From Embleya hyalina (GTDB taxonomy: Bacteria > Actinomycetota > Actinomycetes > Streptomycetales > Streptomycetaceae): a DNA stretch of 64,000 nucleotides. The DNA lies in NCBI RefSeq assembly GCF_003967355.1, contig NZ_BIFH01000014.1:62001-126000 (forward strand), written 5' to 3'. Below are positions 1 to 64,000 of the stretch, piece after piece. The first letter of the stretch is position 1. Every line of letters begins with the position of its first letter. Position numbers and translations under genes: made by a program. The notes beneath the pieces were generated by a model. The model was not told the origin of the DNA, did not search any database, and was given only the letters and a program-made list of their open reading frames with translations.

Positions 1-1394
1 GCGAGCGCCGCGGCGGCGGCGTGCACGGGCGTCGCCGAGGGGTCGGCGGCGCACAGGTCGGCGGCGGCATGCCGATCCAGGAAGCCGGTGTCTGCGGCGC
101 CCGCGGTGAACTCGGCCGAGCGCAGCACGCCGACGAGCAGGTCGCGGTTGGTGCGTACGCCGTGCACCCGGGCCCGGGCCAGCGCGCGGGCGAGCTTGCG
201 GCACGCCTCCTCGCGGGTCGGCGCGTACGCGATCACCTTGGCCAGGAGCGCGTCGTAGTGCACGCCGATCCGACTGCCCGTCACCACCCCGGCGTCCACC
301 CGGATTCCGTCCCGTTCGGACTCGGCGAGTTCGAAGCGGTGCAGGGTGCCGACCGAGGGGGCGTAGTCCCGGACCGGGTCCTCCGCGTACAGCCGGGCCT
401 CGATCGCGTGCCCGGTGCGGTGTGCCTCCGCGGGCAGCGCATGGCCCTGGGCCACCAGGAGTTGCAGCCGGACCAGATCGAGGCCGGTGGTCAGTTCGGT
501 GACCGGGTGCTCGACCTGGAGCCTGGTGTTCACCTCCAGGAGATGGAAGGCGCCGGCGCGGTCGAGGACGAACTCGACGGTGCCCGCCCCGATATAGCCG
601 ATCGCGCGACCGGCGGTGACCGCCGCCGCGCACAACTCGGCGCGCAACCCGGGGTCGATACCCGGCGCGGGACTCTCCTCGATCAGCTTCTGGTGTCGGC
701 GCTGGATCGAGCAGTCCCGCTCGAACAGGGCGATCACCCGGCCGTGCGTGTCGCCGAAGATCTGTACCTCGATGTGCCGCGGATTCTCGACCAGTCGCTC
801 CAGGAACACGGTGTCGTCGCCGAACGCGGCGGCGGCCTCGCGGCGGGCGGCGGCGACGGCGGCGGGCAGTTCGCCGGGGTCGCGAACCACGCGCATGCCC
901 CGACCGCCGCCGCCGAACGCGGCCTTGACGAGGAGCGGGAAGCCGATGCGGGCGGCCGTTTCGACCATGGATCCGGGCGTCACGACGCCGCCCGGGAGGA
1001 CCGGGACGCCGGCCCGGCCGAGGAGGTCCTTCGCGGCGAGCTTGTCGCCCATCGCGGCGATGGTGTCCGGGGTCGGGCCGACGAAGAGCAGCCCCGCCTC
1101 GGCCGTTCGGCGGGCGAAGTCGGCGTTCTCGGAGAGGAATCCGTAGCCGGGGTGGATCGTGTCGGCGCCGGTGGTCCGGGCCGCCTCGATCAGCAGGTCG
1201 CCGCGCAGGTAGGTGTCCGCGGCGGCCGAGCCCGGCAGCCGGACCGCCTCGTCCGCCGCCGCGACGTGCGGGGAGTCGACGTCGGGATCGGCGTACACGG
1301 CCACGGTGTCGATCCCCATGGCGTGGGCGGTGCGGGCGATCCGGACGGCGATCTCGCCGCGGTTGGCGATCAACAGCCTGCGGATGAGCGGCAT
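1..1394 (-). CDS. Acyl-CoA carboxylase biotin-carboxylase (alpha) subunit, 3' end missing
   Basis: About 464 N-terminal residues are visible and the frame runs off the left edge. The protein starts MPLIRRLLIANRGEIAVRIA, the usual biotin-carboxylase opening. The Gly-rich ATP-grasp loop (AAFGGGGRGMRVV) and the ERDCSIQRRHQKLIEE and EVNTRLQVEHPVTE blocks are intact. It should carboxylate biotin using ATP and bicarbonate; a biotin-carrier domain is expected beyond the window. The start is the ATG at 1394. The carboxyltransferase gene lies 82 bp upstream on the same strand, so the two form an operon. In Streptomyces a similar pair belongs to the leucine degradation (methylcrotonyl-CoA) group; that substrate is inferred. 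Confidence 0.93.
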   Translation of the reverse strand, partial: MPLIRRLLIANRGEIAVRIARTAHAMGIDTVAVYADPDVDSPHVAAADEAVRLPGSAAADTYLRGDLLIEAARTTGADTIHPGYGFLSENADFARRTAEAGLLFVGPTPDTIAAMGDKLAAKDLLGRAGVPVLPGGVVTPGSMVETAARIGFPLLVKAAFGGGGRGMRVVRDPGELPAAVAAARREAAAAFGDDTVFLERLVENPRHIEVQIFGDTHGRVIALFERDCSIQRRHQKLIEESPAPGIDPGLRAELCAAAVTAGRAIGYIGAGTVEFVLDRAGAFHLLEVNTRLQVEHPVTELTTGLDLVRLQLLVAQGHALPAEAHRTGHAIEARLYAEDPVRDYAPSVGTLHRFELAESERDGIRVDAGVVTGSRIGVHYDALLAKVIAYAPTREEACRKLARALARARVHGVRTNRDLLVGVLRSAEFTAGAADTGFLDRHAAADLCAADPSATPVHAAAAAL

Positions 1395-1476
1395 ACGATC
1401 CCCTCGGTGTGCGGGTGGCCGGTGGGGGTGGTCGCGGGGGCGGTCGCGCGGGTGTGGGCCTCGGCCGGGGTCGGGC

Positions 1477-3075
1477 CTACATGCGGAAGACCCCGTAGCC
1501 GGTGGTACCCGCGACCGGGGCCGAATGCGCGGCGGACAGGGCGATTCCGAGCACGGTGCGGGTGTCGCGGGGGTCGATCACCCCGTCGTCGTAGAGCCGC
1601 GCGGTGACGAAGAAGGCGTGCGACTCGCGCTCGATCTGCGCCTCGATCGCGGCGCGCCGCAGTTCGTCCACGTCCTCGTCGAAGGCGATCCCGCGAGCGG
1701 CGGCGGCCTGGCGGCCGACGATGGACAGCACGCCCGCCAGTTGCGCCGCGCCCATCACCGCGAGTCTCGCGGTCGGCCACGCGAACAGCAGGCGGGGATC
1801 GAAGGCCCGCCCGGACATCCCGTAGTTGCCCGCGCCGAAGGACGCGCCGATGTTGAGGGTCAGGTGCGGGACGGTGGAGTTGGTCACCGCGTTGATCATC
1901 TTGGCGCCGTCCTTGACGATGCCGCCCTGTTCGTACGCGGTGCCGACCATGTAGCCGGTGGTGTTCTGCAGGAACAGCAGCGGGGTGTGCGAGCGGTTGG
2001 CGAGTTGGATGAACTCGGCGGCCTTCCTGGACTCCTCGCCGAACAGCACCCCGCGCGCGTTGGCCAGCACCCCGACCGGGAAGCCGTGCACCGAGGCCCA
2101 GCCGGTGACCAGGCCGGCGCCGTGCTCGCACTTGTATTCGTCGAACCGCGACCCGTCCACCACCCGGGCCAGCACCTCGCGCGGATCGAACGGGACCCGC
2201 AGGTTCGCGGGGACCAGGCCGAGCACCTCGTCGATGTCGTACAGCGGCTCGTCGGGTGGTCGGCTCGGACCCGGGCCGTGCTTGCGCCAGTTCAGGTCGG
2301 CCACGATGCGCCGCCCGATCCGCAGGCAGTCGTACTCGTCGACGGCGTGGTGGTCGGCGAGTCCGGACACCCGCGCGTGCATCGCGGCGCCGCCCAACTC
2401 CTCGTCGTCCGCCTCCTCGCCGGTGGCCATGCGGACCAGCGGCGGGCCGCCGAGGAAGACCTTGGCCTGGCCCGCCACCAGCACCGTGTGGTCGCACAGG
2501 CCCGGGATGTACGCGCCGCCGGCGGTCGAGTTGCCGAACACGAGGGCGATGGTGGGGATCCCGAGCGCGGACAGCTCCGTCAGGTCGTGGAAGACCCGGC
2601 CGCCGGGCACGAACAGCTCCGCCTGGGTGGGCAGATCGGCACCCCCGGATTCGACCAGGTTGATCACCGGGAGTCGGTTGCGGCGGGCGATCCCCAGGGC
2701 GCGGAGGTTCTTGCGCAACGAGTATGGATTGACCGAACCGCCGCGTACCGTCGGGTCGTTGGCGATCAGGACACACTCCACGCCGGAGACCGGACCGATG
2801 CCGGTGACCATGCCGGCGCCCACGGTGAAGTCGGTGCCCCACGCGGCCAGGGAGGACAGTTCCAGGAAGGGCGCGTCCCGGTCGAGCAGCAGCTCGACGC
2901 GTTGACGGGCGGTCAGGCGCCCGCGGGCCCGATGGCGTTCCAGGTAGCGTTCGCCGCCGCCCGCCCGGGCGAGGTCCAACTGCTCGTGCAGCGCCGCGAG
3001 GGCGCTCAGTTGTGCGGTGCGGTTGGCCCGATAGGTGTCGGACCGGGGATCGAGACGGGAACGCAGAACGGGCAC
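1477..3075 (-). CDS. Acyl-CoA carboxylase carboxyltransferase (beta) subunit, methylcrotonyl-CoA type
   Basis: This 532-residue carboxyltransferase has both crotonase-fold halves. The N-terminal half carries NLVESGGADLPTQAE and the GNSTAGGAYIPG oxyanion loop. The C-terminal half carries LLFLQNTTGYMVG and NIGASFGAGNYGMSGRAFDP. It would move carboxyl from biotin to an acyl-CoA with the downstream biotin carboxylase. The GAGNYGMSGRA and NTTGYMVG motifs and the length fit methylcrotonyl- or geranyl-CoA carboxylase better than acetyl- or propionyl-CoA types; leucine catabolism is the likeliest pathway. The start is a GTG at 3075 with GAGGAG 8 bases before it. Nothing recognisable lies in the 176 bp upstream. 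Confidence 0.92.
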   Translation of the reverse strand: MPVLRSRLDPRSDTYRANRTAQLSALAALHEQLDLARAGGGERYLERHRARGRLTARQRVELLLDRDAPFLELSSLAAWGTDFTVGAGMVTGIGPVSGVECVLIANDPTVRGGSVNPYSLRKNLRALGIARRNRLPVINLVESGGADLPTQAELFVPGGRVFHDLTELSALGIPTIALVFGNSTAGGAYIPGLCDHTVLVAGQAKVFLGGPPLVRMATGEEADDEELGGAAMHARVSGLADHHAVDEYDCLRIGRRIVADLNWRKHGPGPSRPPDEPLYDIDEVLGLVPANLRVPFDPREVLARVVDGSRFDEYKCEHGAGLVTGWASVHGFPVGVLANARGVLFGEESRKAAEFIQLANRSHTPLLFLQNTTGYMVGTAYEQGGIVKDGAKMINAVTNSTVPHLTLNIGASFGAGNYGMSGRAFDPRLLFAWPTARLAVMGAAQLAGVLSIVGRQAAAARGIAFDEDVDELRRAAIEAQIERESHAFFVTARLYDDGVIDPRDTRTVLGIALSAAHSAPVAGTTGYGVFRM

Positions 3076-3251
3076 GACCTCGACTCCTCGCCTGTCGACG
3101 CGAAGGCAGCTTCCGGATGTTAACGGCCGGTCACTTGGCTATGGAAGGCCCGGGCGGAGCGAGGCGGTCACGGCCCCGGTGCGTTCCTCGGTCGGGTCGG
3201 CGCACGACGACGCCGACGCGACCCCGGGCGGGGCCGCGTCGGCGGATGGGA

Positions 3252-4058
3252 TCAACCGTGGTGCCCGTGGTGCCCCGCGTGCGGGTCGGCGGCCCGCTCC
3301 GGCGCGTGGGCGTGCGGCGCGGGCTTGCCCGCCTCGACGGTGAACTCCGCGGTGCGGACCACGCCGCCGTGTCGGAAGTCGAGGAAGAACCGGTACGTGC
3401 CGACGCTGGGCAGTTCGGTGTGGAACGCGATCTCCGGACCGGCCGGGGTGACCCCGTCGCCGGGCGCGCCGCCGGGGTGCACGTGCAGGTAGGCGAGGTC
3501 GCCGTCGCGCAGCACGACCAGGTGGCCGAACGCGGCCAGGTACGGCTCCAGGTCGGTGACGGGCACGCCGTCCCGGGCCACCGAGAGGGTGATGTGCGCG
3601 CCCTGTCCGGCCGCGGGTTCGCCGGCGAGGGTGACCGTGTAGCCGTCGACCTCGGCGGTCGCGGCGGGGGCGGGCAACGGCACGGGCCGGAAGTCGCCCG
3701 CGACGTGGATGTCGACGCCGAGGGTGAGCGGGCTGCCGGTGGCGGCCGGGGCGAAGTCGGTGAAGACCCGGTAGGTGCCGGCCTCGTCGAGGGCCAGGTC
3801 CTGGGTCCAGACGCCGTCCTCGCCGAGGACGGGGTGTACGTGCCGGAAGCCGCTCAGGTCGCGGCGCACCACGATCAGGTGCAGGTCCTTGTCGTGCTGC
3901 GGGACGTACTCGCGCACCGGGGCGCCGTCGGGGCCGTCGATCCGGAACGCGAGGGTGCCGGCGGGCGCGGCGACGGGGACCAGGGTGTAGCCGTCGCGGG
4001 AGACCTGAAGACCCTCGGGGGTGGCGGGGGCGGCTGCGTGGTGGGCGTGGACGGTCAT
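3252..4058 (-). CDS. Beta-sandwich protein with His-rich tail, probably copper-responsive
   Basis: The protein is 268 residues from the ATG at 4058, which has GGGAG correctly placed. An earlier in-frame start at 4292 would read through the operator and is unlikely. It is Pro/Val/Thr-rich, with two similar beta-sandwich segments. The paired motifs LSGFRHVHPVLGEDGVW and AYLHVHPGGAPGDG put histidines in equivalent places. It ends HAGHHGHHG, a plausible metal-binding tail. No signal peptide or membrane helix is evident. Similar proteins (FixH/YtkA-like or cupredoxin-like) occur in actinobacterial copper loci. The CsoR-type operator upstream (4168-4184) supports a copper role; the biochemical activity is unknown. 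Confidence 0.72.
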   Translation of the reverse strand: MTVHAHHAAAPATPEGLQVSRDGYTLVPVAAPAGTLAFRIDGPDGAPVREYVPQHDKDLHLIVVRRDLSGFRHVHPVLGEDGVWTQDLALDEAGTYRVFTDFAPAATGSPLTLGVDIHVAGDFRPVPLPAPAATAEVDGYTVTLAGEPAAGQGAHITLSVARDGVPVTDLEPYLAAFGHLVVLRDGDLAYLHVHPGGAPGDGVTPAGPEIAFHTELPSVGTYRFFLDFRHGGVVRTAEFTVEAGKPAPHAHAPERAADPHAGHHGHHG

Positions 4059-4162
4059 GACGGGCTCCCTGGGCGATGTGCGTGACGCGGTCGAGGTATT
4101 TCGAGCTGTTCCGAGGTTTTCGGGGTGTCTGCCGGTGGTCGGTGACGCCGGCCACGAAGATG

Positions 4163-4191
4163 AAGTTATACCCCTGGGGGGTATCTGGCAA
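4163..4191 (-). promoter_or_regulatory. Promoter with CsoR-type copper operator in the spacer
   Basis: On the minus strand TTGCCA (4186-4191) and TAACTT (4163-4168) are 17 bases apart. The spacer is almost exactly filled by ATACCCC-TGG-GGGGTAT (4168-4184), a perfect 7-base inverted repeat. This matches the TACCCC/GGGGTA shape of copper-sensing CsoR operators. A bound repressor would block the promoter for the His-tailed protein starting at 4058. No csoR gene is in the window, so the regulator must be elsewhere. Confidence 0.75.
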
Positions 4192-4312
4192 GTGCATGAC
4201 GGTGGATGCCGACGAGTCGTCGGGGCGGAAAACGGGATTCGCATCGGGTGCGCGGTGTCGGATACTGCGGGCTCGGGCTCGGGGACGGTCACGGGGAAAC
4301 GAGGGCGGCGGG

Positions 4313-5005
4313 ATGCGTACGTTGTTGATGGGGGTGGTCGGGTCGACCGCCTACGGGTTGGCCACCGAGACCTCCGACGAGGACCTGCTCGGCGTCTTCC
4401 TCGCGGATTCGCGGGAGGTGCTGGGCCTGGACGGCGCGGCGGCGGCCGGCCGCTCGCGGGTGACCACGAAGCCCGATGTGACGATGCACGAACTGGGCAA
4501 GTACTGCTCGCTCGCGCTCAAGTGCAACCCGACGGTGACCGAGTTGTTGTGGCTTCCGGAGTATCGGGTCGAGACCGAGGCGGGTCGCCGACTCCGGGCC
4601 CTGCGTGCGAAGTTCCTGTCCACGGAGTACGTCCGGTCGGCCTACGGCGGTTATGCGATCCAGCAGGCCAAACGCCTGCTCGGTCGGCACGAGGCGGGCA
4701 AGGAGGGCTTCTCCGCCGACACCGCCCGACGTACCGCCAAACACGGCCGACACTGTCTGCGCCTGCTGATCCAGGCCCAACGCCTGCTCGCCACCGGTGA
4801 ATTGATCCTGGATGTGAGCGCGCGGCGCGAGGAACTGTTCGCCGCAGGCCGCCTGGCCGTCGAGGACCCGGCCGCGTTCGCCGCGCGCTTCGAACACGAG
4901 AAGGCCGTTCTCGACGCCGTGACCTCGGTGCTCCCCGACCACCCGGACCGGGCGGCGGTCGACACGCTGGTCGTGGAGCTGCGGATGGCCGCCCTCACTC
5001 CCTGA
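4313..5005 (+). CDS. Nucleotidyltransferase-fold protein (DNA polymerase beta superfamily)
   Basis: The protein has 230 residues. The start chosen is the ATG at 4313, after a GA-rich ribosome site, because the family motif follows at once. Residues 10-30 read GSTAYGLATETSDEDLLGVF, the minimal nucleotidyltransferase signature GS..YG...SD.D, giving metal ligands Asp22 and Asp24. A helical C-terminal half follows. Family members are often annotated only as predicted nucleotidyltransferase; the substrate cannot be read from the sequence. A longer in-frame start at 4076 lies across the copper operator and is rejected. The following small gene on the same strand starts 69 bp downstream. Confidence 0.85.
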   Translation: MRTLLMGVVGSTAYGLATETSDEDLLGVFLADSREVLGLDGAAAAGRSRVTTKPDVTMHELGKYCSLALKCNPTVTELLWLPEYRVETEAGRRLRALRAKFLSTEYVRSAYGGYAIQQAKRLLGRHEAGKEGFSADTARRTAKHGRHCLRLLIQAQRLLATGELILDVSARREELFAAGRLAVEDPAAFAARFEHEKAVLDAVTSVLPDHPDRAAVDTLVVELRMAALTP

Positions 5006-5074
5006 CCGAGGTCGAATACGCTCCGTGTGGGTAGGTATCGGCACGGACCGGAACCTTCGAAGGGAGGCGCGATC

Positions 5075-5251
5075 ATGGCGCAGGAAAACGATCCTCCGCG
5101 AAAGAGCAGGCCGCCCCGGAAGGATTGGAAGAACTCCTTCGAACACTGGGACGCCACGCCGCACGACTGGCACGCGGAGGGTCCGGACCTGTTCCAGTGC
5201 GGGGAGTGCGGCTTTCGCTCCTCCGTCGTCCCGGTGCGACCGACGCGATAG
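5075..5251 (+). CDS. Small CxxC protein, 58 residues
   Basis: An ATG at 5075 follows a near-perfect AGGGAGG ribosome site, which supports a real gene. The 58-residue product is basic at the N-terminus (PPRKSRPPRKDWK) and carries FQCGECGF near the C-terminus, half of a zinc ribbon. Only one CxxC is present, so metal binding would need a dimer or partner, or the cysteines may be redox active. I do not recognise the family with certainty. It sits between the nucleotidyltransferase and the DUF1152 gene on the same strand. Confidence 0.7.
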   Translation: MAQENDPPRKSRPPRKDWKNSFEHWDATPHDWHAEGPDLFQCGECGFRSSVVPVRPTR

Positions 5252-5342
5252 CGGCCGGCGCGGCGGCGGCGAGCGTCTACCCCGGGCGCGTCCGCGTGCG
5301 CTCGGGTGCGCCTCGGGACCCTTGCGCCACGGCTCAAATGTG

Positions 5343-5380
5343 TTGACCTTCGCGGTGATCACCTTGGTACGGTCCGGCCG
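5343..5380 (+). promoter_or_regulatory. Candidate leaderless promoter for the DUF1152 gene
   Basis: TTGACC (5343-5348) and TACGGT (5368-5373) are separated by 19 bases. Only six bases follow before the GTG start at 5380. No Shine-Dalgarno sequence precedes the start, so transcription probably begins at the start codon itself. Confidence 0.6.
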
Positions 5381-6339
5381 TGTTCACACTCGCCGAACCT
5401 CCGCTCTTCGCCCGTCTTCGGGATGCCCGCTCCGTGCTGATCGCCGGGGCGGGTGGTGGATTCGACGTGTTCGCCGGGCTGCCGCTCGGCGTCGCGTTGA
5501 CGGACCTGGGCAAGCGGGTGCACTTCGCCAATCTGTCGTTCGTGACGGTGGATCACCTGCCGTCCTCGGTACGCGTGTCGCCGGGCCTGGCGGCGGTGCG
5601 GTCGGACACCCCGGGAAACGACGACTACTTCCCGGAGCGGGCGCTGGCGATGTGGCTGTCGCGCAACGGCTTCCCGGACACGGTGTACGCGTTCGCGAAG
5701 ACCGGGGCGAAGCCGCTGCGGGCGCTGTACCGGCGCCTGGTGCGCGACCTGGACATCGACGCGATCGTGCTGGTCGACGGCGGGACCGACATCCTGATGC
5801 GCGGCGACGAGGCGTCCCTCGGTACGCCGGAGGAGGACATGGCCAGTCTGGCCGCGGTGGCCGGGGTGGACGTACCGGTCCGGCTGGTGGCCTCGCTCGG
5901 CTTCGGGATCGACGCCTATCACGGGATCTGTCACGCGCAGGTGTTGGAGAACCTGGCCGCGCTCAGCCGGTCGGGCCACTATCTCGGCGCGCTGTCCATC
6001 CCCCGCGAATCGCGGGAGGGCACGCTGTTCCTGGACGCGGTGGCCTACGCGAATCGGGTCACCCCGCGCCGTCCGAGCATCGTGCAGGGTTCGGTGGGCG
6101 CGGCGCTGACCGGTCGGTTCGGCGACGCGCACTTCACCGAACGCACGGGGAACAGCGAACTGTTCATCAATCCGCTGATGAGCGTGTACTTCACCGTCGA
6201 CCTGGTCGGTCTGGCCGAACGGTCGCTCTACCTCGACCGGCTGGAGAGCACCCGCAACATCTGGGAGGTCTCGTCGCGAATAGCGGAGTTCCGCGACGAG
6301 TTGCCGTCGACCCGGCCCAGGCAGGCCATCCCGCACTGA
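5380..6339 (+). CDS. DUF1152 family protein
   Basis: The protein has 319 residues from a GTG at 5380. Near the N-terminus it has VLIAGAGGGFDVFAGLPL, a Gly-rich nucleotide-binding-like loop, followed by blocks typical of DUF1152 (DAIVLVDGGTDILMRGDE, GFGIDAYHGICH). A role in nucleotide or acyl chemistry has been suggested for the family, but no reaction is established. No signal peptide or membrane helix is seen. It converges with the DUF6745 gene with only 13 bp between stops. Expression appears to come from its own leaderless promoter. Confidence 0.85.
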   Translation: MFTLAEPPLFARLRDARSVLIAGAGGGFDVFAGLPLGVALTDLGKRVHFANLSFVTVDHLPSSVRVSPGLAAVRSDTPGNDDYFPERALAMWLSRNGFPDTVYAFAKTGAKPLRALYRRLVRDLDIDAIVLVDGGTDILMRGDEASLGTPEEDMASLAAVAGVDVPVRLVASLGFGIDAYHGICHAQVLENLAALSRSGHYLGALSIPRESREGTLFLDAVAYANRVTPRRPSIVQGSVGAALTGRFGDAHFTERTGNSELFINPLMSVYFTVDLVGLAERSLYLDRLESTRNIWEVSSRIAEFRDELPSTRPRQAIPH

Positions 6340-6352
6340 GGCCGATCGGCCG

Positions 6353-7819
6353 TCAGGTCTCGCGCAGCGGGCGGTAGTCGTCCGGGCCCAGGCCGAACGT
6401 CCAGGCCACGCCCTCGCGGGCGGTCTCGGTGTCCGGCGGCACCCGCAACCAGTAGGTGCGGACGCTGCCGTCGGGCTCGGGAGTGGAGTTGAGCACCTCG
6501 ACCATCACGATCGGCTCGTCGCCGTCGAGGTCGATCTCCCACAACACGCCGGTCTCGTCCCGGTCGAGCGGCTGGGCGCCCACCTCGCGCAGGTAGCGGT
6601 CGTAGCCGTGGATCTCCAGCATCACCCGGCGCAGTTCGGCGTTGGGCTCGTTGCGGATGGCCCGTGCGGTCAGCCAGCTGCCGCCGGGACCGAGGCCGCC
6701 GACGAAGTCGGCCGGTACGGGCATCCCGCGCCACGCGTGCAGCGCGAAGCCGTCGGCGTAGGCGAGCGCGGGGCCGGCGCCGTCGTGCAGGCGGGAGTGG
6801 TCGTCGCGGCGCATGACGGTGGGCCGTTCGCTGACGAGGGCGACCCGCTCGTAGGGCCACCACCAGCCGACGTGGCGGGCCACCTCGCCCAGTTCGGCCA
6901 CGACGGGGAAGTCGAACTCGGGGAAGCATCGGCGCAGTCCGTCGAACACCGCCAGCCAGGCCCCGTCGAACTGGCCGCCGAGCGCGCTGTACGTGGTCGC
7001 GCGGACCTTGTCGGCGACGTCCCATCGGCCCGGGACGGAGGCGGCGCGCACGGTGGGGGTGCGTACGGAGGGGTCCGTCGCGCCGACGCCGGCGTGCACG
7101 GCCTCGCGGATCCGCTCGGTCAGCTCGCGGGTGGGCTCCCACAACCGCGACGTGCCCTCGTTCCAGGCGAGTTGCCAACCGGCCGCGCCGAGCGCCGCGC
7201 CGGCCTCGGCCTTGGCGGCCTGCCACGGCCCGCTCCACAGCCGCTCCTGTACGGGCCGACCGGGACGGCCGGGCACCTTCACCGACAACCGCGTGGCGGC
7301 CAGGTCGGCCGGCCTGCAGGTACCGGCGGCCACCGCCGCCGCGACCGCCGCCGCCAGTGGCGAGTCGTACCAGACCACCCGCTCGGGCTCCGCCATCCCG
7401 GCAGCCCGATACACCGCCCGGATCGCCCGCTCGGCCGCCCCCCGATCCGCCGGGCCGGTGGCGGAGACCACCTCGCCCCAGTGGTCGGCGGCCTCCCGCA
7501 ACACCACCCGATCCGCGTCCCGGAGCACTCGGGCCGGCCCGCCGACGCCGCCCGGACGCGAGCGCACCACGACCGTCGCGCGACCGGGCTCGGGGCGCAT
7601 CCCGGGAGCGGGCCTCGGGAGCTCGGCGAGTCGGGCGGGGCCGGCCGTGTCGTCGTGCGGGGCCTTCGTGTCGCGGGCCGTGCGCGCCTCGTGGGCCCGG
7701 AGCGCGGACCAGGCCGCGGCGGCCGGATTGGCGGGCGGCGCGGGGCGCGGCACCGGCGGTGCGGCGGGCGGCTTGCGGGGCAGCGCGATGCCGGGCAGTC
7801 GGCGGGGCGGCGGGGCCAT
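6353..7819 (-). CDS. DUF6745 domain protein
   Basis: The protein has 488 residues from the ATG at 7819, which has GGGAG about 7 bases upstream. The first 80 residues are Pro/Ala-rich and probably disordered. The C-terminal ~100 residues match the DUF6745 pattern: LRRVMLEIHGYDRYLREVG, an acidic LWEIDLDGDEPIVMVEVLN strand, PEPDGSVRTYWLRVPP, and AREGVAWTFGL. The middle contains conserved Trp-rich segments (GWWWPYERVALVSERP). The function is unknown. The domain is common in actinobacteria, often with other effector-like or repeat domains. There is no signal peptide. Confidence 0.8.
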   Translation of the reverse strand: MAPPPRRLPGIALPRKPPAAPPVPRPAPPANPAAAAWSALRAHEARTARDTKAPHDDTAGPARLAELPRPAPGMRPEPGRATVVVRSRPGGVGGPARVLRDADRVVLREAADHWGEVVSATGPADRGAAERAIRAVYRAAGMAEPERVVWYDSPLAAAVAAAVAAGTCRPADLAATRLSVKVPGRPGRPVQERLWSGPWQAAKAEAGAALGAAGWQLAWNEGTSRLWEPTRELTERIREAVHAGVGATDPSVRTPTVRAASVPGRWDVADKVRATTYSALGGQFDGAWLAVFDGLRRCFPEFDFPVVAELGEVARHVGWWWPYERVALVSERPTVMRRDDHSRLHDGAGPALAYADGFALHAWRGMPVPADFVGGLGPGGSWLTARAIRNEPNAELRRVMLEIHGYDRYLREVGAQPLDRDETGVLWEIDLDGDEPIVMVEVLNSTPEPDGSVRTYWLRVPPDTETAREGVAWTFGLGPDDYRPLRET

Positions 7820-7937
7820 CGTGTCTCCCGTGGCTTGCGGTTCGCGTCGAGACGCTAACCGACCCGACCGACACCGCCCCGTGCCCGACCGGCGCGAGTC
7901 GTGCCCGACGGACACCCCGGCGCGCCCGCGTCGCGGC

Positions 7938-8606
7938 TCAGTACCCCGTCGGGCGGATCAGGCCGCACTCGTAGGCGTACACCGCCGCCTGGGTGCGATC
8001 GCGCAGGGACAGCTTGACGAGGATCCGGCCCACATGGGTCTTCACCGTTTGTTCCGCCACCACCAGGCCGGCGGCGATCTCGGCGTTGGACAGGCCCTGG
8101 GCGATCAGGGACAGCACTTCGGTCTCACGTTCGGTCAGGTCGCCGATCCGGCCCTTGGCGGGCATCCTCGGGGTGCCGGCCAGGCGGGCGTACTCGGCGA
8201 TCAGGCGCTTGGTGAGGTTGGGCGCCAGCAGGGCGTCGCCGGCGGCCACCACCCTTACCGCGTGGGCCAGTTCCTCGGCCGAGGCGTCCTTGAGGAGAAA
8301 GCCCGACGCGCCGGCGCGCAGCGCCTCGTACACGTACTCGTCCAGGTCGAAGGTGGTCAGTACGAGCACCTTCGCCGCGGCGTCGGCGTGCCCGGTGATG
8401 CGGCGGGTGGCCTCGATGCCGCCCAGGCGCGGCATCCGGATGTCCATCAGCACCACGTCGGGGACCAGTTCGTCGACCATCGCGACCGCGTCGAGGCCGT
8501 CCACCGCCTGGCCGACCACCTCGATGTCGGGCTCGGCGTTCAACAGCACGGTGAACCCCTGCCGGACCATCACCTGGTCGTCGGCGATCAACACCCGGAC
8601 GGTCAC
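7938..8606 (-). CDS. NarL/FixJ-type response regulator
   Basis: The protein has 222 residues. The GTG at 8606 (MTVRVLIADDQ) is chosen because GAGGGGGA precedes it at good spacing. The receiver domain (1-120) has the acidic pair in IADDQ, the phospho-acceptor Asp in DVVLMDIRMP, the Thr in VLVLTTFD and the Lys in GFLLKD. The C-terminal LuxR helix-turn-helix reads LTERETEVLSLIAQGLSNAE through QTVKTHVGRIL. It should be phosphorylated by the kinase encoded 40 bp upstream and act as a DNA-binding activator. The regulated genes are not visible here. Confidence 0.95.
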   Translation of the reverse strand: MTVRVLIADDQVMVRQGFTVLLNAEPDIEVVGQAVDGLDAVAMVDELVPDVVLMDIRMPRLGGIEATRRITGHADAAAKVLVLTTFDLDEYVYEALRAGASGFLLKDASAEELAHAVRVVAAGDALLAPNLTKRLIAEYARLAGTPRMPAKGRIGDLTERETEVLSLIAQGLSNAEIAAGLVVAEQTVKTHVGRILVKLSLRDRTQAAVYAYECGLIRPTGY

Positions 8607-8646
8607 GAACCATTCCCCCTCACGAACCGTGCCTTCGCACACGCCT

Positions 8647-9942
8647 TCACGAACCGCTCCCCAGCGGCAGCCGCGCCACCACCTCGTAACCGCCGCCGGG
8701 AATCGGCCCGTCGGCGAACTCGCCCCCCAGCATGGCCACCCGCTCCCGCATGCCGAGCAACCCGTGCCCGCCACCCGCCGCACCCGCCGCGGCCGCGACG
8801 TCGGTGGCCGGCGGCGCGGTATTGGCCACCCGCAGCGCCAACCCGGTGGCCTGATACCCCACCTCGACCCGGATCGCCGCGCCCGGCGCGTGCCGCAGCA
8901 CGTTGCTGAGTGCCTCCTGCACGATCCGGAACGCGGACAACTCGACCCCCGGCGACAACGGCCGGCGCTCGCCGGTGATCCGGGTGTCCACGTCGACTCC
9001 GGCGCCGCGTACGTTCTCGACCAACTCGGGCAATCGCTCCAGGGTCGGCTGCGGCGTGTGCCGCATGCCGATCGACAGGTCGTCCTCGGAGCGCAACACC
9101 CCCAGCACTCGACGCAGTTCGGCGAGCGCGTCCACCGCGTTCGTGCGGATGCCGGCCAGATTCTCCCGCAGCGCGTCGGACGGGTCGTCCACCAGGTGCG
9201 GCGCGACCTGCGCCTGGATCGAGATCACCGACATGTGATGAGCCACCACGTCGTGCAACTCGCGGGCGATCCGGGTGCGTTCCTCCAGCAGGGTGCGCCT
9301 GGACCGTTCCTCGGCGGTGAGTTCGGCCTGCGCCACCAACTGGTTCCGGGCCACCCCGCGCCCGCGCAGCGCCGCGCCGACCAGCACCGTGACGGAGAAG
9401 ATCAGCGTGGCCTGGTAAAGATCGGGGTTGTGCACCGGCGCCGCGGCGACCGTGCACACCGCGCCCACCAGGACGCTGATCGCCAGCGCCTCGGCGGCGA
9501 TCCTCGGGCGCATCCGCAGGGCCAGCACGAACAACGCGGCGGCGTGCAGCGCGAGGCCGGTCCCGGTCCACGGGTACATCTGCGGCGAGCGCGGCTTCGC
9601 GAGCACCGCGATCAGGACCATCGTCACGGTCACCGCCCACCAGGCCGGCAGCGGCCGCCGCACCGCGTACACCACGGCCAGCGGCGGGATCGACCCCAGC
9701 ACCACCCCGGGCCCCTGACCCAGGCCGTATTGCCAGATGGCCTGGTTGATGCCGAGGATGCCGGTCGGGAACACCGCGAAGGCGACCAGCAGCACCATCG
9801 CCGGTTGCCAGTCGCGCCACCCGGGAGGCAGCGGGTCGGGCCGCGCCCTCCACAGGTCGTCACGGAGGGTGCGGGGCACCGCGCGCAGTGCCGGTCCGAT
9901 TCGGCCCCCGCGCCCCTTTCGCACCTGATCGACTCCAGACAC
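8647..9942 (-). CDS. Membrane sensor histidine kinase (HisKA_3)
   Basis: The start is a GTG at 9942 with GGAGG 6 bases upstream, giving 431 residues. A basic N-terminal tail leads into five to six membrane helices (about residues 50-190) with very short loops, so the signal is probably membrane-borne. The dimerisation/phosphoacceptor helix is RIARELHDVVAHHMSVI. The ATPase domain has the N-box FRIVQEALSNVLRHA and the glycine loop GGGHGLLGMRERV. It pairs with the response regulator immediately downstream in one operon. The stimulus cannot be told from the sequence. Confidence 0.94.
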   Translation of the reverse strand: MSGVDQVRKGRGGRIGPALRAVPRTLRDDLWRARPDPLPPGWRDWQPAMVLLVAFAVFPTGILGINQAIWQYGLGQGPGVVLGSIPPLAVVYAVRRPLPAWWAVTVTMVLIAVLAKPRSPQMYPWTGTGLALHAAALFVLALRMRPRIAAEALAISVLVGAVCTVAAAPVHNPDLYQATLIFSVTVLVGAALRGRGVARNQLVAQAELTAEERSRRTLLEERTRIARELHDVVAHHMSVISIQAQVAPHLVDDPSDALRENLAGIRTNAVDALAELRRVLGVLRSEDDLSIGMRHTPQPTLERLPELVENVRGAGVDVDTRITGERRPLSPGVELSAFRIVQEALSNVLRHAPGAAIRVEVGYQATGLALRVANTAPPATDVAAAAGAAGGGHGLLGMRERVAMLGGEFADGPIPGGGYEVVARLPLGSGS

Positions 9943-10100
9943 ACCGTACCTCCGCCGTCCGGGCGAGCCGATGTGCGACCGCGCCCCGGCGTCGAAACTA
10001 CGCACCACCCGTGCCCGCCGGCGTCCCGCCGTGGAGCCGTCCCGTCGAGTGGCTCCGAGGTACTACGGGTATGACGGCCGGGACCCGGCCGTCATACCCC

Positions 10101-12269
10101 TCAACCGGGCTCCTTGACGCCCGCCAGCATCCCCTCGATGCGGTCCGGCGGCCCGGGGCGGGAGAAGTACCACCCCTGCCCCGCGTCGCACCCGATCGCC
10201 CGCAACCGCTCCGCCTGGACCGCCGTCTCGATGCCCTCGGCCGTCACGGTGAGTCCGATCGCGTGCGCCAACTCGACCAGCGAGGCCACGATCCGCCCGT
10301 CCACCGGGTCCGAGTCGCCGGGCTGGCGCAGGCCCTCGACGAACGAGCCCGCGATCTTGAGTTCGCACACCGGCAGTCGGCGCAGATAGGCCAGGTTCGA
10401 GTAGCCGGTGCCGAAGTCGTCGATCGCGATCCGGATGCCCATCGCGGCGAGTTCGCGCAGCCGTTCCAGCGGACCACCGTCGGTGGACATGATCTGACTC
10501 TCGGTCAGCTCGAATTGCAGCCGGCCCGGATCCAGGCCGGTCTCGGCCAGCACCCGCTCCACCTGCCGTACCAGGCCCGGTTCGCGGCACTGGCGTTCGG
10601 CCAGGTTGACGCTGATGAACGGCGCGCTGTCCGGCTCCAGGTCCTGCCAGCGGCGCGCCTCGCGGCAGGCCTGTTCCAGCACGTGCATGCCCAGCGGCAC
10701 GATCAGGCCGGTCTCCTCGGCCAGGCCGATGAAGCGGTCCGGTCCGACCAGGCCGTTGCGCGGATGGCGCCAGCGCACCAGCGCCTCGACGCCGAGCACG
10801 CCGCCGTCGGCGAGGGACACCAGCGGCTGGTAGTCGACGTAGAACTCGCCGTGATGCAACGCGGCGGGCATCTCCGCGGACAGCGTGTAGCGGGCCACCT
10901 CGCGGTCGTTGCGGTCGGTGTCGAACACCGTCCACCGGCCGCGGCCGTCGGACTTGGCCCAGTACAGCGTTATGTCGGCCGCCCGCAGCGTGTCCGCCGG
11001 GCTGGTGCCGGCCACCGGCCGCTCGACGATGCCGATGCTCGCGGTGACCGTCAGATCGTGGCCCCGGATCCGGAACGGCTCGCGCAGCGCGGCGAATACG
11101 CCGTCGGCGAGCGCCACCACCTGGCCGGTCCCGGTGGAGTGCTCGACCAGGATGACGAACTCGTCGCCGCCCATCCGCGCCATCAGATGCCCGGCCTGGC
11201 CCGCGTATCGACTCAGCCGCCGGGCGACCGCGACCAGCAACTGGTCGCCGACGTCGTGCCCGAGGCTGTCGTTGACCACCTTGAACCCGTCCAGGTCCAG
11301 ATAGCACAGGCCGACCCGATCGCCCGGGCCCGGATGCTCGAAGGCCGCGGTCAGTCGTTCGACGAACAGCGCGCGGTTGGGCAGCCCCGTGAGTTGGTCG
11401 TGCATCGCCTGGTGGCGCAGCCGGGTGTGCAGGCGGTGGCGGTCGGTGACGTCCTCCAGCATGCAGACCTGGTACTCGGGGTTGCCCTTGGAGTCACGGA
11501 CCAGGGAGAGCGACAGGTGCGTCCACAACGTCTCGCCGTCGGCGTTCTCGAACTGCTTCTCCAGCGCGAAGTGATCGCGCTCACCGGTGACCAACTCGTC
11601 GTAGAGCTTCCACATGTGGTCGGTGTCGCCGGCGTGCATGAACTCGCGGACCTGCCGCTTGCACATCTCCTCGACGCTGGCCGCGAACATGGTCGTCATC
11701 GCCTGGTTGACGTCGATCACGTTGCCGTCGACGTCGCCGATCCCGATGCCGATCGCGGCCTGGTCGAAGACCGCCCGAAAGCGCGCCTCGCTCGTGTGCA
11801 GCGCGTGTTCGGCGTTGTCCCGCGCGACCAGGACGGCGGCGTGGATGGCCTCCTGCTCGTCCAGCGTGCGCCGCCGCAGCGCCTCCGCGTAGCCCGCCGC
11901 GAGCGCCCCGGTGAGCGCGGAGACCCGCTCCAGCCAGACGTCGGGATCGTGGCCCTGGGCGGCGGCCTTGGCGCGCAGCACGGGCCACCAGGGGCCGACC
12001 AGGCCCAGTGTGCGCTCCAGCGTCCCGCTGCCGGTGAAGTGTTGCCCGACCAGCGACGCGCCGACCTCGCGCGCGATCGCGGGGTCGAACGGATCGGAAC
12101 GCAGCGCGTGGGCGAGGCGCTCGGCCTGCCCGCGCAGGTACTCCTCGATCTCGGCTCCGCTCAACGGGACGAAGCTGGTGCCCTCGATGGTGCGGGCCCA
12201 GTCGCGGGCGAAGCGGCTCAGCGACCCCTCGGCCTCGTCGAAGCGCGCGTCGTCCGTTCCGCCGCTCAC
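10101..12269 (-). CDS. PAS-GGDEF-EAL cyclic-di-GMP enzyme
   Basis: The protein has 722 residues from a GTG at 12269 with GGGGAG 6 bases upstream; a longer frame to 12509 has no start support. Order: a ~150-residue helical N-terminal region, a PAS domain (FRAVFDQAAIGIGIGDVDG), GGDEF (MARMGGDEFVIL, active-site motif intact) and EAL (GVEALVRW, ELTESQI, DDFGTGYSNLAYL, TAEGIET). It could both make and degrade c-di-GMP. The usual KID-RSFV segment of EAL reads KIAGSFV, so the conserved Asp is lost while the Lys stays. The architecture resembles Streptomyces CdgA/RmdA proteins; it is cytoplasmic, with no membrane segments. Confidence 0.93.
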   Translation of the reverse strand: MSGGTDDARFDEAEGSLSRFARDWARTIEGTSFVPLSGAEIEEYLRGQAERLAHALRSDPFDPAIAREVGASLVGQHFTGSGTLERTLGLVGPWWPVLRAKAAAQGHDPDVWLERVSALTGALAAGYAEALRRRTLDEQEAIHAAVLVARDNAEHALHTSEARFRAVFDQAAIGIGIGDVDGNVIDVNQAMTTMFAASVEEMCKRQVREFMHAGDTDHMWKLYDELVTGERDHFALEKQFENADGETLWTHLSLSLVRDSKGNPEYQVCMLEDVTDRHRLHTRLRHQAMHDQLTGLPNRALFVERLTAAFEHPGPGDRVGLCYLDLDGFKVVNDSLGHDVGDQLLVAVARRLSRYAGQAGHLMARMGGDEFVILVEHSTGTGQVVALADGVFAALREPFRIRGHDLTVTASIGIVERPVAGTSPADTLRAADITLYWAKSDGRGRWTVFDTDRNDREVARYTLSAEMPAALHHGEFYVDYQPLVSLADGGVLGVEALVRWRHPRNGLVGPDRFIGLAEETGLIVPLGMHVLEQACREARRWQDLEPDSAPFISVNLAERQCREPGLVRQVERVLAETGLDPGRLQFELTESQIMSTDGGPLERLRELAAMGIRIAIDDFGTGYSNLAYLRRLPVCELKIAGSFVEGLRQPGDSDPVDGRIVASLVELAHAIGLTVTAEGIETAVQAERLRAIGCDAGQGWYFSRPGPPDRIEGMLAGVKEPG

Positions 12270-12461
12270 CCTGTGCTCCCCATGGTGGTCCAGCGCCGGT
12301 CGGCTCCCCGGCACGCCTGGAGCCACACGCCCGGCGCCCACGATGGTCGATCCACCGCCCCACCTTTCCTCCTCGGGGGCGATCCGCCACCGCGCAATGT
12401 CGGTGCGGTCGCCTCTCGGACGAGCCGGCCACAATCCCCAGCGGCCGTGTGAACGAGCCAC

Positions 12462-12481
12462 ATCACCCGTTATCACCCGTT
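12462..12481. repeat. Tandem direct repeat of ATCACCCGTT
   Basis: Two exact head-to-tail copies lie about 195 bp upstream of the c-di-GMP enzyme start. Each carries a TCACC element like the half-site of the developmental repressor BldD, whose known targets include several c-di-GMP genes. The spacing and orientation are not canonical, so the BldD link is only a suggestion. Confidence 0.35.
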
Positions 12482-12687
12482 CGGACGAGCCGGATGATAC
12501 GTCCGGCACGTCCCGACGATCGCGTGATCATCGTTGACGGTATCCGCCGCGGCGCGGAAACGTCTTGCAGTTGGACACGGCGCGAGGAGCATCACTCCGG
12601 AGAGGGACAGGTGGTGCGCGCGGGTCCGTACCGAATTGTGGCGTACGCCCTCGTACTCCGGCGCACGCAGGGCGCCCGACGCGATGA

Positions 12688-12702
12688 CTGACGGACCATC
12701 AG
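12688..12702. promoter_or_regulatory. Imperfect palindrome CTGA-C-GG-A-CC-A-TCAG
   Basis: The CTGA/TCAG and GG/CC arms are symmetric around one base. It resembles TetR-family operators and the palindromes at 19593, 31139 and 58214. It lies 107 bp before the ADP-ribosylglycohydrolase start. Confidence 0.4.
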
Positions 12703-12808
12703 GTTGTTGCCCCCGGGTAACGGTACGCTCTACCGGCTCGCGTCGGCGAGTCGGGGCGCGGCCGCGACCGGCGTTCGGCGACCCGTCCGGAGAGAGGATG
12801 TGGTCCCG

Positions 12809-13663
12809 ATGATGGTCGAGTTGGCGGTGGGCGACGCGTATGGCGCCGGGTTCGAGTACGCGGAGCGTTCGTTCGTCACGCGAGGCAACACACTCGCCGG
12901 TTATGTGCAGCATCCCCGTCATCGTGACGTGCTGCCGGGTCGATATACGGACGACACGCAGATGAGTATCGCGGTCGCCGAGTGGTTGCTCGGCGACGAT
13001 CGCGGAATCCCGACCCTGGCGGAGCTGTTCGTGCGGGCGTACAAGCGGGATCCGCGCGCCGGATACGCGCGGGGGTTCCGGGGCGTACTCGAGGAAGTCG
13101 CCGACGGCACAGGGCTCCTGGAGGTGCTGCGGCCGGAGAGCGACAAGAGCGGCGCGGCGATGCGGGCGGGCGTGATCGGCCTGCTGCCGGACCGGGACGA
13201 GGTGCGGCGCACGGCGGCGCTCCAGGCCCGGATCACCCATCGCACGCCCGGCGGGATGACCTCGGCCGCGGCGGCGGCACTGGCGGTGCACTACTGCCGG
13301 TACGGGCTCGGCCCGATCGCCGGGCTGCCGGGTTGGTTGGCGGCGAACCTGCCCGCGTCCACCGGTCCGACGGTGTGGACCGAGCCGTGGCGCGGCAAGG
13401 TCGGCTCGGCCGGGATGGACAGCACCCGCGCGGCGGTCACCGCGCTCGCGGCGCACACCGGCACGGCCGCGCTCCTGCGCGCGTGCGTCGCGTACACCGG
13501 CGACGTGGACACGGTGGCCACCATCGCGCTCGCGGCGGCGAGTTGCTCGGCGGAGTACGCCCAGGACCTGCCGGGCGAACTGCTGACCGGCCTGGAGGAC
13601 GGCCCGTACGGCCGGGATTATCTCGCGGGCCTGGACGCGCGGTTGACGGCGCGGTTCGGCTGA
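12809..13663 (+). CDS. ADP-ribosylglycohydrolase family protein
   Basis: The protein has 284 residues. The ATG at 12809 (or the adjacent one at 12812) sits 10 bases after GAGAGAGG. Family motifs are present: VGDAYGAGFEY near the N-terminus, YTDDTQMSIAVAEWLL (the metal-binding DDT), and near the C-terminus AYTGDVDTVATIALAAAS (the second Asp pair). It should hydrolyse ADP-ribose from a protein, nucleic acid or small molecule using two Mg ions. It is a single cytoplasmic domain. It lies 1.4 kb from a NUDIX-containing operon, which makes an ADP-ribose-related neighbourhood possible but unproven. Confidence 0.92.
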   Translation: MMVELAVGDAYGAGFEYAERSFVTRGNTLAGYVQHPRHRDVLPGRYTDDTQMSIAVAEWLLGDDRGIPTLAELFVRAYKRDPRAGYARGFRGVLEEVADGTGLLEVLRPESDKSGAAMRAGVIGLLPDRDEVRRTAALQARITHRTPGGMTSAAAAALAVHYCRYGLGPIAGLPGWLAANLPASTGPTVWTEPWRGKVGSAGMDSTRAAVTALAAHTGTAALLRACVAYTGDVDTVATIALAAASCSAEYAQDLPGELLTGLEDGPYGRDYLAGLDARLTARFG

Positions 13664-13735
13664 GCCGGGCGCGGGGCGAAAGTCCGGCGAAAGAGCGCCT
13701 CGGCCGCGTTCCGAGGGGTGGGGCGGCCGAAAACA

Positions 13736-13767
13736 CGAGAGGCCCCCGGCGAACCGGGGGCCTCTCG
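13736..13767. terminator. Bidirectional hairpin terminator
   Basis: A perfect 14-bp stem (arms 13736-13749 and 13754-13767) closes on a CGAA tetraloop. It lies 7 bp beyond the mature 3' end of the minus-strand tRNA and 72 bp after the plus-strand ADP-ribosylglycohydrolase stop, so it can serve both. Confidence 0.8.
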
Positions 13768-13773
13768 TCTGCC

Positions 13774-13849
13774 TGGAGCCCCAATACGGAATCGAACCGT
13801 AGACCTTCTCCTTACCATGGAGACGCTCTACCGACTGAGCTATTGGGGC
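13774..13849 (-). tRNA. tRNA-Thr (anticodon GGU)
   Basis: The minus strand folds as a full cloverleaf: acceptor GCCCCAA/TTGGGGC, D-arm GCTC/GAGC, anticodon stem TCTCC/GGAGA with loop ATGGTAA, and T-arm TACGG/CCGTA with TTCGATT. The anticodon is GGT, reading ACC/ACU as threonine. The discriminator base is followed by an encoded CCA. No integrase or flanking attachment repeat was found. Confidence 0.97.
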
Positions 13850-13968
13850 CTGCGCGGCGAAAACTTACCGGATCTGCGTTCGGTCTGCCAACTTGATCCG
13901 TTCGGGTCGCCGGCCCGGCCCGGGAGCGGTGCCGCGCCCGGGTTCGCGCCCGGCCCCCGAAGCGGTGC

Positions 13969-14790
13969 TCACCACTCGCCGGGGCTCATCGTGAAGTGCG
14001 CGTAGGGCACCGTCCAGACCACCTCGCCGGCGGCCTGCGCGGCCTCGTCGTAAGCCGTGCCGTGGTCGCTGGTGACGATCGCGAAGCACGGCCGGCGGCA
14101 GCTCATCGCGCGAAACAGCCGGCCGATGTGCCGGTCCACGTATTCGAGCGCGGCCGCGTGCGTGTCGCGGGTGTCGCCGTCGGCGGCGGTGGCGCCGGGG
14201 GTGTGGAACCAGTTCGGGTGGTGCACGGCGGCGACGTCGACGAGCAGGAACAACCGGCGCTCCGGGTCCAGGCCGCCGACCACCAGCTCGGCCCGGGCGA
14301 CCTGGGCCTCGAAGGAGATCGGTGAGGTGACGCCGAGTTCGGGGTCCCAGTGGCTCTCGGCGAACATCCCGGGCAGCACCGAGTCGAGCGCGCCCTGCTT
14401 GTCGAAGCAGCCGACCCCGCCGATGCACGCGGTGTGGTAGCCGGCCTTGGTCAGCGCGCTGGGCAGGTCCGGGGTGTCGAACAGCCAGGTGTGCGCGCCG
14501 GTCGTCTCGGTGTCGCCGAGGCGGGAGGCGAACAGGCGCGGGTGCGGGCCGGGTCCGTCCGGGGTGGGCAGGTAGCCCGCGAGGAACGCGGTGTGCGCGG
14601 CGAAGGCGAGGCGCGCGGGGGTCTGCCGGCGCTGCCAGCCGCCCTCGGGCAGGACCCGAGCGAGGTTGGGCAGCCGGCCGGCCGCCGCGAGCTCGACGGC
14701 CACGTCGTACCGCAGCGCGTCGAGCGTGACGAGCAGTAGGTCCTGCTCACCCACGACGGCGTTCATGTCGGGATCGGTCATATCGGACAT
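13969..14790 (-). CDS. STM4013/SEN3800-type hydrolase (alkaline-phosphatase superfamily)
   Basis: The protein has 273 residues. LLLVTLDALRYDV near the N-terminus supplies the first metal Asp, and VTSDHGTAYDEA near the C-terminus the Asp-His pair, as in sulfatases and phosphodiesterases. TPARLAFAAHTAFLAGYLP occupies the nucleophile region. The family normally sits with STM4011, 4012, 4014 and 4015 partners; none is present here, so this copy is solitary. The ATG at 14790 is used; a second in-frame ATG at 14781 has AGGTGG better spaced. No signal peptide is seen, so it is probably cytoplasmic. The substrate is unknown. Confidence 0.85.
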   Translation of the reverse strand: MSDMTDPDMNAVVGEQDLLLVTLDALRYDVAVELAAAGRLPNLARVLPEGGWQRRQTPARLAFAAHTAFLAGYLPTPDGPGPHPRLFASRLGDTETTGAHTWLFDTPDLPSALTKAGYHTACIGGVGCFDKQGALDSVLPGMFAESHWDPELGVTSPISFEAQVARAELVVGGLDPERRLFLLVDVAAVHHPNWFHTPGATAADGDTRDTHAAALEYVDRHIGRLFRAMSCRRPCFAIVTSDHGTAYDEAAQAAGEVVWTVPYAHFTMSPGEW

Positions 14791-14934
14791 GCCACCTGCT
14801 CCGCTTCTGCTCGGGTGTTCGGGAGCCGCCGCCGGTGGCCCGCACGCGGGCGGCGAATGGATCGCCCATGCCTACCAGAGGGAGGGGACTCTTCGAGGGA
14901 TAACCCCCTCGCCGGTTCGGATCCGGCCGTGTAT

Positions 14935-14973
14935 GTTGTTCTCAGGTTAAGAAGATCTCAATCGGAGAACAAC
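14935..14973. promoter_or_regulatory. Inverted repeat before the NUDIX operon
   Basis: GTTGTTCTC (14935-14943) and GAGAACAAC (14965-14973) form perfect 9-bp arms 21 bases apart. They lie 83-121 bp before the NUDIX start in an otherwise non-coding stretch. The first operon gene encodes an NrtR-like NUDIX/winged-helix protein, so this is a natural candidate for its own operator. Confidence 0.5.
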
Positions 14974-15055
14974 TGTCGAGTCGGTGTCGGGAACGTGAAC
15001 CGACGGGGCTGCGTCCGACGTGCATCGCAATGAGCGCATGGGAGGGAATCGCGAT

Positions 15056-15982
15056 ATGGCCGACACCGCCACCACCGAACGCGACTGGCTCGCGTCCTAC
15101 GACCCCAGGGCCTTCGAGCCGATCGCGGTGACCGTCGACATCGTCGCGCTGACGATTCGTCAACTCGGCCCGCAGGCCGGGGCGACGGTCGATCCGGAGG
15201 GCGACGCGGGGGGCGACGCGCAGGCGGGGGCGGAGCCGGGGGCCGGGCCGGAGGCCGGCGGGGGAGCCGGTGAGGGAGCCGAGAGCGCCGCCAAGGCGCT
15301 GCACGTGCTCCTGGTCCGGCGCGGCGAGATGCCGTTCGCGGGCCGCCTCGCGCTGCCCGGCGGCTTCGTCCGCCCGGTGATCGCCCCGGACGGCACCCGG
15401 CACGAGGAGGACCTCGCCGAGGCCGCCGAGCGCGAACTCGCCGAGGAGACCGGGCTCGCCGCCGGCACCCGACTCGACCGGCTCCACCTCGAACAGCTGG
15501 GCACCTACGGCACGCCCGGGCGCGACCCGAGGATGCGGATCGTCTCGGTCGCCCACCTCGCCTTCGCCCCGGACCTGCCCGACCCGACCGCCGGCGGCGA
15601 CGCCGCCCACGCGCAGTGGGTGCCCGTCGCCGACGTCGACCCGGCCGAACTGGCCTTCGATCACGCGCGCATCCTCGCCGACGGCCTGGAACGCGCCCGC
15701 GCCAAGCTCGAATACTCGCCGCTGGCCACCGCGTTCGCGGGCGAGGAGTTCACCGTCACCGAACTGCGCGAGGTCTACCAGGCGGTGTGGGGCCGGCCGA
15801 TGCACGCCGGCAACTTCCACCGCAAGGTGCTCTCGGTACCCGGCTTCGTCCGGGACACCGGCGCCACCACCGCCCGCGGCGGCGCGCGCGGCGGGCGCCG
15901 CGCCCGGCTGTACCGCGCGGGCCCCGCACGTCTGCTGCACCCGGCGCTGCTGCGCCCGTCCCCGGAGGAGGACTCCCGATGA
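15056..15982 (+). CDS. NUDIX domain / winged-helix protein (NrtR-like)
   Basis: The ATG at 15056 follows GGAGGG and gives 308 residues. The NUDIX core spans about 20-210 with LALPGGFV and the catalytic block EDLAEAAERELAEETGL, so the box looks active. Two insertions are notable: a Gly/Ala/Glu-rich stretch (~45-80) and extra residues inside the NUDIX box. The C-terminal ~90 residues (FTVTELREVYQAVWGRPM, NFHRKVLSVPGFV) match the winged helix of NrtR-type regulators, which sense ADP-ribose and control NAD genes. It may be enzyme, repressor or both. Its TGA overlaps the next ATG by 4 bases, implying translational coupling. Confidence 0.88.
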   Translation: MADTATTERDWLASYDPRAFEPIAVTVDIVALTIRQLGPQAGATVDPEGDAGGDAQAGAEPGAGPEAGGGAGEGAESAAKALHVLLVRRGEMPFAGRLALPGGFVRPVIAPDGTRHEEDLAEAAERELAEETGLAAGTRLDRLHLEQLGTYGTPGRDPRMRIVSVAHLAFAPDLPDPTAGGDAAHAQWVPVADVDPAELAFDHARILADGLERARAKLEYSPLATAFAGEEFTVTELREVYQAVWGRPMHAGNFHRKVLSVPGFVRDTGATTARGGARGGRRARLYRAGPARLLHPALLRPSPEEDSR

Positions 15983-17133
15983 CCAGGACGCCCGGCACCA
16001 CCTCGACCGGCCCCACCACCTTCGACGACGCGCTCGATCTGCTGACCGGCGCGCCGGACCCGCAGGGCGTCTTCGGGCCCTACGACGGCACACCCGAGGC
16101 ATGTCTGCGGGCGGGCAACCGCACCTATCGGCTGCTCGCGCGCCTGCTCCACCCGGACACCGCGCCGGCCGACCGCCGTGCCGAGGCCGCCGCCGCGTTC
16201 ACCCGGCTCGGCGAGTCGTGGAACCGCTATCAACAGGACATCACCGGGGTGACCGGCCGTCAGGTGGTGATCACCACCAAGCGCCGGGTCTACTCGGTCG
16301 GCGGCGAGCGGGCGAGCGGCGACATCGCCACGCTGTACAAGGTCAACTACCGGGCCGAGGACGACGGCGAGGCGCGGGCGCTGCTCAAGCTGCCGCGCTC
16401 GGTCACCGACAACGACCTGATGGAGCGCGAGGCCACCGCCCTGGAGCGGATCGCGCGCGAGGGCGACCCGGAATACGCGAACTACGTACCCCGGCTGATC
16501 GAGACGTTCCGGCATCGTGACGCCGCGTCCGGTACCGAGCGGCGCGCCAACGTGATCGAACGGGTGCGCGGCTTCCGGTCGTTGGCCGAGGTGCGCGAGG
16601 CGTACCCGGACGGTCTGGACGCGCGCGACGTGGCCTGGATGTGGCGCCGGCTGCTGGTCGCGATCGGGTACGCGCACCGCGCGGGTGTGGTCCACGGCGC
16701 GATCACCCCCGACCACGTGCTGATCCACCCGCGCGAGCACGGCCTGGTCCTGGTCGACTGGTGCTACTCGGTGCTGCTCGACGGTTCGGCCGACCCGGCC
16801 CGACCGGAGGCGATCCTGCGGGCGAAGGCGGTCGAGCACGTGCCCGCGATGATCGACCGGCACGCCGACCTGTACCCGCCGGAGATCCCGGCCAAGCAGC
16901 TGCCGGAGACGGCGGCCGACGTCTACATGGCGACCCGCTGCGTCACCGGCCTGCTCGCGCCGGACGCGCCCAAGCCGCTGTCGCGCTTCGCCCGGGGCTG
17001 CTCCCTGCCCGCCCCGGCACGCCGTCCGCACGACGCGTGGAAGCTGCTCGGCGAGCTGGACGAACTGCTCGGCAAGCTCTACGGCCCGCGCCGCTTCCGG
17101 CCGTTCGCGATGCCCACGCGTCGCGAGTCGTAG
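15979..17133 (+). CDS. J-domain-like / pseudokinase fusion protein
   Basis: The protein has 384 residues and starts inside the NUDIX stop (ATGA). Residues ~15-85 form a short J-domain-like helical unit with an intact HPD (58-60, RLLHPDTAP) and FTRLGESWNRYQQ after it. Residues ~95-340 follow a protein-kinase plan: candidate Lys137 (ALLKLP), Glu149/151, a catalytic-loop position reading VVHGAITPDHVLI, and a metal-loop LVLVDWCYS with Asp260. HRD is replaced by HGA, so the catalytic Asp is missing; this looks like a pseudokinase or an altered transferase. There is no membrane segment. A role in presenting or recruiting a chaperone is inference only. Confidence 0.8.
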   Translation: MTRTPGTTSTGPTTFDDALDLLTGAPDPQGVFGPYDGTPEACLRAGNRTYRLLARLLHPDTAPADRRAEAAAAFTRLGESWNRYQQDITGVTGRQVVITTKRRVYSVGGERASGDIATLYKVNYRAEDDGEARALLKLPRSVTDNDLMEREATALERIAREGDPEYANYVPRLIETFRHRDAASGTERRANVIERVRGFRSLAEVREAYPDGLDARDVAWMWRRLLVAIGYAHRAGVVHGAITPDHVLIHPREHGLVLVDWCYSVLLDGSADPARPEAILRAKAVEHVPAMIDRHADLYPPEIPAKQLPETAADVYMATRCVTGLLAPDAPKPLSRFARGCSLPAPARRPHDAWKLLGELDELLGKLYGPRRFRPFAMPTRRES

Positions 17134-17141
17134 GCCTGATC

Positions 17142-17179
17142 CGACGGGAGCCGGCGGCGGTCTCCGCCGGCTCCCGTCG
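17142..17179. terminator. Strong hairpin between pseudokinase and vWA genes
   Basis: Arms 17142-17157 and 17164-17179 pair perfectly over 16 bp around a 6-base loop, starting 8 bp after the pseudokinase stop. A second GC hairpin follows at about 17187-17209. No U-run is visible. It could end the first transcript or lower expression of the vWA and synthetase genes relative to the upstream pair. Confidence 0.6.
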
Positions 17180-17254
17180 CACCTTCGGCCGGCCCGCTGG
17201 GCCGGCCGAACATCCACGCACGGATTCCAGCGTCCCGATCGGGGAGTGAGCACC

Positions 17255-18250
17255 ATGGGTAGTGGCAATTGGTCCACCAACGTCTACGACGCGGCCCAGA
17301 GTTACAACCGGGCCAGCGGCCGCAGCGCGTTCCACTACGACCACGTCACCAAGAACAGCACGCCGCACAGCGCCTGGAAGGCGCACGTCGACCTGGATCC
17401 GGCGCTCGCGGGCATCCGGGAGAGCCGGGACAGCGACGAACACCCCTTGTCCCTGGCCGTCTCGGTGCTGTTCGACGTGACGGGCTCGATGCTTCGGGTC
17501 CCGCAGACCCTGCAGACCAAGCTGCCCGAGTTGTTCGGACTGCTGCTGCGCAAGGGCTATGTGCAGGACCCGCAGATAATGTTCGGCGCGATCGGCGACG
17601 CGACCAGCGACCGAGTCCCGTTGCAGGTCGGCCAGTTCGAGTCGGACAACCGGATGGACGACCAGCTCGGCAACATTCTGCTCGAAGGGGGCGGCGGCGG
17701 GCAGAAGCGCGAATCCTACGAGCTGGCCCTGTACTTCATGGCCCGGCACACCTCGATCGACTGTCACGAGAAGCGCGGGAAGCGCGGCTACCTGTTCGTG
17801 ATCGGCGACGAGATGCCCTACCGCAAGGTGCGCCGGTCCGAGGTGCTGGAGTTCATCGGCGACGACATCGGCGAGGACATCCCGATCGAGCGGATCCTGG
17901 CCGAACTGCGGCGCAAGTTCGAGGTGTACTACATCCTCCCGGCCGGGTCGTCCTACGTCGGCGACAAGGAGGTCCTGGGCGAGTGGAAGGGCCTGCTCGG
18001 GCAGCACGTGATCGAACTCGACGACCCCGACGGGGTCTGCGAGACGATCGCGCTGACCATCGGCCTCGCGGAGGACGCGATCGACCTGGACGAGGGCCTG
18101 GAGCACCTGCGCGACGTGGGTGCCGACGCGCAGGTGGCCAACGTGTCCAAGGCGCTGGCCTCGTACGCCCGTTCCGGCGGCGGGGTGGCCGTCTCGGGCT
18201 CGCTGCCGGGCCTGGGCGAGGGTGACGGCGCGGGCACCACGCGCCTGTGA
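17255..18250 (+). CDS. von Willebrand factor A-like protein
   Basis: The ATG at 17255 is preferred over an in-frame GTG at 17246 because GGGGAG is then 8 bases away; this gives 331 residues. The vWA core begins at about residue 66, with VLFDVTGSML (74-78) as a DxTxS-type metal-ion adhesion motif and GAIGDATSDRVPLQ as the next loop. A Gly-rich linker LLEGGGGGQKRES follows, then GYLFVIGDEMPY. No signal peptide is present, so it acts in the cytoplasm. vWA proteins commonly act as adaptors with ATPases or kinases. Its stop overlaps the next start (GTGA), so it is coupled to the synthetase-like gene. Confidence 0.85.
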   Translation: MGSGNWSTNVYDAAQSYNRASGRSAFHYDHVTKNSTPHSAWKAHVDLDPALAGIRESRDSDEHPLSLAVSVLFDVTGSMLRVPQTLQTKLPELFGLLLRKGYVQDPQIMFGAIGDATSDRVPLQVGQFESDNRMDDQLGNILLEGGGGGQKRESYELALYFMARHTSIDCHEKRGKRGYLFVIGDEMPYRKVRRSEVLEFIGDDIGEDIPIERILAELRRKFEVYYILPAGSSYVGDKEVLGEWKGLLGQHVIELDDPDGVCETIALTIGLAEDAIDLDEGLEHLRDVGADAQVANVSKALASYARSGGGVAVSGSLPGLGEGDGAGTTRL

Positions 18251-19533
18251 CACCTCGTCATGTCGCGGTCGTCGACCTGGGGTTCGGCGACGCGGGCAAG
18301 GGCACCGCGGTGGACCGGCTGTGCGCGCGGGCGCGCGCGCAGGGGCGGCCGGTCCACGCGGTGATCCGGTTCAACGGGGGTGCGCAGGCCGCGCACAACG
18401 TGGTCACCGACGATGGGCGGCACCACACGTTCGCCCAGTTCGGCTCGGGCACGTTCACCCCGGGCACGCGCACCCACCTGTCCCGGTTCGTGCTGGTGGA
18501 CCCGCTCGCGCTGGCCGCCGAGGCCGAACACCTGCGCGCGCTCGGGGTGGCGGATCCGCTCGGGCTGCTCACGGTGGACCGGGACGCGCTGCTGACCACG
18601 CCGTACCACGCGGCGGCCAATCGCGCCCGGGAGTCGGCGCGCGGGGCGGGACGGCACGGGTCGTGCGGGATGGGGGTCGGCGAGACGGCGGCCTTCGCGC
18701 TCGCCCATCCGGAGCTGGCGCCGCGGGTGGGGGACTGCGCCGCGCCGCGACGGTTGCGCCGGCGGTTGGGCGCGGTGCGGGAGGTGCTGAGCGCCGAATT
18801 CGGGACACCGCTGGGACCCGACGTCGAGGCGTGCGTGGCGGCGTTCACCGGCTTCGGGCGGGCGGTGCGCGCGGTGGACGGGGGGTATACCGGCGAGCTG
18901 CTGCGGGCCGGGCCGGTGGTGTTCGAGGGGGCGCAGGGCGTACTGCTGGACGAGTGGCACGGGTTCCACCCGTACACGACGTGGTCGACCACGACGTTCG
19001 CGGGCGCGGAGGCGTTGGCCGCCGAGGCGGGGGAGGGGGTGTACCGGCTCGGCGTGCTGCGCACCTACACCACCCGGCACGGGCCCGGGCCGCTGCCGAG
19101 CGAGGACGCGGGGCTGACGGCCGCGCTGCCGGATCCGCACAACGGGACCGGGCGGTGGCAGGGGACGTTCCGGGTGGGCCACTTCGACGCGGTCGCGCAT
19201 CGGTACGCGGTCGCGGTGTGCGGGGGTGTGGACGGGCTCGCGCTCACCCACGCGGACGTGCCCGGGCGGGTGCCGGGCCTGGGTGTGGCGCGCGCGTACG
19301 CGGGGCCCGAACCGTGGGCGAGCCCGGTTCCGGACCTGGCCCACGCGGAGCGGCTGACCGCTTTGATGGCGGCCGCGCGGCCGGTGGTGGAGCCGGCGCC
19401 GGCGGCCGGCGATTGGCCGGATTTCGCCGCCGCCGAGCTGGGTGCCCCGGTGACCTTGCTCTCGTTCGGTCCGCGCACCGGTGACAAGCGCGAGCGGGCG
19501 GTACTAGGCTCGTATTACTCTCCGGTAACATAG
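18247..19533 (+). CDS. Divergent adenylosuccinate-synthetase-like enzyme
   Basis: The protein has 428 residues from a GTG at 18247. It follows the PurA plan but key loops are altered. The P-loop GDEGKGK reads GDAGKGT (Asp15 kept), GGNNAGHTVV reads GGAQAAHNVV (His50 kept), GTTGRGIGP reads GSCGMGVGE, and the guanine-specificity TKLD reads THAD. FEGAQGVLLDEWHG and YTTWSTTT keep the family shape. The catalytic Asp and His remain, so it may be active, but substrate-binding loops differ from housekeeping PurA. It is probably a paralogue with another nucleotide or amino acid substrate. It is translationally coupled to the vWA gene. Confidence 0.82.
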   Translation: MTPRHVAVVDLGFGDAGKGTAVDRLCARARAQGRPVHAVIRFNGGAQAAHNVVTDDGRHHTFAQFGSGTFTPGTRTHLSRFVLVDPLALAAEAEHLRALGVADPLGLLTVDRDALLTTPYHAAANRARESARGAGRHGSCGMGVGETAAFALAHPELAPRVGDCAAPRRLRRRLGAVREVLSAEFGTPLGPDVEACVAAFTGFGRAVRAVDGGYTGELLRAGPVVFEGAQGVLLDEWHGFHPYTTWSTTTFAGAEALAAEAGEGVYRLGVLRTYTTRHGPGPLPSEDAGLTAALPDPHNGTGRWQGTFRVGHFDAVAHRYAVAVCGGVDGLALTHADVPGRVPGLGVARAYAGPEPWASPVPDLAHAERLTALMAAARPVVEPAPAAGDWPDFAAAELGAPVTLLSFGPRTGDKRERAVLGSYYSPVT

Positions 19534-19592
19534 TGGTTTCGGGTCGATGGTCGGAGTCTTTTCCAAGACCGCGTACTCTCGGAACCAGAAGT

Positions 19593-19605
19593 TGACGGAC
19601 CGTCA
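19593..19605. promoter_or_regulatory. Perfect palindrome TGACGG-A-CCGTCA upstream of etfB
   Basis: Six-base arms flank one central base. The site lies 170 bp before etfB in the 241-bp gap after the synthetase-like gene, and its first bases also form a TTGACG -35-like hexamer. Such sites are typical TetR-family operators; no tetR gene is in the window. Confidence 0.5.
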
Positions 19606-19774
19606 GAACTGAATGTGCCCTGTGTCACGCGTGCGCCTGCGCGCGGGCGTGGCATCGTGGCGCGAGATCGATGGATCTTGGGGCCGGAACCGTGGGCCCG
19701 TCGTGGACCCCGACGGCGGGCATGACACCCTCGGACCGGCACCTGGGTGACCGGACGACCACAGGAGAACTGTT

Positions 19775-20569
19775 GTGAAAATCGTTGTCTGCGTGAAGTA
19801 CGTACCCGACGCGACCGGGGACCGGGGCTTCAACGACGATGGCACCACCGATCGCGAGTCGGTCGACTCCCTGCTGTCGGAGCTGGACGAATACGCGATC
19901 GAGCAGGCTCTCAAGATCGTGGAGTCCGGCGTCGAGGCCGAGATCACGTACCTGACGGTCGGTCCGGACGATGCCAAGGACGCGCTGCGCAAGGCGCTGG
20001 CGATGGGCGGCGACAACGCCATCCACGTCAACGACGACGACATCGCGGGCACCGACGCGCTGGGCACCTCGCTGATCCTGGCCAAGGCCATCGAGGACGC
20101 GGGCTTCGACCTGGTCGTGTGCGGCATGGCCTCCACCGACGCGTCGATGGGCGTCGTGCCGGCCATGCTCGCCGAGCGCCTGGGTGTTCCGCAGGTCACC
20201 TACCTGGACGAGATCACCGTCGAGGGTGTGGGCAAGGGCGGCGGTGTGGTCAAGGGCCGCCGCGAGGGTGACGTCGCCACCGAGCTGATCGAGGCCTCGC
20301 TGCCCGCCGTCGTGTCGGTCACCGACCGCACCGGCGAGGCGCGTTACCCCTCGTTCAAGGGCATCATGGCGGCCAAGAAGAAGACGGTCGTCTCGAAGGA
20401 CCTGGACGACCTGGGCATCGAGTCGGACGAGGTCGGCCTGTCCGCCGCCTGGTCGATCGTGGACACCGCGACCAAGCGCCCGCCGCGCGCCAAGGGCGAG
20501 GTCGTCGAGGACGAGGGCGAGGGCGGCGTGCAGTTGGCCGCGTTCCTCGCCGCCAAGAAGTTCATCTGA
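19775..20569 (+). CDS. etfB: Electron transfer flavoprotein beta subunit
   Basis: The protein has 264 residues from a GTG at 19775 with AGGAG 7 bases upstream. It begins MKIVVCVKYVPDATGDRGF and contains ALAMGGDNAIHV, the DALGTSLILAKAI segment and the C-terminal AAKKKTVVSKDL and LAAFLAAKKFI elements of ETF-beta. With EtfA it binds FAD and AMP and carries electrons from acyl-CoA dehydrogenases to the respiratory quinone route. It is cytoplasmic. etfA follows after 116 bp on the same strand. Confidence 0.97.
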   Translation: MKIVVCVKYVPDATGDRGFNDDGTTDRESVDSLLSELDEYAIEQALKIVESGVEAEITYLTVGPDDAKDALRKALAMGGDNAIHVNDDDIAGTDALGTSLILAKAIEDAGFDLVVCGMASTDASMGVVPAMLAERLGVPQVTYLDEITVEGVGKGGGVVKGRREGDVATELIEASLPAVVSVTDRTGEARYPSFKGIMAAKKKTVVSKDLDDLGIESDEVGLSAAWSIVDTATKRPPRAKGEVVEDEGEGGVQLAAFLAAKKFI

Positions 20570-20685
20570 ATCGGTCGGCAGAACCGGACTGTTTCGACAC
20601 CTTTGACCGGCCGCCCCCCGGGGCGACCGAGCATCGCAACCCGGCCGGAGAGATCCGGGCTGTACCGGAGTAGGAGAGAACAACC

Positions 20686-21645
20686 ATGGCCGAGATCCTC
20701 GTTCTCGTCGACCACGCCGACGGCGCGGTCCGCAAGCCGACCCTGGAGCTGCTGACCCTGGCCCGCCGCCTCGGCGAGCCGGCCGCGGTCTTCCTGGGCA
20801 AGGGCGCCGAGGGCGCCACCGAGACGCTGGGCAGGTACGGCGCGCAGAAGGTCTACGTCGTGGACGCGCCCGAGGTGGACGAGTACCTCGTCGCCCCGGC
20901 CGTCGACGCGCTCGCGCAGATCGCCGGGGGCGGTGAGCCGGGCGCGATCCTGGTCGCGTCCTCGAACGACGGCCGCGAGATCGCCGCGCGCGTCGCGGTG
21001 CGCCTGGAGTCGGGCCTGATCACCGACGCCGTCGACGTCGAGGCGGGCCCCGAGGGCCCGGTCACCGAGCAGTCGGTGTTCGCCGCGACCTACCAGGTCA
21101 AGGCGCACGTCACCAAGGGCACGCCGATCATCACGGTCAAGCCGAACGCGGCCACCCCCGAGGAGGCCCCGGCCACCCCGGCGGTGGAGGCCGTGACGGT
21201 GGACTTCACCACCGCGGCGACCGGCACCAAAGTCGTCTCGCGCGCCCCGCGCGAGAAGTCCGACCGCCCCGAACTGACCGAGGCCGACATCGTCGTCTCG
21301 GGTGGTCGCGGCGTGAACGGCGCGGAGAACTTCCACGTGATCGAGTCGGTCGCGGACGCGCTCGGCGCGGCCGTGGGCGCCTCCCGCGCGGCGGTCGACG
21401 CCGGCTGGTACCCGCACAGCCACCAGGTCGGCCAGACCGGCACCCAGGTCTCGCCGCAGCTCTACGTCGCGGTCGGCATCTCCGGCGCGATCCAGCACCG
21501 CGCGGGCATGCAGACCTCCAAGACGATCGTCGCGATCAACAAGGACGAGGACGCCCCGATCTTCGACCTGGTCGACTACGGCGTGGTCGGCGACCTGTTC
21601 AAGGTGATGCCGCAACTCGAGGCGGAAATCAACAAGCGCAAGTAG
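20686..21645 (+). CDS. etfA: Electron transfer flavoprotein alpha subunit
   Basis: The protein has 319 residues; the ATG at 20686 follows AGGAG. The N-terminal domain ([20 protein letters not shown]) is followed by the FAD-binding C-terminal domain, with [50 protein letters not shown] and [13 protein letters not shown]. All the FAD-contacting blocks look intact. It pairs with EtfB. Together they would serve fatty-acid and branched-chain amino acid dehydrogenases, which fits the carboxylase pair at the left edge. A hairpin at 21675-21709 ends the operon. Confidence 0.97.
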
Positions 21646-21674
21646 CCGCACCCGCCACCGGCGAGCCGCGCGCG

Positions 21675-21709
21675 ACGACCCCGCACCGGAATACCGGTCG
21701 CGGGGTCGT
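21675..21709. terminator. Terminator after etfA
   Basis: ACGACCCCG (21675-21683) pairs with CGGGGTCGT (21701-21709), and inner CCGG/CCGG arms extend the stem with a one-base bulge around an AATA loop. It lies between convergent genes, 30 bp after the etfA stop. Confidence 0.75.
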
Positions 21710-21728
21710 TCCACATCCGGGCGGGCAC

Positions 21729-21974
21729 CTACAAGCCCGACACCCACACCGGCGGGGCCGGTCGGCGGTGGTTTCGTTTGTCCGCGAGCGCGTCGAGATC
21801 GAAGGCGCCGTCCTCGGCCGCCGCCCGCAACCGGGTGAGCGCGAGTATCCGGCGGCGACGTTCCGAAACTTCGCCGAGAGCGGTGTCGCCGGGCTCGTTC
21901 GTGCCATCGGTGCCCGGGGGCCGGGTCATGGCGGCGAGCGGATCGTCGTCGGGGTCGGTGGCGGTCCGAGCCAT
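21729..21974 (-). CDS. Hypothetical small protein, 81 residues
   Basis: The ATG at 21974 has a perfect GGAGGTG 6 bases upstream, which decides the start against longer in-frame options. The product is hydrophilic and acidic at the N-terminus (TATDPDDDPLAAM). A charged helix SERRRRILALTRLRAAAEDG follows, and it ends PAPPVWVSGL. I recognise no family. It lies alone on the minus strand between the etf terminator and a 301-bp gap. Confidence 0.6.
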   Translation of the reverse strand: MARTATDPDDDPLAAMTRPPGTDGTNEPGDTALGEVSERRRRILALTRLRAAAEDGAFDLDALADKRNHRRPAPPVWVSGL

Positions 21975-22275
21975 CGAATGCACCTCCATCGAGACGGGCA
22001 CGTGGTTCGGGTATACCGCCGGTGCGTCATCGATGCGGCGTGGTCGGGCCTTTTCGGCAGGACGACGCGGTGGTCCGAAACCGGCGGTTCGTCCGGGACG
22101 CGTCGGGCGGCCCGGACGAACTCGGGGGCGTCCGCCGGGAAACGATCCGGGCGAGAGGGCGGCCGCGGCCATCGGTCGCCGTCCTCGTCGGCCCGGGTCG
22201 GATTCCCCCGATCCCGGCGGAGCCGGTTGCACGCCGGTCGTCGTCCCCCCTGCGGCGTGCCCTGCGACTACGACG
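21975..22275. other. Intergenic region
   Basis: GC-rich, with no supported gene. It holds the ribosome site of the 81-residue gene at its left end; I see no clear promoter or operator. Confidence 0.5.
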
Positions 22276-23448
22276 TTAGGCCGACGGGCGCAGGGGTGAT
22301 ACCCCACGGGTGTGGGGTACGTGCGGGTCGGTCAGTCGGCCGTCCAGGGTGAGCGGGCCCAGGCCCAGGCGCGGCAGGTAGTGGCGGGAGAAGAGCGCGG
22401 CGGGCAACTCGCGGCGGCTGCGCACCCCGACCTTGTCGAAGATCTTCTCCAGGTGGTCGTTCAGCGTGTTCCGGGTGATGTGCAATTCGGCCAACACCTC
22501 CTCGCTGGAGTGGCCGTGCATGACGAGCCGGGCGATGCGCTGCTGCTGTTCGCTGAGTCCGTAGGCGGCCAGCACCAGCGGCACCAGCAGGCCGGGTTCG
22601 GCCGGCCCGATCGACACCATGGTCACCGGCTGCGGCTCGGTGAGCGAGTGCCAGGCGTGCAACTCCACCCAGCGCCCGTCCCGGGTGCGGATCCGGGAGC
22701 GGGCGGTGGTGCCCGGCCGTCCGGCGCGAGCCGCCGCGGCCACCGCGTGCACCGCGTAGGGGCAGGACGTGGGCCGATCCGCCGGACCGGCACCCTCGAT
22801 CCGGGCCATCAGGCGCTCGGCGCTGGGACTGCACGCGATCACCCGCCGGGCGCCGTCGAGGACGAGCACGCCCGGCCCGTCCGTGATCGACGCCTCGTCG
22901 ACGCCGCCGACCACCAGTGCGCGCCGGACCGCGCGGGTGGTGGGCGCCGCGAACGCGCGGGCGGCGGCCAGGTCGCGGGCGTCGAACGGGGCGCTGTCGG
23001 CGGCCCGGCACAGCACCAGCATCCCCCAGGTGCGCCCGCGTTCGCGTAGCAGGACGCGCAACTCGTCGGCCAGGTCCAGGGGTCGCAGGATGTCCCGGTA
23101 GTAGCTGCTGGTGTCGAGCGCGCCGGCGGTGGACGCCCGGAGCGAACTCACCGGCGTCGCCCGCCGGGTGAGTGCGCGCAGGTTGTCCACGTCGTCCTGT
23201 TCCACGTGTTCGATCTCGAACAGGCGGGGCATGACGTGCTCCGGGAACCCGGCCCGGTGCACCCCGCCGGTGTCCAGCAGAGTCGACGGATCCAGCAACA
23301 CCGCGCACCAGACGTCGGCAGGGACCACCTTCAACAACCGTGCCGCCGCGGCGTCGACGACGTCGACCGCGCCGCTCCCGGTCTCCACGACCTCCTGCAG
23401 GGCCCGGTCCAACCCACCGAACCGGTGCCTCGGCCCGCCAAGATTCAC
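22276..23448 (-). CDS. LuxR-type transcriptional regulator
   Basis: The protein has 390 residues from a GTG at 23448; only a weak TTGAGG precedes it, so the start is less certain. The C-terminal ~65 residues are a LuxR helix-turn-helix (YGLSEQQQRIARLVMHGHSS, ITRNTLNDHLEKIFDKVGV). The first ~270 residues have no receiver-domain acidic pocket and look like GAF- or PAS-like sensory folds (VLVLDGARRVIACSPSAERL). It should therefore respond to a small molecule rather than a kinase. No obvious target gene adjoins it; the EamA transporter upstream is on the same strand 78 bp away. Confidence 0.85.
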   Translation of the reverse strand: MNLGGPRHRFGGLDRALQEVVETGSGAVDVVDAAAARLLKVVPADVWCAVLLDPSTLLDTGGVHRAGFPEHVMPRLFEIEHVEQDDVDNLRALTRRATPVSSLRASTAGALDTSSYYRDILRPLDLADELRVLLRERGRTWGMLVLCRAADSAPFDARDLAAARAFAAPTTRAVRRALVVGGVDEASITDGPGVLVLDGARRVIACSPSAERLMARIEGAGPADRPTSCPYAVHAVAAAARAGRPGTTARSRIRTRDGRWVELHAWHSLTEPQPVTMVSIGPAEPGLLVPLVLAAYGLSEQQQRIARLVMHGHSSEEVLAELHITRNTLNDHLEKIFDKVGVRSRRELPAALFSRHYLPRLGLGPLTLDGRLTDPHVPHTRGVSPLRPSA

Positions 23449-23526
23449 GCCTCAACGCTACCGATCGCGGGCCGGGCGCGGGGTGCTCTCGGCCGCCCGG
23501 GATCGACGGCTTCGGGACCGGGCGGC

Positions 23527-24450
23527 TCAGGGCCGGGCGGCCGGGATCGGGTCGGGGTGGACGGCGTCGGCCGCGGGTGTCGGGGCCGGCGTCCCGGCCC
23601 CGCGGGGCAGGCTTGCCAGGCCGATGCCGGCCAGGACGATCGCGGCGCCCAGGGCCTCGATCCAGGTCGGGCGTTCGCCGAGGACGGCCCAGGCGGCGAG
23701 GATGCCCACGATCGGGACGAGGAGGCCGTACGGGGCGACCGCCGAGGCCGAGCGGCGGCCGAGCAGGGCGAACCACAGGCCGTAGCCGAGCCAGGACGAC
23801 AACACGACGGTGAAGGCCAGGCCGCCGACGCCGGTCCAGGAGGCCGAGGTCAGCGCGTCCAGGTCCCGGCTCGGACCCTCGACGGTCAGGGACAGCGCCA
23901 GCAGCGGCAGCGGGGCGGCCAGCGCCGACCACACGACCAGGCCGAGCCCGCCGGGGATGCCGGCCTTGCGGGTCAGTACGTTGCCGAAGCCCCACGACGC
24001 GGCGGCGCCCACCACCAGCAGGAACGGCCACAACGACGCGCCCTGGCCACGACCGAACGCGATCACGCCCATGCCGACCGCGGCCACGCCCAGCGCGAGC
24101 AGTCGGGTGCGCCCGGGGATCTCGCGCAACATCACCACCGCGCACAACACGGTGAACATCGCCTGGCACTGGATCACCACCGAGGACAACCCGGCCGGCA
24201 TGCCCGCGTGCATCGCGCTGAACAGGAACGCGAACTGACCCATGTTGACCGTGAGTCCGACCCCGATGATCAGCTTCCAACTCGTCCGCGGCCGCTTGAC
24301 GAACAACACCGCGGGAAACGCGACGAGGCCGAAGCGCAGCGCGGCCAGCAGGAACGGGGGGAAGTCGTCGAGACTCGCGTCGATCGCGACGAAGTTCACT
24401 CCCCAGATCACCGTGACGAGCACGGCCCACAGGGAATCGGTACGGGTCAT
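23527..24450 (-). CDS. EamA/DMT-family inner-membrane transporter
   Basis: The protein has 307 residues with ten predicted helices arranged as two EamA repeats (about 8-140 and 150-285). The first starts SLWAVLVTVIWGVNFVAI; the second has PFLLVVGAAASWGFGNVL. Family members export amino acids or other metabolites by proton antiport. It ends in a Pro/Ala-rich cytoplasmic tail. It is divergent from a LysR gene 74 bp away, the usual arrangement for a regulator controlling an exporter. The substrate is unknown. Confidence 0.92.
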   Translation of the reverse strand: MTRTDSLWAVLVTVIWGVNFVAIDASLDDFPPFLLAALRFGLVAFPAVLFVKRPRTSWKLIIGVGLTVNMGQFAFLFSAMHAGMPAGLSSVVIQCQAMFTVLCAVVMLREIPGRTRLLALGVAAVGMGVIAFGRGQGASLWPFLLVVGAAASWGFGNVLTRKAGIPGGLGLVVWSALAAPLPLLALSLTVEGPSRDLDALTSASWTGVGGLAFTVVLSSWLGYGLWFALLGRRSASAVAPYGLLVPIVGILAAWAVLGERPTWIEALGAAIVLAGIGLASLPRGAGTPAPTPAADAVHPDPIPAARP

Positions 24451-24512
24451 GCCGAGAAGTGTGTGCTCGGGCCATCAAAGGAGTCCAGCTACATTTTCCG
24501 GATCTCAATCGG

Positions 24513-24525
24513 TAGTTTTGCTACA
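24513..24525 (+). promoter_or_regulatory. Candidate leaderless -10 element
   Basis: TAGTTT (24513-24518) lies exactly six bases before the LysR ATG at 24525, and no Shine-Dalgarno sequence is present. The -35 region is weak. The short gap also holds two GCTACAT-like repeats that could bind the regulator. Confidence 0.5.
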
Positions 24526-25436
24526 TGGAGATCAAGCGGCTGAACATCCTGCGCGCGCTCGACCAGCACGGCACGGTGATCGCCGCCGCCCAGGCGCTGC
24601 ACCTGACCCCGTCCGCGGTGTCGCAACAACTGGCCGTACTGGCCCGGGAGGCCGACGCCGTACTCCTGGAGAAGCACGGGCGCGGCGTCCGGCTCACCCC
24701 GGCCGCGCATGTGCTGCTCGGCCACGCCGACGCCATCGCGACCCGGCTGGAACAGGCCCGCGCCGACCTCGCGGCGCAGCGCGACGGCCGCATCGGGCGG
24801 GCCCGGATCTCCGGCTTCCCGTCCGGCATCGCGGGCCTGATCGCGCCCGCGCTGGCCCGGCTCAAGCACACCCACCCGGGGTGGCGGTTCGAGGTGGTCC
24901 AGTACGAGACCGAGCAGGCGCTGCCGCTGCTGCCCGCCCGCGAGCTGGATCTGGCGGTGGTGATGACACATCCGGACCTGCCCGCGCCGGACCATCCGCG
25001 GATCGAGCTGCACCCGCTGCTCGACGAGCCGTTCGAGATCGCGCTGCCGGCCGATCACCCGCTGGCGGGGCGCGCCGAGGTGACGCCGGGCGCCGACCTC
25101 GTGGACGCCGATTGGATCATCACCGCGCCCGGGACGGCCTGCCACGACCTGCTCCTGACCGCCTGCCACCAGGCGGGCTTCCAGCCGCGCCTGGTCCACA
25201 CCTCGACCGACTTCGGCGCGCAGCTCGCCCTGGTGGCGGCCGGCCTGGGCGTGACGATCATCCCGCGCCTGGCCCAACCCGAACTCCCCCGGGGCGTGGT
25301 GCTTCGCCCCATCACCGCCCCGGCGCCCCGGCGCCGGCTGATGGCCGCCGTCCGCCGGGGCCAGGGCCCGACCCCGCTCCTGGACGCCCTGCGCACGGTG
25401 GGCGCGGAACTCGCGGAGCGGGGCGCCCCGGGCTGA
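24525..25436 (+). CDS. LysR-family transcriptional regulator
   Basis: The protein has 303 residues. The N-terminal winged helix has TVIAAAQALHLTPSAVSQQLAVL, followed by the linker helix and a substrate-binding domain from about residue 90 (ARISGFPSGIAGLIAPALAR, LDLAVVMTHPDLP, ALVAAGLGVTIIPRLA). It should bind a small co-inducer. Its divergent position to the EamA gene suggests that it controls that exporter and itself from the 74-bp gap. The start is probably leaderless. It converges with the next membrane gene with 13 bp between stops. Confidence 0.92.
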   Translation: MEIKRLNILRALDQHGTVIAAAQALHLTPSAVSQQLAVLAREADAVLLEKHGRGVRLTPAAHVLLGHADAIATRLEQARADLAAQRDGRIGRARISGFPSGIAGLIAPALARLKHTHPGWRFEVVQYETEQALPLLPARELDLAVVMTHPDLPAPDHPRIELHPLLDEPFEIALPADHPLAGRAEVTPGADLVDADWIITAPGTACHDLLLTACHQAGFQPRLVHTSTDFGAQLALVAAGLGVTIIPRLAQPELPRGVVLRPITAPAPRRRLMAAVRRGQGPTPLLDALRTVGAELAERGAPG

Positions 25437-25449
25437 CCCGCGAGGGCGG

Positions 25450-26403
25450 TCAGGTTCGGGACGCGACGTCGGATGGGGTGCCTTCGGGGCTCTTGTCCGG
25501 TGTGGCGGAAGGTTCCTGCGCATCGTGCTTGCCGAAGTAGGCGACGGCCACCGCGCCGGACACGGCGAGGACGAAGCCGAGGACCGCGAGCCACGCGAGG
25601 CCGGCGCGGGAGGTGTCGCCGAGCCACAACACGCCGACCGCTCCGGGGACCACCGTCTCGCCGACCACCAGGGCCGCCGTGGCGCCGTTCACCGAGCCGA
25701 TCTGCAGCGCGATCGTGTGCAGGTACATCCCGCCGATACCGCCGATCAGGACCGCGTACAGGGCCGGGTCGGCGGCCAGCTTGCCGAGGTCGAACGGGTC
25801 GACGCCGTCCAGGATGCGAACGCCGATGCCCAGGCCGCCGAAGCCGAGACCGGAGAGCAGGCCCGCGACGATCGCGCCGTTGGCGCCGAGGAAGCGGACC
25901 AGTACGGTTCCGCCGACGATCACCACGAAGGTGACGATCAGCACCCACCAGTGCGTGGCGCGGGGACTGTGCCCGTCGCCCTCGGGCCCGGCCGCGATGC
26001 CGAGCAGGACCAGCGCGCCGCAGACCACCCCGATCGAGGTCCAGTCGGCCCGATGCAGCTTGATGCCGAGCAGCTTGATCCCCAGTACGGCGGTGATCAC
26101 CAGGTTCGCGCTGATGATCGTCTGGGACAGGAACAGCGGCAGCAGCCGCGCCGCCAGCGCGCCGAGGGCGAAGCCGACGAAGTCGAGCAGGGTGCCGACG
26201 ATGAACTCCCACGTGACCGCGGCCTTGGCGGTCGAGGACAGGCTCGGGCCGCCGTACCCGGTCACCTGCGCGGTACCGCCGCCCCGGGCGGCCTGCTTGG
26301 CCGCCTCCTCGCGCGCGGATCGCCGCGACCCGACCGCTTGCAGCACCGACCCCACTCCGTAACACGCGGAGGCCGCGACAGCGGTGCCCAGTCCGACGAT
26401 CAC
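25450..26403 (-). CDS. DMT-like multi-pass membrane protein
   Basis: The protein has 317 residues from a GTG at 26403 with GGGAG 6 bases upstream. About nine to ten helices are seen. The first segment [18 protein letters not shown] opens like actinobacterial DMT/NIPA-type proteins. A ~40-residue charged, Gly-rich loop follows helix 1. The middle has [19 protein letters not shown] and the C-terminal half [19 protein letters not shown]. The tail is hydrophilic ([12 protein letters not shown]). The transported substrate is not known. Confidence 0.85.
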
Positions 26404-26725
26404 AGAAGACTCCCTCTCACCAGAACTCGTGCCTCATCCGAGGACGACCGACGGCGCACGGCCGCGAACACCCTGCCGGTTCACGCGTGCCCGCCCGGGC
26501 CCGACCGTACCGGCACGACTTCCCGCCCCGCCTCGCCCCGGCAACGATCACATCGCGCGGGCGGTTTCCGATTCGGCGGCGTGGTTCGTATCCCATACCT
26601 GCGACGTACGCGGGCCGTACGCATCTCGGCTGACGGTCGGGCGCGCGAATCCCCGACAGAGGCATTCGGGGGAACCTTCCGCGCGCCTTGTCCGCATTTG
26701 TCGTTTTATATCCCATGTTTCAGAA
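26404..26725. other. Divergent promoter region
   Basis: This gap holds the upstream regions of the minus-strand DMT gene and the plus-strand surface-protein gene. For the latter, TTGTCC (26686-26691) and a T/A-rich stretch at 26704-26712 (TTTTATATC) form a possible but non-ideal promoter about 15-35 bp before the ATG. The AT content is markedly higher than the surroundings. No gene is supported. Confidence 0.45.
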
Positions 26726-28528
26726 ATGCACAGGAAACCGAACGCCCGGATCCGCGCGACGGGCCTCGCGCTATCCGGAGTCGTCACCCTCGGCGGTGTG
26801 ATCCTCGTCTGCGTCTTCGCCGTGATGGGCTTCGCCAAGCCGCTGCCCGGCGGCCTCGGCCCCTGTATCCCGGGCGACTGTCCGGCTACGGAGGTGGAGC
26901 CCAACAACGATCCGATCCGGGGCCGGGACAACGGCATCAACATGTTCGTCGGCGGCAACTGGACCGTGAGCGGGTCCGCGGCCGAGGCCGAGGGCAAGCT
27001 GGTCGCCCTCGGCAACTTCGACATGAACAAGACCTCCGGCTCCAGCATCTACAACGTGGGCATCGTCGGGGTCGGCTCCCGCGTTCCCCCCGACAACGGC
27101 ACGGACTTCCTCACCGTCGGCGGCAACCTGACCGTGGCGGCGGGGCAGACCCTGATCGCCGAGGAGGGTGGGGTCAGCGGTGTCGTCCGCTACGCCGGCA
27201 CGTTCAGCGGCGGCACCGTGACGCCGACCGCGGTCAAGGACGGATCCGCCGCGGCTCCCTACACCGCGCTGCGACCGCAGCTGACCGACTCGTCGAGTTG
27301 TTACGCCTTCCCGGACGGCCGGCTCCGGCAGGCCACCGGCACGGCGGTCAACGTCGGCTTCGAGACGCTGTTCACCGGCGACGGCACGTCCGCGCTCCAG
27401 GTGTTCAACGTCGACTTCGACATGGTGAGCGCGACCGGCGGGGACCAGGGCATGACCTTCCTCGGCATCCCGAGCGGCGCCACGGTCCTGGTCAACCTGA
27501 CCGGGACGAGCCGGACGATCAGCAGCTTCATCGGCAACACGGCCATCCCGGCCGGGCTGCGCGAGCGGCTGCTGTGGAACTTCCCGGAAGCCACGACGGT
27601 GACCATCAAGGGCAGCGCCCAGTTCCAGGGCAGCATGCTGATCGGCAACCAGGCGAGCACCACGACGGTGTCCGTGCCGGGGATGAACGGCCGGTTCTTC
27701 ACGGCCGGGTCGCTGATCCACCAAGCGACGTCCGGGTCGGAGTTCCACCGGTACCCGTTCAACGGTGACCTGCCGGACTGCGGCGGCACGTCGCCGTCGC
27801 CGTCGACCTCGCCATCCGCGTCTCCTTCGGCGTCCCCGTCGACGTCGCCGTCGGCTTCGCCGTCCGCGTCGCCCTCGGCGTCCCCGTCGGCTTCGCCGTC
27901 CGCGTCTCCTTCGGCCTCCCCCTCGGCCTCCCCGTCGGCTTCGCCGTCCGCGTCGCCCTCGGCGTCCCCGTCGGCTTCGCCGTCCGCGTCGCCCTCGGCC
28001 TCCCCGTCGACGTCCCCGTCGGCTTCGCCCTCGGCCTCGCCGTCCGCGTCGCCCTCGATGTCGCCGTCGGCCTCCCCGTCCGCCTCGCCTTCGGTGAGTC
28101 CGTCGGCCTCCCCGTCGGCGTCGCCCTCGGCGTCCCCCTCGGTCAGCCCGTCGGTGAGCCCGTCGACGTCGCCGTCCGCGTCGCCTTCGGCCTCGCCGTC
28201 GGTGTCCCCGTCGGTCTCGCCCTCGGCGTCTCCGTCCGGTTCGTCCTCGGCCTCGCCCTCCGCGAGCCACTCGGCCGTGCCCTCCGGTGCGCACACCAAG
28301 CCGCACGGCGGTGGCCACGGTGGCCACGGCGGCCACGGCGACGGCGGTAACGGAGGCAACGGCGGCGGTCACGGCGGTGGGATCGGTGGATCCAACGGAT
28401 CCGACCAACTCGCCCACAGCGGTATGCCGGGCAACGTGGCCATCCTCCTCGCCGGCAGCGCGTTCGCCATCGGCCTCGGACTGGCCCTGATGTTCCTCTA
28501 CCGCGCGCGCGGACGTAACCGCGCGTAG
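26726..28528 (+). CDS. Choice-of-anchor-A surface protein with Ser-Pro repeats and sortase-like tail
   Basis: The ATG at 26726 gives 600 residues and places a signal-anchor helix at 14-36 ([20 protein letters not shown]). Residues ~65-345 resemble a choice-of-anchor-A domain ([39 protein letters not shown]). Residues 356-513 are a low-complexity SPSASP repeat, then a Gly/His segment ([11 protein letters not shown]). The C-terminus has LAHSG, a hydrophobic helix and RARGRNRA, the layout of a sortase substrate with Ser where LAxTG has Thr. It is probably exported and wall-attached. No sortase is nearby. No Shine-Dalgarno sequence is obvious. Confidence 0.82.
27791..28264 (+). repeat. Degenerate Ser-Pro/Ala codon repeat
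   Basis: About 158 codons encode (S-P-S-A) units with occasional T, V, M or G. The DNA is a 12-bp-like periodic run of TCG/TCC, CCG/CCC and GCG/GCC with varying third bases. Synonymous drift means it is not an exact tandem repeat. It forms a rigid wall-spanning stalk in the protein. Confidence 0.85.
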
Positions 28529-28542
28529 TCCCCATCCGACCC

Positions 28543-28580
28543 GAATGGCCCACGAACTCCCCGGAGTTCGTGGGCCATTC
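28543..28580. terminator. Terminator after the surface-protein gene
   Basis: Arms 28543-28559 and 28564-28580 pair perfectly over 17 bp around CCCG. It starts 14 bp after the surface-protein stop and lies just beyond the decayed M20 gene on the other strand. Confidence 0.85.
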
Positions 28581-28584
28581 CTAC

Positions 28585-28875
28585 ATCTGCCGAACGGCCC
28601 GTCGGCCGGCTCGGCCAGGCGCCCGCGGGGCCACGTGTTGGCCGAGTACCACGTCGGGACGGGGGAACCGGAACAGCGCGACCACCGTGCCGTGCCACGA
28701 CGCGAGGTCGGTCGCCGACGCCGGGGGTGACCATCCACGTGGCGCCGAGCCGCTTGGCCACCACATCGGCGGTGCGGTGCTTCCGGAAGGCGAGTTCGGG
28801 GTGGCGGTGCAGGTCCCGGTACAACTCCACGAGGCCGGGCAGCCGACCGTTCGGGCCGGTCGTCGGGTCCGCCAT
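28585..28875 (-). pseudogene. Remnant of an M20-family amidohydrolase/peptidase
   Basis: The ATG at 28875 still has AGGGAG at proper distance. The first ~50 codons read like an M20 amidohydrolase N-terminus (LPGLVELYRDLHRHPELAFR, HRTADVVAKRLG). Then homology jumps to a different frame giving FRFPRPDVVLGQHVAP, normally ~70-80 residues further on. A deletion with frameshift best explains this. The frame then meets a stop within 100 codons, whereas intact members have about 400. No catalytic metal site survives. Confidence 0.72.
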
Positions 28876-28907
28876 GGGGCAACTCCCTTCGAGACCCGCG
28901 CGCCGAA

Positions 28908-28945
28908 TTGACTTCGGAATATGTTCCGAAGTAACGTTGCCGGTA
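28908..28945 (+). promoter_or_regulatory. Toxin-antitoxin promoter with embedded operator, leaderless
   Basis: TTGACT (28908-28913) and TAACGT (28932-28937) are 18 bases apart, and the antitoxin ATG follows after seven bases with no ribosome site. ACTTCGGAA and TTCCGAAGT (28911-28919, 28924-28932) form a perfect 9-bp inverted repeat filling the spacer. Autorepression by the antitoxin or the complex is expected. Confidence 0.75.
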
Positions 28946-29406
28946 TGTCCACCCCGACTGTGTCGTTCTCCGACTTGTCAAAGAACTCCAAGCGTGTTGC
29001 CGACACCGTCGAACAGGTTCAGCGCCTCCACGTCACGCGCCGGGATGGTGAGGACCTGTATCTCACCACCGAGCGGCACGACCGTGAGCGCGAGGAGACC
29101 GCCGACGTCACCGCGCGACTGTTCGCCGCCCTGATGGGCAGCGATGAAGGCGCGCGAGCCATTTTTCTGGCGCTGCCCTCGGTGTTCCCCTGGACGCGGC
29201 ACCTCTCGGCCCAGGAGGTGCGAGAGTTCGCGGTCGACCTCGTGGACGCGACCCGCGACATCGTGGAGTTGGACATACATGCCAACCTTCATCGCGTGAT
29301 CGTCGAGTGGCGGGCCACCGCCCGGATCCTCGCCGACCCGACCCTGGCCGAAGCCCTCACGCGACCCCTGCCGGGCGAGAACCACGGCGAGGTCATCGCC
29401 CCATGA
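28945..29406 (+). CDS. Phd/YefM-type antitoxin
   Basis: The protein has 153 residues from the ATG at 28945, probably on a leaderless message. The N-terminal ~50 residues (VSFSDLSKNSKRVADTVEQV, LHVTRRDGEDLYLTTERH) are a Phd/YefM-like DNA-binding fold. It continues with a longer-than-usual helical region (VTARLFAALM, LSAQEVREFAVDLVDATRDI) and an acidic tail that should wrap the toxin. The stop overlaps the toxin start as ATGA. It is expected to bind the palindrome in its own promoter. Confidence 0.85.
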   Translation: MSTPTVSFSDLSKNSKRVADTVEQVQRLHVTRRDGEDLYLTTERHDREREETADVTARLFAALMGSDEGARAIFLALPSVFPWTRHLSAQEVREFAVDLVDATRDIVELDIHANLHRVIVEWRATARILADPTLAEALTRPLPGENHGEVIAP

Positions 29407-29759
29407 GTCCGAAGCGCGGGGACGACGTCCCCCGCCCCCCCATCGGCACCGAATGGCGACTGCGGTTCGCCACCAGCGAGGCCGCAAAGGGCTGGAGCGA
29501 CCTGTGTGCGGAAGCGCCGGGGAACACCCGTCGCTGCTTCGAAGCCCTGCGCGCCGCACCGCAGTCCACCGCCGAGCCGGATCGGCAACATCGCCTGCAC
29601 GGGCGGCTGGGTGTCCGGACTCTGGGCGGCGACGCGTTTCCGCAATGGGAGTACGAGGTGACGGCAGGTGGGCGAGTGCGTTACCTCGTCGACGAGCCCC
29701 GGCGGACTGTGCATCTCGTGTATGCGAGTACTCGGCATCCGAAGGACACCGATACCTGA
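29403..29759 (+). CDS. RelE/ParE-like toxin
   Basis: The protein has 118 residues, starting inside the antitoxin stop. The layout is RelE-like: an amphipathic N-terminal helix (SEAAKGWSDLCAEAPGNTRR, ALRAAP), a basic middle segment (RQHRLHGRLGVRT), then strands WEYEVTAGGRVRYLVD and TVHLVYASTRHP. Arg- and His-rich C-terminal strands suit an mRNA-cleaving RelE fold, but a ParE-like activity cannot be excluded. Coupled translation keeps the antitoxin in excess. It is cytoplasmic. Confidence 0.78.
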   Translation: MSPKRGDDVPRPPIGTEWRLRFATSEAAKGWSDLCAEAPGNTRRCFEALRAAPQSTAEPDRQHRLHGRLGVRTLGGDAFPQWEYEVTAGGRVRYLVDEPRRTVHLVYASTRHPKDTDT

Positions 29760-29774
29760 GTGACCGACTTCCGG

Positions 29775-29813
29775 CCGCCGGCCGCGTCCCGGGGGAGCGG
29801 GGGCGGCCGGCGG
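29775..29813. terminator. Possible terminator between convergent genes
   Basis: CCGCCGGCCGC (29775-29785) pairs with GCGGCCGGCGG (29803-29813) over 11 bp with a 17-base loop. It lies between the toxin stop at 29759 and the amidohydrolase stop at 29823. Confidence 0.4.
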
Positions 29814-29822
29814 GGGGTGGGG

Positions 29823-31037
29823 TTACCTGGTGATGCCGAAGCGTTCGAGGCCGAAGGCCTTGATGGCGTTGGTGCGGAAGAGTTTGTCGCATTCGGCCTG
29901 GGTGAGGCCGGCCTTGGTGGCGATGTCGAGGGCGACCTTGTGGGTGTTGGGGAAGGTCGAGTCGGCGTGCGGGTAGTCGACCTCGAAGCAGATCTGGTCG
30001 ATGCCGATCACGTCGCGGTTTCGCAGGCCGATCTCGTCGTCGAAGATGCAGCCGTAGATCCGGTCCTTGATGTACGAGCTGGGCTTTTGGGTGAGCGAGG
30101 AGCCGAACGCGTTGTCGTCGCGCTCCTCCCACAGCTTGTCCGCGCGCTCCATGACGTAGGGCATCCAGCCGACCTGGCCCTCGGCGTAGGCGATCTTCAT
30201 CTTCGGGAAGCGGTCGAAGACGCCGGAGAAGATGTAGTCGACCATCGAGCCCATGGCGTTTTGGAACGTCAGCACCGAGGAGACGATGAACGGCGCGTCG
30301 GGGGAGGTGGAGGGCATCTTCGAGGACGAGCCGATGTGCATGCACACGATCGTGTCCGTCTCCTCGCAGGCGCGGAAGAACGGGTCCCAGAACCGGTCCT
30401 TGGAGTGCACCGACGGCAGACCGAGCGGGACCGGGTTCTCCGAGAAGGCGACCGCGAAGGAGCCCTTGGCGGCGCAGCGGCGGACCTCGGCCGCGGCCAG
30501 GTTCGCGTCCCACAGCGGGATGATCGTCATCGGCAGCAGGCGGCCCTTGCCGTCGCCCGCGCACCACTCGTCGATCATCCAGTCGTTGTACGCCTGCACG
30601 CACAGCAGCGCGAGCTCCTTGTCCTCGCGCTCGTAGAACGCCTGGCCGCAAAAGCGCGGCAGGATGTTCGGGAAGCACAGCGAGGCGTCGACGTGGTTGG
30701 CGTCCATGTCCTTGAGGCGCTCGGACTGGATCCACGCGCCCGGCCGGATGTCGTCGAAGGTGACCGGCGTCACGTCGAGCGTGTCGAAGCCGACCGCGGC
30801 GGAGAGCTTGGGGAACGGGTAGACCAGGTCGTCGTACAGCCACCAGTCGCACCACTCGCCGTCCTCGACGCCGCGCTCGTACGAGAAGACGCCGCCGATG
30901 AAGTTGAACTTCGCCTTGTCGCGCACGACGCGCGGGCCGCGGTCCTTGTACTTGGCGGGCAGGCGCGAGGTCCACAGGTCCGGCGGCTCCACCACGTGGT
31001 CGTCCACGGAGATGATGCGCGGGATCTCGAGCGTCAT
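29823..31037 (-). CDS. Amidohydrolase-2 family metal-dependent hydrolase
   Basis: The ATG at 31037 follows AGGAG by 6 bases; the frame stays open for another 600 codons by chance, but that part has no homology. The protein has 404 residues. It begins IPRIISVDDHVVEPPDLW, where D-x-H-V-x-E corresponds to the metal ligands. It has CMHIGSSSKMPS in the middle and EVDYPHADSTFPN near the C-terminus, all typical of the ACMSD/amidohydrolase-2 group. Members hydrolyse or decarboxylate aromatic or other ring acids; the substrate is unknown. A divergent LysR gene lies 169 bp away and probably controls it. Confidence 0.92.
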   Translation of the reverse strand: MTLEIPRIISVDDHVVEPPDLWTSRLPAKYKDRGPRVVRDKAKFNFIGGVFSYERGVEDGEWCDWWLYDDLVYPFPKLSAAVGFDTLDVTPVTFDDIRPGAWIQSERLKDMDANHVDASLCFPNILPRFCGQAFYEREDKELALLCVQAYNDWMIDEWCAGDGKGRLLPMTIIPLWDANLAAAEVRRCAAKGSFAVAFSENPVPLGLPSVHSKDRFWDPFFRACEETDTIVCMHIGSSSKMPSTSPDAPFIVSSVLTFQNAMGSMVDYIFSGVFDRFPKMKIAYAEGQVGWMPYVMERADKLWEERDDNAFGSSLTQKPSSYIKDRIYGCIFDDEIGLRNRDVIGIDQICFEVDYPHADSTFPNTHKVALDIATKAGLTQAECDKLFRTNAIKAFGLERFGITR

Positions 31038-31138
31038 GACCTGCTCCTTAGTGCGACTTCGGTGCGATTGCGATGTGGCTCGGGTGTGACCGTGGCGCGA
31101 TCGTGGTGCGATGCGGCCCCGTGCTCCCCAGGAAACAT

Positions 31139-31155
31139 GCTGACGGGGCGTCAGC
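31139..31155. promoter_or_regulatory. Palindrome GCTGACG-GGG-CGTCAGC
   Basis: Perfect 7-bp arms with a 3-base centre, about 100 bp upstream of the amidohydrolase and 50 bp upstream of the LysR gene. It is a TetR-operator-like site and one of four related palindromes in the window. Confidence 0.55.
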
Positions 31156-31178
31156 CAAGCCCCTGTTGTTGCTAACGT

Positions 31179-31195
31179 TATGCCGACACGGCATA
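31179..31195. promoter_or_regulatory. LysR-type binding box TATGCCG-ACA-CGGCATA
   Basis: A perfect 7-bp inverted repeat that contains the T-N11-A signature of LysR operators. It ends 11 bp before the LysR ATG at 31207, so autoregulation is likely. Confidence 0.65.
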
Positions 31196-31206
31196 GGTGG
31201 GATTCC

Positions 31207-32115
31207 ATGGAACTGCGCGACCTGAGATGTTTCCTGGCGGTCGCCGAGGAGCGGCACTTCGGCCGGGCCGCGGCCCGGTTGTACCTGTCCCAACCGATGG
31301 TGAGCAAGGCCGTACGCCGGCTGGAGCAGCAACTCGGCACCCGGCTCGTGGACCGCTCGTCGCTGCCGGTGGCGCTCACCCCGCTCGGCGAGGTGTTCCG
31401 CGGTCGGCTCGACGAGTCGTTGCGGGTGCTCGACGACGCGTGCGCGGAGGTACGGCGGCGGGCCACCTGGGACGCCGGGCAGGTGCGTGTGGGATATACC
31501 TCCGGCCTCGGCCCCTCGCTCGTGTCGGCCGCGATCTCCGCGCTGCACATCCGGCATCCGGCGCTGCGCGTGCAGTGGACCAGCGAGCCGACCGCGCGCC
31601 AGGTGGCCGACGTGCGCGAGGGTGTGCTCGACGCGGGCCTGGGCTGGCTGCCGGACCTGGGCTCCGGCTTCGAGTCGGCCCGGGTCGGCACATTCGCCTT
31701 CGTCGCGCTGTTCCCGCAGGAGCACCCCTTCGCCGAACGGCGCTCGGTGGACCTGACCGAGTTGGTCGGCTGTGGCGAGCCGATCGTGGTGTGGCCGCGC
31801 CAACCGCATCCGCGGCTGTACGCGCGCGTCTCGGAGGCGCTGCGGCGCTCGGGCGCGACCGACATCGTCGAGGCGTACGGCAGTGTGGACGACGTGATCG
31901 CGCGCGTCGTGGACCGCCAGGGGATCGGCCTGTCGCCGCGCGGCTGGGCCCGGCAGCGGCCGGTGCGCGGGGTGGTCCAGGTCCCGCTGACGGGGGCGCC
32001 GGACGTCGCGGTGACCGCCTTCTGGCGCGCCGACACCGACCACGAGGGCGTCGACGTGCTGGTGGAACTGCTGCGCGAGGTGGCGGCGGACAGCGACCTG
32101 GCCGACCAGCTGTAG
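31207..32115 (+). CDS. LysR-family transcriptional regulator
   Basis: The protein has 302 residues. The ATG at 31207 (MELRDLRCFLAVAEERHFGR) has GGTGGGA at good distance, so the upstream in-frame ATG at 31180, inside the operator, is rejected. The helix-turn-helix is RAAARLYLSQPMVSKAVRRL. The effector domain runs from about 90 to 300 (VRVGYTSGLGPSLV, DVREGVLDAGLGWLP, GIGLSPRGWARQ). The divergent amidohydrolase is the obvious target, with a ring-acid substrate or product as possible inducer. Confidence 0.93.
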   Translation: MELRDLRCFLAVAEERHFGRAAARLYLSQPMVSKAVRRLEQQLGTRLVDRSSLPVALTPLGEVFRGRLDESLRVLDDACAEVRRRATWDAGQVRVGYTSGLGPSLVSAAISALHIRHPALRVQWTSEPTARQVADVREGVLDAGLGWLPDLGSGFESARVGTFAFVALFPQEHPFAERRSVDLTELVGCGEPIVVWPRQPHPRLYARVSEALRRSGATDIVEAYGSVDDVIARVVDRQGIGLSPRGWARQRPVRGVVQVPLTGAPDVAVTAFWRADTDHEGVDVLVELLREVAADSDLADQL

Positions 32116-32147
32116 GGCACCCGCACCGGCCGAGAGGCAAAGGTATT

Positions 32148-32185
32148 GGCGAGACCCTCCACCGTCCCCAGTGAAGGGCCTCGCC
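32148..32185. terminator. Convergent terminator
   Basis: GGCGAGACCCT (32148-32158) pairs with AGGGCCTCGCC (32175-32185) with one mismatch. It lies between the LysR stop and the AIM24 gene stop. Confidence 0.5.
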
Positions 32186-32218
32186 GAGTCAACGGTCCGG
32201 ACCCGCCGTCGGTTCCCG

Positions 32219-32980
32219 CTACTGCAACAACCGGCCCAACCGCCCCGGCAGATTCGGCAGCCCCGGGATGTTCTGCGCCCCGGGCGGCTGGTTCTGCTGC
32301 GCGGTCTGCGCCGGGATCAGGTTCGGGTCGATGGAGATCTCCGAGGACTGCATCAGCACCGTGCCGGTCCCGACGAAGTCGTACTGGTGCTCCTCGCCCG
32401 ACGCGCCGCCGAGCCCGGTCAGCCGCCGGGCCATGCCGAGCGCCCCGCGCATGTACTTGGTGTCGAAGTGGTGGCACGGCGTCGGACAGTCGGCCCAGCC
32501 CAGCAGCGCCTCCGGGTCCACCCGGATCGGTGGTTCGACGAAGTGCACCGCGCCGTTGGACGCGGCGACGAACTTGCCGGTCCCGATCAGCGTGACGAAC
32601 CCGGGCACGATCGACTGCTTGAGGTCCAGACCGGGCTGGAACGCGAGCAGGTTGGCCGCCCGGATGGTCAGGTTGCCCACTTCCAGGTCGTACGAGTTGA
32701 CGTCGAACCCGCGATCGGCGAGCAGCAGTTGTCCCTTGCCCTGCGCGACGATCCAGTCCTGGATGTACAGCGGCGAGTTGAAGTTGGCGGTGACCAGCCG
32801 GTCCAGCGCGCCCACGCCCAGCGCCTCGAACTTGATCCGCCCGTAGTAGGCGATCATCTTGCCCTTCTGCACGAACCACTCGCCGTCGAGCGCCACGCAG
32901 AAGGAGTAGGGGTTGACGTTGTCGTCCTGCGGCAGCGAGCGCGCGTCGTACACGGTCGCGCCGGAACCAAGGCCGCTCAC
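32219..32980 (-). CDS. AIM24 family protein, third paralogue
   Basis: The protein has 253 residues from a GTG at 32980 with GAGGAG upstream; the start overlaps the previous stop as GTGA. It is the longest of three tandem AIM24 proteins. The core is a stack of beta strands (FVQKGKMIAYYGRIKFEAL, GQLLLADRGFDVNSYDLE, LLAFQPGLDLKQSIV), as in the TRAP-like AIM24 fold. It ends with a Pro/Gln/Asn-rich tail (AQQNQPPGAQNIPGLPNLPG). The mitochondrial relative supports inner-membrane organisation; bacterial function is unknown. It shares an operon with two paralogues and the SPFH gene. Confidence 0.88.
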   Translation of the reverse strand: MSGLGSGATVYDARSLPQDDNVNPYSFCVALDGEWFVQKGKMIAYYGRIKFEALGVGALDRLVTANFNSPLYIQDWIVAQGKGQLLLADRGFDVNSYDLEVGNLTIRAANLLAFQPGLDLKQSIVPGFVTLIGTGKFVAASNGAVHFVEPPIRVDPEALLGWADCPTPCHHFDTKYMRGALGMARRLTGLGGASGEEHQYDFVGTGTVLMQSSEISIDPNLIPAQTAQQNQPPGAQNIPGLPNLPGRLGRLLQ

Positions 32981-33624
32981 AACTTCTCCTCGCTCGCCTG
33001 GACGTAGACCGTGCCGGTGCCGGACAGTTCCAACTGGAACGCCTCGCCCGAGCCGCGCCCGATCACGTCGCGCCAGCCGACGTTGGCGCCGATCCGGTTG
33101 TCGAGTTGCCCCCGGTGCGCGATGTACGCCTGCGGGTCGACGTGGATCGACCGGCCCGGCTGGACCGGCAGCTCGATCACCCCGCCGTGCGCGAGCACCG
33201 CGCACCAGCCGCGCCCGGTCAGCGTGGTGGTGAACAGGCCCTGGCCGGTCACCTGGCCGCGGATCATCCCGCGCACGCCGCCCTGCGAGCCCATGAACAT
33301 CGTGCCCTGTTGGAGGCTGTCCTCGAACACCATCAGCCGGTCGGCCTCGATGTGCAGGGTGTCGCCGGTGATCTCGATCAGGTGCACGTGTCGGCCCGCG
33401 TAGCCGAACATCACCCGGCCGTCGCCCTCGGCCTTCATCAGCGGTACCGATTCGCCGGCCAGACGCCGACCGATCATCCCGCCGACGCCCTGCGCTCCGG
33501 TGCTGGTCGGGGTGAAGGAGACCTCGCCCCGGTAGGCCAACATCGCGCCGCGCAGGCAGTACAGCGTCTGCCCGGGCCGGACGGTGGCCTCGATCATCTT
33601 GGAGTTGAGCTGGTCGAACGTCAC
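32977..33624 (-). CDS. AIM24 family protein, second paralogue
   Basis: The protein has 215 residues. It starts at an ATG at 33624 overlapping the upstream gene end, and its stop overlaps the next start. The AIM24 pattern is clear: TLYCLRGAMLAYRGEVSF, a Gly-rich turn GVGGMIGRRLAGESVPLMKA, ADRLMVFEDSLQQGT, and GQGLFTTTLTGRGW. There is no signal peptide or helix, so it is predicted to be a soluble beta barrel. Close similarity to the neighbouring paralogue, including the MxxRRLxGExxxLM turn, points to tandem duplication. Confidence 0.9.
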   Translation of the reverse strand: MTFDQLNSKMIEATVRPGQTLYCLRGAMLAYRGEVSFTPTSTGAQGVGGMIGRRLAGESVPLMKAEGDGRVMFGYAGRHVHLIEITGDTLHIEADRLMVFEDSLQQGTMFMGSQGGVRGMIRGQVTGQGLFTTTLTGRGWCAVLAHGGVIELPVQPGRSIHVDPQAYIAHRGQLDNRIGANVGWRDVIGRGSGEAFQLELSGTGTVYVQASEEKL

Positions 33625-34259
33625 GTCTGCCCCCCGATGGTCTGCCGCTCGGTGGGCTGTACGTACACCAACCCGTCGCCCTCGAAGCGCAACTGCACGC
33701 TCTCGCCGGATCCCTCGCCGATGAACGTGCGCCAGTTCACGTCCTTGACGAACTCCTTGCGGAGCTGCCCGGTGTGCGCCACGTACGCCCCGGGGTCGAC
33801 GGACAGCGGCTCACCCTGCGACACCCGCAGTACGATCGCCGGCCCGTCGGAGGTCACCGCGACCGTGCCCTGACCCGAGACGGTCGTGGTGAACAGGCCC
33901 TGCCCGCTGGTCGCGCCGTGCAGCCCGGTGAACTCGGTACCGGTACGCAGGCTCTGCTCGACCGCGAGCAGGTTGCTCGACTCCACATGCAACGTCTCGC
34001 CGGTCAGGTGCACGAGGTTGATCTCGGTGGCCCGGTCCGCGAACCAGCACGTGCCCTCGCCGCTCACCTCCATGAGGGTCATGCCCTCACCGGTGAGCCG
34101 GCGGGTCACCATCCCGCGCAGCCCCTCACCCCCACCGGACAGTCGTTTGAACGTCATTCGTCCGTCGTAGGCGATCATCGTCCCGTTCCGGGCCTTGACC
34201 GCCTCTCCGCCCAAGCCCACCGCGAGAACTCGCGTGCCCTGCATCACAAAGTTCGCCAC
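33621..34259 (-). CDS. AIM24 family protein, first paralogue
   Basis: The protein has 212 residues from a GTG at 34259, 21 bp after the SPFH stop. It carries GTMIAYDGRMTFKRL, GLRGMVTRRLTGEGMTLMEV, SNLLAVEQSLRTGTEF and GQGLFTTTVSGQGTVAV, which align with the second paralogue. It is the first of three coupled AIM24 genes and follows the membrane-anchored SPFH gene. The three may form hetero-oligomers; this is inference. Confidence 0.9.
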   Translation of the reverse strand: MANFVMQGTRVLAVGLGGEAVKARNGTMIAYDGRMTFKRLSGGGEGLRGMVTRRLTGEGMTLMEVSGEGTCWFADRATEINLVHLTGETLHVESSNLLAVEQSLRTGTEFTGLHGATSGQGLFTTTVSGQGTVAVTSDGPAIVLRVSQGEPLSVDPGAYVAHTGQLRKEFVKDVNWRTFIGEGSGESVQLRFEGDGLVYVQPTERQTIGGQT

Positions 34260-34280
34260 GGTCGGGAAGTTAGCAGTGCT

Positions 34281-35339
34281 TCAGCCCTGGTCGGGGGGTG
34301 GAAACCCCTCATCTTGCCGGGGCTTTACCGGCGGCACGATCGGTGGCGCGGTGGGCGGCGGCGGAACCCGGGGCGCGGGCGGCATCGGCGGCACGGCCGG
34401 GATCTCCGACGGCACCGGTCGATCCTCGTCCCCCGGGGCCGAGGCCGAGGCCGCGACCGCCGCGGCCCGCTCGTCGGCGGAACCGTCCTCGACCCCGTCC
34501 GCGACCCGCGCCGCGGCCTGAGCGACCGCCTTCACCGCGGCTCGCGCCACCGCCGGATCACCCGACTCCGGCCCACCCCCGCCGTTCGGGAAGTTCTCGA
34601 AGAAGCGCAACATCTCGACCGGGAACGGCATCACCAGCGTCGAGTTCTTCTCGGCGGCCACCTCGACCACGGTCTGGAGCAGGCGCAACTGCAACGCGGC
34701 GGGCGAATTGGACATCTCGTCGGCCGCCGCCGCGAGCTTCTTGGACGCCTGGAACTCGCCGTCGGCGGTGATGATCCGCGACCGCCGCTCGCGCTCCGCC
34801 TCGGCCTGGCGCGACATCGAACGCTTCATCGACTCCGGCAGTTGTACGTCCTTGAGCTCGACCCGGTCGATCTCGATGCCCCAGCCCACCGCCGGGCTGT
34901 CGATCATCAACGCCAGGCCGCGGTGCAGTTCCTCGCGGTTGGAGAGCAGGTCGTCCAGATCGCTCTTGCCGATGATCGAGCGCAGCGAGGTCGAGGCCAC
35001 CTGCTCGATGGCGAACACGTGGTTCTGCACCTCGACGATGGCCCGCGCGGGGTCGTGCACCCGGAAGTAGACGACCGCGTCCACCCGCACCGTCACGTTG
35101 TCCCGGGTGATGCCCTCCTGCGCCGGGATGGGCATCGTGACGATCTGGATGTTGACCTTCCGCATCCGGTCGAAGAACGGGACGATCACGTGGAATCCGG
35201 GCTGACGGACCCGCTGCCTGACCCGGCCGAGCCGGAACACCACCCCGCGTTCGTACTGCTGCACCACCCGCGCGCCCTTGGCCACCACGATCAGCATGGC
35301 GATCGCGAATCCGATGACGACTCCCACCGCTGTGTCCAT
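34281..35339 (-). CDS. SPFH/stomatin-like membrane protein
   Basis: The protein has 352 residues. One N-terminal helix (VGVVIGFAIAMLIVVAKGA) is followed by an SPFH domain (about 25-190: RVVQQYERGVVFRLGRV, GFHVIVPFFDRMRKV, SLRSIIGKSDLDDLLSNRE). A helical coiled-coil (QAEAERERRSRIITADGEFQ) and a long Pro/Ala-rich C-terminal tail follow. Such slipins scaffold membrane domains. An NfeD partner is common but absent here. The gene heads an operon with three AIM24 genes and has its own upstream region of 282 bp, shared with the divergent MoxR gene. Confidence 0.93.
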   Translation of the reverse strand: MDTAVGVVIGFAIAMLIVVAKGARVVQQYERGVVFRLGRVRQRVRQPGFHVIVPFFDRMRKVNIQIVTMPIPAQEGITRDNVTVRVDAVVYFRVHDPARAIVEVQNHVFAIEQVASTSLRSIIGKSDLDDLLSNREELHRGLALMIDSPAVGWGIEIDRVELKDVQLPESMKRSMSRQAEAERERRSRIITADGEFQASKKLAAAADEMSNSPAALQLRLLQTVVEVAAEKNSTLVMPFPVEMLRFFENFPNGGGGPESGDPAVARAAVKAVAQAAARVADGVEDGSADERAAAVAASASAPGDEDRPVPSEIPAVPPMPPAPRVPPPPTAPPIVPPVKPRQDEGFPPPDQG

Positions 35340-35621
35340 GTCTCGATGCTAGGAACCCGGCGTCCGAAAGGGACCGGGGAACTCCCTACGTACGCGCGGA
35401 AAGGCGTCAAGAATCGGTCATGTGACGATGCGTCGGCCAACCCGCCGAAGGGTCGGCGCGCCGACGTCCGCCGACGCCCGCCCGGGACCCGGCCCGCCGC
35501 CGCCCCGGCTCCGCTCGTATCGTGCCGACCCGGCCCTCTTGTAGCTTGAGGGCGCAGCCGACGGCAGACCCGGCCGGCGCGACGACCGGCCGCGATCGCC
35601 CCGCGAGGAGAGTGCACCACG

Positions 35622-36488
35622 ATGACGATGTTCGCCTCGCCCGAGGACGCCCGCACCCGGCTCGGCGCGGTCGACTACCTGACCGACCCCGGCATCGCCA
35701 CCGCCGTCTTCCTGGCCGACGCGCTGGGCAAACCGCTGCTGATCGAGGGACCGGCGGGGGTGGGCAAGACCGAGTTGGCCAAGGCGGTCGCGGCGGCCAC
35801 GTCCTCGGCGCTGATCCGACTCCAGTGCTACGAGGGCCTGGACGAGTCCCGGGCCCTGTACGAGTGGGACTACCGCAAACAACTCCTGCGCATCCAGGCC
35901 GGGGTGGACGGCTGGGACGAGGCGCGCGCCGGCATCTTCGCCGAGGAGTTCCTGCTCGCCCGCCCGCTGCTCACCGCGATCCGCCGGGACGAGCCCACCG
36001 TGCTGCTGATCGACGAGACCGACAAGGCCGACGTCGAGGTCGAGGGGCTGCTCCTGGAGGTGCTGTCCGACTTCCAGGTCACCATCCCCGAACTGGGCAC
36101 CATCACCGCCTCGCGGCGCCCGTTCGTGGTGCTCACCTCCAACGCCACGCGCGAGCTGAGCGAGGCGCTGAAGCGCCGCTGCCTCTACCTCTACATCGAC
36201 TACCCGACGCCGGAGCGCGAGCGCGACATCGTGCTCACCCGGGTGCCCGGGATCCGCGCGCACCTGGCCGAACAGGTGGTGCGCACCGTCGCGTCGCTGC
36301 GCGCACTCGAACTCAAGAAGGCGCCGTCGATCGCGGAGAGCCTGGACTGGGCCCACACGCTGCTCGCCCTCGAGGCCGACGACCTGGACGAGGAGACCAT
36401 CGCGCGCACCCTCGGGGTCGTGCTCAAGCACGTCGCCGACCACACGCGGGCCGCGAAGGAACTCGGCCTGCCCGGCCTCGGCGGCTGA
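35622..36488 (+). CDS. MoxR-family AAA+ ATPase
   Basis: The protein has 288 residues. It has Walker A GPAGVGKTELAKA, Walker B VLLIDETDKAD, sensor 1 VVLTSNATRELSEALKRR and a helical lid. The ATG at 35622 follows GAGGAGAG. MoxR proteins act as chaperones that insert cofactors or remodel partners, nearly always with a vWA protein, and one starts 6 bp after this stop. Which complex it matures is not evident; CoxD/CoxE-type ATPase-vWA pairs are the closest known model. Confidence 0.93.
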   Translation: MTMFASPEDARTRLGAVDYLTDPGIATAVFLADALGKPLLIEGPAGVGKTELAKAVAAATSSALIRLQCYEGLDESRALYEWDYRKQLLRIQAGVDGWDEARAGIFAEEFLLARPLLTAIRRDEPTVLLIDETDKADVEVEGLLLEVLSDFQVTIPELGTITASRRPFVVLTSNATRELSEALKRRCLYLYIDYPTPERERDIVLTRVPGIRAHLAEQVVRTVASLRALELKKAPSIAESLDWAHTLLALEADDLDEETIARTLGVVLKHVADHTRAAKELGLPGLGG

Positions 36489-36494
36489 CCGCCG

Positions 36495-37877
36495 ATGTCG
36501 CTCCTGGATCGACACACCGGATTCGTCCGGGCACTGCGGCACGGCGGGCTGCCGGTGTCGCTCGCCGAAGGGCTCGACGCCGCACGCGCGTTGACCGTGC
36601 TCGACCTCGCCGACCGCGAGACGCTGCGGGCCGCCTACGCCGCCGCGCTGGTCAAACGGCACACCCATCGGCCGGTCTTCGACACCCTCTTCGAGCTGTG
36701 GTTCCCGCTCGGGGTGAGCCCGGAGGAGGCACCGGAACCGCCCGAGGAGACGCCGGCCGAAAGCGCCCCCGCTCCGGACGCCGCCGACGCCGAGGCCTTC
36801 CGCGACCGGCTGCGCGAACTCCTGCTCACCGACGACGAGATCGCGCTGCGCGCGCTGGCCCGCGAGGCGGTCGGCCGGTTCGCCGGCTTCGAGGGCGCGT
36901 CGGGATCCTCGTGGTCCGCACAGCTGGTCGGCCGGGCGCTCGACCCGAAGACGCTGATGGCCGGCCTGCTGCGCGCGGTGCTGGGTGGGCGACTGCCCGG
37001 CGGGGTCGCCGAACGCAACGCCCGGCGGATGATCCAGGCCCGGGTGGACCGGCTGAACGCCCACATCCTGGCCGACGTACGCCGCCGACTCGCCGAGGAA
37101 CGCGGCATCGAACGGGTCGCCGAGACGGCGGTGCGGCCCGCCGTGGAGAACCTGGACATCCTGCGCGCGAGCCGGGCCGACCTGGTGGCGCTGCGCCGCG
37201 AGGTGCAGCCCCTCGCGCAGCGCCTGGCCACCCGGCTGACCATCCGGCAACGCGCGGGCCGCAGCGGCCGATTGGACTTCCGTCGGACGGTGCGCGCGTC
37301 GTTGTCCACCGGCGGCGTGCCGCTGACCACCCGACACCGGCCGCGCCGACCGCACAAGCCCGAGCTGGTGGTGCTGTGCGATGCCAGCGAATCGGTCGCC
37401 TCGTTCGCCCACTTCACCCTGCTGCTCGCCTACGCGCTGCGTGAACAGTTCGCCCGGGTACGGGTGTTCGCGTTCATCGACACGCTGGACGAGGTGACCC
37501 GGTTCTTCGAACGGCCCGGCGGCGACGTGGGCGAGGCGATGCGCCGGCTGACCGCCGAGGCGAACCTGGTGCGGCTGAGCGGACACAGCGACTACGGGCA
37601 CGCCTTCAAGGTCTTCGTCGAGCACTACGGCGACGTGATCGGCCCCAAGACCTCCCTCCTGATCCTGGGCGACGCCCGCAACAACTACCAGGACCCGGCC
37701 CTGGCCGCGCTGGAGACGATGGTCGCCCCGGCCCGACACGCCTGGTGGCTCAACCCGGAGCCGGAGCGGGACTGGGACACCGGAGACTCGATCGCCGGCG
37801 TGTACGGCCGCCACATCCCACTGATCGAGTGCCGCAACCTGACCCAACTGGGGCGATTCGTAGGGGAGTTGGCCTGA
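36495..37877 (+). CDS. CoxE-type vWA protein, MoxR partner
   Basis: The protein has 460 residues. The N-terminal ~250 residues are helical, with an acidic Pro/Glu/Ala linker at 75-100 (EEAPEPPEETPAESA). The vWA domain starts near 285 with ELVVLCDASESVASFAHF (DxSxS metal site) and continues with FAFIDTLDEVTRFF, SGHSDYGHAFKVFVEHY and LLILGDARNNYQD. It is cytoplasmic. Overlap-free but tight spacing with MoxR upstream (6 bp) and the methyltransferase downstream (4 bp) shows a three-gene operon. Confidence 0.92.
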   Translation: MSLLDRHTGFVRALRHGGLPVSLAEGLDAARALTVLDLADRETLRAAYAAALVKRHTHRPVFDTLFELWFPLGVSPEEAPEPPEETPAESAPAPDAADAEAFRDRLRELLLTDDEIALRALAREAVGRFAGFEGASGSSWSAQLVGRALDPKTLMAGLLRAVLGGRLPGGVAERNARRMIQARVDRLNAHILADVRRRLAEERGIERVAETAVRPAVENLDILRASRADLVALRREVQPLAQRLATRLTIRQRAGRSGRLDFRRTVRASLSTGGVPLTTRHRPRRPHKPELVVLCDASESVASFAHFTLLLAYALREQFARVRVFAFIDTLDEVTRFFERPGGDVGEAMRRLTAEANLVRLSGHSDYGHAFKVFVEHYGDVIGPKTSLLILGDARNNYQDPALAALETMVAPARHAWWLNPEPERDWDTGDSIAGVYGRHIPLIECRNLTQLGRFVGELA

Positions 37878-37881
37878 TCAC

Positions 37882-38544
37882 ATGGACGCGCACCGGATCG
37901 CCGTGGAGTTTTGGGACGAGGCCTACGCGAAGGGGATGTACGCCGACGCCGAACCCGACGCGTTCGTGGCGCGGATCCTGGAGGTGGCGGCACCGGGCGT
38001 CTCGGGTGTGGAGATCGGGTGTGGCAACGGGCGGAACCTGATTCCGCTGCGGCGCGGTGGGCCGGACCTGCTCGGGGTCGATCCGTCCCGGATCGCGCTG
38101 GAGCGACTGGCCCTGCGGGAACCGGGGACGCCGGTGCTGCACGGCACCCAGGACGACCTGCCCCCGGGGCGGCGATACGACATCGTGGTCGGCATCCAGG
38201 TGCACCAGCACGGCACCCGCGCCGCCGCCCGGGACATGCTGCGCGGTTCGCTGGAACGGGTGTCCCCCGGCGGCCTGTTCGCGCTGCGCACCGCCTCCGC
38301 CGCGACGGAGGCGGTCGAGGCGCACGAGGTCCTGGACGAACACGCCGACGGGGGTCGGACCTTCCGCTACCTGGAGGGTTTCAAGGCGGGGCTCGTCGTG
38401 CACTATTACGGCCGGGCCGAACTGGAGGAGCTGTTGGCCGACTTCGAGCCGGTCCTGGCCCTGCGCGCCGAATACGGCCCGCGACTCGACCCGCCGGCGG
38501 GCCGCTGGGCCCACTGGGAGACGATCGTGCGCCGGCCCCGCTGA
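37882..38544 (+). CDS. Class I SAM-dependent methyltransferase
   Basis: The protein has 220 residues. SAM-binding motif I is VSGVEIGCGNGRNLIPL, the motif II acidic residue lies in DLLGVDPSRIALERL, and RYDIVVGIQVHQHGTRA follows. The C-terminal part (GRTFRYLEGFKAGLVVHYYG) is family-typical and gives no substrate hint. As third gene of the MoxR-vWA operon it may modify the complex or its client, but co-transcription alone does not prove this. It ends tail-to-tail with the YbaK gene with no gap. Confidence 0.88.
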   Translation: MDAHRIAVEFWDEAYAKGMYADAEPDAFVARILEVAAPGVSGVEIGCGNGRNLIPLRRGGPDLLGVDPSRIALERLALREPGTPVLHGTQDDLPPGRRYDIVVGIQVHQHGTRAAARDMLRGSLERVSPGGLFALRTASAATEAVEAHEVLDEHADGGRTFRYLEGFKAGLVVHYYGRAELEELLADFEPVLALRAEYGPRLDPPAGRWAHWETIVRRPR

Positions 38545-39012
38545 TCACGCCTCGACGTCCGCCGCCCGCCCGCCCGTCATCCGCAGCAGTTCCGCGTACG
38601 TCGTCGGATACATGTGGTTGTGGTCACCCGCACCGGCCCAGACCACCTCGTGCTTGTCCAGCCACGTGTCGATCAGCGTGCGGATCGGGTTCGGGTGACC
38701 CACCGGGGCCACCCCGCCGACCTCCTGGCCGGTCGCGGCGAGCACGAACTCCGGGTCGGCGCGCCGCACCTTGCGAACGCCCAGCAGTCGGGCCACCACG
38801 CGGGTGTCGACCCGATGCGCCCCGCTGGTGACCACCAGAAGCGGTTGGTCGTCGGCGGAAAAGATCAGGCTGTTGGCGATCGCGCCCACCTCGCAGCCCA
38901 GTACCTCCGCGGCGGCCGCCGCGGTCGGCACCGTCTCGGCGAAGGTGTGGATCCCACCCGTGGCACCGAGCGCGCGCAGCGCCTCGGCGACGTTCTCGAC
39001 CGGCGTGTTCAT
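38545..39012 (-). CDS. YbaK/EbsC-type aminoacyl-tRNA deacylase
   Basis: The protein has 155 residues. It carries the INS-domain blocks GAIANSLIFSADDQPLLVVTSG, HRVDTRVVARLLG with the following Lys/Arg-rich VRKVRRADPEF, and TGQEVGGVAPVGHPNPIRTL. The family hydrolyses misacylated tRNAs such as Cys- or Ala-tRNAPro. It is a free-standing domain, cytoplasmic. The ATG is at 39012. Nothing nearby suggests a special role. Confidence 0.9.
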   Translation of the reverse strand: MNTPVENVAEALRALGATGGIHTFAETVPTAAAAAEVLGCEVGAIANSLIFSADDQPLLVVTSGAHRVDTRVVARLLGVRKVRRADPEFVLAATGQEVGGVAPVGHPNPIRTLIDTWLDKHEVVWAGAGDHNHMYPTTYAELLRMTGGRAADVEA

Positions 39013-39110
39013 GGGGCGAGGTTAACGCCGGCGCGCCGCGACCACGGCACCGATGCCGCCGACCGGCGGCATCGGGCGGCGAAGTCCGCGCGGTGCTACC
39101 TTGACCGGCC

Positions 39111-39665
39111 ATGACAGCGAATCGTCGGGTGCTCGTGATCAGTGGGTCGCTTCGTGCGGAGTCCACCAACTCCGCGGTGGTGCGGACCGCTTCCGTCGTC
39201 GCGCCGGAGGGGGTCGACGCCGTCGTCTTCGCCGGCCTCGCCGAGTTGCCGCACTTCAACCCCGACGACGACCACGAGCCGTTGCCGCCGGCCGTCCTCG
39301 CGCTGCGCGCCGCGATCGAGGGCGCCGACGCGGTGCTGTTCTCCACCCCCGAGTACGCCGGCGCGCTGCCCGGCTCGTTCAAGAACCTGCTCGACTGGAC
39401 CGTCGGCGGTGTCGAGACCAGCGACAAGCCGGTCGGCTGGATCAACGCCTCGACCAACCCCGGCGGCGCGGCCAACGCGCACGAGTCGCTGCGCACGGTG
39501 CTCGGGTACACCGGGGCCGACGTGGTCGACGCGGCCTGCGTACGTCTGGGCGTGGCCCGTACCGGCATCGACCCCGACGGCCTGATCGCCGACCCCGAGG
39601 TGCGCGAGGGCATCGCCGCCGTGCTGACCGAACTGGCCGAGGCGGCCCGGCTCACCCGGGCCTGA
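39111..39665 (+). CDS. NAD(P)H-dependent FMN reductase
   Basis: The protein has 184 residues with a flavodoxin-like fold. VLVISGSLRAESTNSAVVRT makes the FMN-phosphate loop and FSTPEYAGALPGSFKNLLDW the conserved second loop (PEY-x-x-x-x-PG-x-x-KN-x-x-DW). It reduces FMN, quinones, azo dyes or chromate with NAD(P)H in relatives; the true substrate here is open. The ATG at 39111 has no strong ribosome site. It is a single gene. Confidence 0.92.
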   Translation: MTANRRVLVISGSLRAESTNSAVVRTASVVAPEGVDAVVFAGLAELPHFNPDDDHEPLPPAVLALRAAIEGADAVLFSTPEYAGALPGSFKNLLDWTVGGVETSDKPVGWINASTNPGGAANAHESLRTVLGYTGADVVDAACVRLGVARTGIDPDGLIADPEVREGIAAVLTELAEAARLTRA

Positions 39666-39795
39666 GCGCGCCCGGGCAACCGACCGTCGCGTCACCGACC
39701 CCGCCCGCACGCGCCGTCGATCGATCGTCGAGAGTCCCCTCCCGAGCGTGATTCGCCGCTCTATGCTGACCCCGCCATCGAGACGGGGGTTGCGC

Positions 39796-41964
39796 GTGCC
39801 GATGATCGTGATCGCTCTGGGAATCGTCTTCACGGTCGACATCCTGCGGGTGTGGCTACCGTCGCTGATCACCGTGTACGGAGACGCCGGGTCGACCCCC
39901 GCGGCCCAATCGGGCCTGTTCGCCGTCGCCTGGTTCGCGGCCGCCTTCGCGGTGGTGCCGCTGTGTCGCCGGGTCGGCGGTCGGCCGGTCGCGGTCGTGG
40001 CCGGCGTCGCCATGGTGATGTCGCGGCTGTGGGTGCAGTTCACCGACGGCGGCGACCGGCAGCTCTACCTCACCTGCCTGGCCCTGGTCGCCGCGCTGTG
40101 CTGGCTGGTCGCGGTCGCGCACACCGGATGGGACGCCGGCGTCGGGGTGCCGGCCGGTCTCGCCGCGGCGGTGGCGCTGCACGCCGGGCTCGGCACGCTC
40201 GACCCGATGTGGCTGGAGGTCTGGCGCGGCTGGGCCGTACTGGGCGTCCTCGCCGTGTTGTTCGTGGCCGGCCAGGTGTGGATCCAGGCGCCCACCACGC
40301 CCGTGCCCGCGCCGGTGTTGTGGGCCGTGTTCGGTCCCGTGTTGTTCCTGACCGGTGTGGTGTTCGGCAACGTCGGCGTCGGGCACGCGGCGGCCGGCGA
40401 ACCCCGTTGGGGCGTACCGGTCCTGGTCGCCGCCTGGGCGCTCGCGGTGCCCGTGTCGCGGCTGCGCGGCGTCTGGGTGCTGCCCGTCGGCCTGGCGGCG
40501 GTCGTGGCGGGCGTGATCGGCGCGGGCTACCTGGAGACGAGCGCGCACGACGGGATCGTCGGCCTGGCCCCGACCGGCGCGGCGGCGTGGCAGGCGGTGG
40601 GCGTGCTGGGCCTGGGCCTGGTCCTGGGCGACGCCGCCGGTCGAATACGCGCCGAGGTGCGGTGGGCGCCGGCCTGGGGCATGCTCGGCTTCCTCGCGTC
40701 GACCTTCCTCCACTACGCCCGCTACGACATCGAGATCGGCGTCCTGGCCCGCGGCCGGGTGCTGCTCCTGGGCGTGGTGGCGATCGCGGTCGTCGCGGGT
40801 ACGGCGGCGATCCGCGACCTGCGCGCGCCCGCGCCGGCCGAGCCCGAGACCCCGCCCGCACCGGCCCGCGCCCAAACCCGAGGCCAAGCCCATGCCCCCG
40901 CCCGAACCCATGGGCGTACCGTCGCACACACCGCCGGATCGGGCGGCCCCCGATCCGACGTCCCGCTCGGCGCCCGCACCCGCGCCGGCCGCCCGCCGCG
41001 GCGCCCCGGCCGCAAACCCGGCACCCGCCCCGGCGGCAGGCCCACCGCCGGCCGCGCCACCGGCCGCCCGGGCGCACCCACCCCGCCCGGCACCACCACC
41101 CGCAAACCGGACCGCGCCGCACCCCCGCCCTCCCCGGCCGAGCGGGCCGAACGCCCGCACCTCCCGCTCGCCCTCGCCACCGTGTTTCCGGTGCTGCTCG
41201 CGCTGGCCGCCTTCGGCCTGCGCCCGGGCCCGGGGACGGCACCGGTGCCGGACGCGGCGGCCGGGACGCTGCGGGTCGTCACCTACAACATCCGGATGGG
41301 CTACGGCCTCGACGGTCGGTTCGACCCGGACCGCACGGCGGCCACGATCCGGGCCCTGCGCCCGGACGTACTGCTGCTCAACGAGGTGGACCGGGCCTGG
41401 TTCCTCAACGGCGGCCACGACGTGCTGACCCTGCTCGCCCGGCGGCTCGACCTGCCCTACCGCTTCGCGCCGGCGGCCGACCCGCAGTGGGGCGACGCGG
41501 TGCTCACCCGCAAGCCGATCCGACACCTGGAGTCGATCGAGCTCCCCGCCGGCGGCGCGCCCACCGGTGCCCAGGCGCTGGGCGTGGTGGTCGAGGCGGC
41601 GCCCGGCAAGCGGCTCGGGTTCGTGGCCACCCACCTCCAGGACGCGGACGACGAGGTGCCGCAGCGGCAGGCGGACCGCGCCGCCGCGTTCGCGACCGGC
41701 CTGGCCGAGCGCGAGGCGGTGCCGGTGACCGTGCTCGGCGACCTGAACGCCGGCCCGGACAGCCCGCAGGTGCGGGCATTCACCGCGCGCGGGTTGGTGG
41801 ACGGCCTGGCCCGCGTACGGCCGGTGCGCACCTATCCCGCGGACCGGCCCCGGCGCGAGATCGACCAGGTGCTCGTCGACCCGAGGCTGCGGGTGCTCGC
41901 CGTGGACGCGCCCCCGTCGAAGGCGTCCGATCACCTGCCCGTCGCGGTGACGCTGGGCTACTGA
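39796..41964 (+). CDS. Multi-pass membrane protein fused to an endonuclease/exonuclease/phosphatase domain
   Basis: A GTG at 39796, with GGGGG 6 bases upstream, is preferred over one at 39748; length 722. Residues ~1-350 form about ten membrane helices (VPMIVIALGIVFTVDILRVW first). Residues ~355-460 are a Pro/Arg/Thr-rich basic linker, followed by one more helix (LALATVFPVLLALAAFGLRP). The C-terminal ~230 residues are an EEP domain with RVVTYNIRMG, LLLNEVDRAW, TVLGDLNAGPDSPQ and SDHLPVAVTL, so the Asn, Glu, Asp and His active-site residues are present. It may cleave a lipid headgroup, phosphoester or nucleic acid; the topology of the EEP side is not certain. Confidence 0.88.
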   Translation: MPMIVIALGIVFTVDILRVWLPSLITVYGDAGSTPAAQSGLFAVAWFAAAFAVVPLCRRVGGRPVAVVAGVAMVMSRLWVQFTDGGDRQLYLTCLALVAALCWLVAVAHTGWDAGVGVPAGLAAAVALHAGLGTLDPMWLEVWRGWAVLGVLAVLFVAGQVWIQAPTTPVPAPVLWAVFGPVLFLTGVVFGNVGVGHAAAGEPRWGVPVLVAAWALAVPVSRLRGVWVLPVGLAAVVAGVIGAGYLETSAHDGIVGLAPTGAAAWQAVGVLGLGLVLGDAAGRIRAEVRWAPAWGMLGFLASTFLHYARYDIEIGVLARGRVLLLGVVAIAVVAGTAAIRDLRAPAPAEPETPPAPARAQTRGQAHAPARTHGRTVAHTAGSGGPRSDVPLGARTRAGRPPRRPGRKPGTRPGGRPTAGRATGRPGAPTPPGTTTRKPDRAAPPPSPAERAERPHLPLALATVFPVLLALAAFGLRPGPGTAPVPDAAAGTLRVVTYNIRMGYGLDGRFDPDRTAATIRALRPDVLLLNEVDRAWFLNGGHDVLTLLARRLDLPYRFAPAADPQWGDAVLTRKPIRHLESIELPAGGAPTGAQALGVVVEAAPGKRLGFVATHLQDADDEVPQRQADRAAAFATGLAEREAVPVTVLGDLNAGPDSPQVRAFTARGLVDGLARVRPVRTYPADRPRREIDQVLVDPRLRVLAVDAPPSKASDHLPVAVTLGY

Positions 41965-42086
41965 CCCTCCCGGCCGGCCGGGGTCACCCGGGCGGCGGCC
42001 TTGGCTCCGGGGGATGTGGGCATCGTCCCCCGGATGGTCGCCGACGGGGTGGCCGTGCCGGAGCGGCCGAGAAGGGGCGTGGGAGC

Positions 42087-43514
42087 GTGACGCACGATGC
42101 GCCCGACCCGCATCGGTGGCAGGCGCTCGGGGTCTGTCTGATCGCGGGGTTCATCACCCTCCTCGACGTGTCGATCGTCAACGTCGCGTTGCCGTCGATC
42201 CGGGCGGGCCTGGGCGCGTCGGAGAGCGAGGTGCAGTGGGTGCTGTCCGGCTACGCGCTGACCTTCGGCCTCGTCCTGGTGCCGGCCGGCCGGATCGGCG
42301 ACGCGCGCGGGCGCCGGATGATGTTCATGACCGGCCTGGCCCTGTTCACCGCCGCCAGCGCGCTGTGCGGCGCCGCGCAGACGTCGTTGTGGCTGGTGCT
42401 GGCCCGACTGCTCCAGGGCGTCGCGGGCGGCATCCTCACCCCGCAGGTGTCCGCGCTCATCCAGCAGATGTTCGCCGGCCACGAACGCGGGCGCGCGTTC
42501 GGCATGTTCGGCACGGTGATCGGCATCTCCACGGCGGTCGGCCCGCTTCTGGGCGGCCTGATCATCAAGGCGGCCGGCGCGGAGGAGGGCTGGCGCTGGG
42601 TGTTCTACGTCAACCTCCCGATCGGCGTGCTGGCCCTCGTGCTGGCCCGGCGGCTGCTGCCGGGACCGGACCACGAGAACCGGGCCTGCCTGCGCGACCT
42701 GGACCCGGTCGGGGTGCTCCTGCTCGGCTCCGGCGTGTTGCTGTTGCTGCTGCCGCTGGTCGAGGAGCGCCAGTGGCAGGGCTCGACCAAGTGGCTCCTG
42801 ATCCCGATCGCGGCGGTGTTGCTGGCGGTGTTCGTGCGCTGGGAGATCCACCAGACCCGGGTCGGCCGCAATCCGGTGGTCGACCTGGCCCTGTTCCGGG
42901 TCCGGTCGTACACGCTCGGGTTGTTGGTGATGCTGTTCTACTTCGCCGGATTCACCTCGATCTTCTTCGTCTTCACCCTCTTCCTCCAGTCCGGCCTCGG
43001 GTACAGCGCGCTGCTCGCGGGACTCGCGATCACCCCGTTCGCGGTCGGTTCCGCGGTCGGCGCCTGGCTCGGCGGGCACCTGGTGAACCGGTACGGGCTC
43101 GCGCTGGTGACCGGCGGGCTGCTGATGGTCGCGGTCGGTCTGGGCGGGGCGATCGTGGGGGTGTACGAGGTGCCCGGGCGCGACGTCGGCTGGATCCTGG
43201 CGGCGCCGCTGGCGTTCGCGGGGCTGGGCAGCGGGCTGGTGATCTCGCCCAACCAGACGCTGACCCTGGCCCGGGTGCCGCCGGCGCAGGGCGGCAGCGC
43301 GGGCGGGGTGTTGCAGACCGGGCAGCGGATCGGTTCGGCGATGGGCATCGCGGCGGTCGGGTCGATCTTCTTCTCCCGGCTGGCCGCCGACCAGGGCCGG
43401 GACTGGGCCGGGCCGCTGCGCCACGGCCTGGTGGTGTCGGTGGCGTTCGTGCTCGCCGCGTTCGTCGTCGCGGTGGTGGATCTGCACCGGGGACGGGTGC
43501 CCGGGACCCGGTAG
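42087..43514 (+). CDS. MFS drug exporter, DHA2 type (14 helices)
   Basis: The protein has 475 residues. The GTG at 42087 begins VTHDAPDPHRWQALGVCLIA. Helix 1 has ITLLDVSIVNVALPSI (motif D1), the loop 2-3 motif A is GRIGDARGRRMMF, and motif C is GPLLGGLI in helix 5. About 14 helices can be counted. It is expected to export drugs or metabolites by proton antiport. The frame is open far upstream, but only this part is homologous to the family. The next gene starts 9 bp after its stop, so they may be co-transcribed. Confidence 0.92.
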   Translation: MTHDAPDPHRWQALGVCLIAGFITLLDVSIVNVALPSIRAGLGASESEVQWVLSGYALTFGLVLVPAGRIGDARGRRMMFMTGLALFTAASALCGAAQTSLWLVLARLLQGVAGGILTPQVSALIQQMFAGHERGRAFGMFGTVIGISTAVGPLLGGLIIKAAGAEEGWRWVFYVNLPIGVLALVLARRLLPGPDHENRACLRDLDPVGVLLLGSGVLLLLLPLVEERQWQGSTKWLLIPIAAVLLAVFVRWEIHQTRVGRNPVVDLALFRVRSYTLGLLVMLFYFAGFTSIFFVFTLFLQSGLGYSALLAGLAITPFAVGSAVGAWLGGHLVNRYGLALVTGGLLMVAVGLGGAIVGVYEVPGRDVGWILAAPLAFAGLGSGLVISPNQTLTLARVPPAQGGSAGGVLQTGQRIGSAMGIAAVGSIFFSRLAADQGRDWAGPLRHGLVVSVAFVLAAFVVAVVDLHRGRVPGTR

Positions 43515-43523
43515 CGTCCGGCC

Positions 43524-44258
43524 GTGACCTTCGACATCCACGCGGCACTGCCCGCCGCGCTCGCCGATCGGGCCGGGGCCTGGGAGTTCGTTCGCGCCTT
43601 CGCCGCGGACCGCGCCCGGGCGATCGGGCCCGCCGACGGGTACACCCCGGCGGAACTGGACGCGAGCGCGGCGCGATTGGGCGTCCCGCTGCCGGCCGCG
43701 CTCCGCGAGCTGTACGAACTCCTGGGCCGGCGGGCGGACCTGACGAGCAATCACGACGTGCTGCTGCCGCCCGACAAGCTCTACCTGGAGGACGGCCTGC
43801 TGGTCTTCCGCGAGGAGAACCAGGGTGTGGCGTGGTGGGGCGTGCGGCCGGACGGCGACGACCCCGAGGTGCTGGTGAGTTTCGGTACGGCCGAGCCGGT
43901 CGAGGAGCCGTGGAGCGCGTGGCTGCGCCGGTTCTCGCTCGCGGCCGTCGAGATCGTGCTGTCCGAGACGCTGCTGTTCGACGACGACCTGGTCGAGGCG
44001 GTCGAGCTCGACGCGGGCGACCTCGACCTGCTTCCCGAGGCGATGCGGGAGTTGGCCTTTCCCGGCTACCCCGAGGGCGAGTCGGCCGGGAACCGGATCC
44101 GCTGGTTCGCCGGTCACGACCTGCTCGGCCGTCACGACGGCGCGATGATCGTCTTCCGCGCCCGGACCGAGGACGACCTGGAGGCCTTCTTCGACACGGT
44201 CTGCGGCCCGGACGAGGATGACGACGACGAGGACGAGCCGGACGACCGCACCGGTTGA
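43524..44258 (+). CDS. SMI1/KNR4 (SUKH) family protein
   Basis: The protein has 244 residues from a GTG at 43524. It shows the SUKH layout: YTPAELDASAARLGVPLPAALRELYELLGR (N-terminal helices), LLPPDKLYLEDGLLVFREENQGVAWWGV (core strands) and acidic C-terminal ends (DEDDDDEDEPDD). SUKH proteins in bacteria often neutralise toxins; others act as scaffolds. No polymorphic toxin is adjacent. The tight link to the MFS exporter (9 bp) is unusual. It is cytoplasmic. Confidence 0.82.
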   Translation: MTFDIHAALPAALADRAGAWEFVRAFAADRARAIGPADGYTPAELDASAARLGVPLPAALRELYELLGRRADLTSNHDVLLPPDKLYLEDGLLVFREENQGVAWWGVRPDGDDPEVLVSFGTAEPVEEPWSAWLRRFSLAAVEIVLSETLLFDDDLVEAVELDAGDLDLLPEAMRELAFPGYPEGESAGNRIRWFAGHDLLGRHDGAMIVFRARTEDDLEAFFDTVCGPDEDDDDEDEPDDRTG

Positions 44259-44266
44259 GCCGGTCC

Positions 44267-44304
44267 GGCCGCCCGGCGTCCCCGGGCGCGGACGCCGAGC
44301 GGCC
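44267..44304. terminator. Convergent terminator
   Basis: Arms 44267-44281 and 44290-44304 pair over 15 bp with one mismatch, around an 8-base loop. It lies between the SUKH gene stop and the LVIVD gene stop. Confidence 0.7.
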
Positions 44305-44315
44305 GAACCCGCGGC

Positions 44316-46178
44316 TCAGAACCCGCTGTTGCGGAACGGCTCCTTCGGCCGGCCCAGGTTCGGCTTGCCCAGCACGTCCTTCGCGGACAGCGCGTAGATG
44401 CCGTGATTGGTCAGCACCCACACCACGTTGCGGTCCCACTCGACGTAGACGCCGTGCGTCTGGTTGCCCATCGCCCACTCCGGGAACGTGCCGTCCTCGG
44501 TCGGCCAGTCCCGGGTCCCGGTGCCGAACGCCTTGGGCACGAAGTACGCCTCGATCTCCGGCCGGGCGGGGTTCTTCACGTCGAAGACCTGGGCGCCCGC
44601 GTTGTAGAAGCCGTACACGAGCGTGCCGTCGTCGTGCCGGCCGGGGTTGGTGTAGTAGCCGGTGCGCTTGGGCCCGAAGCTGCCCCGGCGCTGGCAATAG
44701 TCGGTGATCCCGGCCGACTTCGGCGGGGTCGGCCGCGGCAGTTGCCCGACGATCCGGGGGTTGGCCGGGTCCCGCGCGTCGATCTGGTAGATCGGCTTGT
44801 ACGGCTCGTAGCAGTCCTCGGTCAGCGGATAGCCGGAGACGTAGATCATCCCGGTGCGCCGGAACTGCGACACGTCGATGTTGTCGCCCTCGGTGCCCGC
44901 CACCGACGGCGGCAGGTCCAGGTGCCCCACCTGGCGCATCCGGGCCGGGTCGGAGATGTCCAGGACGGTCATGCCCAGGCCGCCCTGCACGGCGAAGCCG
45001 TACCGACCGCCGTGCTCCACCGGTGTGGGCACGAACAGCGACATCCGCGCGCCCAGCCAGCTGGTCCGGTTCCCGCAGCGCGGATTGCGCGCGTACGCCT
45101 CGTCCTCGCCGGTGACCTGCCCGGGCAGGTGCCAGGTGTCCAGCAGCCTCGGCGCGCTCGGGTCGGACATGTCGTAGGACTGGTAGCCGGCCGAGTGCAG
45201 GTTGGTCGGGTACTCGGTGTTGGCGTACGTGTCGTTCGGCGCGACCGCGATGAACATGTACCGGCCGCCGTCCCAGTACGGCACGTCCAGCGAACCGGAG
45301 CCCTGCTGCGGCCGGTTCGGGTCGCTGTGCAGCGGGTCCGGCTGGGTCGAGTCGGTGCTGACGGTCGAGATCAGCTGCCAGTCGGCCTTGCGGGGACCGT
45401 TGAGGCGATACACCTTGAAGCCCTTGAGTCCGGGCTTGGCGCGCAACTTCGCGACACCCTCGGGGTTGCCGTACTTGTCCTTGCCCGGCTCGTCGCCGAG
45501 TTCGGTGATCTGGCGCTTGTCCTCGAAGGACTGCACCATCACGTAGGCGCGCAGCCGGTCGTTCCACTGGATCGTGGACGCGCCCCAGTAGTCCCCGGCC
45601 GCCCAGGTCCCGTTGGCCTTCAGCTCGTCACCGCCGACGTCCTCCCTGGACATCTTCTCCACCACCGTGACGTGCTTGACGTCGGTGATGTCGTAGACGC
45701 GGCCCTCGGAGCGGTCGTACTGGAACATGTAGCGGCGGCCGTCGAAGTCGACGATGTTCTGCCAGGTGTGGAAGAAGTCGGGGGTGAAGTCGTAGCCCTC
45801 GTAGGCGGCTTCGACGGTCATGTTCTTCACGTACTGCCTGCCGTCGTACTCGGCGCGGCGGCCCGGGAAGGGGTGCGGGTTCTCCTCGTCGAGCGGGGTC
45901 GACGCCGGGGCCAGGAACGAACCGTCGAGCTGCATGCCGTACGCGTTCGGATCGGCCGCCCGCGGGCGGCGCTCCTGGCAGACGAGCGGGATGTTCGGAT
46001 CGGTCCCGGCGGTGCCCGCGGCGGTCGCGGCGCGGGTCGGGGAGTCGGCGGCGGGGGCGGCGGCGCGTGGGGCGCCCGCGGAGGTGCAGGCGATGAGCGC
46101 CACCAGGGCGGCCACCGCCGGCACGATCGGTCTGCCGTATCTGCCGGTGCCGTTGCGGAGGAGGGGAGTGCGGCGCAT
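44316..46178 (-). CDS. LVIVD-repeat secreted lipoprotein
   Basis: The ATG at 46178 has GGAAGG upstream and places a signal peptide at 1-32 ending in ALVALIAC, a lipobox-like site; length 620. After a Ala/Thr-rich linker come repeated strands of the LVIVD/beta-propeller type: RVYDITDVKHVTVVEKM, YQSYDMSDPSAPRLLDTWHL, MTVLDISDPARMRQVGHLDL, IYQIDARDPANPRIVGQLPR, AQVFDVKNPARPEIEAYF. At least five blades are visible. It is extracellular or membrane-attached, probably a scaffold or binding protein. The gene is divergent from a LysR gene 410 bp away. Confidence 0.85.
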   Translation of the reverse strand: MRRTPLLRNGTGRYGRPIVPAVAALVALIACTSAGAPRAAAPAADSPTRAATAAGTAGTDPNIPLVCQERRPRAADPNAYGMQLDGSFLAPASTPLDEENPHPFPGRRAEYDGRQYVKNMTVEAAYEGYDFTPDFFHTWQNIVDFDGRRYMFQYDRSEGRVYDITDVKHVTVVEKMSREDVGGDELKANGTWAAGDYWGASTIQWNDRLRAYVMVQSFEDKRQITELGDEPGKDKYGNPEGVAKLRAKPGLKGFKVYRLNGPRKADWQLISTVSTDSTQPDPLHSDPNRPQQGSGSLDVPYWDGGRYMFIAVAPNDTYANTEYPTNLHSAGYQSYDMSDPSAPRLLDTWHLPGQVTGEDEAYARNPRCGNRTSWLGARMSLFVPTPVEHGGRYGFAVQGGLGMTVLDISDPARMRQVGHLDLPPSVAGTEGDNIDVSQFRRTGMIYVSGYPLTEDCYEPYKPIYQIDARDPANPRIVGQLPRPTPPKSAGITDYCQRRGSFGPKRTGYYTNPGRHDDGTLVYGFYNAGAQVFDVKNPARPEIEAYFVPKAFGTGTRDWPTEDGTFPEWAMGNQTHGVYVEWDRNVVWVLTNHGIYALSAKDVLGKPNLGRPKEPFRNSGF

Positions 46179-46588
46179 CTGACGAACCTTCCGACCGGGA
46201 CGATGACGGGGAAGTACACGACCGGCGGCGACGGCGCCGGGCGGGGACGCGGCACACGCCTTCGTGGGGCACGACACGAACGGAATCCCCGATCGCACCG
46301 TCGGCCCGTGACCTCCTCGCCGGCGACCGGTCCATCCGGCGAGGGGCACATTCGGCGAGTGGTCCGACCCGGCGGCTCCGGAAGCTCCGATGCCGCCGCG
46401 CGTCGATCCGCCCGGGGCCGCTCGCGCGCTCGTGCGGCCACGGCGACCGCTCGTCAAGAAGCCGTCGCCACGTGCATGATGGCTGCGCCGGTGCATGTCC
46501 ATCCAATGCCGATCCGGCGCCATGGCATCACCAAACAGGTATGCGTCCTGTCGGGGGGACGCAGCACCGGACCGGTACGGGAGCCCGC
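46179..46588. other. Divergent intergenic region
   Basis: Between the LVIVD lipoprotein and LysR starts. GTGCATG occurs twice (46472-46478 and 46491-46497), and ATGCC-N13-GGCAT (46506-46528) is an inverted repeat of the sort LysR proteins bind. No gene is supported. Confidence 0.45.
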
Positions 46589-47536
46589 GTGGACCTGCTC
46601 GACGGACGGCTGAAGTTTCGCCACCTGACCCTGATCACGGCGATCGCCGAGCACGGGGGAGTCAGCCGCGCGGCCGAGGCGTTGCACCTGACCCAGCCCG
46701 CCGCCACCCGCACGCTGCGCGAGCTGGAGACGATGGTCGGCGTGCCGCTGTTCGAGCGCGGCCCGCACGGGATGAGCGCGACCCTGTACGGCACCGCCCT
46801 GGTCGCCCACGCGCGGGCGATCCTGGCCGAGGTGCGGCGGGCCGGCGACCACCTCGCGAGCCTGCGCGAGGGGCAGACCGGCACGGTCACCGTCGGCACC
46901 CTCCTCGCCGGGACCAGCGTGCTGCTGCCGCGTGCGGTGTCCGCGCTCAAGCGGGAGCGGCCCGGGATCACCGTGATCGTCCGCGAGGCCACCCACGACG
47001 TGCTGCACCCGCAGCTGCTCGCCGGCGAGATCGACGTCGTGGTGGGCCGGTTGGGCCCGGCCGCGGACGCCGGGCGGGTCCGGCGGACCGCGCTGTACCG
47101 CGAGCCGATCCGGCTGGTGGTCCGCCGCGGCCACCCGCTCCTGGACAGCGCGCGCGAGCTGGCCGACACGATCGCGCACCCGTGGATCCTGCCGCTCGAA
47201 CAGACGGCGCTGCGCAGCGAGTTGGCCCAGCTGTTCCTGCGCAACGGGCTGGCGCTGCCGGCCGACCGGGTGGAGTGCACCTCGATCCTGACCGTGCGAG
47301 CGCTGCTGCTCGGCACCGACATGATCGCCGCGCTGCCCGAACTCGTGGTCATCGGCGACGACCGCCTCGCGGTGTTGCCGGTGCCGCTGGAGTCGGTGCG
47401 CCGCACGGTGGGCACCACCCTCCTCGCGGACCGGCCGCCGACCCCCGCCGTGGGCGCCTTCCTCGCCTGCATCGGCGAGGAGGCGACGGCGTTGCGGGCC
47501 GCGCTCGGCGAGCAGGCGGCGCTCGATCCGGACTGA
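46589..47536 (+). CDS. LysR-family transcriptional regulator (GbpR/PcaQ-like)
   Basis: A GTG at 46589 with GGGAG 6 bases upstream gives 315 residues; earlier in-frame starts encode unconserved residues. It begins VDLLDGRLKFRHLTLITAIA, typical of the PcaQ/GbpR subgroup. The helix-turn-helix is GVSRAAEALHLTQPAATRTL. The effector domain covers ~95-300. It may regulate itself or the divergent LVIVD gene from the 410-bp gap. The ligand is unknown. Confidence 0.92.
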   Translation: MDLLDGRLKFRHLTLITAIAEHGGVSRAAEALHLTQPAATRTLRELETMVGVPLFERGPHGMSATLYGTALVAHARAILAEVRRAGDHLASLREGQTGTVTVGTLLAGTSVLLPRAVSALKRERPGITVIVREATHDVLHPQLLAGEIDVVVGRLGPAADAGRVRRTALYREPIRLVVRRGHPLLDSARELADTIAHPWILPLEQTALRSELAQLFLRNGLALPADRVECTSILTVRALLLGTDMIAALPELVVIGDDRLAVLPVPLESVRRTVGTTLLADRPPTPAVGAFLACIGEEATALRAALGEQAALDPD

Positions 47537-47636
47537 CGCGCCCGCCCCGTACCACCGCACGCCCTGTTCAAGCGGTTTCGCGCGGGAGCACCATGCCACC
47601 TCGACGACCGCGCGGGACCGCGCCCAGGGGGCCATC

Positions 47637-48527
47637 GTGCCGAACGATCCGCTCAGCCTCACCTCGCCGCCACGGCTGCTGCTCGTGCTCAACGGCCCCC
47701 GGGGGGTCGGCAAGCGTACGGTGGCCGCCGCCGTCGCCCGGCACCTGCGCGGCGCCACGGTGTTCGACCCCGACGCGGTGGGGGTTCCCGAGCCGGTGGG
47801 CGTCCCCCACACGGCGGGCGCTTCGGGCACGCCGGCGGCCCTCGGCCCCGACCACGAGCGCCGCGACGGCGCCGCCCGCTCGGAGGCTCCCGGACACCGG
47901 CCGCGATCCGCCGCCGGGACGAACACCCCGACGCCGTGGGCCGACCACCGGGCGTCCGGGACGAACCACCACGTCCCCGGCCCGGGCGCCCCCGAGCACC
48001 GCATGCCCGCCCACTGGCGGAACCTGGTCGCGGACGCCGCCGAGGCGCTGCACACACGCCGGCCCGGGCCGATCCTGATGCCCGCCACCCTCCTCGACCG
48101 CACGCACTGCGAGCACCTGCTGGACCTGCTGGTGGCCCGCGGCTTCGACGTCCGACACGTCACGCTGCACCTGGACCACCGCGACCGCCGGGCCCGGATC
48201 GGCGACGACGACGCGACGGCGTCCGGTCGCGCCGCCCGCCGCGCGCGACTCGGCCGTACGCGGCGCTACGAGCGGGCCAGGCCCTGGCTGCACGCGGCGA
48301 CGCTGGTCGTGGATACCACCGCCGCCTCGCCGGACACGATCGCGATCGGCCTCGCCGAGGCGGCGCTGAACGGATCGTTGCCGGTACACCGACCCGGTGC
48401 GGATCGGCCCGACTCCGCCCCGACCCGGATCGACCGGACCGCGCCCGCGGGGGTGTACCGGGCCGGCGTCCGCAACACCCCGGTCCGCGTCGGCCGTACC
48501 CCGAACGGTCGGCGCCGCAGCAGATAG
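47637..48527 (+). CDS. TmrB-like P-loop protein with low-complexity insertion
   Basis: The protein has 296 residues from a GTG at 47637. Walker A is NGPRGVGKRTVAAAVA, followed by GATVFDPDAVGVP, as in TmrB/AAA_18 proteins. About 70 residues of Pro/Ala/His/Arg-rich sequence then interrupt the fold. Homology resumes at HWRNLVADAAEAL, GPILMPATLLDRTH and VTLHLDHRDRRARI. The C-terminal ~45 residues are basic and Pro/Thr-rich. TmrB confers tunicamycin resistance, but most relatives are uncharacterised kinases; no claim on substrate is made. It stands alone. Confidence 0.72.
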   Translation: MPNDPLSLTSPPRLLLVLNGPRGVGKRTVAAAVARHLRGATVFDPDAVGVPEPVGVPHTAGASGTPAALGPDHERRDGAARSEAPGHRPRSAAGTNTPTPWADHRASGTNHHVPGPGAPEHRMPAHWRNLVADAAEALHTRRPGPILMPATLLDRTHCEHLLDLLVARGFDVRHVTLHLDHRDRRARIGDDDATASGRAARRARLGRTRRYERARPWLHAATLVVDTTAASPDTIAIGLAEAALNGSLPVHRPGADRPDSAPTRIDRTAPAGVYRAGVRNTPVRVGRTPNGRRRSR

Positions 48528-48731
48528 CCCCGCCGCGCAGGGGCGGGGGCCCGCCATACCCGATCACACCCCGGCTGTCCATGGGGTCCGGCCCCCGGGA
48601 GGGGGAGGGCGAGATGCCCCCGCATCCGGGGGCCGACCGGCTCGTTCCCCGCGCGGGTGATCAATAACGTCGAGATACGCCCGGTCGGCGTGCTCGACCG
48701 ATCATCCGCCACCTGAATTCGGGGACGTTCC

Positions 48732-49799
48732 ATGACCTTGACCGCACCGATCCTGGATACCCCGGAGGCCGCCGCCCCGCGCCGGGGCAGCGATTTCGCG
48801 CCGCTGCTCGCCGACCTCAAGGCGGCCGGCCTGCTGGAGCGGCGCACCGCCTGGTACGCCCGCTCGATCGGCCTGAACCTGCTGCTCCTGCTCGGCTCCT
48901 GGGCCGCGGTCGTATGGGTCGGCGACTCGTGGTGGCAACTCGCCCTCGCGATACCGGTCGCGCTGTTCACCACCCGCGCGTCCTTCGTCGGCCACGACGC
49001 GGGCCACCAGCAGATCGCCCGCGGCGCCCGGACCCACCGCGTGCTCTCCCTGCTGCACGGCAACCTGCTGATGGGGATGAGCTGCGGCTGGTGGAACGCG
49101 AAGCACAACAAGCACCACGCCAACCCGAACCACCGGGAGAAGGACCCGGACGTCGCGGTCGGCGTGCTGGTCTGGGACGCCGACCAGACGGGCGGCCGCA
49201 CCGGGCTGATGGGCTGGCTGACCCGCAACCAGGCGCGGCTGTTCTTCCCGCTGCTCCTGCTCGAAGGGCTCAACCTCAAGGTCAACGGCCTGATGGCACT
49301 CAAGGACCGCACCCCGCGCGAGCGCCGGGTCGAGGGTTCGGTGCTGGCCGTGCACTACGCCCTGTACATATCGGTGCTCGCGATCGCGATGTCGCCGGTC
49401 AAGGCGCTGGTCTTCGTACTGCTCACACACGCGCTGCTCGGTCTGCACCTGGGCATGGCGTTCGCGCCCAACCACAAGGGCATGCCGATGCCCGAGCCGG
49501 GCGTCAAGTGGGACCACCTGCGCCGCCAGGTGCTCACCTCGCGCAACGTCACCGGCGGCCCGGTCACCGACTGGCTGCTCGGCGGGCTGAACTACCAGAT
49601 CGAGCACCACCTGGTGCCGAACATGCCGCGCGTGAACCTGCGCCGCGCGCAGCCGATCGTGCGCGCGCACTGCGCCCGACTCGGGGTGCCCTACCTGGAG
49701 ACGAGCGCGATCACCTCGTACCGGCAGGCGCTCGGCCACATGCACCGGGTGGGCGCGCCGCTGCGCAAGGAGCGGGCAAAGGTGTCCGCAAACGATTGA
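48732..49799 (+). CDS. Membrane fatty acid desaturase
   Basis: The protein has 355 residues. The three His boxes are intact: GHDAGH, HNKHH and QIEHH, and at least four membrane helices lie between them. It should introduce a double bond into a phospholipid or acyl-CoA chain using di-iron and O2, with ferredoxin or an FAD reductase. The QxxHH third box is as in front-end or linoleoyl-type desaturases. No redox partner is adjacent. The ATG at 48732 has no strong ribosome site; 204 bp separates it from the previous gene. Confidence 0.92.
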   Translation: MTLTAPILDTPEAAAPRRGSDFAPLLADLKAAGLLERRTAWYARSIGLNLLLLLGSWAAVVWVGDSWWQLALAIPVALFTTRASFVGHDAGHQQIARGARTHRVLSLLHGNLLMGMSCGWWNAKHNKHHANPNHREKDPDVAVGVLVWDADQTGGRTGLMGWLTRNQARLFFPLLLLEGLNLKVNGLMALKDRTPRERRVEGSVLAVHYALYISVLAIAMSPVKALVFVLLTHALLGLHLGMAFAPNHKGMPMPEPGVKWDHLRRQVLTSRNVTGGPVTDWLLGGLNYQIEHHLVPNMPRVNLRRAQPIVRAHCARLGVPYLETSAITSYRQALGHMHRVGAPLRKERAKVSAND

Positions 49800-49861
49800 T
49801 GTGTCGTACATCTATCCCTAGGGTGGGGCCGACCTTCCGCCCTCTCCCACCCGGAGCGTTC

Positions 49862-51349
49862 GTGACCGGCCCCGCCTCGACCCCGCACGACGCGCGACGA
49901 CGCTTCCTCGTACCGGTCCTCGGCTCCTGCGGCATCGTCGCCGCCCTGATGCAGACCGTCGTCGTCCCGCTCCTGCCGGACCTGCCCGCGCTGACCGGCA
50001 GTTCGGCCTCGACGGTGAGCTGGACCCTGACCGCCACGCTGCTCAGCGGCGCGGTCTGCACCCCGCTGCTCGGCCGGGCGGGGGACATGTTCGGCAAGAA
50101 GCGCATGCTGGTGCTCGCCATGGTCGTGTTGTCGATCGGCTCGCTGATGTGCGCGCTCACCTCGGACATCGGCGTGCTGATCGTCGGCCGCACCCTCCAG
50201 GGCATGGCCACGGCGGTGGTCCCGCTGGGAATCAGCATCCTGCGCGACGAACTGCCACCGGCCAAGGTCGGCGGCGGCATCGCGATGATGAGCTCGACGC
50301 TCGGCATCGGCGCCGCCGTCGGCCTCCCGCTGGCCGGCCTGGTGGTCGACCACGCCGACTGGCACGTGATGTTCTGGGGCGCCACCGCGCTGGCCCTGAT
50401 GGTGCTGACCCTGGTCGTGCTCGTGGTCCGCGAGTCGCCGGTCCGCACCCCCGGCCGCTTCGACGTGATCGGCTCGCTCGGCCTGGCCGCGTTCCTGGTC
50501 TGCCTGCTGCTCGCGGTCTCCAAGGGCGCCGCCTGGGGCTGGGGCAGCGCCCGTACGGCCGGCCTGACCGGCGCCGCCGCGGTGATCCTGCTCGGCTGGT
50601 GCCGGCACCAGTGGCGGGCGCGCACCCCGCTCGTGGACCTGCGGGTGACCACCCGCCCGGCGGTGCTGCTGCCCAACATCGCCGCGCTGTTCATCGGCTT
50701 CTCGTTCTACGCGAACAGCCTGTCCACGGCCCAGCTGGTCCAGACCCCCGAGGCGAGCGGCTACGGCCTCGGCCTCTCGGTCGCCGCCGGCGGCCTGTGC
50801 CTGCTCCCCGGCGGGGTGATGATGGTCGTACTCTCCCCCGTCTCCACCCGGCTGACCGCCACCCGGGGACCACGCTTCTGCCTCGGCCTCGGCGCCATCC
50901 TGCTCGGCCTGGGCTACGTGGTGCGCATCTTCACCAGCCACGACCTGTGGACCGTCATCGCCGGCGCCACGGTCGTCGCCTCCGGCACCGCCATGTGCTA
51001 CTCGGCGCTGCCGATGCTGGTCATCCGGGCCGTGCCCGCCGCGCAGACCGCCGCCGCCAACGGGATCAACGCACTGATGCGCACCATCGGCCAGGCGGTG
51101 TGCAGCGCGGTGGTGGCGGCCGTGCTCACCTCGTACACGATCTCCGCCGCCGGACGCGAACTGCCCGCGCTGCACGCCTACATGGTGGTGTTCGTGATCG
51201 CCGGCGCGGTGGCCGGCTGCGCGCTGATCGCCTGCCTGTGCATCCCCGACCCCGTCGGCCCCACGGCCGTACCGATCCCCGCCCCGGCCACCCCCGCCGC
51301 CGAGTCGCGTGCGCTCGCGCCTAGGCCGGACCCAACCGGTCGAACATGA
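49862..51349 (+). CDS. MFS exporter, DHA2-like
   Basis: The protein has 495 residues from a GTG at 49862 (VTGPASTPHDARRRFLVPVL). About 14 helices are predicted. Motif A is GRAGDMFGKKRMLVL and the motif C region reads GIGAAVGLPLAGL. It ends in a Pro/Ala-rich tail. The substrate is unknown. Its last 29 bases overlap the 3' end of the convergent lipoprotein gene, and no terminator fits between them. Confidence 0.9.
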   Translation: MTGPASTPHDARRRFLVPVLGSCGIVAALMQTVVVPLLPDLPALTGSSASTVSWTLTATLLSGAVCTPLLGRAGDMFGKKRMLVLAMVVLSIGSLMCALTSDIGVLIVGRTLQGMATAVVPLGISILRDELPPAKVGGGIAMMSSTLGIGAAVGLPLAGLVVDHADWHVMFWGATALALMVLTLVVLVVRESPVRTPGRFDVIGSLGLAAFLVCLLLAVSKGAAWGWGSARTAGLTGAAAVILLGWCRHQWRARTPLVDLRVTTRPAVLLPNIAALFIGFSFYANSLSTAQLVQTPEASGYGLGLSVAAGGLCLLPGGVMMVVLSPVSTRLTATRGPRFCLGLGAILLGLGYVVRIFTSHDLWTVIAGATVVASGTAMCYSALPMLVIRAVPAAQTAAANGINALMRTIGQAVCSAVVAAVLTSYTISAAGRELPALHAYMVVFVIAGAVAGCALIACLCIPDPVGPTAVPIPAPATPAAESRALAPRPDPTGRT

Positions 51350-52874
51350 TCAACCCGTCCTCGAACACGGTCAGGTCGACCACCTTGGCGTTCTTCGCCC
51401 GGATCGCCGCGGTGAACGCCTGCTCGTAGGCGAACACCGGCACATCCTCGGCCAGCGCCCGCTGCACCTCGGCGTAGGCGGCCCGCCGGACCTCCGGATC
51501 GGTGGTGGCCCGGGCCCGCTCCAGCGCCCCGTCCACCGCCGGATTCTTCCACTGCATGTGGTTGTCCTGCCCCCCGGAGTGCAGGAAGTTGAACAACACC
51601 GGTTCCGGGTCGTCGAAGGACAACACGAACTCGCCCGCCTCGAACTGCCGCTGGATCTGCACCTTCTGGAGGTACTGGGTGCCCTCCAGGAACTCGGTCC
51701 TCATGGTGATGTTCTTCATCGTGGCGATCTGGGCCAGCCAGTATTCGGCGGTCACGTGCGAGCCCGGGCTGTTGTACGTGCTGTAGGTGAAGTTCAGCGG
51801 CTTGCCCTCGGCGGCGAGCGCGTCCAGCAGGCGCTGCGCCTCGACCCGGTTGTTCGCCGGCAGCGGCGCGTCGGACGCGACGAAGTCCGAACCCGGGCGC
51901 AGGAACGTGCTCAGCGGCTTGCCGGCGTCGTCGGTGACCACCTTCGCCCGCGCGGCCGGATCCATGATCAACGCGAACGCGCGCCGCGCCCGGGGATCGT
52001 CGAAGGGCGGCCGGGCCGTGTTGAACAGCGTCATGAAACCGCCGCTCTTGCCCTCGGTGACCACCGGCAGCCCGGCCTTGCGCGCGTCGCCCATCAACTT
52101 GGCCTGCGCCGTGGTCAACACCTGGGCCTGATCGGCGCCCAGCATCGCCAGGCGCTGCGACTGGTCGACCACGGGCTTGAGGACCAGTTGCCTCAACGGC
52201 GGTCGGGAGCCCACCTGCCAGTACTTCGGGTTGCGCTCGAACACCATCTGCTGGTCGCGCACCCAGCTCTCCAGCCGGTACGGCCCGGCCCCCACCGGCT
52301 TGGCGCCGAACCCCTTCGGATCGGCCCTGATCGCCGTCGGCGAGCCGATGAACGCCAGGTTGTGCGCGATCACCTTGTCGAAGTGCGCGTTCGGGGCCGG
52401 CAGCGTGACCCTGACGGTCCGGCTGTCGGCCACGGATATGCCGATCCCGGCGACCACCCGCGCCTGGAGCGACTTGTTCGCCGGATCCGCGTGCCGCTCC
52501 CAGTTGAACCTCACCGCCTCCGCGTCCAGCGGGGTGCCGTCGGAGAACCTCAGGTCCGGCCGCAACCGCAACGTCCAGACCCGGCCGCCCTCCGACGCGG
52601 TCGCGCTCTCGGCCAGCTGCGGCTGGGCCCGGCCGGTCTTCGGATCGATCCACAACAACACGTCGAAGACCGCGGCGGCCTGGGTGCCGCCGGTGATCTG
52701 GGACAGGCTCGCCACGATCGGGTCGAGACTGCGCGCCTCCTGCGTGACCAGCACGGTCATCGCGTCGCGGGACGAACCGCCGGAGGCGGAGTCGTCACCG
52801 CACGCGGTGGTGGTCAGGGTCAACCCGAGCAGCGCGGCCACGAGGGCCGGCCGCCGGGGGAGCACGGATCGCAC
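51321..52874 (-). CDS. Peptide/opine-type ABC transporter substrate-binding lipoprotein
   Basis: A GTG at 52874 with GAGGAG 7 bases upstream gives 517 residues. The signal peptide ends in LTTTACGDD with lipid attachment at Cys. The SBP_bac_5 fold is clear: AESATASEGGRVWTLRLRPD, FSDGTPLDAEAVRFNWER, GAGPYRLESWVRDQQMVFER and NPKYW. It should bind oligopeptides, nickel or similar ligands outside the cell. No permease or ATPase gene adjoins it, so it is an orphan or works with a distant transporter. It has a good promoter at 52960-52989. Confidence 0.92.
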   Translation of the reverse strand: MRSVLPRRPALVAALLGLTLTTTACGDDSASGGSSRDAMTVLVTQEARSLDPIVASLSQITGGTQAAAVFDVLLWIDPKTGRAQPQLAESATASEGGRVWTLRLRPDLRFSDGTPLDAEAVRFNWERHADPANKSLQARVVAGIGISVADSRTVRVTLPAPNAHFDKVIAHNLAFIGSPTAIRADPKGFGAKPVGAGPYRLESWVRDQQMVFERNPKYWQVGSRPPLRQLVLKPVVDQSQRLAMLGADQAQVLTTAQAKLMGDARKAGLPVVTEGKSGGFMTLFNTARPPFDDPRARRAFALIMDPAARAKVVTDDAGKPLSTFLRPGSDFVASDAPLPANNRVEAQRLLDALAAEGKPLNFTYSTYNSPGSHVTAEYWLAQIATMKNITMRTEFLEGTQYLQKVQIQRQFEAGEFVLSFDDPEPVLFNFLHSGGQDNHMQWKNPAVDGALERARATTDPEVRRAAYAEVQRALAEDVPVFAYEQAFTAAIRAKNAKVVDLTVFEDGLIMFDRLGPA

Positions 52875-52959
52875 GTGGTCGCTCCTCGCACGGGCCCACC
52901 CCGATCCGGGCGGACCACGGTCTCCGGGCAGGCCGGATTCCCATGGACGGTGAGCGCTC

Positions 52960-52989
52960 AACCTAAAGTCACTCCTGACTCACGGTCAA
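52960..52989 (-). promoter_or_regulatory. Promoter of the substrate-binding lipoprotein gene
   Basis: On the minus strand TTGACC (52984-52989) and TAGGTT (52960-52965) are separated by 18 bases, close to the consensus for the main sigma factor. The start codon lies about 86 bp downstream. Confidence 0.7.
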
Positions 52990-53122
52990 CAAGCGTTTCC
53001 GGCTCGGTGACCGCCCGGAGCTGCGGGCCGGTCGGGTGATTCGTGCGAATTTCCCGCCGAAGCGGGCATAGGACGGTGTGTTTGCCGATGCCGTGAGGCC
53101 TGAACGCACGCCAGGAGACCGC

Positions 53123-54262
53123 ATGACCACCGCCGCCCTGACGCCGGACCTGCTCGCCGAGCTGCGCCGTCCCCGCGCGTACCCGCTGGTGTCCCTGACG
53201 CTGCCCACGCACCGGCACCGCCCGGAGAACCAGCAGGACCACATCCGGCTGCGGAACGTGCTCACCGAGGCGGAGAAACGGCTGGCGGCGGACCCGGAGG
53301 TGACCCGGGAGGTGCGGATCAAGACGGCCGACCGGCTCCGGGCCGCGGCGGCCGAGCTGGATCCGGAGAGCTTCCTCGACGGTCTGGTGCTCTACGCGTC
53401 GGCGGACGAGCACTACGCCTTCAGGGTCGAGGCGCCGGTGAGCGAGCGGATCGTCTTCGCGACCACCTACCTCACCCGCAACCTGGTCTCCGCCGCGGAA
53501 CGCCTCACCCCGTACTGGGCGCTGGTGCTCAGCGAGCAGGAGGCGCGGTTGTGGCGCGGCCGGGGCGAGCACGTGTACGAGTCGCGTGTCGACGGGTTCC
53601 CGGTCACCACACCCGCGCCCGAGCCGGACGGCCAACTCCGGCGCGAGGGCGGCGGCATGGGGGTGAGCGAGGAATTCCGCCGGCTGCTGAACGAGGCCGA
53701 CGAACACCTGGCCCACGCGCTCACCGGGCCCCGGCGCGACGGCAAGGTCGTCCTGGTCGGCCTGCGACCGCAGGTCAAGGCGTTCCGCGAGGGCAGCCGC
53801 AACGCCGGGCACCTGGCCGAGAGCGATCTGGAGGTCGGCGGCCTGGTCGAGGCCACGGCCGCGCAGCTCGCCGAGATCCTGGCCCCGGCGCGGGCCGCGC
53901 TGGCCGAGGAGGCGACCGCCGCCGCGCTGCGGGCGCTCGACGACGCGCGCAGCGCCAAACGATACGCGGGTGGCGTCCAGGAGGTGTGGACGCCGGTCCG
54001 GGCCGGGCGCGGCGCGCTGCTCGTGGTCGAGGAGGGCCTGCGGGTCACCGGCCGCCTGGTCATCGTCGAGGCCACCGGGGAGATCGCGCTCCAGGTGCTC
54101 ACCGGCCCGCACGCGGAGGACGCGGTACTGGCCGGGCGGGCCGAGGACGACATCGTCGACACCGTGGTGGAGGCGGCGCTCGAGGGCGACGGCAAGGTGG
54201 TCTTCGTCCCCGACGGCACGCTCGCGGACGAGGGCGGCATCGCCCTGGCGATGCGCTACTGA
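53123..54262 (+). CDS. baeRF3-type (bacterial eRF1-like) protein
   Basis: The protein has 379 residues; the ATG at 53123 has AGGAG. The N-terminal part ([33 protein letters not shown]) and middle ([21 protein letters not shown]) match the baeRF3 family, bacterial relatives of archaeal/eukaryotic release factors. A C-terminal segment [21 protein letters not shown] fits the third domain. Members are proposed to act on stalled or dormant ribosomes; direct evidence is scarce. Whether a peptidyl-hydrolysis GGQ-type loop exists: none is seen. It is a single cytoplasmic gene. Confidence 0.82.
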
Positions 54263-54341
54263 GGCGCCGTGGTCACCGAGCGGGCACCACGCGCACCCGG
54301 GTGACACGTGACCGGAGCGGCGGGTGTCGATCGGCGGCCGA

Positions 54342-54983
54342 TCAGTGCAGATCGCGTTCCAGGGCTTCCAGGTCGTCCTCGTACGCGGTGCTCGTCTCGA
54401 ACCGGTAGATGATGCTGCGCGGATCCGCGTCCTCGAAGGGGGCGTCGAGCCATTCGCCCGGTTCGGTCGGCTCGATCGCGGACACCCACAGGGTCGAGTC
54501 ACCCGGTTCCAGGCCCAGTTCGTCGGCGCGCTGGGCGATCTCGTCCGGATCGTAGACGTCGAAGAGCACCGCGACCGCGCTGGACGCGCTGTCGGCGCCG
54601 GTATCGCGCGGCGAGACGGCCGGTTCGTTCTCGCCGGCCTCCGCGTCGGCCCGGCGGGCGTGGTCGACGAGGGTGATCAGGTCCTTGATCACGTAGTCGC
54701 GGCGGATCAGCACGGTCACCGCCTCGGGGTTGGTCGGCCCCTCGTATTCGGCTTCCTCGCCGCTGCTCGGCACCTCGAACGGGGTGACCTCGTCATAGGC
54801 GTCGTACAACAACTCGTCGTAGGCCTCCGCGGCGGCCGCGAGCGCGTCGTACGCGGCGAAGACGGCCGGGTCGCTCTCGCCCTGGCGGGCTTCGACGGCG
54901 GCCAGATGGTCGTCGATCGCCGATTTGAGAACGTCCGCGGCGGCACGGACCTGCTCTGGCGTGGGCTGCGCAACACCGGTCAT
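54342..54983 (-). CDS. Hypothetical acidic protein
   Basis: The protein has 213 residues and is strongly acidic. Its N-terminal ~75 residues form helices rich in Ala/Glu/Asp (QVRAAADVLKSAIDDHLAAV). The second half has IRRDYVIKDLITLVDHARRA and an alternating acidic strand region ending RFETSTAYEDDLEALERDL. I do not recognise the family beyond conserved actinobacterial hypothetical. There is no signal or membrane segment. The ATG at 54983 is six bases after TAACGT with no ribosome site, so the message is probably leaderless. Confidence 0.7.
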   Translation of the reverse strand: MTGVAQPTPEQVRAAADVLKSAIDDHLAAVEARQGESDPAVFAAYDALAAAAEAYDELLYDAYDEVTPFEVPSSGEEAEYEGPTNPEAVTVLIRRDYVIKDLITLVDHARRADAEAGENEPAVSPRDTGADSASSAVAVLFDVYDPDEIAQRADELGLEPGDSTLWVSAIEPTEPGEWLDAPFEDADPRSIIYRFETSTAYEDDLEALERDLH

Positions 54984-54995
54984 GGGGTGACGTTA
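54981..54995 (-). promoter_or_regulatory. Candidate leaderless -10 element
   Basis: TAACGT (54990-54995 on the minus strand) lies six bases before the ATG of the 213-residue protein, with no Shine-Dalgarno sequence. The -35 region is not clear. Confidence 0.5.
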
Positions 54996-55101
54996 TCCGC
55001 AAGAGCCCCACGCGCGCACAATGGTTCACTGATGGCGGAGTCGTTGGCCTATCAAAAGGCCGGTCACCGCGCCGGCGGCGCGGGCGCCGGGGAATGGAAA
55101 C

Positions 55102-55287
55102 ATGGCGGACTACGAGTTTCGGCGATTGGACATTCCGCGCGGTACGTCCCGCAGCGACGCGTGTCGGATCCTGACCGAGCAGGCGGAGTACGGGTACTGG
55201 GAGCTGGACCGGTTGCTCCTGCGCGGCGACGGCAGCCGTCGGGTCGTGCTCCGGCGCCGGATCATCCGACAGGTGCGCACCATGTGA
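55102..55287 (+). CDS. DUF5703 family protein
   Basis: The protein has 61 residues. It matches the actinobacterial DUF5703 pattern: MADYEFRRLDIPRGTSRSDA, LTEQAEYGYWELDRLLL and a C-terminal RRRIIRQVRTM. It is small, basic at the end and cytoplasmic. The ATG at 55102 follows GGAATGGAA. The function is unknown; the family is highly conserved in Streptomyces. Confidence 0.88.
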   Translation: MADYEFRRLDIPRGTSRSDACRILTEQAEYGYWELDRLLLRGDGSRRVVLRRRIIRQVRTM

Positions 55288-55439
55288 CGGATGCGCGGCA
55301 TGCGGCGGAGACGCGGCGTGCGGCGGAGACGAAGGGCGGACTGCCCGCCCCTGTCGTCCCAGGGGCGAGCGGTCCATCCGGGCGTGCGTCGGGGCGTGTC
55401 GTGCGCCCCGTGCGTGCGGGTCGGTTCCGTGGGTCCGGA

Positions 55440-56078
55440 TCAGTCCCGGGCGGGCCGCGCGCGACGGTACAGGACGAAGCCGCCGAGCAGCAGCGCGGCG
55501 CCGATCGGGGCCGCGATCAGCGCGTCGGAACCGGTCTGGGCGAGGGATCCGCCGGTCGAGCCGCCGGTGGTCCCGCCGGTCGTGCCGCCCGTGGTGCCAC
55601 CGGTGGTCCCACCGGTCGTACCGCCCGTGGTGCCGCCGGTGTTGCCGCCCGTCGACCCGCCCGTGTTGTGGCCGGTCGAGCCGCCGCTGGTGCCGCCGGT
55701 GGTGGGCGGGTGCGTCGGGGGCTTCGTGGTCGGCGGCTTGGTGGTGGGGGGCTTGGTGCTCGGCGGGGACGTGGTCGGCGGCTTGCCGGTCGGCGGGTGC
55801 GTCGGGGGCTTCGTGGTCGGCGGCTTGGTGGTCGACGCGTTGGCGCAGTGGTTGCCGAAGGCCGGGTTCAGCGCACCGACGACGCTCACGGTGTTGCCGC
55901 AGATGTTGACCGGCACGTGGATCGGCACCTGGATGTTGTTGCCGGACGCCACGCCGGGCGAGCCGACGGCTGCTCCGTCGGCCCCACTGCCGGCGTTGGC
56001 CACGCCGACGGCCGCGGACGCGAGCGCGCCCGCGGTGGCGACGACGACCAACAGCCCCTTCTTGGCAAGCTGGTGCAT
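55440..56078 (-). CDS. Long chaplin-like cell-wall protein with LAQTG sorting signal
   Basis: The protein has 212 residues from the ATG at 56078. After a signal peptide (LAKKGLLVVVATAGALASAA) there is one chaplin domain with two cysteines (GSPGVASGNNIQVPIHVPVN and NICGNTVSVVGALNPAF). A Thr/Pro repeat (KPPTTKPPTHPPT) and a Gly/Thr repeat (GGTTGGTTGG) follow. It ends LAQTG, a helix (LIAAPIGAALLLGGFVL) and RRARPARD, a typical sortase substrate. Known long chaplins carry two chaplin domains; this has one. It should anchor amyloid-like surface layer to the wall. Confidence 0.88.
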   Translation of the reverse strand: MHQLAKKGLLVVVATAGALASAAVGVANAGSGADGAAVGSPGVASGNNIQVPIHVPVNICGNTVSVVGALNPAFGNHCANASTTKPPTTKPPTHPPTGKPPTTSPPSTKPPTTKPPTTKPPTHPPTTGGTSGGSTGHNTGGSTGGNTGGTTGGTTGGTTGGTTGGTTGGTTGGSTGGSLAQTGSDALIAAPIGAALLLGGFVLYRRARPARD

Positions 56079-56276
56079 GTAGGTACCCCTGTGTCTCTCT
56101 CGCGAGGGGCGGGGGATGTTGACCCCGCACGGTCGTCCAACGAGAGTCGACACCGGAGGTCACCGGGGTGACGGCGATTCGCTCGTATGGCTGAGTTTCG
56201 ACGGGCGCTCGGCCGAACGAAAACGACCGTCGACGTGCCGGGGCCGTCGGGCTCGGGCGGGGCCGGCCGCACAGCG

Positions 56277-56313
56277 GGACGGCCCCGGGACCGTGGTGGT
56301 CCCGGGGCCGTCC
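56277..56313 (-). terminator. Terminator after the short chaplin gene
   Basis: Perfect 16-bp arms (56277-56292 and 56298-56313) around GTGGT, 27 bp beyond the short chaplin stop on its strand. Confidence 0.8.
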
Positions 56314-56340
56314 ACACGCCGTCGAGGGCGTGGGCCTGGA

Positions 56341-56580
56341 TCAGGCGTTGATGCAGGTGTTGCCGAACGTGGGGTTCAGGATGCCGATGATGTCGATGCT
56401 GTTGCCGCACAGGTTGATCGGCACGTGGATCGGCACCTGGATGTTGTTGCCCGACAGCACACCGGGGGAGCCGACGGCCGCGCCGTCCGCGTCGGCGTTG
56501 GCCATGGCACCACTGGCACCGGCGAGCACGAGACCACTGCCGGCCGCGACGATGAACGCGGCCTTGCCCATCTTCTTCAT
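56341..56580 (-). CDS. Short chaplin
   Basis: The protein has 79 residues. The ATG at 56580 (MKKMGKAAFIVAAGSGLVL) has AAGGAGG upstream; starting at the second Met is possible. A signal peptide ends near AMANADA, then comes one chaplin domain with two cysteines (NLCGNSIDIIGILNPTFGN, then TCINA). Short chaplins are secreted and form the rodlet layer that lets aerial hyphae leave water. It lies beside the long chaplin-like gene, as is common. Confidence 0.92.
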   Translation of the reverse strand: MKKMGKAAFIVAAGSGLVLAGASGAMANADADGAAVGSPGVLSGNNIQVPIHVPINLCGNSIDIIGILNPTFGNTCINA

Positions 56581-56791
56581 GATTCTTCCGTCCTCCTTGT
56601 AGACACCACGACACGCATGCGCGCCGCACAAGAAGAAACGACCGGACCGAGCGCAGGCTACGCGCTCCACGGGGTATTCACTCGTTCGGGCTCGATCGCC
56701 GCGAAACCCCAGGCCAAAGGCGCCGGCGGGCGCGCGGCACGGCGTCGGGACTTCTCCCGGGCCGGGTCGCGCGCCCCCGATCGGCGATGTC

Positions 56792-58120
56792 TCACGCGTT
56801 GTCGAGCAGGTGATCCAGCACCCGGACGCCGAACTTCAGCCCGTCCACCGGAACCCGCTCGTCCACACCGTGGAACATGCCCGCGAAGTCGAGGTCGGCC
56901 GGCAGCTTGAGCGGCGCGAACCCGAAGCAGCGGATGCCCAGATCGGCGAAGGACTTCGCGTCGGTACCGCCCGACAGGCAGTACGGCACGGCGCGCGCGG
57001 CCGGGTCGTGCGCCCGCAGCGCGGCCGACATGGCCTCGACCAGGGCACCGTCGAAGCCGGTCTCCAGGGCCTGGTCGGTGTGGATCGTCTCGCGGCGCAC
57101 GCGCGGGCCCAGGACCGCGTCCAACTCGGCGTGGAACTCGTCCTCGAAGCCCGGCAGGAACCGGCCGTCCAGGTGGGCGGTGGCCTGCCCGGGGATCACG
57201 TTGACCTTGTACCCGGCGTTCAGCATCGTCGGCTGCGCGGTGTTGCGGATGGTCGCGCCGATGATGCTCGCGATCGGGCCGAGCCGCTCGATGGTGGACT
57301 CGATGTCGTCCGGGTCGAGTTCGATGCCCAGCGCGTCGGAGATCTCGTCCAGGAACGCGCGCACGGTCTTGGTGATCCGGATCGGGAACTTGTGCCGCCC
57401 CACCCGGGCGACGGCCTCGGCCAGTTCGGTGATCGCGTTGTCCTTGGCGACCATCGAGCCGTGGCCGGCGGTGCCGTCCACGATCAGCCGCATCCAGTCC
57501 ATGCCCTTTTGGGCGGTCTCGACCAGATAGAGCCGCAGGTCCTCGTTGACCGTGAAGGAGAAGCCGCCGACCTCGCCGATCGCCTCGGTGACGCCCTCGA
57601 ACAGGTCGGCGTGGTTGTTCACCAGGTGCCGGGCGCCGAACAGCCCGCCGGCCTCCTCGTCGGCCACGAAGGCGAGTACGACGTCGCGCGAGGGCAGCCG
57701 GCCGGACCGTACCCGGTCGCGCAGCACCGCGAGCACCATCGCGTCCATGTCCTTCATGTCGACCGCGCCCCGACCCCACACGCAGCCGTCGGCGATCTCG
57801 CCCGAGAAGGGGTCGTGGGTCCAGTCGGCGGCGTTCGCCGGGACCACGTCGGTGTGGCCGTGGATCAGCAGCCCCGGCCGGGATCGGTCGGTGCCCTCGA
57901 TCCGGACCACCGTGCTGGCCCGGCCGCGCTCGGATTCGTAGATCTTCGGCTCCAGGCCGACCTCGGCCAGCTTTTCGGCGACGTACTCCGCGGCGGCCCG
58001 TTCACCCGGCCCCGATCCGTCGCCGTAGTTGCTCGTGTCGATGCGAATCAGGTCGCGACACAGGTCGACGACCTCGTCTTCCGCGCGGGTGGTGGGCTGG
58101 GGACGGACAGCCTCCGTCAT
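56792..58120 (-). CDS. M20-family metallopeptidase/deacetylase
   Basis: The protein has 442 residues; the ATG at 58120 has GAGGAG. The metal site is complete: GLLIHGHTDVVPANAADW (first His and Asp), FVADEEAGGLFGARHL (Glu-Glu), the central Asp in GRGAVDMKDMDAMVLAVL, and YCLSGGTDAKSFADLGIRCF at the C-terminal end. The lid domain covers ~200-310 (GTAGHGSMVAKDNAITELAE). It is of the ArgE/DapE/carboxypeptidase G2 type; substrates include N-acyl amino acids or dipeptides. It is cytoplasmic. The decayed copy at 28.6 kb is of another subfamily. Confidence 0.92.
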   Translation of the reverse strand: MTEAVRPQPTTRAEDEVVDLCRDLIRIDTSNYGDGSGPGERAAAEYVAEKLAEVGLEPKIYESERGRASTVVRIEGTDRSRPGLLIHGHTDVVPANAADWTHDPFSGEIADGCVWGRGAVDMKDMDAMVLAVLRDRVRSGRLPSRDVVLAFVADEEAGGLFGARHLVNNHADLFEGVTEAIGEVGGFSFTVNEDLRLYLVETAQKGMDWMRLIVDGTAGHGSMVAKDNAITELAEAVARVGRHKFPIRITKTVRAFLDEISDALGIELDPDDIESTIERLGPIASIIGATIRNTAQPTMLNAGYKVNVIPGQATAHLDGRFLPGFEDEFHAELDAVLGPRVRRETIHTDQALETGFDGALVEAMSAALRAHDPAARAVPYCLSGGTDAKSFADLGIRCFGFAPLKLPADLDFAGMFHGVDERVPVDGLKFGVRVLDHLLDNA

Positions 58121-58213
58121 GACGGCTCCTCGGGGAAGGCGGAACGGCACGTGTGTACGGGTGTACCACCATCCTGCACCCGCGAGCGGATCCGACCGAG
58201 CCCGGGCACCGTT

Positions 58214-58228
58214 CTGACGATCAGTCAG
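58214..58228. promoter_or_regulatory. Palindrome CTGAC-GATCA-GTCAG
   Basis: Perfect 5-bp arms with a 5-base centre, 94 bp upstream of the M20 peptidase start. It belongs to the CTGAC-type palindromes listed elsewhere. Confidence 0.35.
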
Positions 58229-58415
58229 TTGAGTGGAGGCCGGGCGCGGGGGCGGCGCGGGGCCGCCGTGCGAGCGCGTGGCCGACCGCGCGGCGACGGT
58301 GCCCGGAACGTAGGGAGATGCCTCTGACCGGGGGTATCGGGCCGCTGCTACCTTCCGGATCAGGGTGAACAAGCCGCACACACCCGCGAGTCGGACAATC
58401 GGGAGGGGACGTCAC

Positions 58416-59297
58416 ATGAACGGCACGGCGTGGGGTCTGACAGGTCCCGAATTTCTCCGCCTCTACGGCGGGATCGCCCTCGGACTCGTGGTTCTGGCGA
58501 TCGTGTTGCGGATCGTGCTCGCCTGGGCGATCCGCGGTCAGGTGCGGAGCGGGCCGCTGGGCGCGTACGACGCGGCCTACCTGGCGGGCGGCCCGATGCG
58601 GGTCGCCGACACCGCCCTGGCGTCGCTGATCACCGAGGGCTACGTACACGTCCAGCGGGTCGGCCGGGTCACCGCCGCGACCGGATCGCGTCCGCCGGAG
58701 GCGGTGGCCGCGGCGATGCTGGACATCGTCCGCACCACGCGCGGCACCCGGATCGCCCTGCTCCGAGGCTGGTCGCGCAGTTCCATGCGGGAGGAGATCG
58801 AGCGCAGTCTGGTCGACCGCGGACTGCTGCACTCGCCGCTCGCGCGCCGGATCGCCAAGACGCCGGCCAAGCTGCTGTTCGTACTCGGACTGGTGGGCAT
58901 CGCCCGCTTCGTCAACGGCCTGGCACACAGCCGGCCGATCGGCTTCCTGATCCCGATGGTCATCTTCACCTTCGTCTTCGCGGGGTTGACCGGGGCGGGC
59001 CTCCGGGCCACGGCGGCGGGCCGCCGGGCGCTGCGCGACCTGACCGCACAGTTGCGGGCCGACCGTCGCTCCGGCGCCCTGGTCGGCGCGGGCGCGCTGT
59101 CCGGCCTGTTCGTGGTGGCCTGCCTGGGCCTGGCCGCACACCCCGACCCGGACGCCCGGCTCGCGCTGGTCGCGTACGGCGGCACGAGCAGCGGCAGCAG
59201 TGGCGGCGGCGGGGGCGACGGTGGCGGAAGCGGTTGCGGGGGCGGGAGCAGTTGCGGTGGAGGCGGCGGCTGTGGGGGCGGCGGCTGCGGGGGCTGA
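58416..59297 (+). CDS. TIGR04222-type membrane protein with Gly/Cys-rich tail
   Basis: The protein has 293 residues; the ATG at 58416 follows GGGAGGGG. One N-terminal helix (FLRLYGGIALGLVVLAIVLR), a soluble segment (YDAAYLAGGPMRVADTALAS), and further helices at about 165-215 (LLFVLGLVGIARF, GFLIPMVIFTFVFAGLTG) and 235-255 give a three- to four-span protein. The C-terminus is a run of Gly with Ser and six Cys (GSGCGGGSSCGGGGGCGGGG), the family's hallmark. The function is unknown. Confidence 0.87.
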   Translation: MNGTAWGLTGPEFLRLYGGIALGLVVLAIVLRIVLAWAIRGQVRSGPLGAYDAAYLAGGPMRVADTALASLITEGYVHVQRVGRVTAATGSRPPEAVAAAMLDIVRTTRGTRIALLRGWSRSSMREEIERSLVDRGLLHSPLARRIAKTPAKLLFVLGLVGIARFVNGLAHSRPIGFLIPMVIFTFVFAGLTGAGLRATAAGRRALRDLTAQLRADRRSGALVGAGALSGLFVVACLGLAAHPDPDARLALVAYGGTSSGSSGGGGGDGGGSGCGGGSSCGGGGGCGGGGCGG

Positions 59298-59714
59298 GCC
59301 CCGGAGTGCCCTGAACCGGTGGGCCGTTGGCGCCCCGAGCCCCGAGCAGTCCCGAGCCCCGAGCCCCGAGCCCCGTGATCCGCCCGCTCGACGATCGAAG
59401 AAGACGGCTCCGCATCCTCGACTCCGGGATGCGGAGCCGCCGCACGTCGGGCCGCCTCCGCGCGCCGCGCACAACGCTTCGCCGCCGCCGTCCGGGACGG
59501 GCGCTCCCCGCCCACGGCTGTCGTCGTGCGTTCCGGGAAGAGTGGGACTCGAATGGGAGTTCTACGAGTCGTCGTTCCTCCCGAGGCGGGCAGCCGTCGA
59601 TCGGGTCGGCCCCCACCGGACGGAGGCGCGGCGCGGACGGTCACGTCGCACCAACGGGGTGCGCGGCCGCGCGGCGTACCCGTGGTGCGGGCACGGGACC
59701 GGAAGGAGTCTGCG
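59298..59714. other. Intergenic region with short repeats and a hairpin
   Basis: It holds a degenerate 7-base tandem repeat CCCCGAG (about 59333-59375, five to six copies) and a 13-bp hairpin (59405-59417 with 59427-59439) that may terminate the upstream gene. I see no gene in it. Confidence 0.55.
59405..59439. terminator. Hairpin terminator candidate
   Basis: CGGCTCCGCATCC pairs with GGATGCGGAGCCG around a 9-base loop, about 110 bp after the TIGR04222 gene. Confidence 0.55.
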
Positions 59715-60971
59715 TTGAGTGTGATCGAGGTTGCCCCGACCCGAGTCGATCCGGTGCGCTGGCCCGATGTGGCGGAGGTACCGCGTCGACCGATGCGCGC
59801 CGCCGCGGCCCGCTTCCTGTTCGAACGAGCGGTGGCCCGGCTGCCGTTGCGGGTGTGGATCGACGGCGCGCTGCGCGGCGACGGGGGCGCGAAGGCGCCG
59901 GTGATGCGGATCGTGCGGCCGGACGCGTTCTTCCGTCGGGTGGGCGCGGGTGGGCTGATCGGCTTCGGCGAGGCGTATCAGGCGGGCGACTGGGAGGCGG
60001 ACGACCTGACCGCCGTGCTCACCGTGTTCGCGTCCCGGGTGAGCACGCTGATTCCCCCGGCGCTCCAGCGACTTCGCCCCCTGGCGATACCGCGCATGCC
60101 GCGCGCGCAGCGCAATACCGTGGCCGGTGCCAAGCGCAACATCCACCGGCACTACGACCTGTCGAACGACCTGTTCGCCACCTTCCTGGACGAGACGATG
60201 GTCTACTCGTCGGCGGTCTTCGAGCAGGGCCCGGACGGCGGACCACGAGCCGACGAGCACGGGTTGCCCGAGGCCCAGCGGCGCAAGATCGACCGGCTGC
60301 TCGACCTGGCGGACGTCGGCCCCGGCACCCGGCTGCTGGAAATCGGCACCGGATGGGGCGAGTTGGCACTGCGCGCGGCCGAGCGCGGGGCGGACGTACA
60401 CACCATCACCATCTCGGCCGAACAGCGCGACCTGGCGGTGGCGCGGATCGCGAAGGCGGGCCTGGCCGATCGGGTCCGGGTCGAGCTGCGCGACTACCGC
60501 CACGTGAGCGGCAGTTACGACGCGATCGTCAGCGTGGAGATGATCGAGGCGGTGGGGGAGGAGTACTGGCCCACCTACTTCGGGATGCTGGACCGACTGC
60601 TCGCACCCGGCGGTCGGGTCGCGCTGCAGTCGATCACGATGCCGCACGACCGGATGCTGGCCGGCCGGGACACGTACACGTGGATCCACAAGTACATCTT
60701 CCCCGGCGGTCTGATCCCCTCCGACGACGCGGTGCGCAAGGCCGCCGCCGCGACCCGGTTGCGGGTCGCGGACAGCAGGTCGTACGGCCTGCACTACGCC
60801 GAGACTTTGCGACTGTGGCGGGAGCGGTTCGACCGGCGGGCCGACGAGGTCGAGGCGTTGGGCTTCGACCACGTGTTCCGGCGCATGTGGGACCTGTATC
60901 TGTCCTGGTCGGAGGCGGGCTTCCGGTCCGGCTACCTGGACGTGCGGCAGTACCTGTTGATGGAGGCGTGA
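59715..60971 (+). CDS. Cyclopropane-fatty-acyl-phospholipid synthase type methyltransferase
   Basis: The protein has 418 residues. GGAAGGAG is best placed for a TTG start at 59715; an in-frame GTG at 59721 is the alternative. The family N-terminal domain (MRIVRPDAFFRRVGAGGLIG, FGEAYQAGDWEADDL) precedes NIHRHYDLSNDLFATFLDET, the SAM-binding LLEIGTGWGELALRA and the Glu-rich VSVEMIEAVGEEYW, then YTWIHKYIFPGGLIPS. It should add a methyl or methylene group to unsaturated lipids. The desaturase at 48.7 kb could supply substrate, but a link is only inferred. Confidence 0.93.
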   Translation: MSVIEVAPTRVDPVRWPDVAEVPRRPMRAAAARFLFERAVARLPLRVWIDGALRGDGGAKAPVMRIVRPDAFFRRVGAGGLIGFGEAYQAGDWEADDLTAVLTVFASRVSTLIPPALQRLRPLAIPRMPRAQRNTVAGAKRNIHRHYDLSNDLFATFLDETMVYSSAVFEQGPDGGPRADEHGLPEAQRRKIDRLLDLADVGPGTRLLEIGTGWGELALRAAERGADVHTITISAEQRDLAVARIAKAGLADRVRVELRDYRHVSGSYDAIVSVEMIEAVGEEYWPTYFGMLDRLLAPGGRVALQSITMPHDRMLAGRDTYTWIHKYIFPGGLIPSDDAVRKAAAATRLRVADSRSYGLHYAETLRLWRERFDRRADEVEALGFDHVFRRMWDLYLSWSEAGFRSGYLDVRQYLLMEA

Positions 60972-61320
60972 GCACGACCGAGGGGGGATCCGAGGGAGAT
61001 CCGCTTCGGGGGGACCGGTTCGGGGGCATTGTCGGGGAATCGGGTCGGCGACTCCCTCGAAGTTTCCGTCGAAGATGAGGGCTTCCCCTGAAGTGCCGAG
61101 GGATTCCCGCGTGATCTGCTTGGGACGCGGGCGAGGGGTCCGCTCCGTTCGGCCGTCGCGGGGGTGTGGCCGGGCGGAGCGGGCACCGGTCCCGGGCCGG
61201 CGCCGGACAGGCGCCGGTGAACGACGAAGGCCCCGAACGGCGAGTGCCGTTCGGGGCCTTCGTGGTCGGCCCGGCCGGTGGGTGTTGTCGTCGGGCGCCG
61301 GCCGCCGTCGTCGGTCGCGG
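60972..61320. other. Intergenic region
   Basis: Between two convergent genes. It contains the strong terminator at 61224-61263; the left 250 bp is GC-rich, with no supported gene or operator. Confidence 0.6.
61224..61263. terminator. Bidirectional terminator
   Basis: Perfect 18-bp arms (61224-61241 and 61246-61263) around GAGT. It ends 57 bp before the mshC stop on that strand and also follows the plus-strand synthase gene. Confidence 0.85.
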
Positions 61321-62547
61321 TTACAGGGCCACGCCGAGGATCGCGTCCAGCGCCCGCGAGGCCACGCCCGGGGCGGACATGTCCTCGCCGCCGTCGGCGA
61401 GTTGCCGCGCCGCCCAGGCGTCCATCGCGGCCAGCGCGCCCGGGGCGTCCAGGTCGTCGGCCATGCGTTCGCGGATCGCGGCGAGCAGTTCGGTGGTGTC
61501 CGGCCCGTCGGGACGGCCGACCGCCGCGCGCCACGTGGCCAGCCGCGCCTCGGCCTCGGCGAGGACCGTGTCGGTCCACTCCCAGTCGCTGCGGTAGTGA
61601 TGGGCCAGCAGGGCCAGGCGGATCGCCATCGGGTCCACGCCCTCGCGGCGCAGCTTGGAGACGAACACCAGGTTGCCGCGCGACTTGGACATCTTCTCGC
61701 CGTCCAGCGCGACCATGCCCGCGTGCACGTACGCCTTCGCGTACGGCGCCTCGCCGGTGACCACGTGCGCGTGCGAGGCGCCCATCTCGTGATGGGGGAA
61801 GACCAGGTCGCTGCCGCCGCCCTGGACGTCGAAGCCCATGCCCAGGTACTTCAGCGCGATCGCCACACACTCGATGTGCCAACCGGGTCGCCCCGCGCCG
61901 AAGGACGCGTCCCAGGACGGCTCGCCGGGCCGCGCCGCACGCCAGAGCAGCGGGTCGAGCGGGTCCTTCTTGCCGATCCGCTCGGGGTCGCCGCCGCGCT
62001 CCCCGAAGATCTCCAGCATCCGGGCGGCGGTGTATCCGGACACGCCGCCGAAGTGCTCGTCCGACACGATCGAGAAGTAGATGTCGCCGTCGACCGAGTA
62101 GGCCGCCTCCTTGGCGAGCAGGTCCTCGATCAGCGGCACGATGAGCGGGATCGCCTCGACCACGCCGATGTAGTTCGCCGGCGGGAGCACCCGCAGCGAC
62201 GCCATGTCCTCGCGGAACAGCGCGGTCTCGCGCTCCGCCAATTCGACCCAGTCGACGCCGTCGCGCACGGCCCGCTCCAGGAGGGGGTCGTCCACGTCGG
62301 TGACGTTCTGCACGTAGTCCACGGTGTGGCCGGCATCCCGCCAGACCCGCTGGAGCAGGTCGAAGGCGACATACGTGGCCGCGTGGCCCATGTGGGTCGC
62401 GTCGTACGGCGTGATGCCGCACACGTACAACCGCGCGACCGGTCCCGGGGTGACCGTCACCAGCTCGTGCACGGAACTGTCGTGCACGCGCAGGGACGCA
62501 CCCTGACCAGGGAGAACGGGGAGCTCGGGTGCAGGCCAGGCATACAT
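61321..62547 (-). CDS. mshC: Mycothiol ligase MshC (L-cysteine:GlcN-inositol ligase)
   Basis: The protein has 408 residues. It has the class I synthetase-like signatures: [20 protein letters not shown] (HIGH-like), KMSKSRGN (KMSKS), the cysteine-binding [11 protein letters not shown] and [11 protein letters not shown]. The C-terminal helical domain is shorter than in true CysRS. It joins cysteine to GlcN-Ins using ATP in mycothiol synthesis. The ATG at 62547 lies seven bases after TAGGCT on its strand with no ribosome site, so it may be leaderless. In Streptomyces mshC also adjoins SCO1664 and DUF3090 genes. Confidence 0.97.
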
Positions 62548-62560
62548 ACGTATGAGCCTA
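62545..62560 (-). promoter_or_regulatory. Candidate leaderless -10 element of mshC
   Basis: TAGGCT (62555-62560 on the minus strand) is seven bases from the ATG. There is no Shine-Dalgarno sequence and no good -35 hexamer. Confidence 0.4.
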
Positions 62561-62695
62561 ACGTCCGCGGGGGGTGAAGATCTTCCAGGGTTGGCAGACG
62601 AATATCCGCGTCTTTACCGGCGCGCGGCGTGCGGGGCGCGTCGGCCGGTGCCGTCGACCGGGAACGCCCGGTCGACCCATGAATTTCATGTCGAG

Positions 62696-63520
62696 TCAGA
62701 TCGGCGGCCACGGAATCACGTGCCGGCGGCCGTCCGGCTTCGGCAGCCGGCCCTCGGCGAGCAGAACTCTCACCCGTTCGCGGGTGGCCTCGACCTCGTC
62801 CGGCGTAATCAGCTTGCCCAGACGCACACCCAGCGCACCGTGCAACTCCTCGGCCAGCGAGGTCAGCGCGGCGCGCGCGGAGGCGGGCAGCGGTTCGCCG
62901 GCCCAACCCCACAGGAGGGTGCGGAGTTTGTCCTCGACGTGGAAGCAGATGCCGTGATCGATTCCGTACACGTGGCCGGCCGGACCGGGCAGGAGGTGGC
63001 CGCCCTTGCGGTCGGCGTTGTTGATCACCGCGTCGAACACGGCGATCCGCTGCAGGACGTCGCCGGCGGCGTGCACGAGCAGGGCGGGCTGCTCCTTGCC
63101 CTGTTCGTCGGGGACGACCACGTGTGCGATCGGCTTCCAGGCCGGTCCGGGGTCGACCGCCGGCAGGATCGCGACCGGCTCGGGCTCGTCGTCGGCCCGC
63201 TTGTGGTCGATCCACAACTGGCACATGCCCGCGCCGTACGGGCCCTCCCGGAACACCGTGGTCGGCACGATGTTCCAGCCCAGCGCCTCGGACACCTCGT
63301 ACGCCGCCACCTCGCGCCCCGCGAGCGTGCCGTCGGGGAAGTCCCACAGCGGACGCTCGCCCGCGACCGGCTTCCACACGCACGGCAGGGAGACGCCGTC
63401 GAGCGTCGCGACGCAGTACAGCGTGGCGTTGGAGGCGTCCTCCAGGCGCGCCCGCACCGTCAGCTCACCCCGGCGCAACAGCTCCGGGACGGCGGCGGCG
63501 TCGAGGACCGTGTCGGTCAA
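62696..63520 (-). CDS. SCO1664-family protein (lipid-kinase-like fold)
   Basis: The protein has 274 residues from a TTG at 63520 that overlaps the previous TGA as TTGA; this spacing and the family length decide the start. Blocks such as LPCVWKPVAGERPLWDFPDG, AAYEVSEALGWNIVPTTVF, ILPAVDPGPAWKPI and VFDAVINNADRKGGHLL match SCO1664, sometimes described as phosphatidylinositol-kinase-like. GIDHGICFHVEDKLRTLLWG follows. Lys in CVWKP and Asp in NNADRKGGH and GIDHG sit like kinase residues. It is cytoplasmic; substrate unknown. The conserved neighbourhood with mshC suggests a functional tie, unproven. Confidence 0.85.
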   Translation of the reverse strand: MTDTVLDAAAVPELLRRGELTVRARLEDASNATLYCVATLDGVSLPCVWKPVAGERPLWDFPDGTLAGREVAAYEVSEALGWNIVPTTVFREGPYGAGMCQLWIDHKRADDEPEPVAILPAVDPGPAWKPIAHVVVPDEQGKEQPALLVHAAGDVLQRIAVFDAVINNADRKGGHLLPGPAGHVYGIDHGICFHVEDKLRTLLWGWAGEPLPASARAALTSLAEELHGALGVRLGKLITPDEVEATRERVRVLLAEGRLPKPDGRRHVIPWPPI

Positions 63521-64000
63521 CGCCGGTATCCGTTGGCGCGCGGGCAGATGTGGCCCTCGGCGTCCATCGGCAGCCCGCAGAAGGGACACGCCGGTCGCCC
63601 GGCCGCGACCACGAGCAGCGCACGCTTCGCGAACGCCCGGGCCTGTCCGCCGGTGAGCCGCACACGGAGCAGCGGCGGGCCGTCCTCGTCGTCGTCATCG
63701 CCGAGCAGGGTGTCCTCGGGGGAGTCGTCGTCCGGGACCTGGGCCTGTGCCTCGACCACGAGTCGTTCGTCGTCGGCGTCCCACGCCAGGGCCATCGTGC
63801 CGACCCGGAACTCCTCCAGGATCGGCGGCAACAGCGGCCCGGAGTCCTCCAGTTCGGCGGGCGTCACGGCCGGTACGGCGGTCTCGCCCCCGGTGCGGCG
63901 CACCAGCTCGTCGAGGAGTTCGTCGACACGTTCGGCCAGGACGGACACCTGGGTCTTCTCCAGCGCGACGCTCGTCACGCGGCCGGCGGCGGAGGCCTGG
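63517..64000 (-). CDS. DUF3090 family protein, 5' end missing
   Basis: About 161 residues are visible; the frame continues past the right edge (the codons before the internal GTG at 63978 read Q-A-S-A-A-G-R, as in the family). VTSVALEKTQVSVLAERVDE, an acidic loop, LLRVRLTGGQARAFAKRAL and the C-terminal ACPFCGLPMDAEGHICPRAN match DUF3090, ending with CxxC and a third and later Cys that could bind zinc. It is translated in tandem with the SCO1664-like gene. Confidence 0.9.
   Translation of the reverse strand, partial: QASAAGRVTSVALEKTQVSVLAERVDELLDELVRRTGGETAVPAVTPAELEDSGPLLPPILEEFRVGTMALAWDADDERLVVEAQAQVPDDDSPEDTLLGDDDDEDGPPLLRVRLTGGQARAFAKRALLVVAAGRPACPFCGLPMDAEGHICPRANGYRR

Follow-up and report, generated by a model that had tools for sequence, protein, structure and literature searches.

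A four-gene actinobacterial operon with a predicted double-dyad operator and a vWA/adenylosuccinate-synthetase-like core shared with large phages

The vWA protein and the adenylosuccinate synthetase (AdSS)-like enzyme encoded by adjacent genes in the soil bacterium Embleya hyalina are the minimal core of a conserved gene module, and this core machinery is shared between bacteria and large phages, whose hosts span at least three genera. In E. hyalina the two genes belong to a four-gene unit together with genes for a NUDIX regulator and a J-like pseudokinase (Table 1), identified in a window of 64,000 nucleotides, the whole stretch of DNA analysed. Judged from its residues, the AdSS-like protein appears to fit neither PurA nor PurZ, and we infer that the unit is an inducible module aminating or conjugating a 6-oxopurine other than IMP.

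Table 1. Features of the E. hyalina four-gene unit and its flanks (positions are those of the window).
Feature	Position	Strand	Evidence
Predicted operator GTTGTTCTC-N5-AAGAA-GAT-CTC-N5-GAGAACAAC, two dyads within a larger dyad	14935..14973	+	71/71 loci
NUDIX protein with NrtR-type winged helix, predicted local repressor	15056..15982	+	PF00293 1.7e-17, PF21906 3.2e-11, PDB 3gz5 1.4e-23
J-like N-terminal domain with HPD motif, and pseudokinase	15979..17133	+	residue counts, kinase fold
Strong hairpin between the gene pairs	17142..17179	+	131-nt gap region −77.2 kcal/mol, region z-score −4.08
Second hairpin, 3' of the first	~17184-17210	+	
vWA protein with MIDAS-like motifs, core component	17255..18250	+	alignments, I-domain/vWA fold including the NorD vWA
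AdSS-like enzyme whose substrate pockets are remodelled; core component	18247..19533	+	PF00709 5.8e-57, pocket residues

The gene layout had been read correctly from the sequence alone: the NUDIX and J-pseudokinase genes share ATGA, the vWA and AdSS-like genes share GTGA, and the two pairs, all on the plus strand, are separated by 121 bp, as checked in the sequence. The hairpin region in this gap folds well. The unit is widespread, with at least 551 confirmed genome stretches, the best 80 of which make up the set of named actinobacterial loci. In 62 of these best 80 all four genes have one order and strand, and in 78 the vWA gene adjoins the AdSS-like gene, the remaining two being contig ends; the arrangement is far beyond chance. 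With start codons assigned by script, 42 of 64 NUDIX/kinase pairs and 31 of 78 vWA/AdSS pairs overlap by precisely 4 nt. The vWA gene is carried by 29 of 296 genomes of the class (a count that takes in the E. hyalina genome and one weak match) and by 16 of 115 genera. The sequence-only reading had named a lack of linkage outside close relatives as the outcome that would count against it; the linkage extends well past such relatives. No published description of this gene set was found in the open-licence (CC0, CC BY or CC BY-SA) PubMed Central literature, an absence that does not amount to proof. That earlier reading contained neither the phage versions nor the conserved operator nor the minimal core.

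The 9-bp inverted repeat (GTTGTTCTC...GAGAACAAC) that had been noted in front of the operon is part of a longer conserved element. This predicted 39-bp double-dyad operator, a new element that goes beyond the repeat, lies 5' of the NUDIX gene in all 71 named actinobacterial loci counted, which scored 17 to 24 of 24 fixed positions on a consensus drawn up by visual inspection of some of these same loci, against a maximum of 16 for 1560 dinucleotide shuffles. Its presence is tied to the NUDIX gene: it was not found in six Catenulispora-type loci without NUDIX, and in one genome (G005) NUDIX and operator stand alone, the other three genes being absent within the 6.6 kb read. In the 12-Mb E. hyalina genome it occurs at one place only, in front of the four-gene operon. 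No operator was found at up to three mismatches in one relative that carries the cassette (G020). The assignment of the first protein to the NrtR-type NUDIX regulators was upheld by both of its Pfam domains, and NrtR and AraR are among its structurally solved relatives (match to PDB 3gz5). It scored 98.9 with the NtrR equivalog model, for which the cut-off is 400, and could sense something other than ADP-ribose. The operator provides a ready reporter for hunting the inducing ligand.

A PurA-like enzyme with altered pocket residues had also been proposed, and an alignment of 39 members of the family agrees, with changes at both the IMP-phosphate and the aspartate-side positions. D13, H41, Q224 and T239 are kept in 39/39 and Asp333 in 37/39; Lys331 is changed in all 39. 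At Asn38, Thr129 and Arg143 of PurA, which we take to be contacts of the IMP 5'-phosphate, the family has Q in 38/39 (Asn kept in one), C in 34/39 (Thr kept in two) and Arg in two members, respectively. Val273, Thr301, Arg303 and Arg305, presumably the aspartate-side residues of PurA, are likewise replaced: position 273 is H in 39/39, with Val kept in none, Thr301 and Arg305 are kept in none and Arg303 is kept in one (G in 32), the last three lying in a loop (296-306) whose alignment is gapped. Given this gap and the Arg found at 306 in 36/39 members, carboxylate binding may be retained in part.

The identities of the two other proteins are backed by AlphaFold models. The kinase had been considered dead, and the catalytic Asp of the HRD motif is present in 0 of 120 homologues (Ala in 114, one gap), with the beta3 Lys kept in all 120; the HPD motif, also reported earlier, is intact in 103. 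Pfam kinase-like matches ranged from E 5.4e-5 to 0.023, and the Pfam DnaJ match (E 0.0097, 16.4 bits) fell under the cut-off of 27.8. The AlphaFold model of this protein (pLDDT 92.6) gave structural matches to kinases. The vWA protein had no Pfam match up to E 1, but its AlphaFold model (pLDDT 87.1) matches I-domain/vWA folds, including that of the NorD vWA. In alignments it carries the MIDAS-like motifs DxTGSM, GDA and GDE; with DxTxS and the further Thr/Asp motifs present, the model and motifs argue for a vWA fold with a MIDAS.

Viral records were chosen by vWA and dereplicated to 45 (hereafter trio records; L164, L170, L174 and L179 were excluded as near-copies, and IMG/VR contigs were counted as viral on that database's own assignment). 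AdSS was present in 42 of the 45 and the pseudokinase in 31; the latter was also undetected in the minimal core of Catenulispora. When vWA and AdSS were counted per host genus in a phage collection, the two were equal in number for phages of Mycobacterium (189), Rhizobium (10) and Vibrio (6). Almost all of the rows viewed name vWA "hypothetical protein" and give AdSS a purine-synthesis label; from the residue changes described above, we predict that these labels are wrong, which is testable.

Some viral copies lie among genes of NAD metabolism. In one record (L151) the gene order is NrtR-vWA-NMNAT-like/NUDIX-NAMPT-AdSS-kinase, the NMNAT part being under the NCBIfam cut-off (5.9e-9), and NADAR lies directly 5' of the kinase in a second record (L137) and about 0.8 kb 5' of it in a third (L136). 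NADAR was found in 16 of the 45 trio records versus 0 of 31 RNR control records; of 35 large NAMPT phages, 14 had it as well. For NAMPT (8/45 versus 4/31), enrichment is unclear. The first probe-based count was biased because some of the probes derived from trio loci, and a recount of NAMPT with independent probes gave 4/45 versus 0/58. The trio was found at 0 of 78 other NAMPT loci within the flanking sequence available. With phage-derived probes, near the 80 actinobacterial loci (the best 80 of at least 551), NADAR was found once and NAMPT and NMNAT were not found. Since NADAR reaches 14/35 in NAMPT phages and NAMPT is not clearly enriched, the NAD link is non-specific at the genome level; it was withdrawn as statistical evidence, and the cases of close gene adjacency alone were retained.

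We tentatively propose a ligand-inducible purine-conjugation module operating in four steps, an explanation that, taken whole, we regard as possible rather than probable. First, the NUDIX protein would bind the predicted operator ahead of its own operon, autoregulation being well supported, and, by analogy with the NrtR family, would hold the operon off until a ligand of the NUDIX domain appears. Second, the retained residues suggest that the AdSS-like enzyme would still use GTP to phosphorylate a 6-oxopurine at O6, after which an amine would attack; as the IMP 5'-phosphate and aspartate would no longer be recognized in the manner of PurA, a different purine-containing substrate would be aminated or conjugated, probably with a different amine. 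Third, the vWA protein, a near-constant companion, may be an obligate partner of the enzyme, using its MIDAS metal to hold an acidic group on either the substrate or a partner protein, and the J-pseudokinase may serve as a dispensable nucleotide-binding scaffold that recruits DnaK. Fourth, plausibly if on weak support, the substrate would be drawn from the NAD/ADP-ribose pool, given that the regulator is of a type that senses ADP-ribose and that genes for NAMPT, an NMNAT-like protein and NADAR surround a few of the viral copies. The core would be carried by large phages to perform the same reaction during infection. A broader claim, which we consider doubtful, is that the module represents a third class of AdSS-like enzyme that has a MIDAS vWA protein as its obligate partner, is under a private NUDIX switch in bacteria, has its core machinery carried by phages whose hosts span at least three genera, and makes an undescribed amino-conjugated purine. 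This product, which might be an N6-modified derivative of NAD or ADP-ribose, would serve as metabolite or signal. If a new purine conjugate is made, a textbook enzyme family would gain a class of product, and a widely sequenced but unexplained phage gene set would gain a function.

An anti-phage (conflict) system, in which an NAD-derived ligand arising from infection or an NADase would free the repressor and the trio would modify a nucleotide or protein so as to block the phage, seems to us rather unlikely. Nudix-type regulators and vWA proteins are known in ARG-centred conflict systems (PMC9503650, section 3.8), the distribution of vWA within the class is patchy, and phages carry the core of the cassette, their copies acting on this reading in counter-defence or rival exclusion. 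Against it, the AdSS tree of 73 sequences agrees with the bacterial orders (6 changes, the minimum possible being 5), and, the cassette itself and frames antisense to it aside, no same-sense neighbour cluster was found in more than 25 of the best 80 of at least 551 loci, with clusters left unannotated and crude gene calling that missed vWA itself in 24 of the 80. PADLOC models gave no match for the NUDIX, vWA or AdSS proteins, and those for the kinase (MkoA at 7.2e-13, with weaker ones to PD-T4-6 and PglW) are all to kinase domains; membership of a known defence system was rejected, as three of the four proteins had no match.

We find it quite unlikely that the unit serves ordinary purine salvage or upkeep of the nucleotide pool, as a specialized PurA acting on IMP, dIMP or ITP from stress or deamination with the vWA protein and J-pseudokinase as chaperones. 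The catalytic residues are retained, Arg306 could still hold a carboxylate, and phages often bear nucleotide-metabolism genes; nevertheless, the PurA-type 5'-phosphate contacts are altered in nearly all 39 members, the host carries a separate canonical PurA, and salvage would not normally come with a dedicated regulator and an invariable vWA partner. Modification of protein or nucleic acid, with the vWA protein and J-pseudokinase delivering a macromolecule whose amine the enzyme links to a purine, or whose purine it modifies within RNA or DNA, is improbable: both the nucleotide and the amino-acid pockets are changed, vWA, J-like and pseudokinase domains are of protein-binding types, and phage Ghost has a gene for a polynucleotide kinase two genes upstream of the kinase, but the J-pseudokinase was undetected in the Catenulispora core and several viral records.

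The preferred purine-conjugation module resembles several known systems in part. With NrtR and AraR it shares a NUDIX domain, a winged helix and a conserved operator at the regulator's own promoter, but here the genome searched has a single operator place. Phage NAD+ reconstitution operons have NAMPT and NMNAT; in record L151 the trio genes are interspersed with those for NAMPT, an NrtR relative and an NMNAT-like/NUDIX protein, whereas most NAMPT phages lack vWA (present in just 1 of 35). ARG-centred systems likewise have a Nudix transcription factor and a vWA protein in one neighbourhood, and their description in section 3.8 mentions neither a kinase nor AdSS (PMC9503650). An ADP-ribosylglycohydrolase gene lies upstream in the window, at 12812-13663. 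In contrast to the ARG-centred systems, this gene is outside the conserved set: among the 80 named loci (the best 80 of at least 551) it is common to Embleya L056 only, so it is treated as a neighbour rather than a part of the module, and membership was rejected. The AdSS-like enzyme shares with PurA its Pfam family, Asp13/His41, Lys16, Gln224, Thr239 and mostly Asp333, but differs in nearly all members at the seven phosphate-contact and aspartate-side positions. PurZ and PurZ0 of Z-genome phages are also AdSS paralogues carried by phages, and the PHROGs label for the present family is "2-aminooxy adenylosuccinate synthetase". PurZ is described as having Ser in place of Asp13 (PMC12884076), and both our controls, phiVC8 PurZ and Ghobes PurZ0, have this Ser and keep N38, T129, R143 and V273. 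In a tree with only two PurA and two PurZ reference sequences, the 39 members formed one branch apart from these two controls (support 0.72). With Asp13 in 39/39, where Ser (or Gly) would be expected of a PurZ, and pocket residues unlike those of PurZ, membership of Z-genome biosynthesis was rejected: the family reverses the PurZ pattern, keeping Asp13 and changing Asn38, Thr129, Arg143 and Val273, and is accompanied by vWA.

The four-gene set lies on the plus strand of a 12.05-Mb actinomycete genome, and its products are, in order, a NUDIX protein that also has an NrtR winged helix, a J-like pseudokinase, a vWA protein and one resembling adenylosuccinate synthetase (AdSS). The ATGA and GTGA overlaps, 121-bp gap, hairpin and 9-bp inverted repeat were all as described in the sequence-only reading; its observation of the set was confirmed, and the extent was found to be larger than it had given. 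The set matches none of the known kinds tested. An ADP-ribosylglycohydrolase gene (PF03747, 1.2e-23) is present upstream; Embleya L056 was the only one of 80 actinobacterial loci with such a gene near the cassette.

Coordinates of the cassette and of related features
Feature	Sequence	Coordinates	Strand
Four-gene set	window (contig 14, 62001-126000)	15056-19533	+
ADP-ribosylglycohydrolase gene	window	12812-13663	
Second operator copy	L119	9935-9973	
NUDIX gene with operator	genome G005 (C101; L211)	809-1645	
vWA gene of phage Wally (gp259)	L355	2465-4282	
Rhizobium phage RHph_TM21B genes	L187	2401-6422	
Plasmid pAtS4e genes	L191	8831-16732	

Linkage was surveyed with the vWA protein as bait. 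This protein was found in 20 of 41 genomes (our own and 40 relatives; 7/22 genera) and in 29 of 296 genomes sampled from the class (16/115 genera), counting our own genome and one weak match. Scanning a single genome for each species yielded at least 551 confirmed stretches, the best 80 of which were analysed. All four genes occurred in the same order and on the same strand in 62 of these 80 loci; the kinase was missing from eight loci with NUDIX, vWA and AdSS genes, the NUDIX gene from three with kinase, vWA and AdSS genes, and five had the vWA-AdSS pair alone. AdSS was absent from the remaining two because the contig ends there. The aligned vWA and AdSS parts were separated by -15 to 519 bp (78 loci with both). 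The retention of these two genes in 78 of the 80 loci thus identifies vWA and AdSS as the minimal core.

The tree for 73 AdSS proteins tracks bacterial orders, with six label changes in all against a minimum of 5 and a mean of 35.3 after shuffling; Streptosporangiales alone requires four and Kitasatosporales two. This indicates mostly vertical descent with repeated loss. The Embleya and Yinghuangia proteins (L056, L057, L058 and L060) clustered with eight Frankiales rows, apart from other Streptomycetaceae, a placement that may reflect transfer or an ancient duplication. The vWA gene was also found in 21 plasmid records, including those of Rhodococcus, Tsukamurella, Agrobacterium and Variovorax. 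Among four plasmid loci inspected, AdSS and a NUDIX gene lie close to vWA in Rhodococcus, Tsukamurella and Allorhizobium, and kinase, vWA and AdSS genes are present in Variovorax. Downstream of vWA and AdSS, the Allorhizobium plasmid pAtS4e carries genes for an AAA ATPase, DUF5682 and DUF4132.

Comparison of the upstream DNA yielded the operator pattern GTTNTTCTC-N5-GAGAA-N3-CTC-N5-GAGAACNAC, a 39-bp double dyad with 24 fixed positions. The named actinobacterial loci in which the NUDIX start was usable all scored at least 17 (71/71; mean 22.1), and the maximum in 1560 shuffles was 16. In 70 of the 71, the site at the NUDIX start had the top score of the whole locus, the exception (L119) having a second, higher-scoring copy between the pseudokinase and vWA genes, 66 bp before the latter. 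Scores reached only 14-15 in six Catenulispora-type stretches without NUDIX and only 14-16 in ten phage or plasmid loci. With a 35-bp pattern and three mismatches allowed, 10 of the 41 genomes matched: nine with vWA, plus G005, in which 6.6 kb of sequence contains the NUDIX gene with its operator but none of the other three, so that the operon has probably been reduced to a remnant there. Eleven vWA genomes gave no match, ten being from one genus with no NUDIX gene found in its stretches; the eleventh, G020, has a NUDIX gene. The pattern occurred at one place in our own genome, read on both strands, and genome G004 had a second, weaker site elsewhere. These findings argue for the NUDIX protein being a dedicated autoregulator and, by analogy with the NrtR family, probably a repressor.

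AdSS residues were compared in 39 family members (E. coli PurA numbering). Asp13, Lys16, His41, Gln224 and Thr239 were retained in all 39 and Asp333 in 37. Asn38 was replaced by Gln (38/39), Thr129 by Cys (34/39), Val273 by His (39/39), Thr301 by Trp, Tyr or Phe (37/39), Gly302 by Gln (38/39) and Arg303 by Gly (32/39); Arg143 was retained in two members and Arg305 in none. Read against the known chemistry of PurA, the family appears to have kept the phosphoryl-transfer machinery and rebuilt the IMP-phosphate and aspartate pockets. Part of the carboxylate site may remain, since 36 of the 39 have Arg at position 306 and the alignment of this loop is gapped. The host encodes a true PurA in addition (560.6 bits against a cut-off of 395.55). 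The two PurZ controls (phiVC8 PurZ and Ghobes PurZ0) differ from the family in having Ser at position 13 and retaining Asn38, Thr129, Arg143 and Val273; according to a 2026 paper (PMC12884076), Ser is found in all of 147 PurZ sequences from phages. The name given by PHROGs (phrog_1211), "2-aminooxy adenylosuccinate synthetase", thus does not suit this family, which retains Asp13 throughout; the name is also used in some phage annotations of the family.

The 120 kinase homologues had the beta3 Lys in all cases and the alphaC Glu in 119; the catalytic Asp was lacking from every one, its position being taken by Ala in 114, Ser in 2, Gly in 2 and Asn in 1, with a gap in 1. The DFG Asp was present in 105 homologues, the complete HPD motif in 103. 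The J assignment is based on HPD and a helical N-terminus, the Pfam DnaJ score being under the cut-off. The AlphaFold models (pLDDT 92.6 for the J-pseudokinase and 87.1 for vWA) gave Foldseek matches to kinases and to pilus-adhesin, integrin I-domain and vWA structures, including the vWA of NorD, respectively.

The vWA protein has relatives in 46 IMG/VR contigs. Of 50,697 phage records, 208 also contained one: Mycobacterium accounted for 189, Rhizobium for 10 and Vibrio for 6, with 3 others. The AdSS query matched 224 phage records, with identical counts for Mycobacterium, Rhizobium and Vibrio (189, 10 and 6) and 19 others; among the "other" matches listed, those of Acinetobacter, an unnamed phage, Staphylococcus and Listeria were weak. 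In phage Ghost, a small gene separates polynucleotide kinase from the "serine/threonine kinase" that follows; vWA comes next, and another small gene stands between it and "PurA-like adenylosuccinate synthetase". Within the stretches read from 45 dereplicated viral records, chosen for the presence of vWA, AdSS was found in 42, kinase in 31 and all three in 28. The order kinase-vWA-AdSS with gaps below 400 bp was observed in 17 of these 28, the other 11 having intervening genes or the kinase downstream; vWA and AdSS were within 400 bp of each other in 29 of 42. The vWA gene of Mycobacterium phage Wally is interrupted immediately ahead of the IFIGDE strand by an in-frame insert of 254 residues, with Cys as the first residue of the insert and Asn as its last, followed by Cys; inteins begin with Cys and end with Asn, followed by Cys. 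Two rows from sister phages label the vWA gene "HNH endonuclease". Upstream of its vWA-AdSS pair, Rhizobium phage RHph_TM21B carries metallophosphatase, PRTase_3 and NUDIX genes.

A substrate drawn from NAD or ADP-ribose is plausible but less likely than not. The NrtR type of the regulator favours it, as do several gene arrangements: L151 has the order NrtR relative, vWA, NMNAT-like/NUDIX, NAMPT, AdSS and kinase, and NADAR about 2 kb further; L149 has an NrtR relative and NAMPT immediately before vWA; and NADAR adjoins the kinase in L137, is one gene before vWA in L186 and, in L136, precedes the kinase by about 0.8 kb. However, although NADAR was found in 16 of 45 records with the kinase-vWA-AdSS trio and in none of 31 RNR comparison records, it was also present in 14 of 35 large NAMPT phage records; NAMPT occurred in 8/45 trio versus 4/31 RNR records, and vWA in only one of the 35 NAMPT phages.

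The literature search found no published description of the four-gene set, and the term "adenylosuccinate" was absent from PMC7159879 and PMC7824862. For Vi01-like phages, PMC10892097 lists a vWA protein as well as an adenylosuccinate synthase; no Salmonella phage with vWA was found among the 50,697 records searched, and the AdSS query counted two Salmonella records among its 224. Section 3.8 of PMC9503650 describes ARG-centred systems that include Nudix regulators as well as chaperones of the vWA type; it names neither AdSS nor a kinase, both of which are in the four-gene set.
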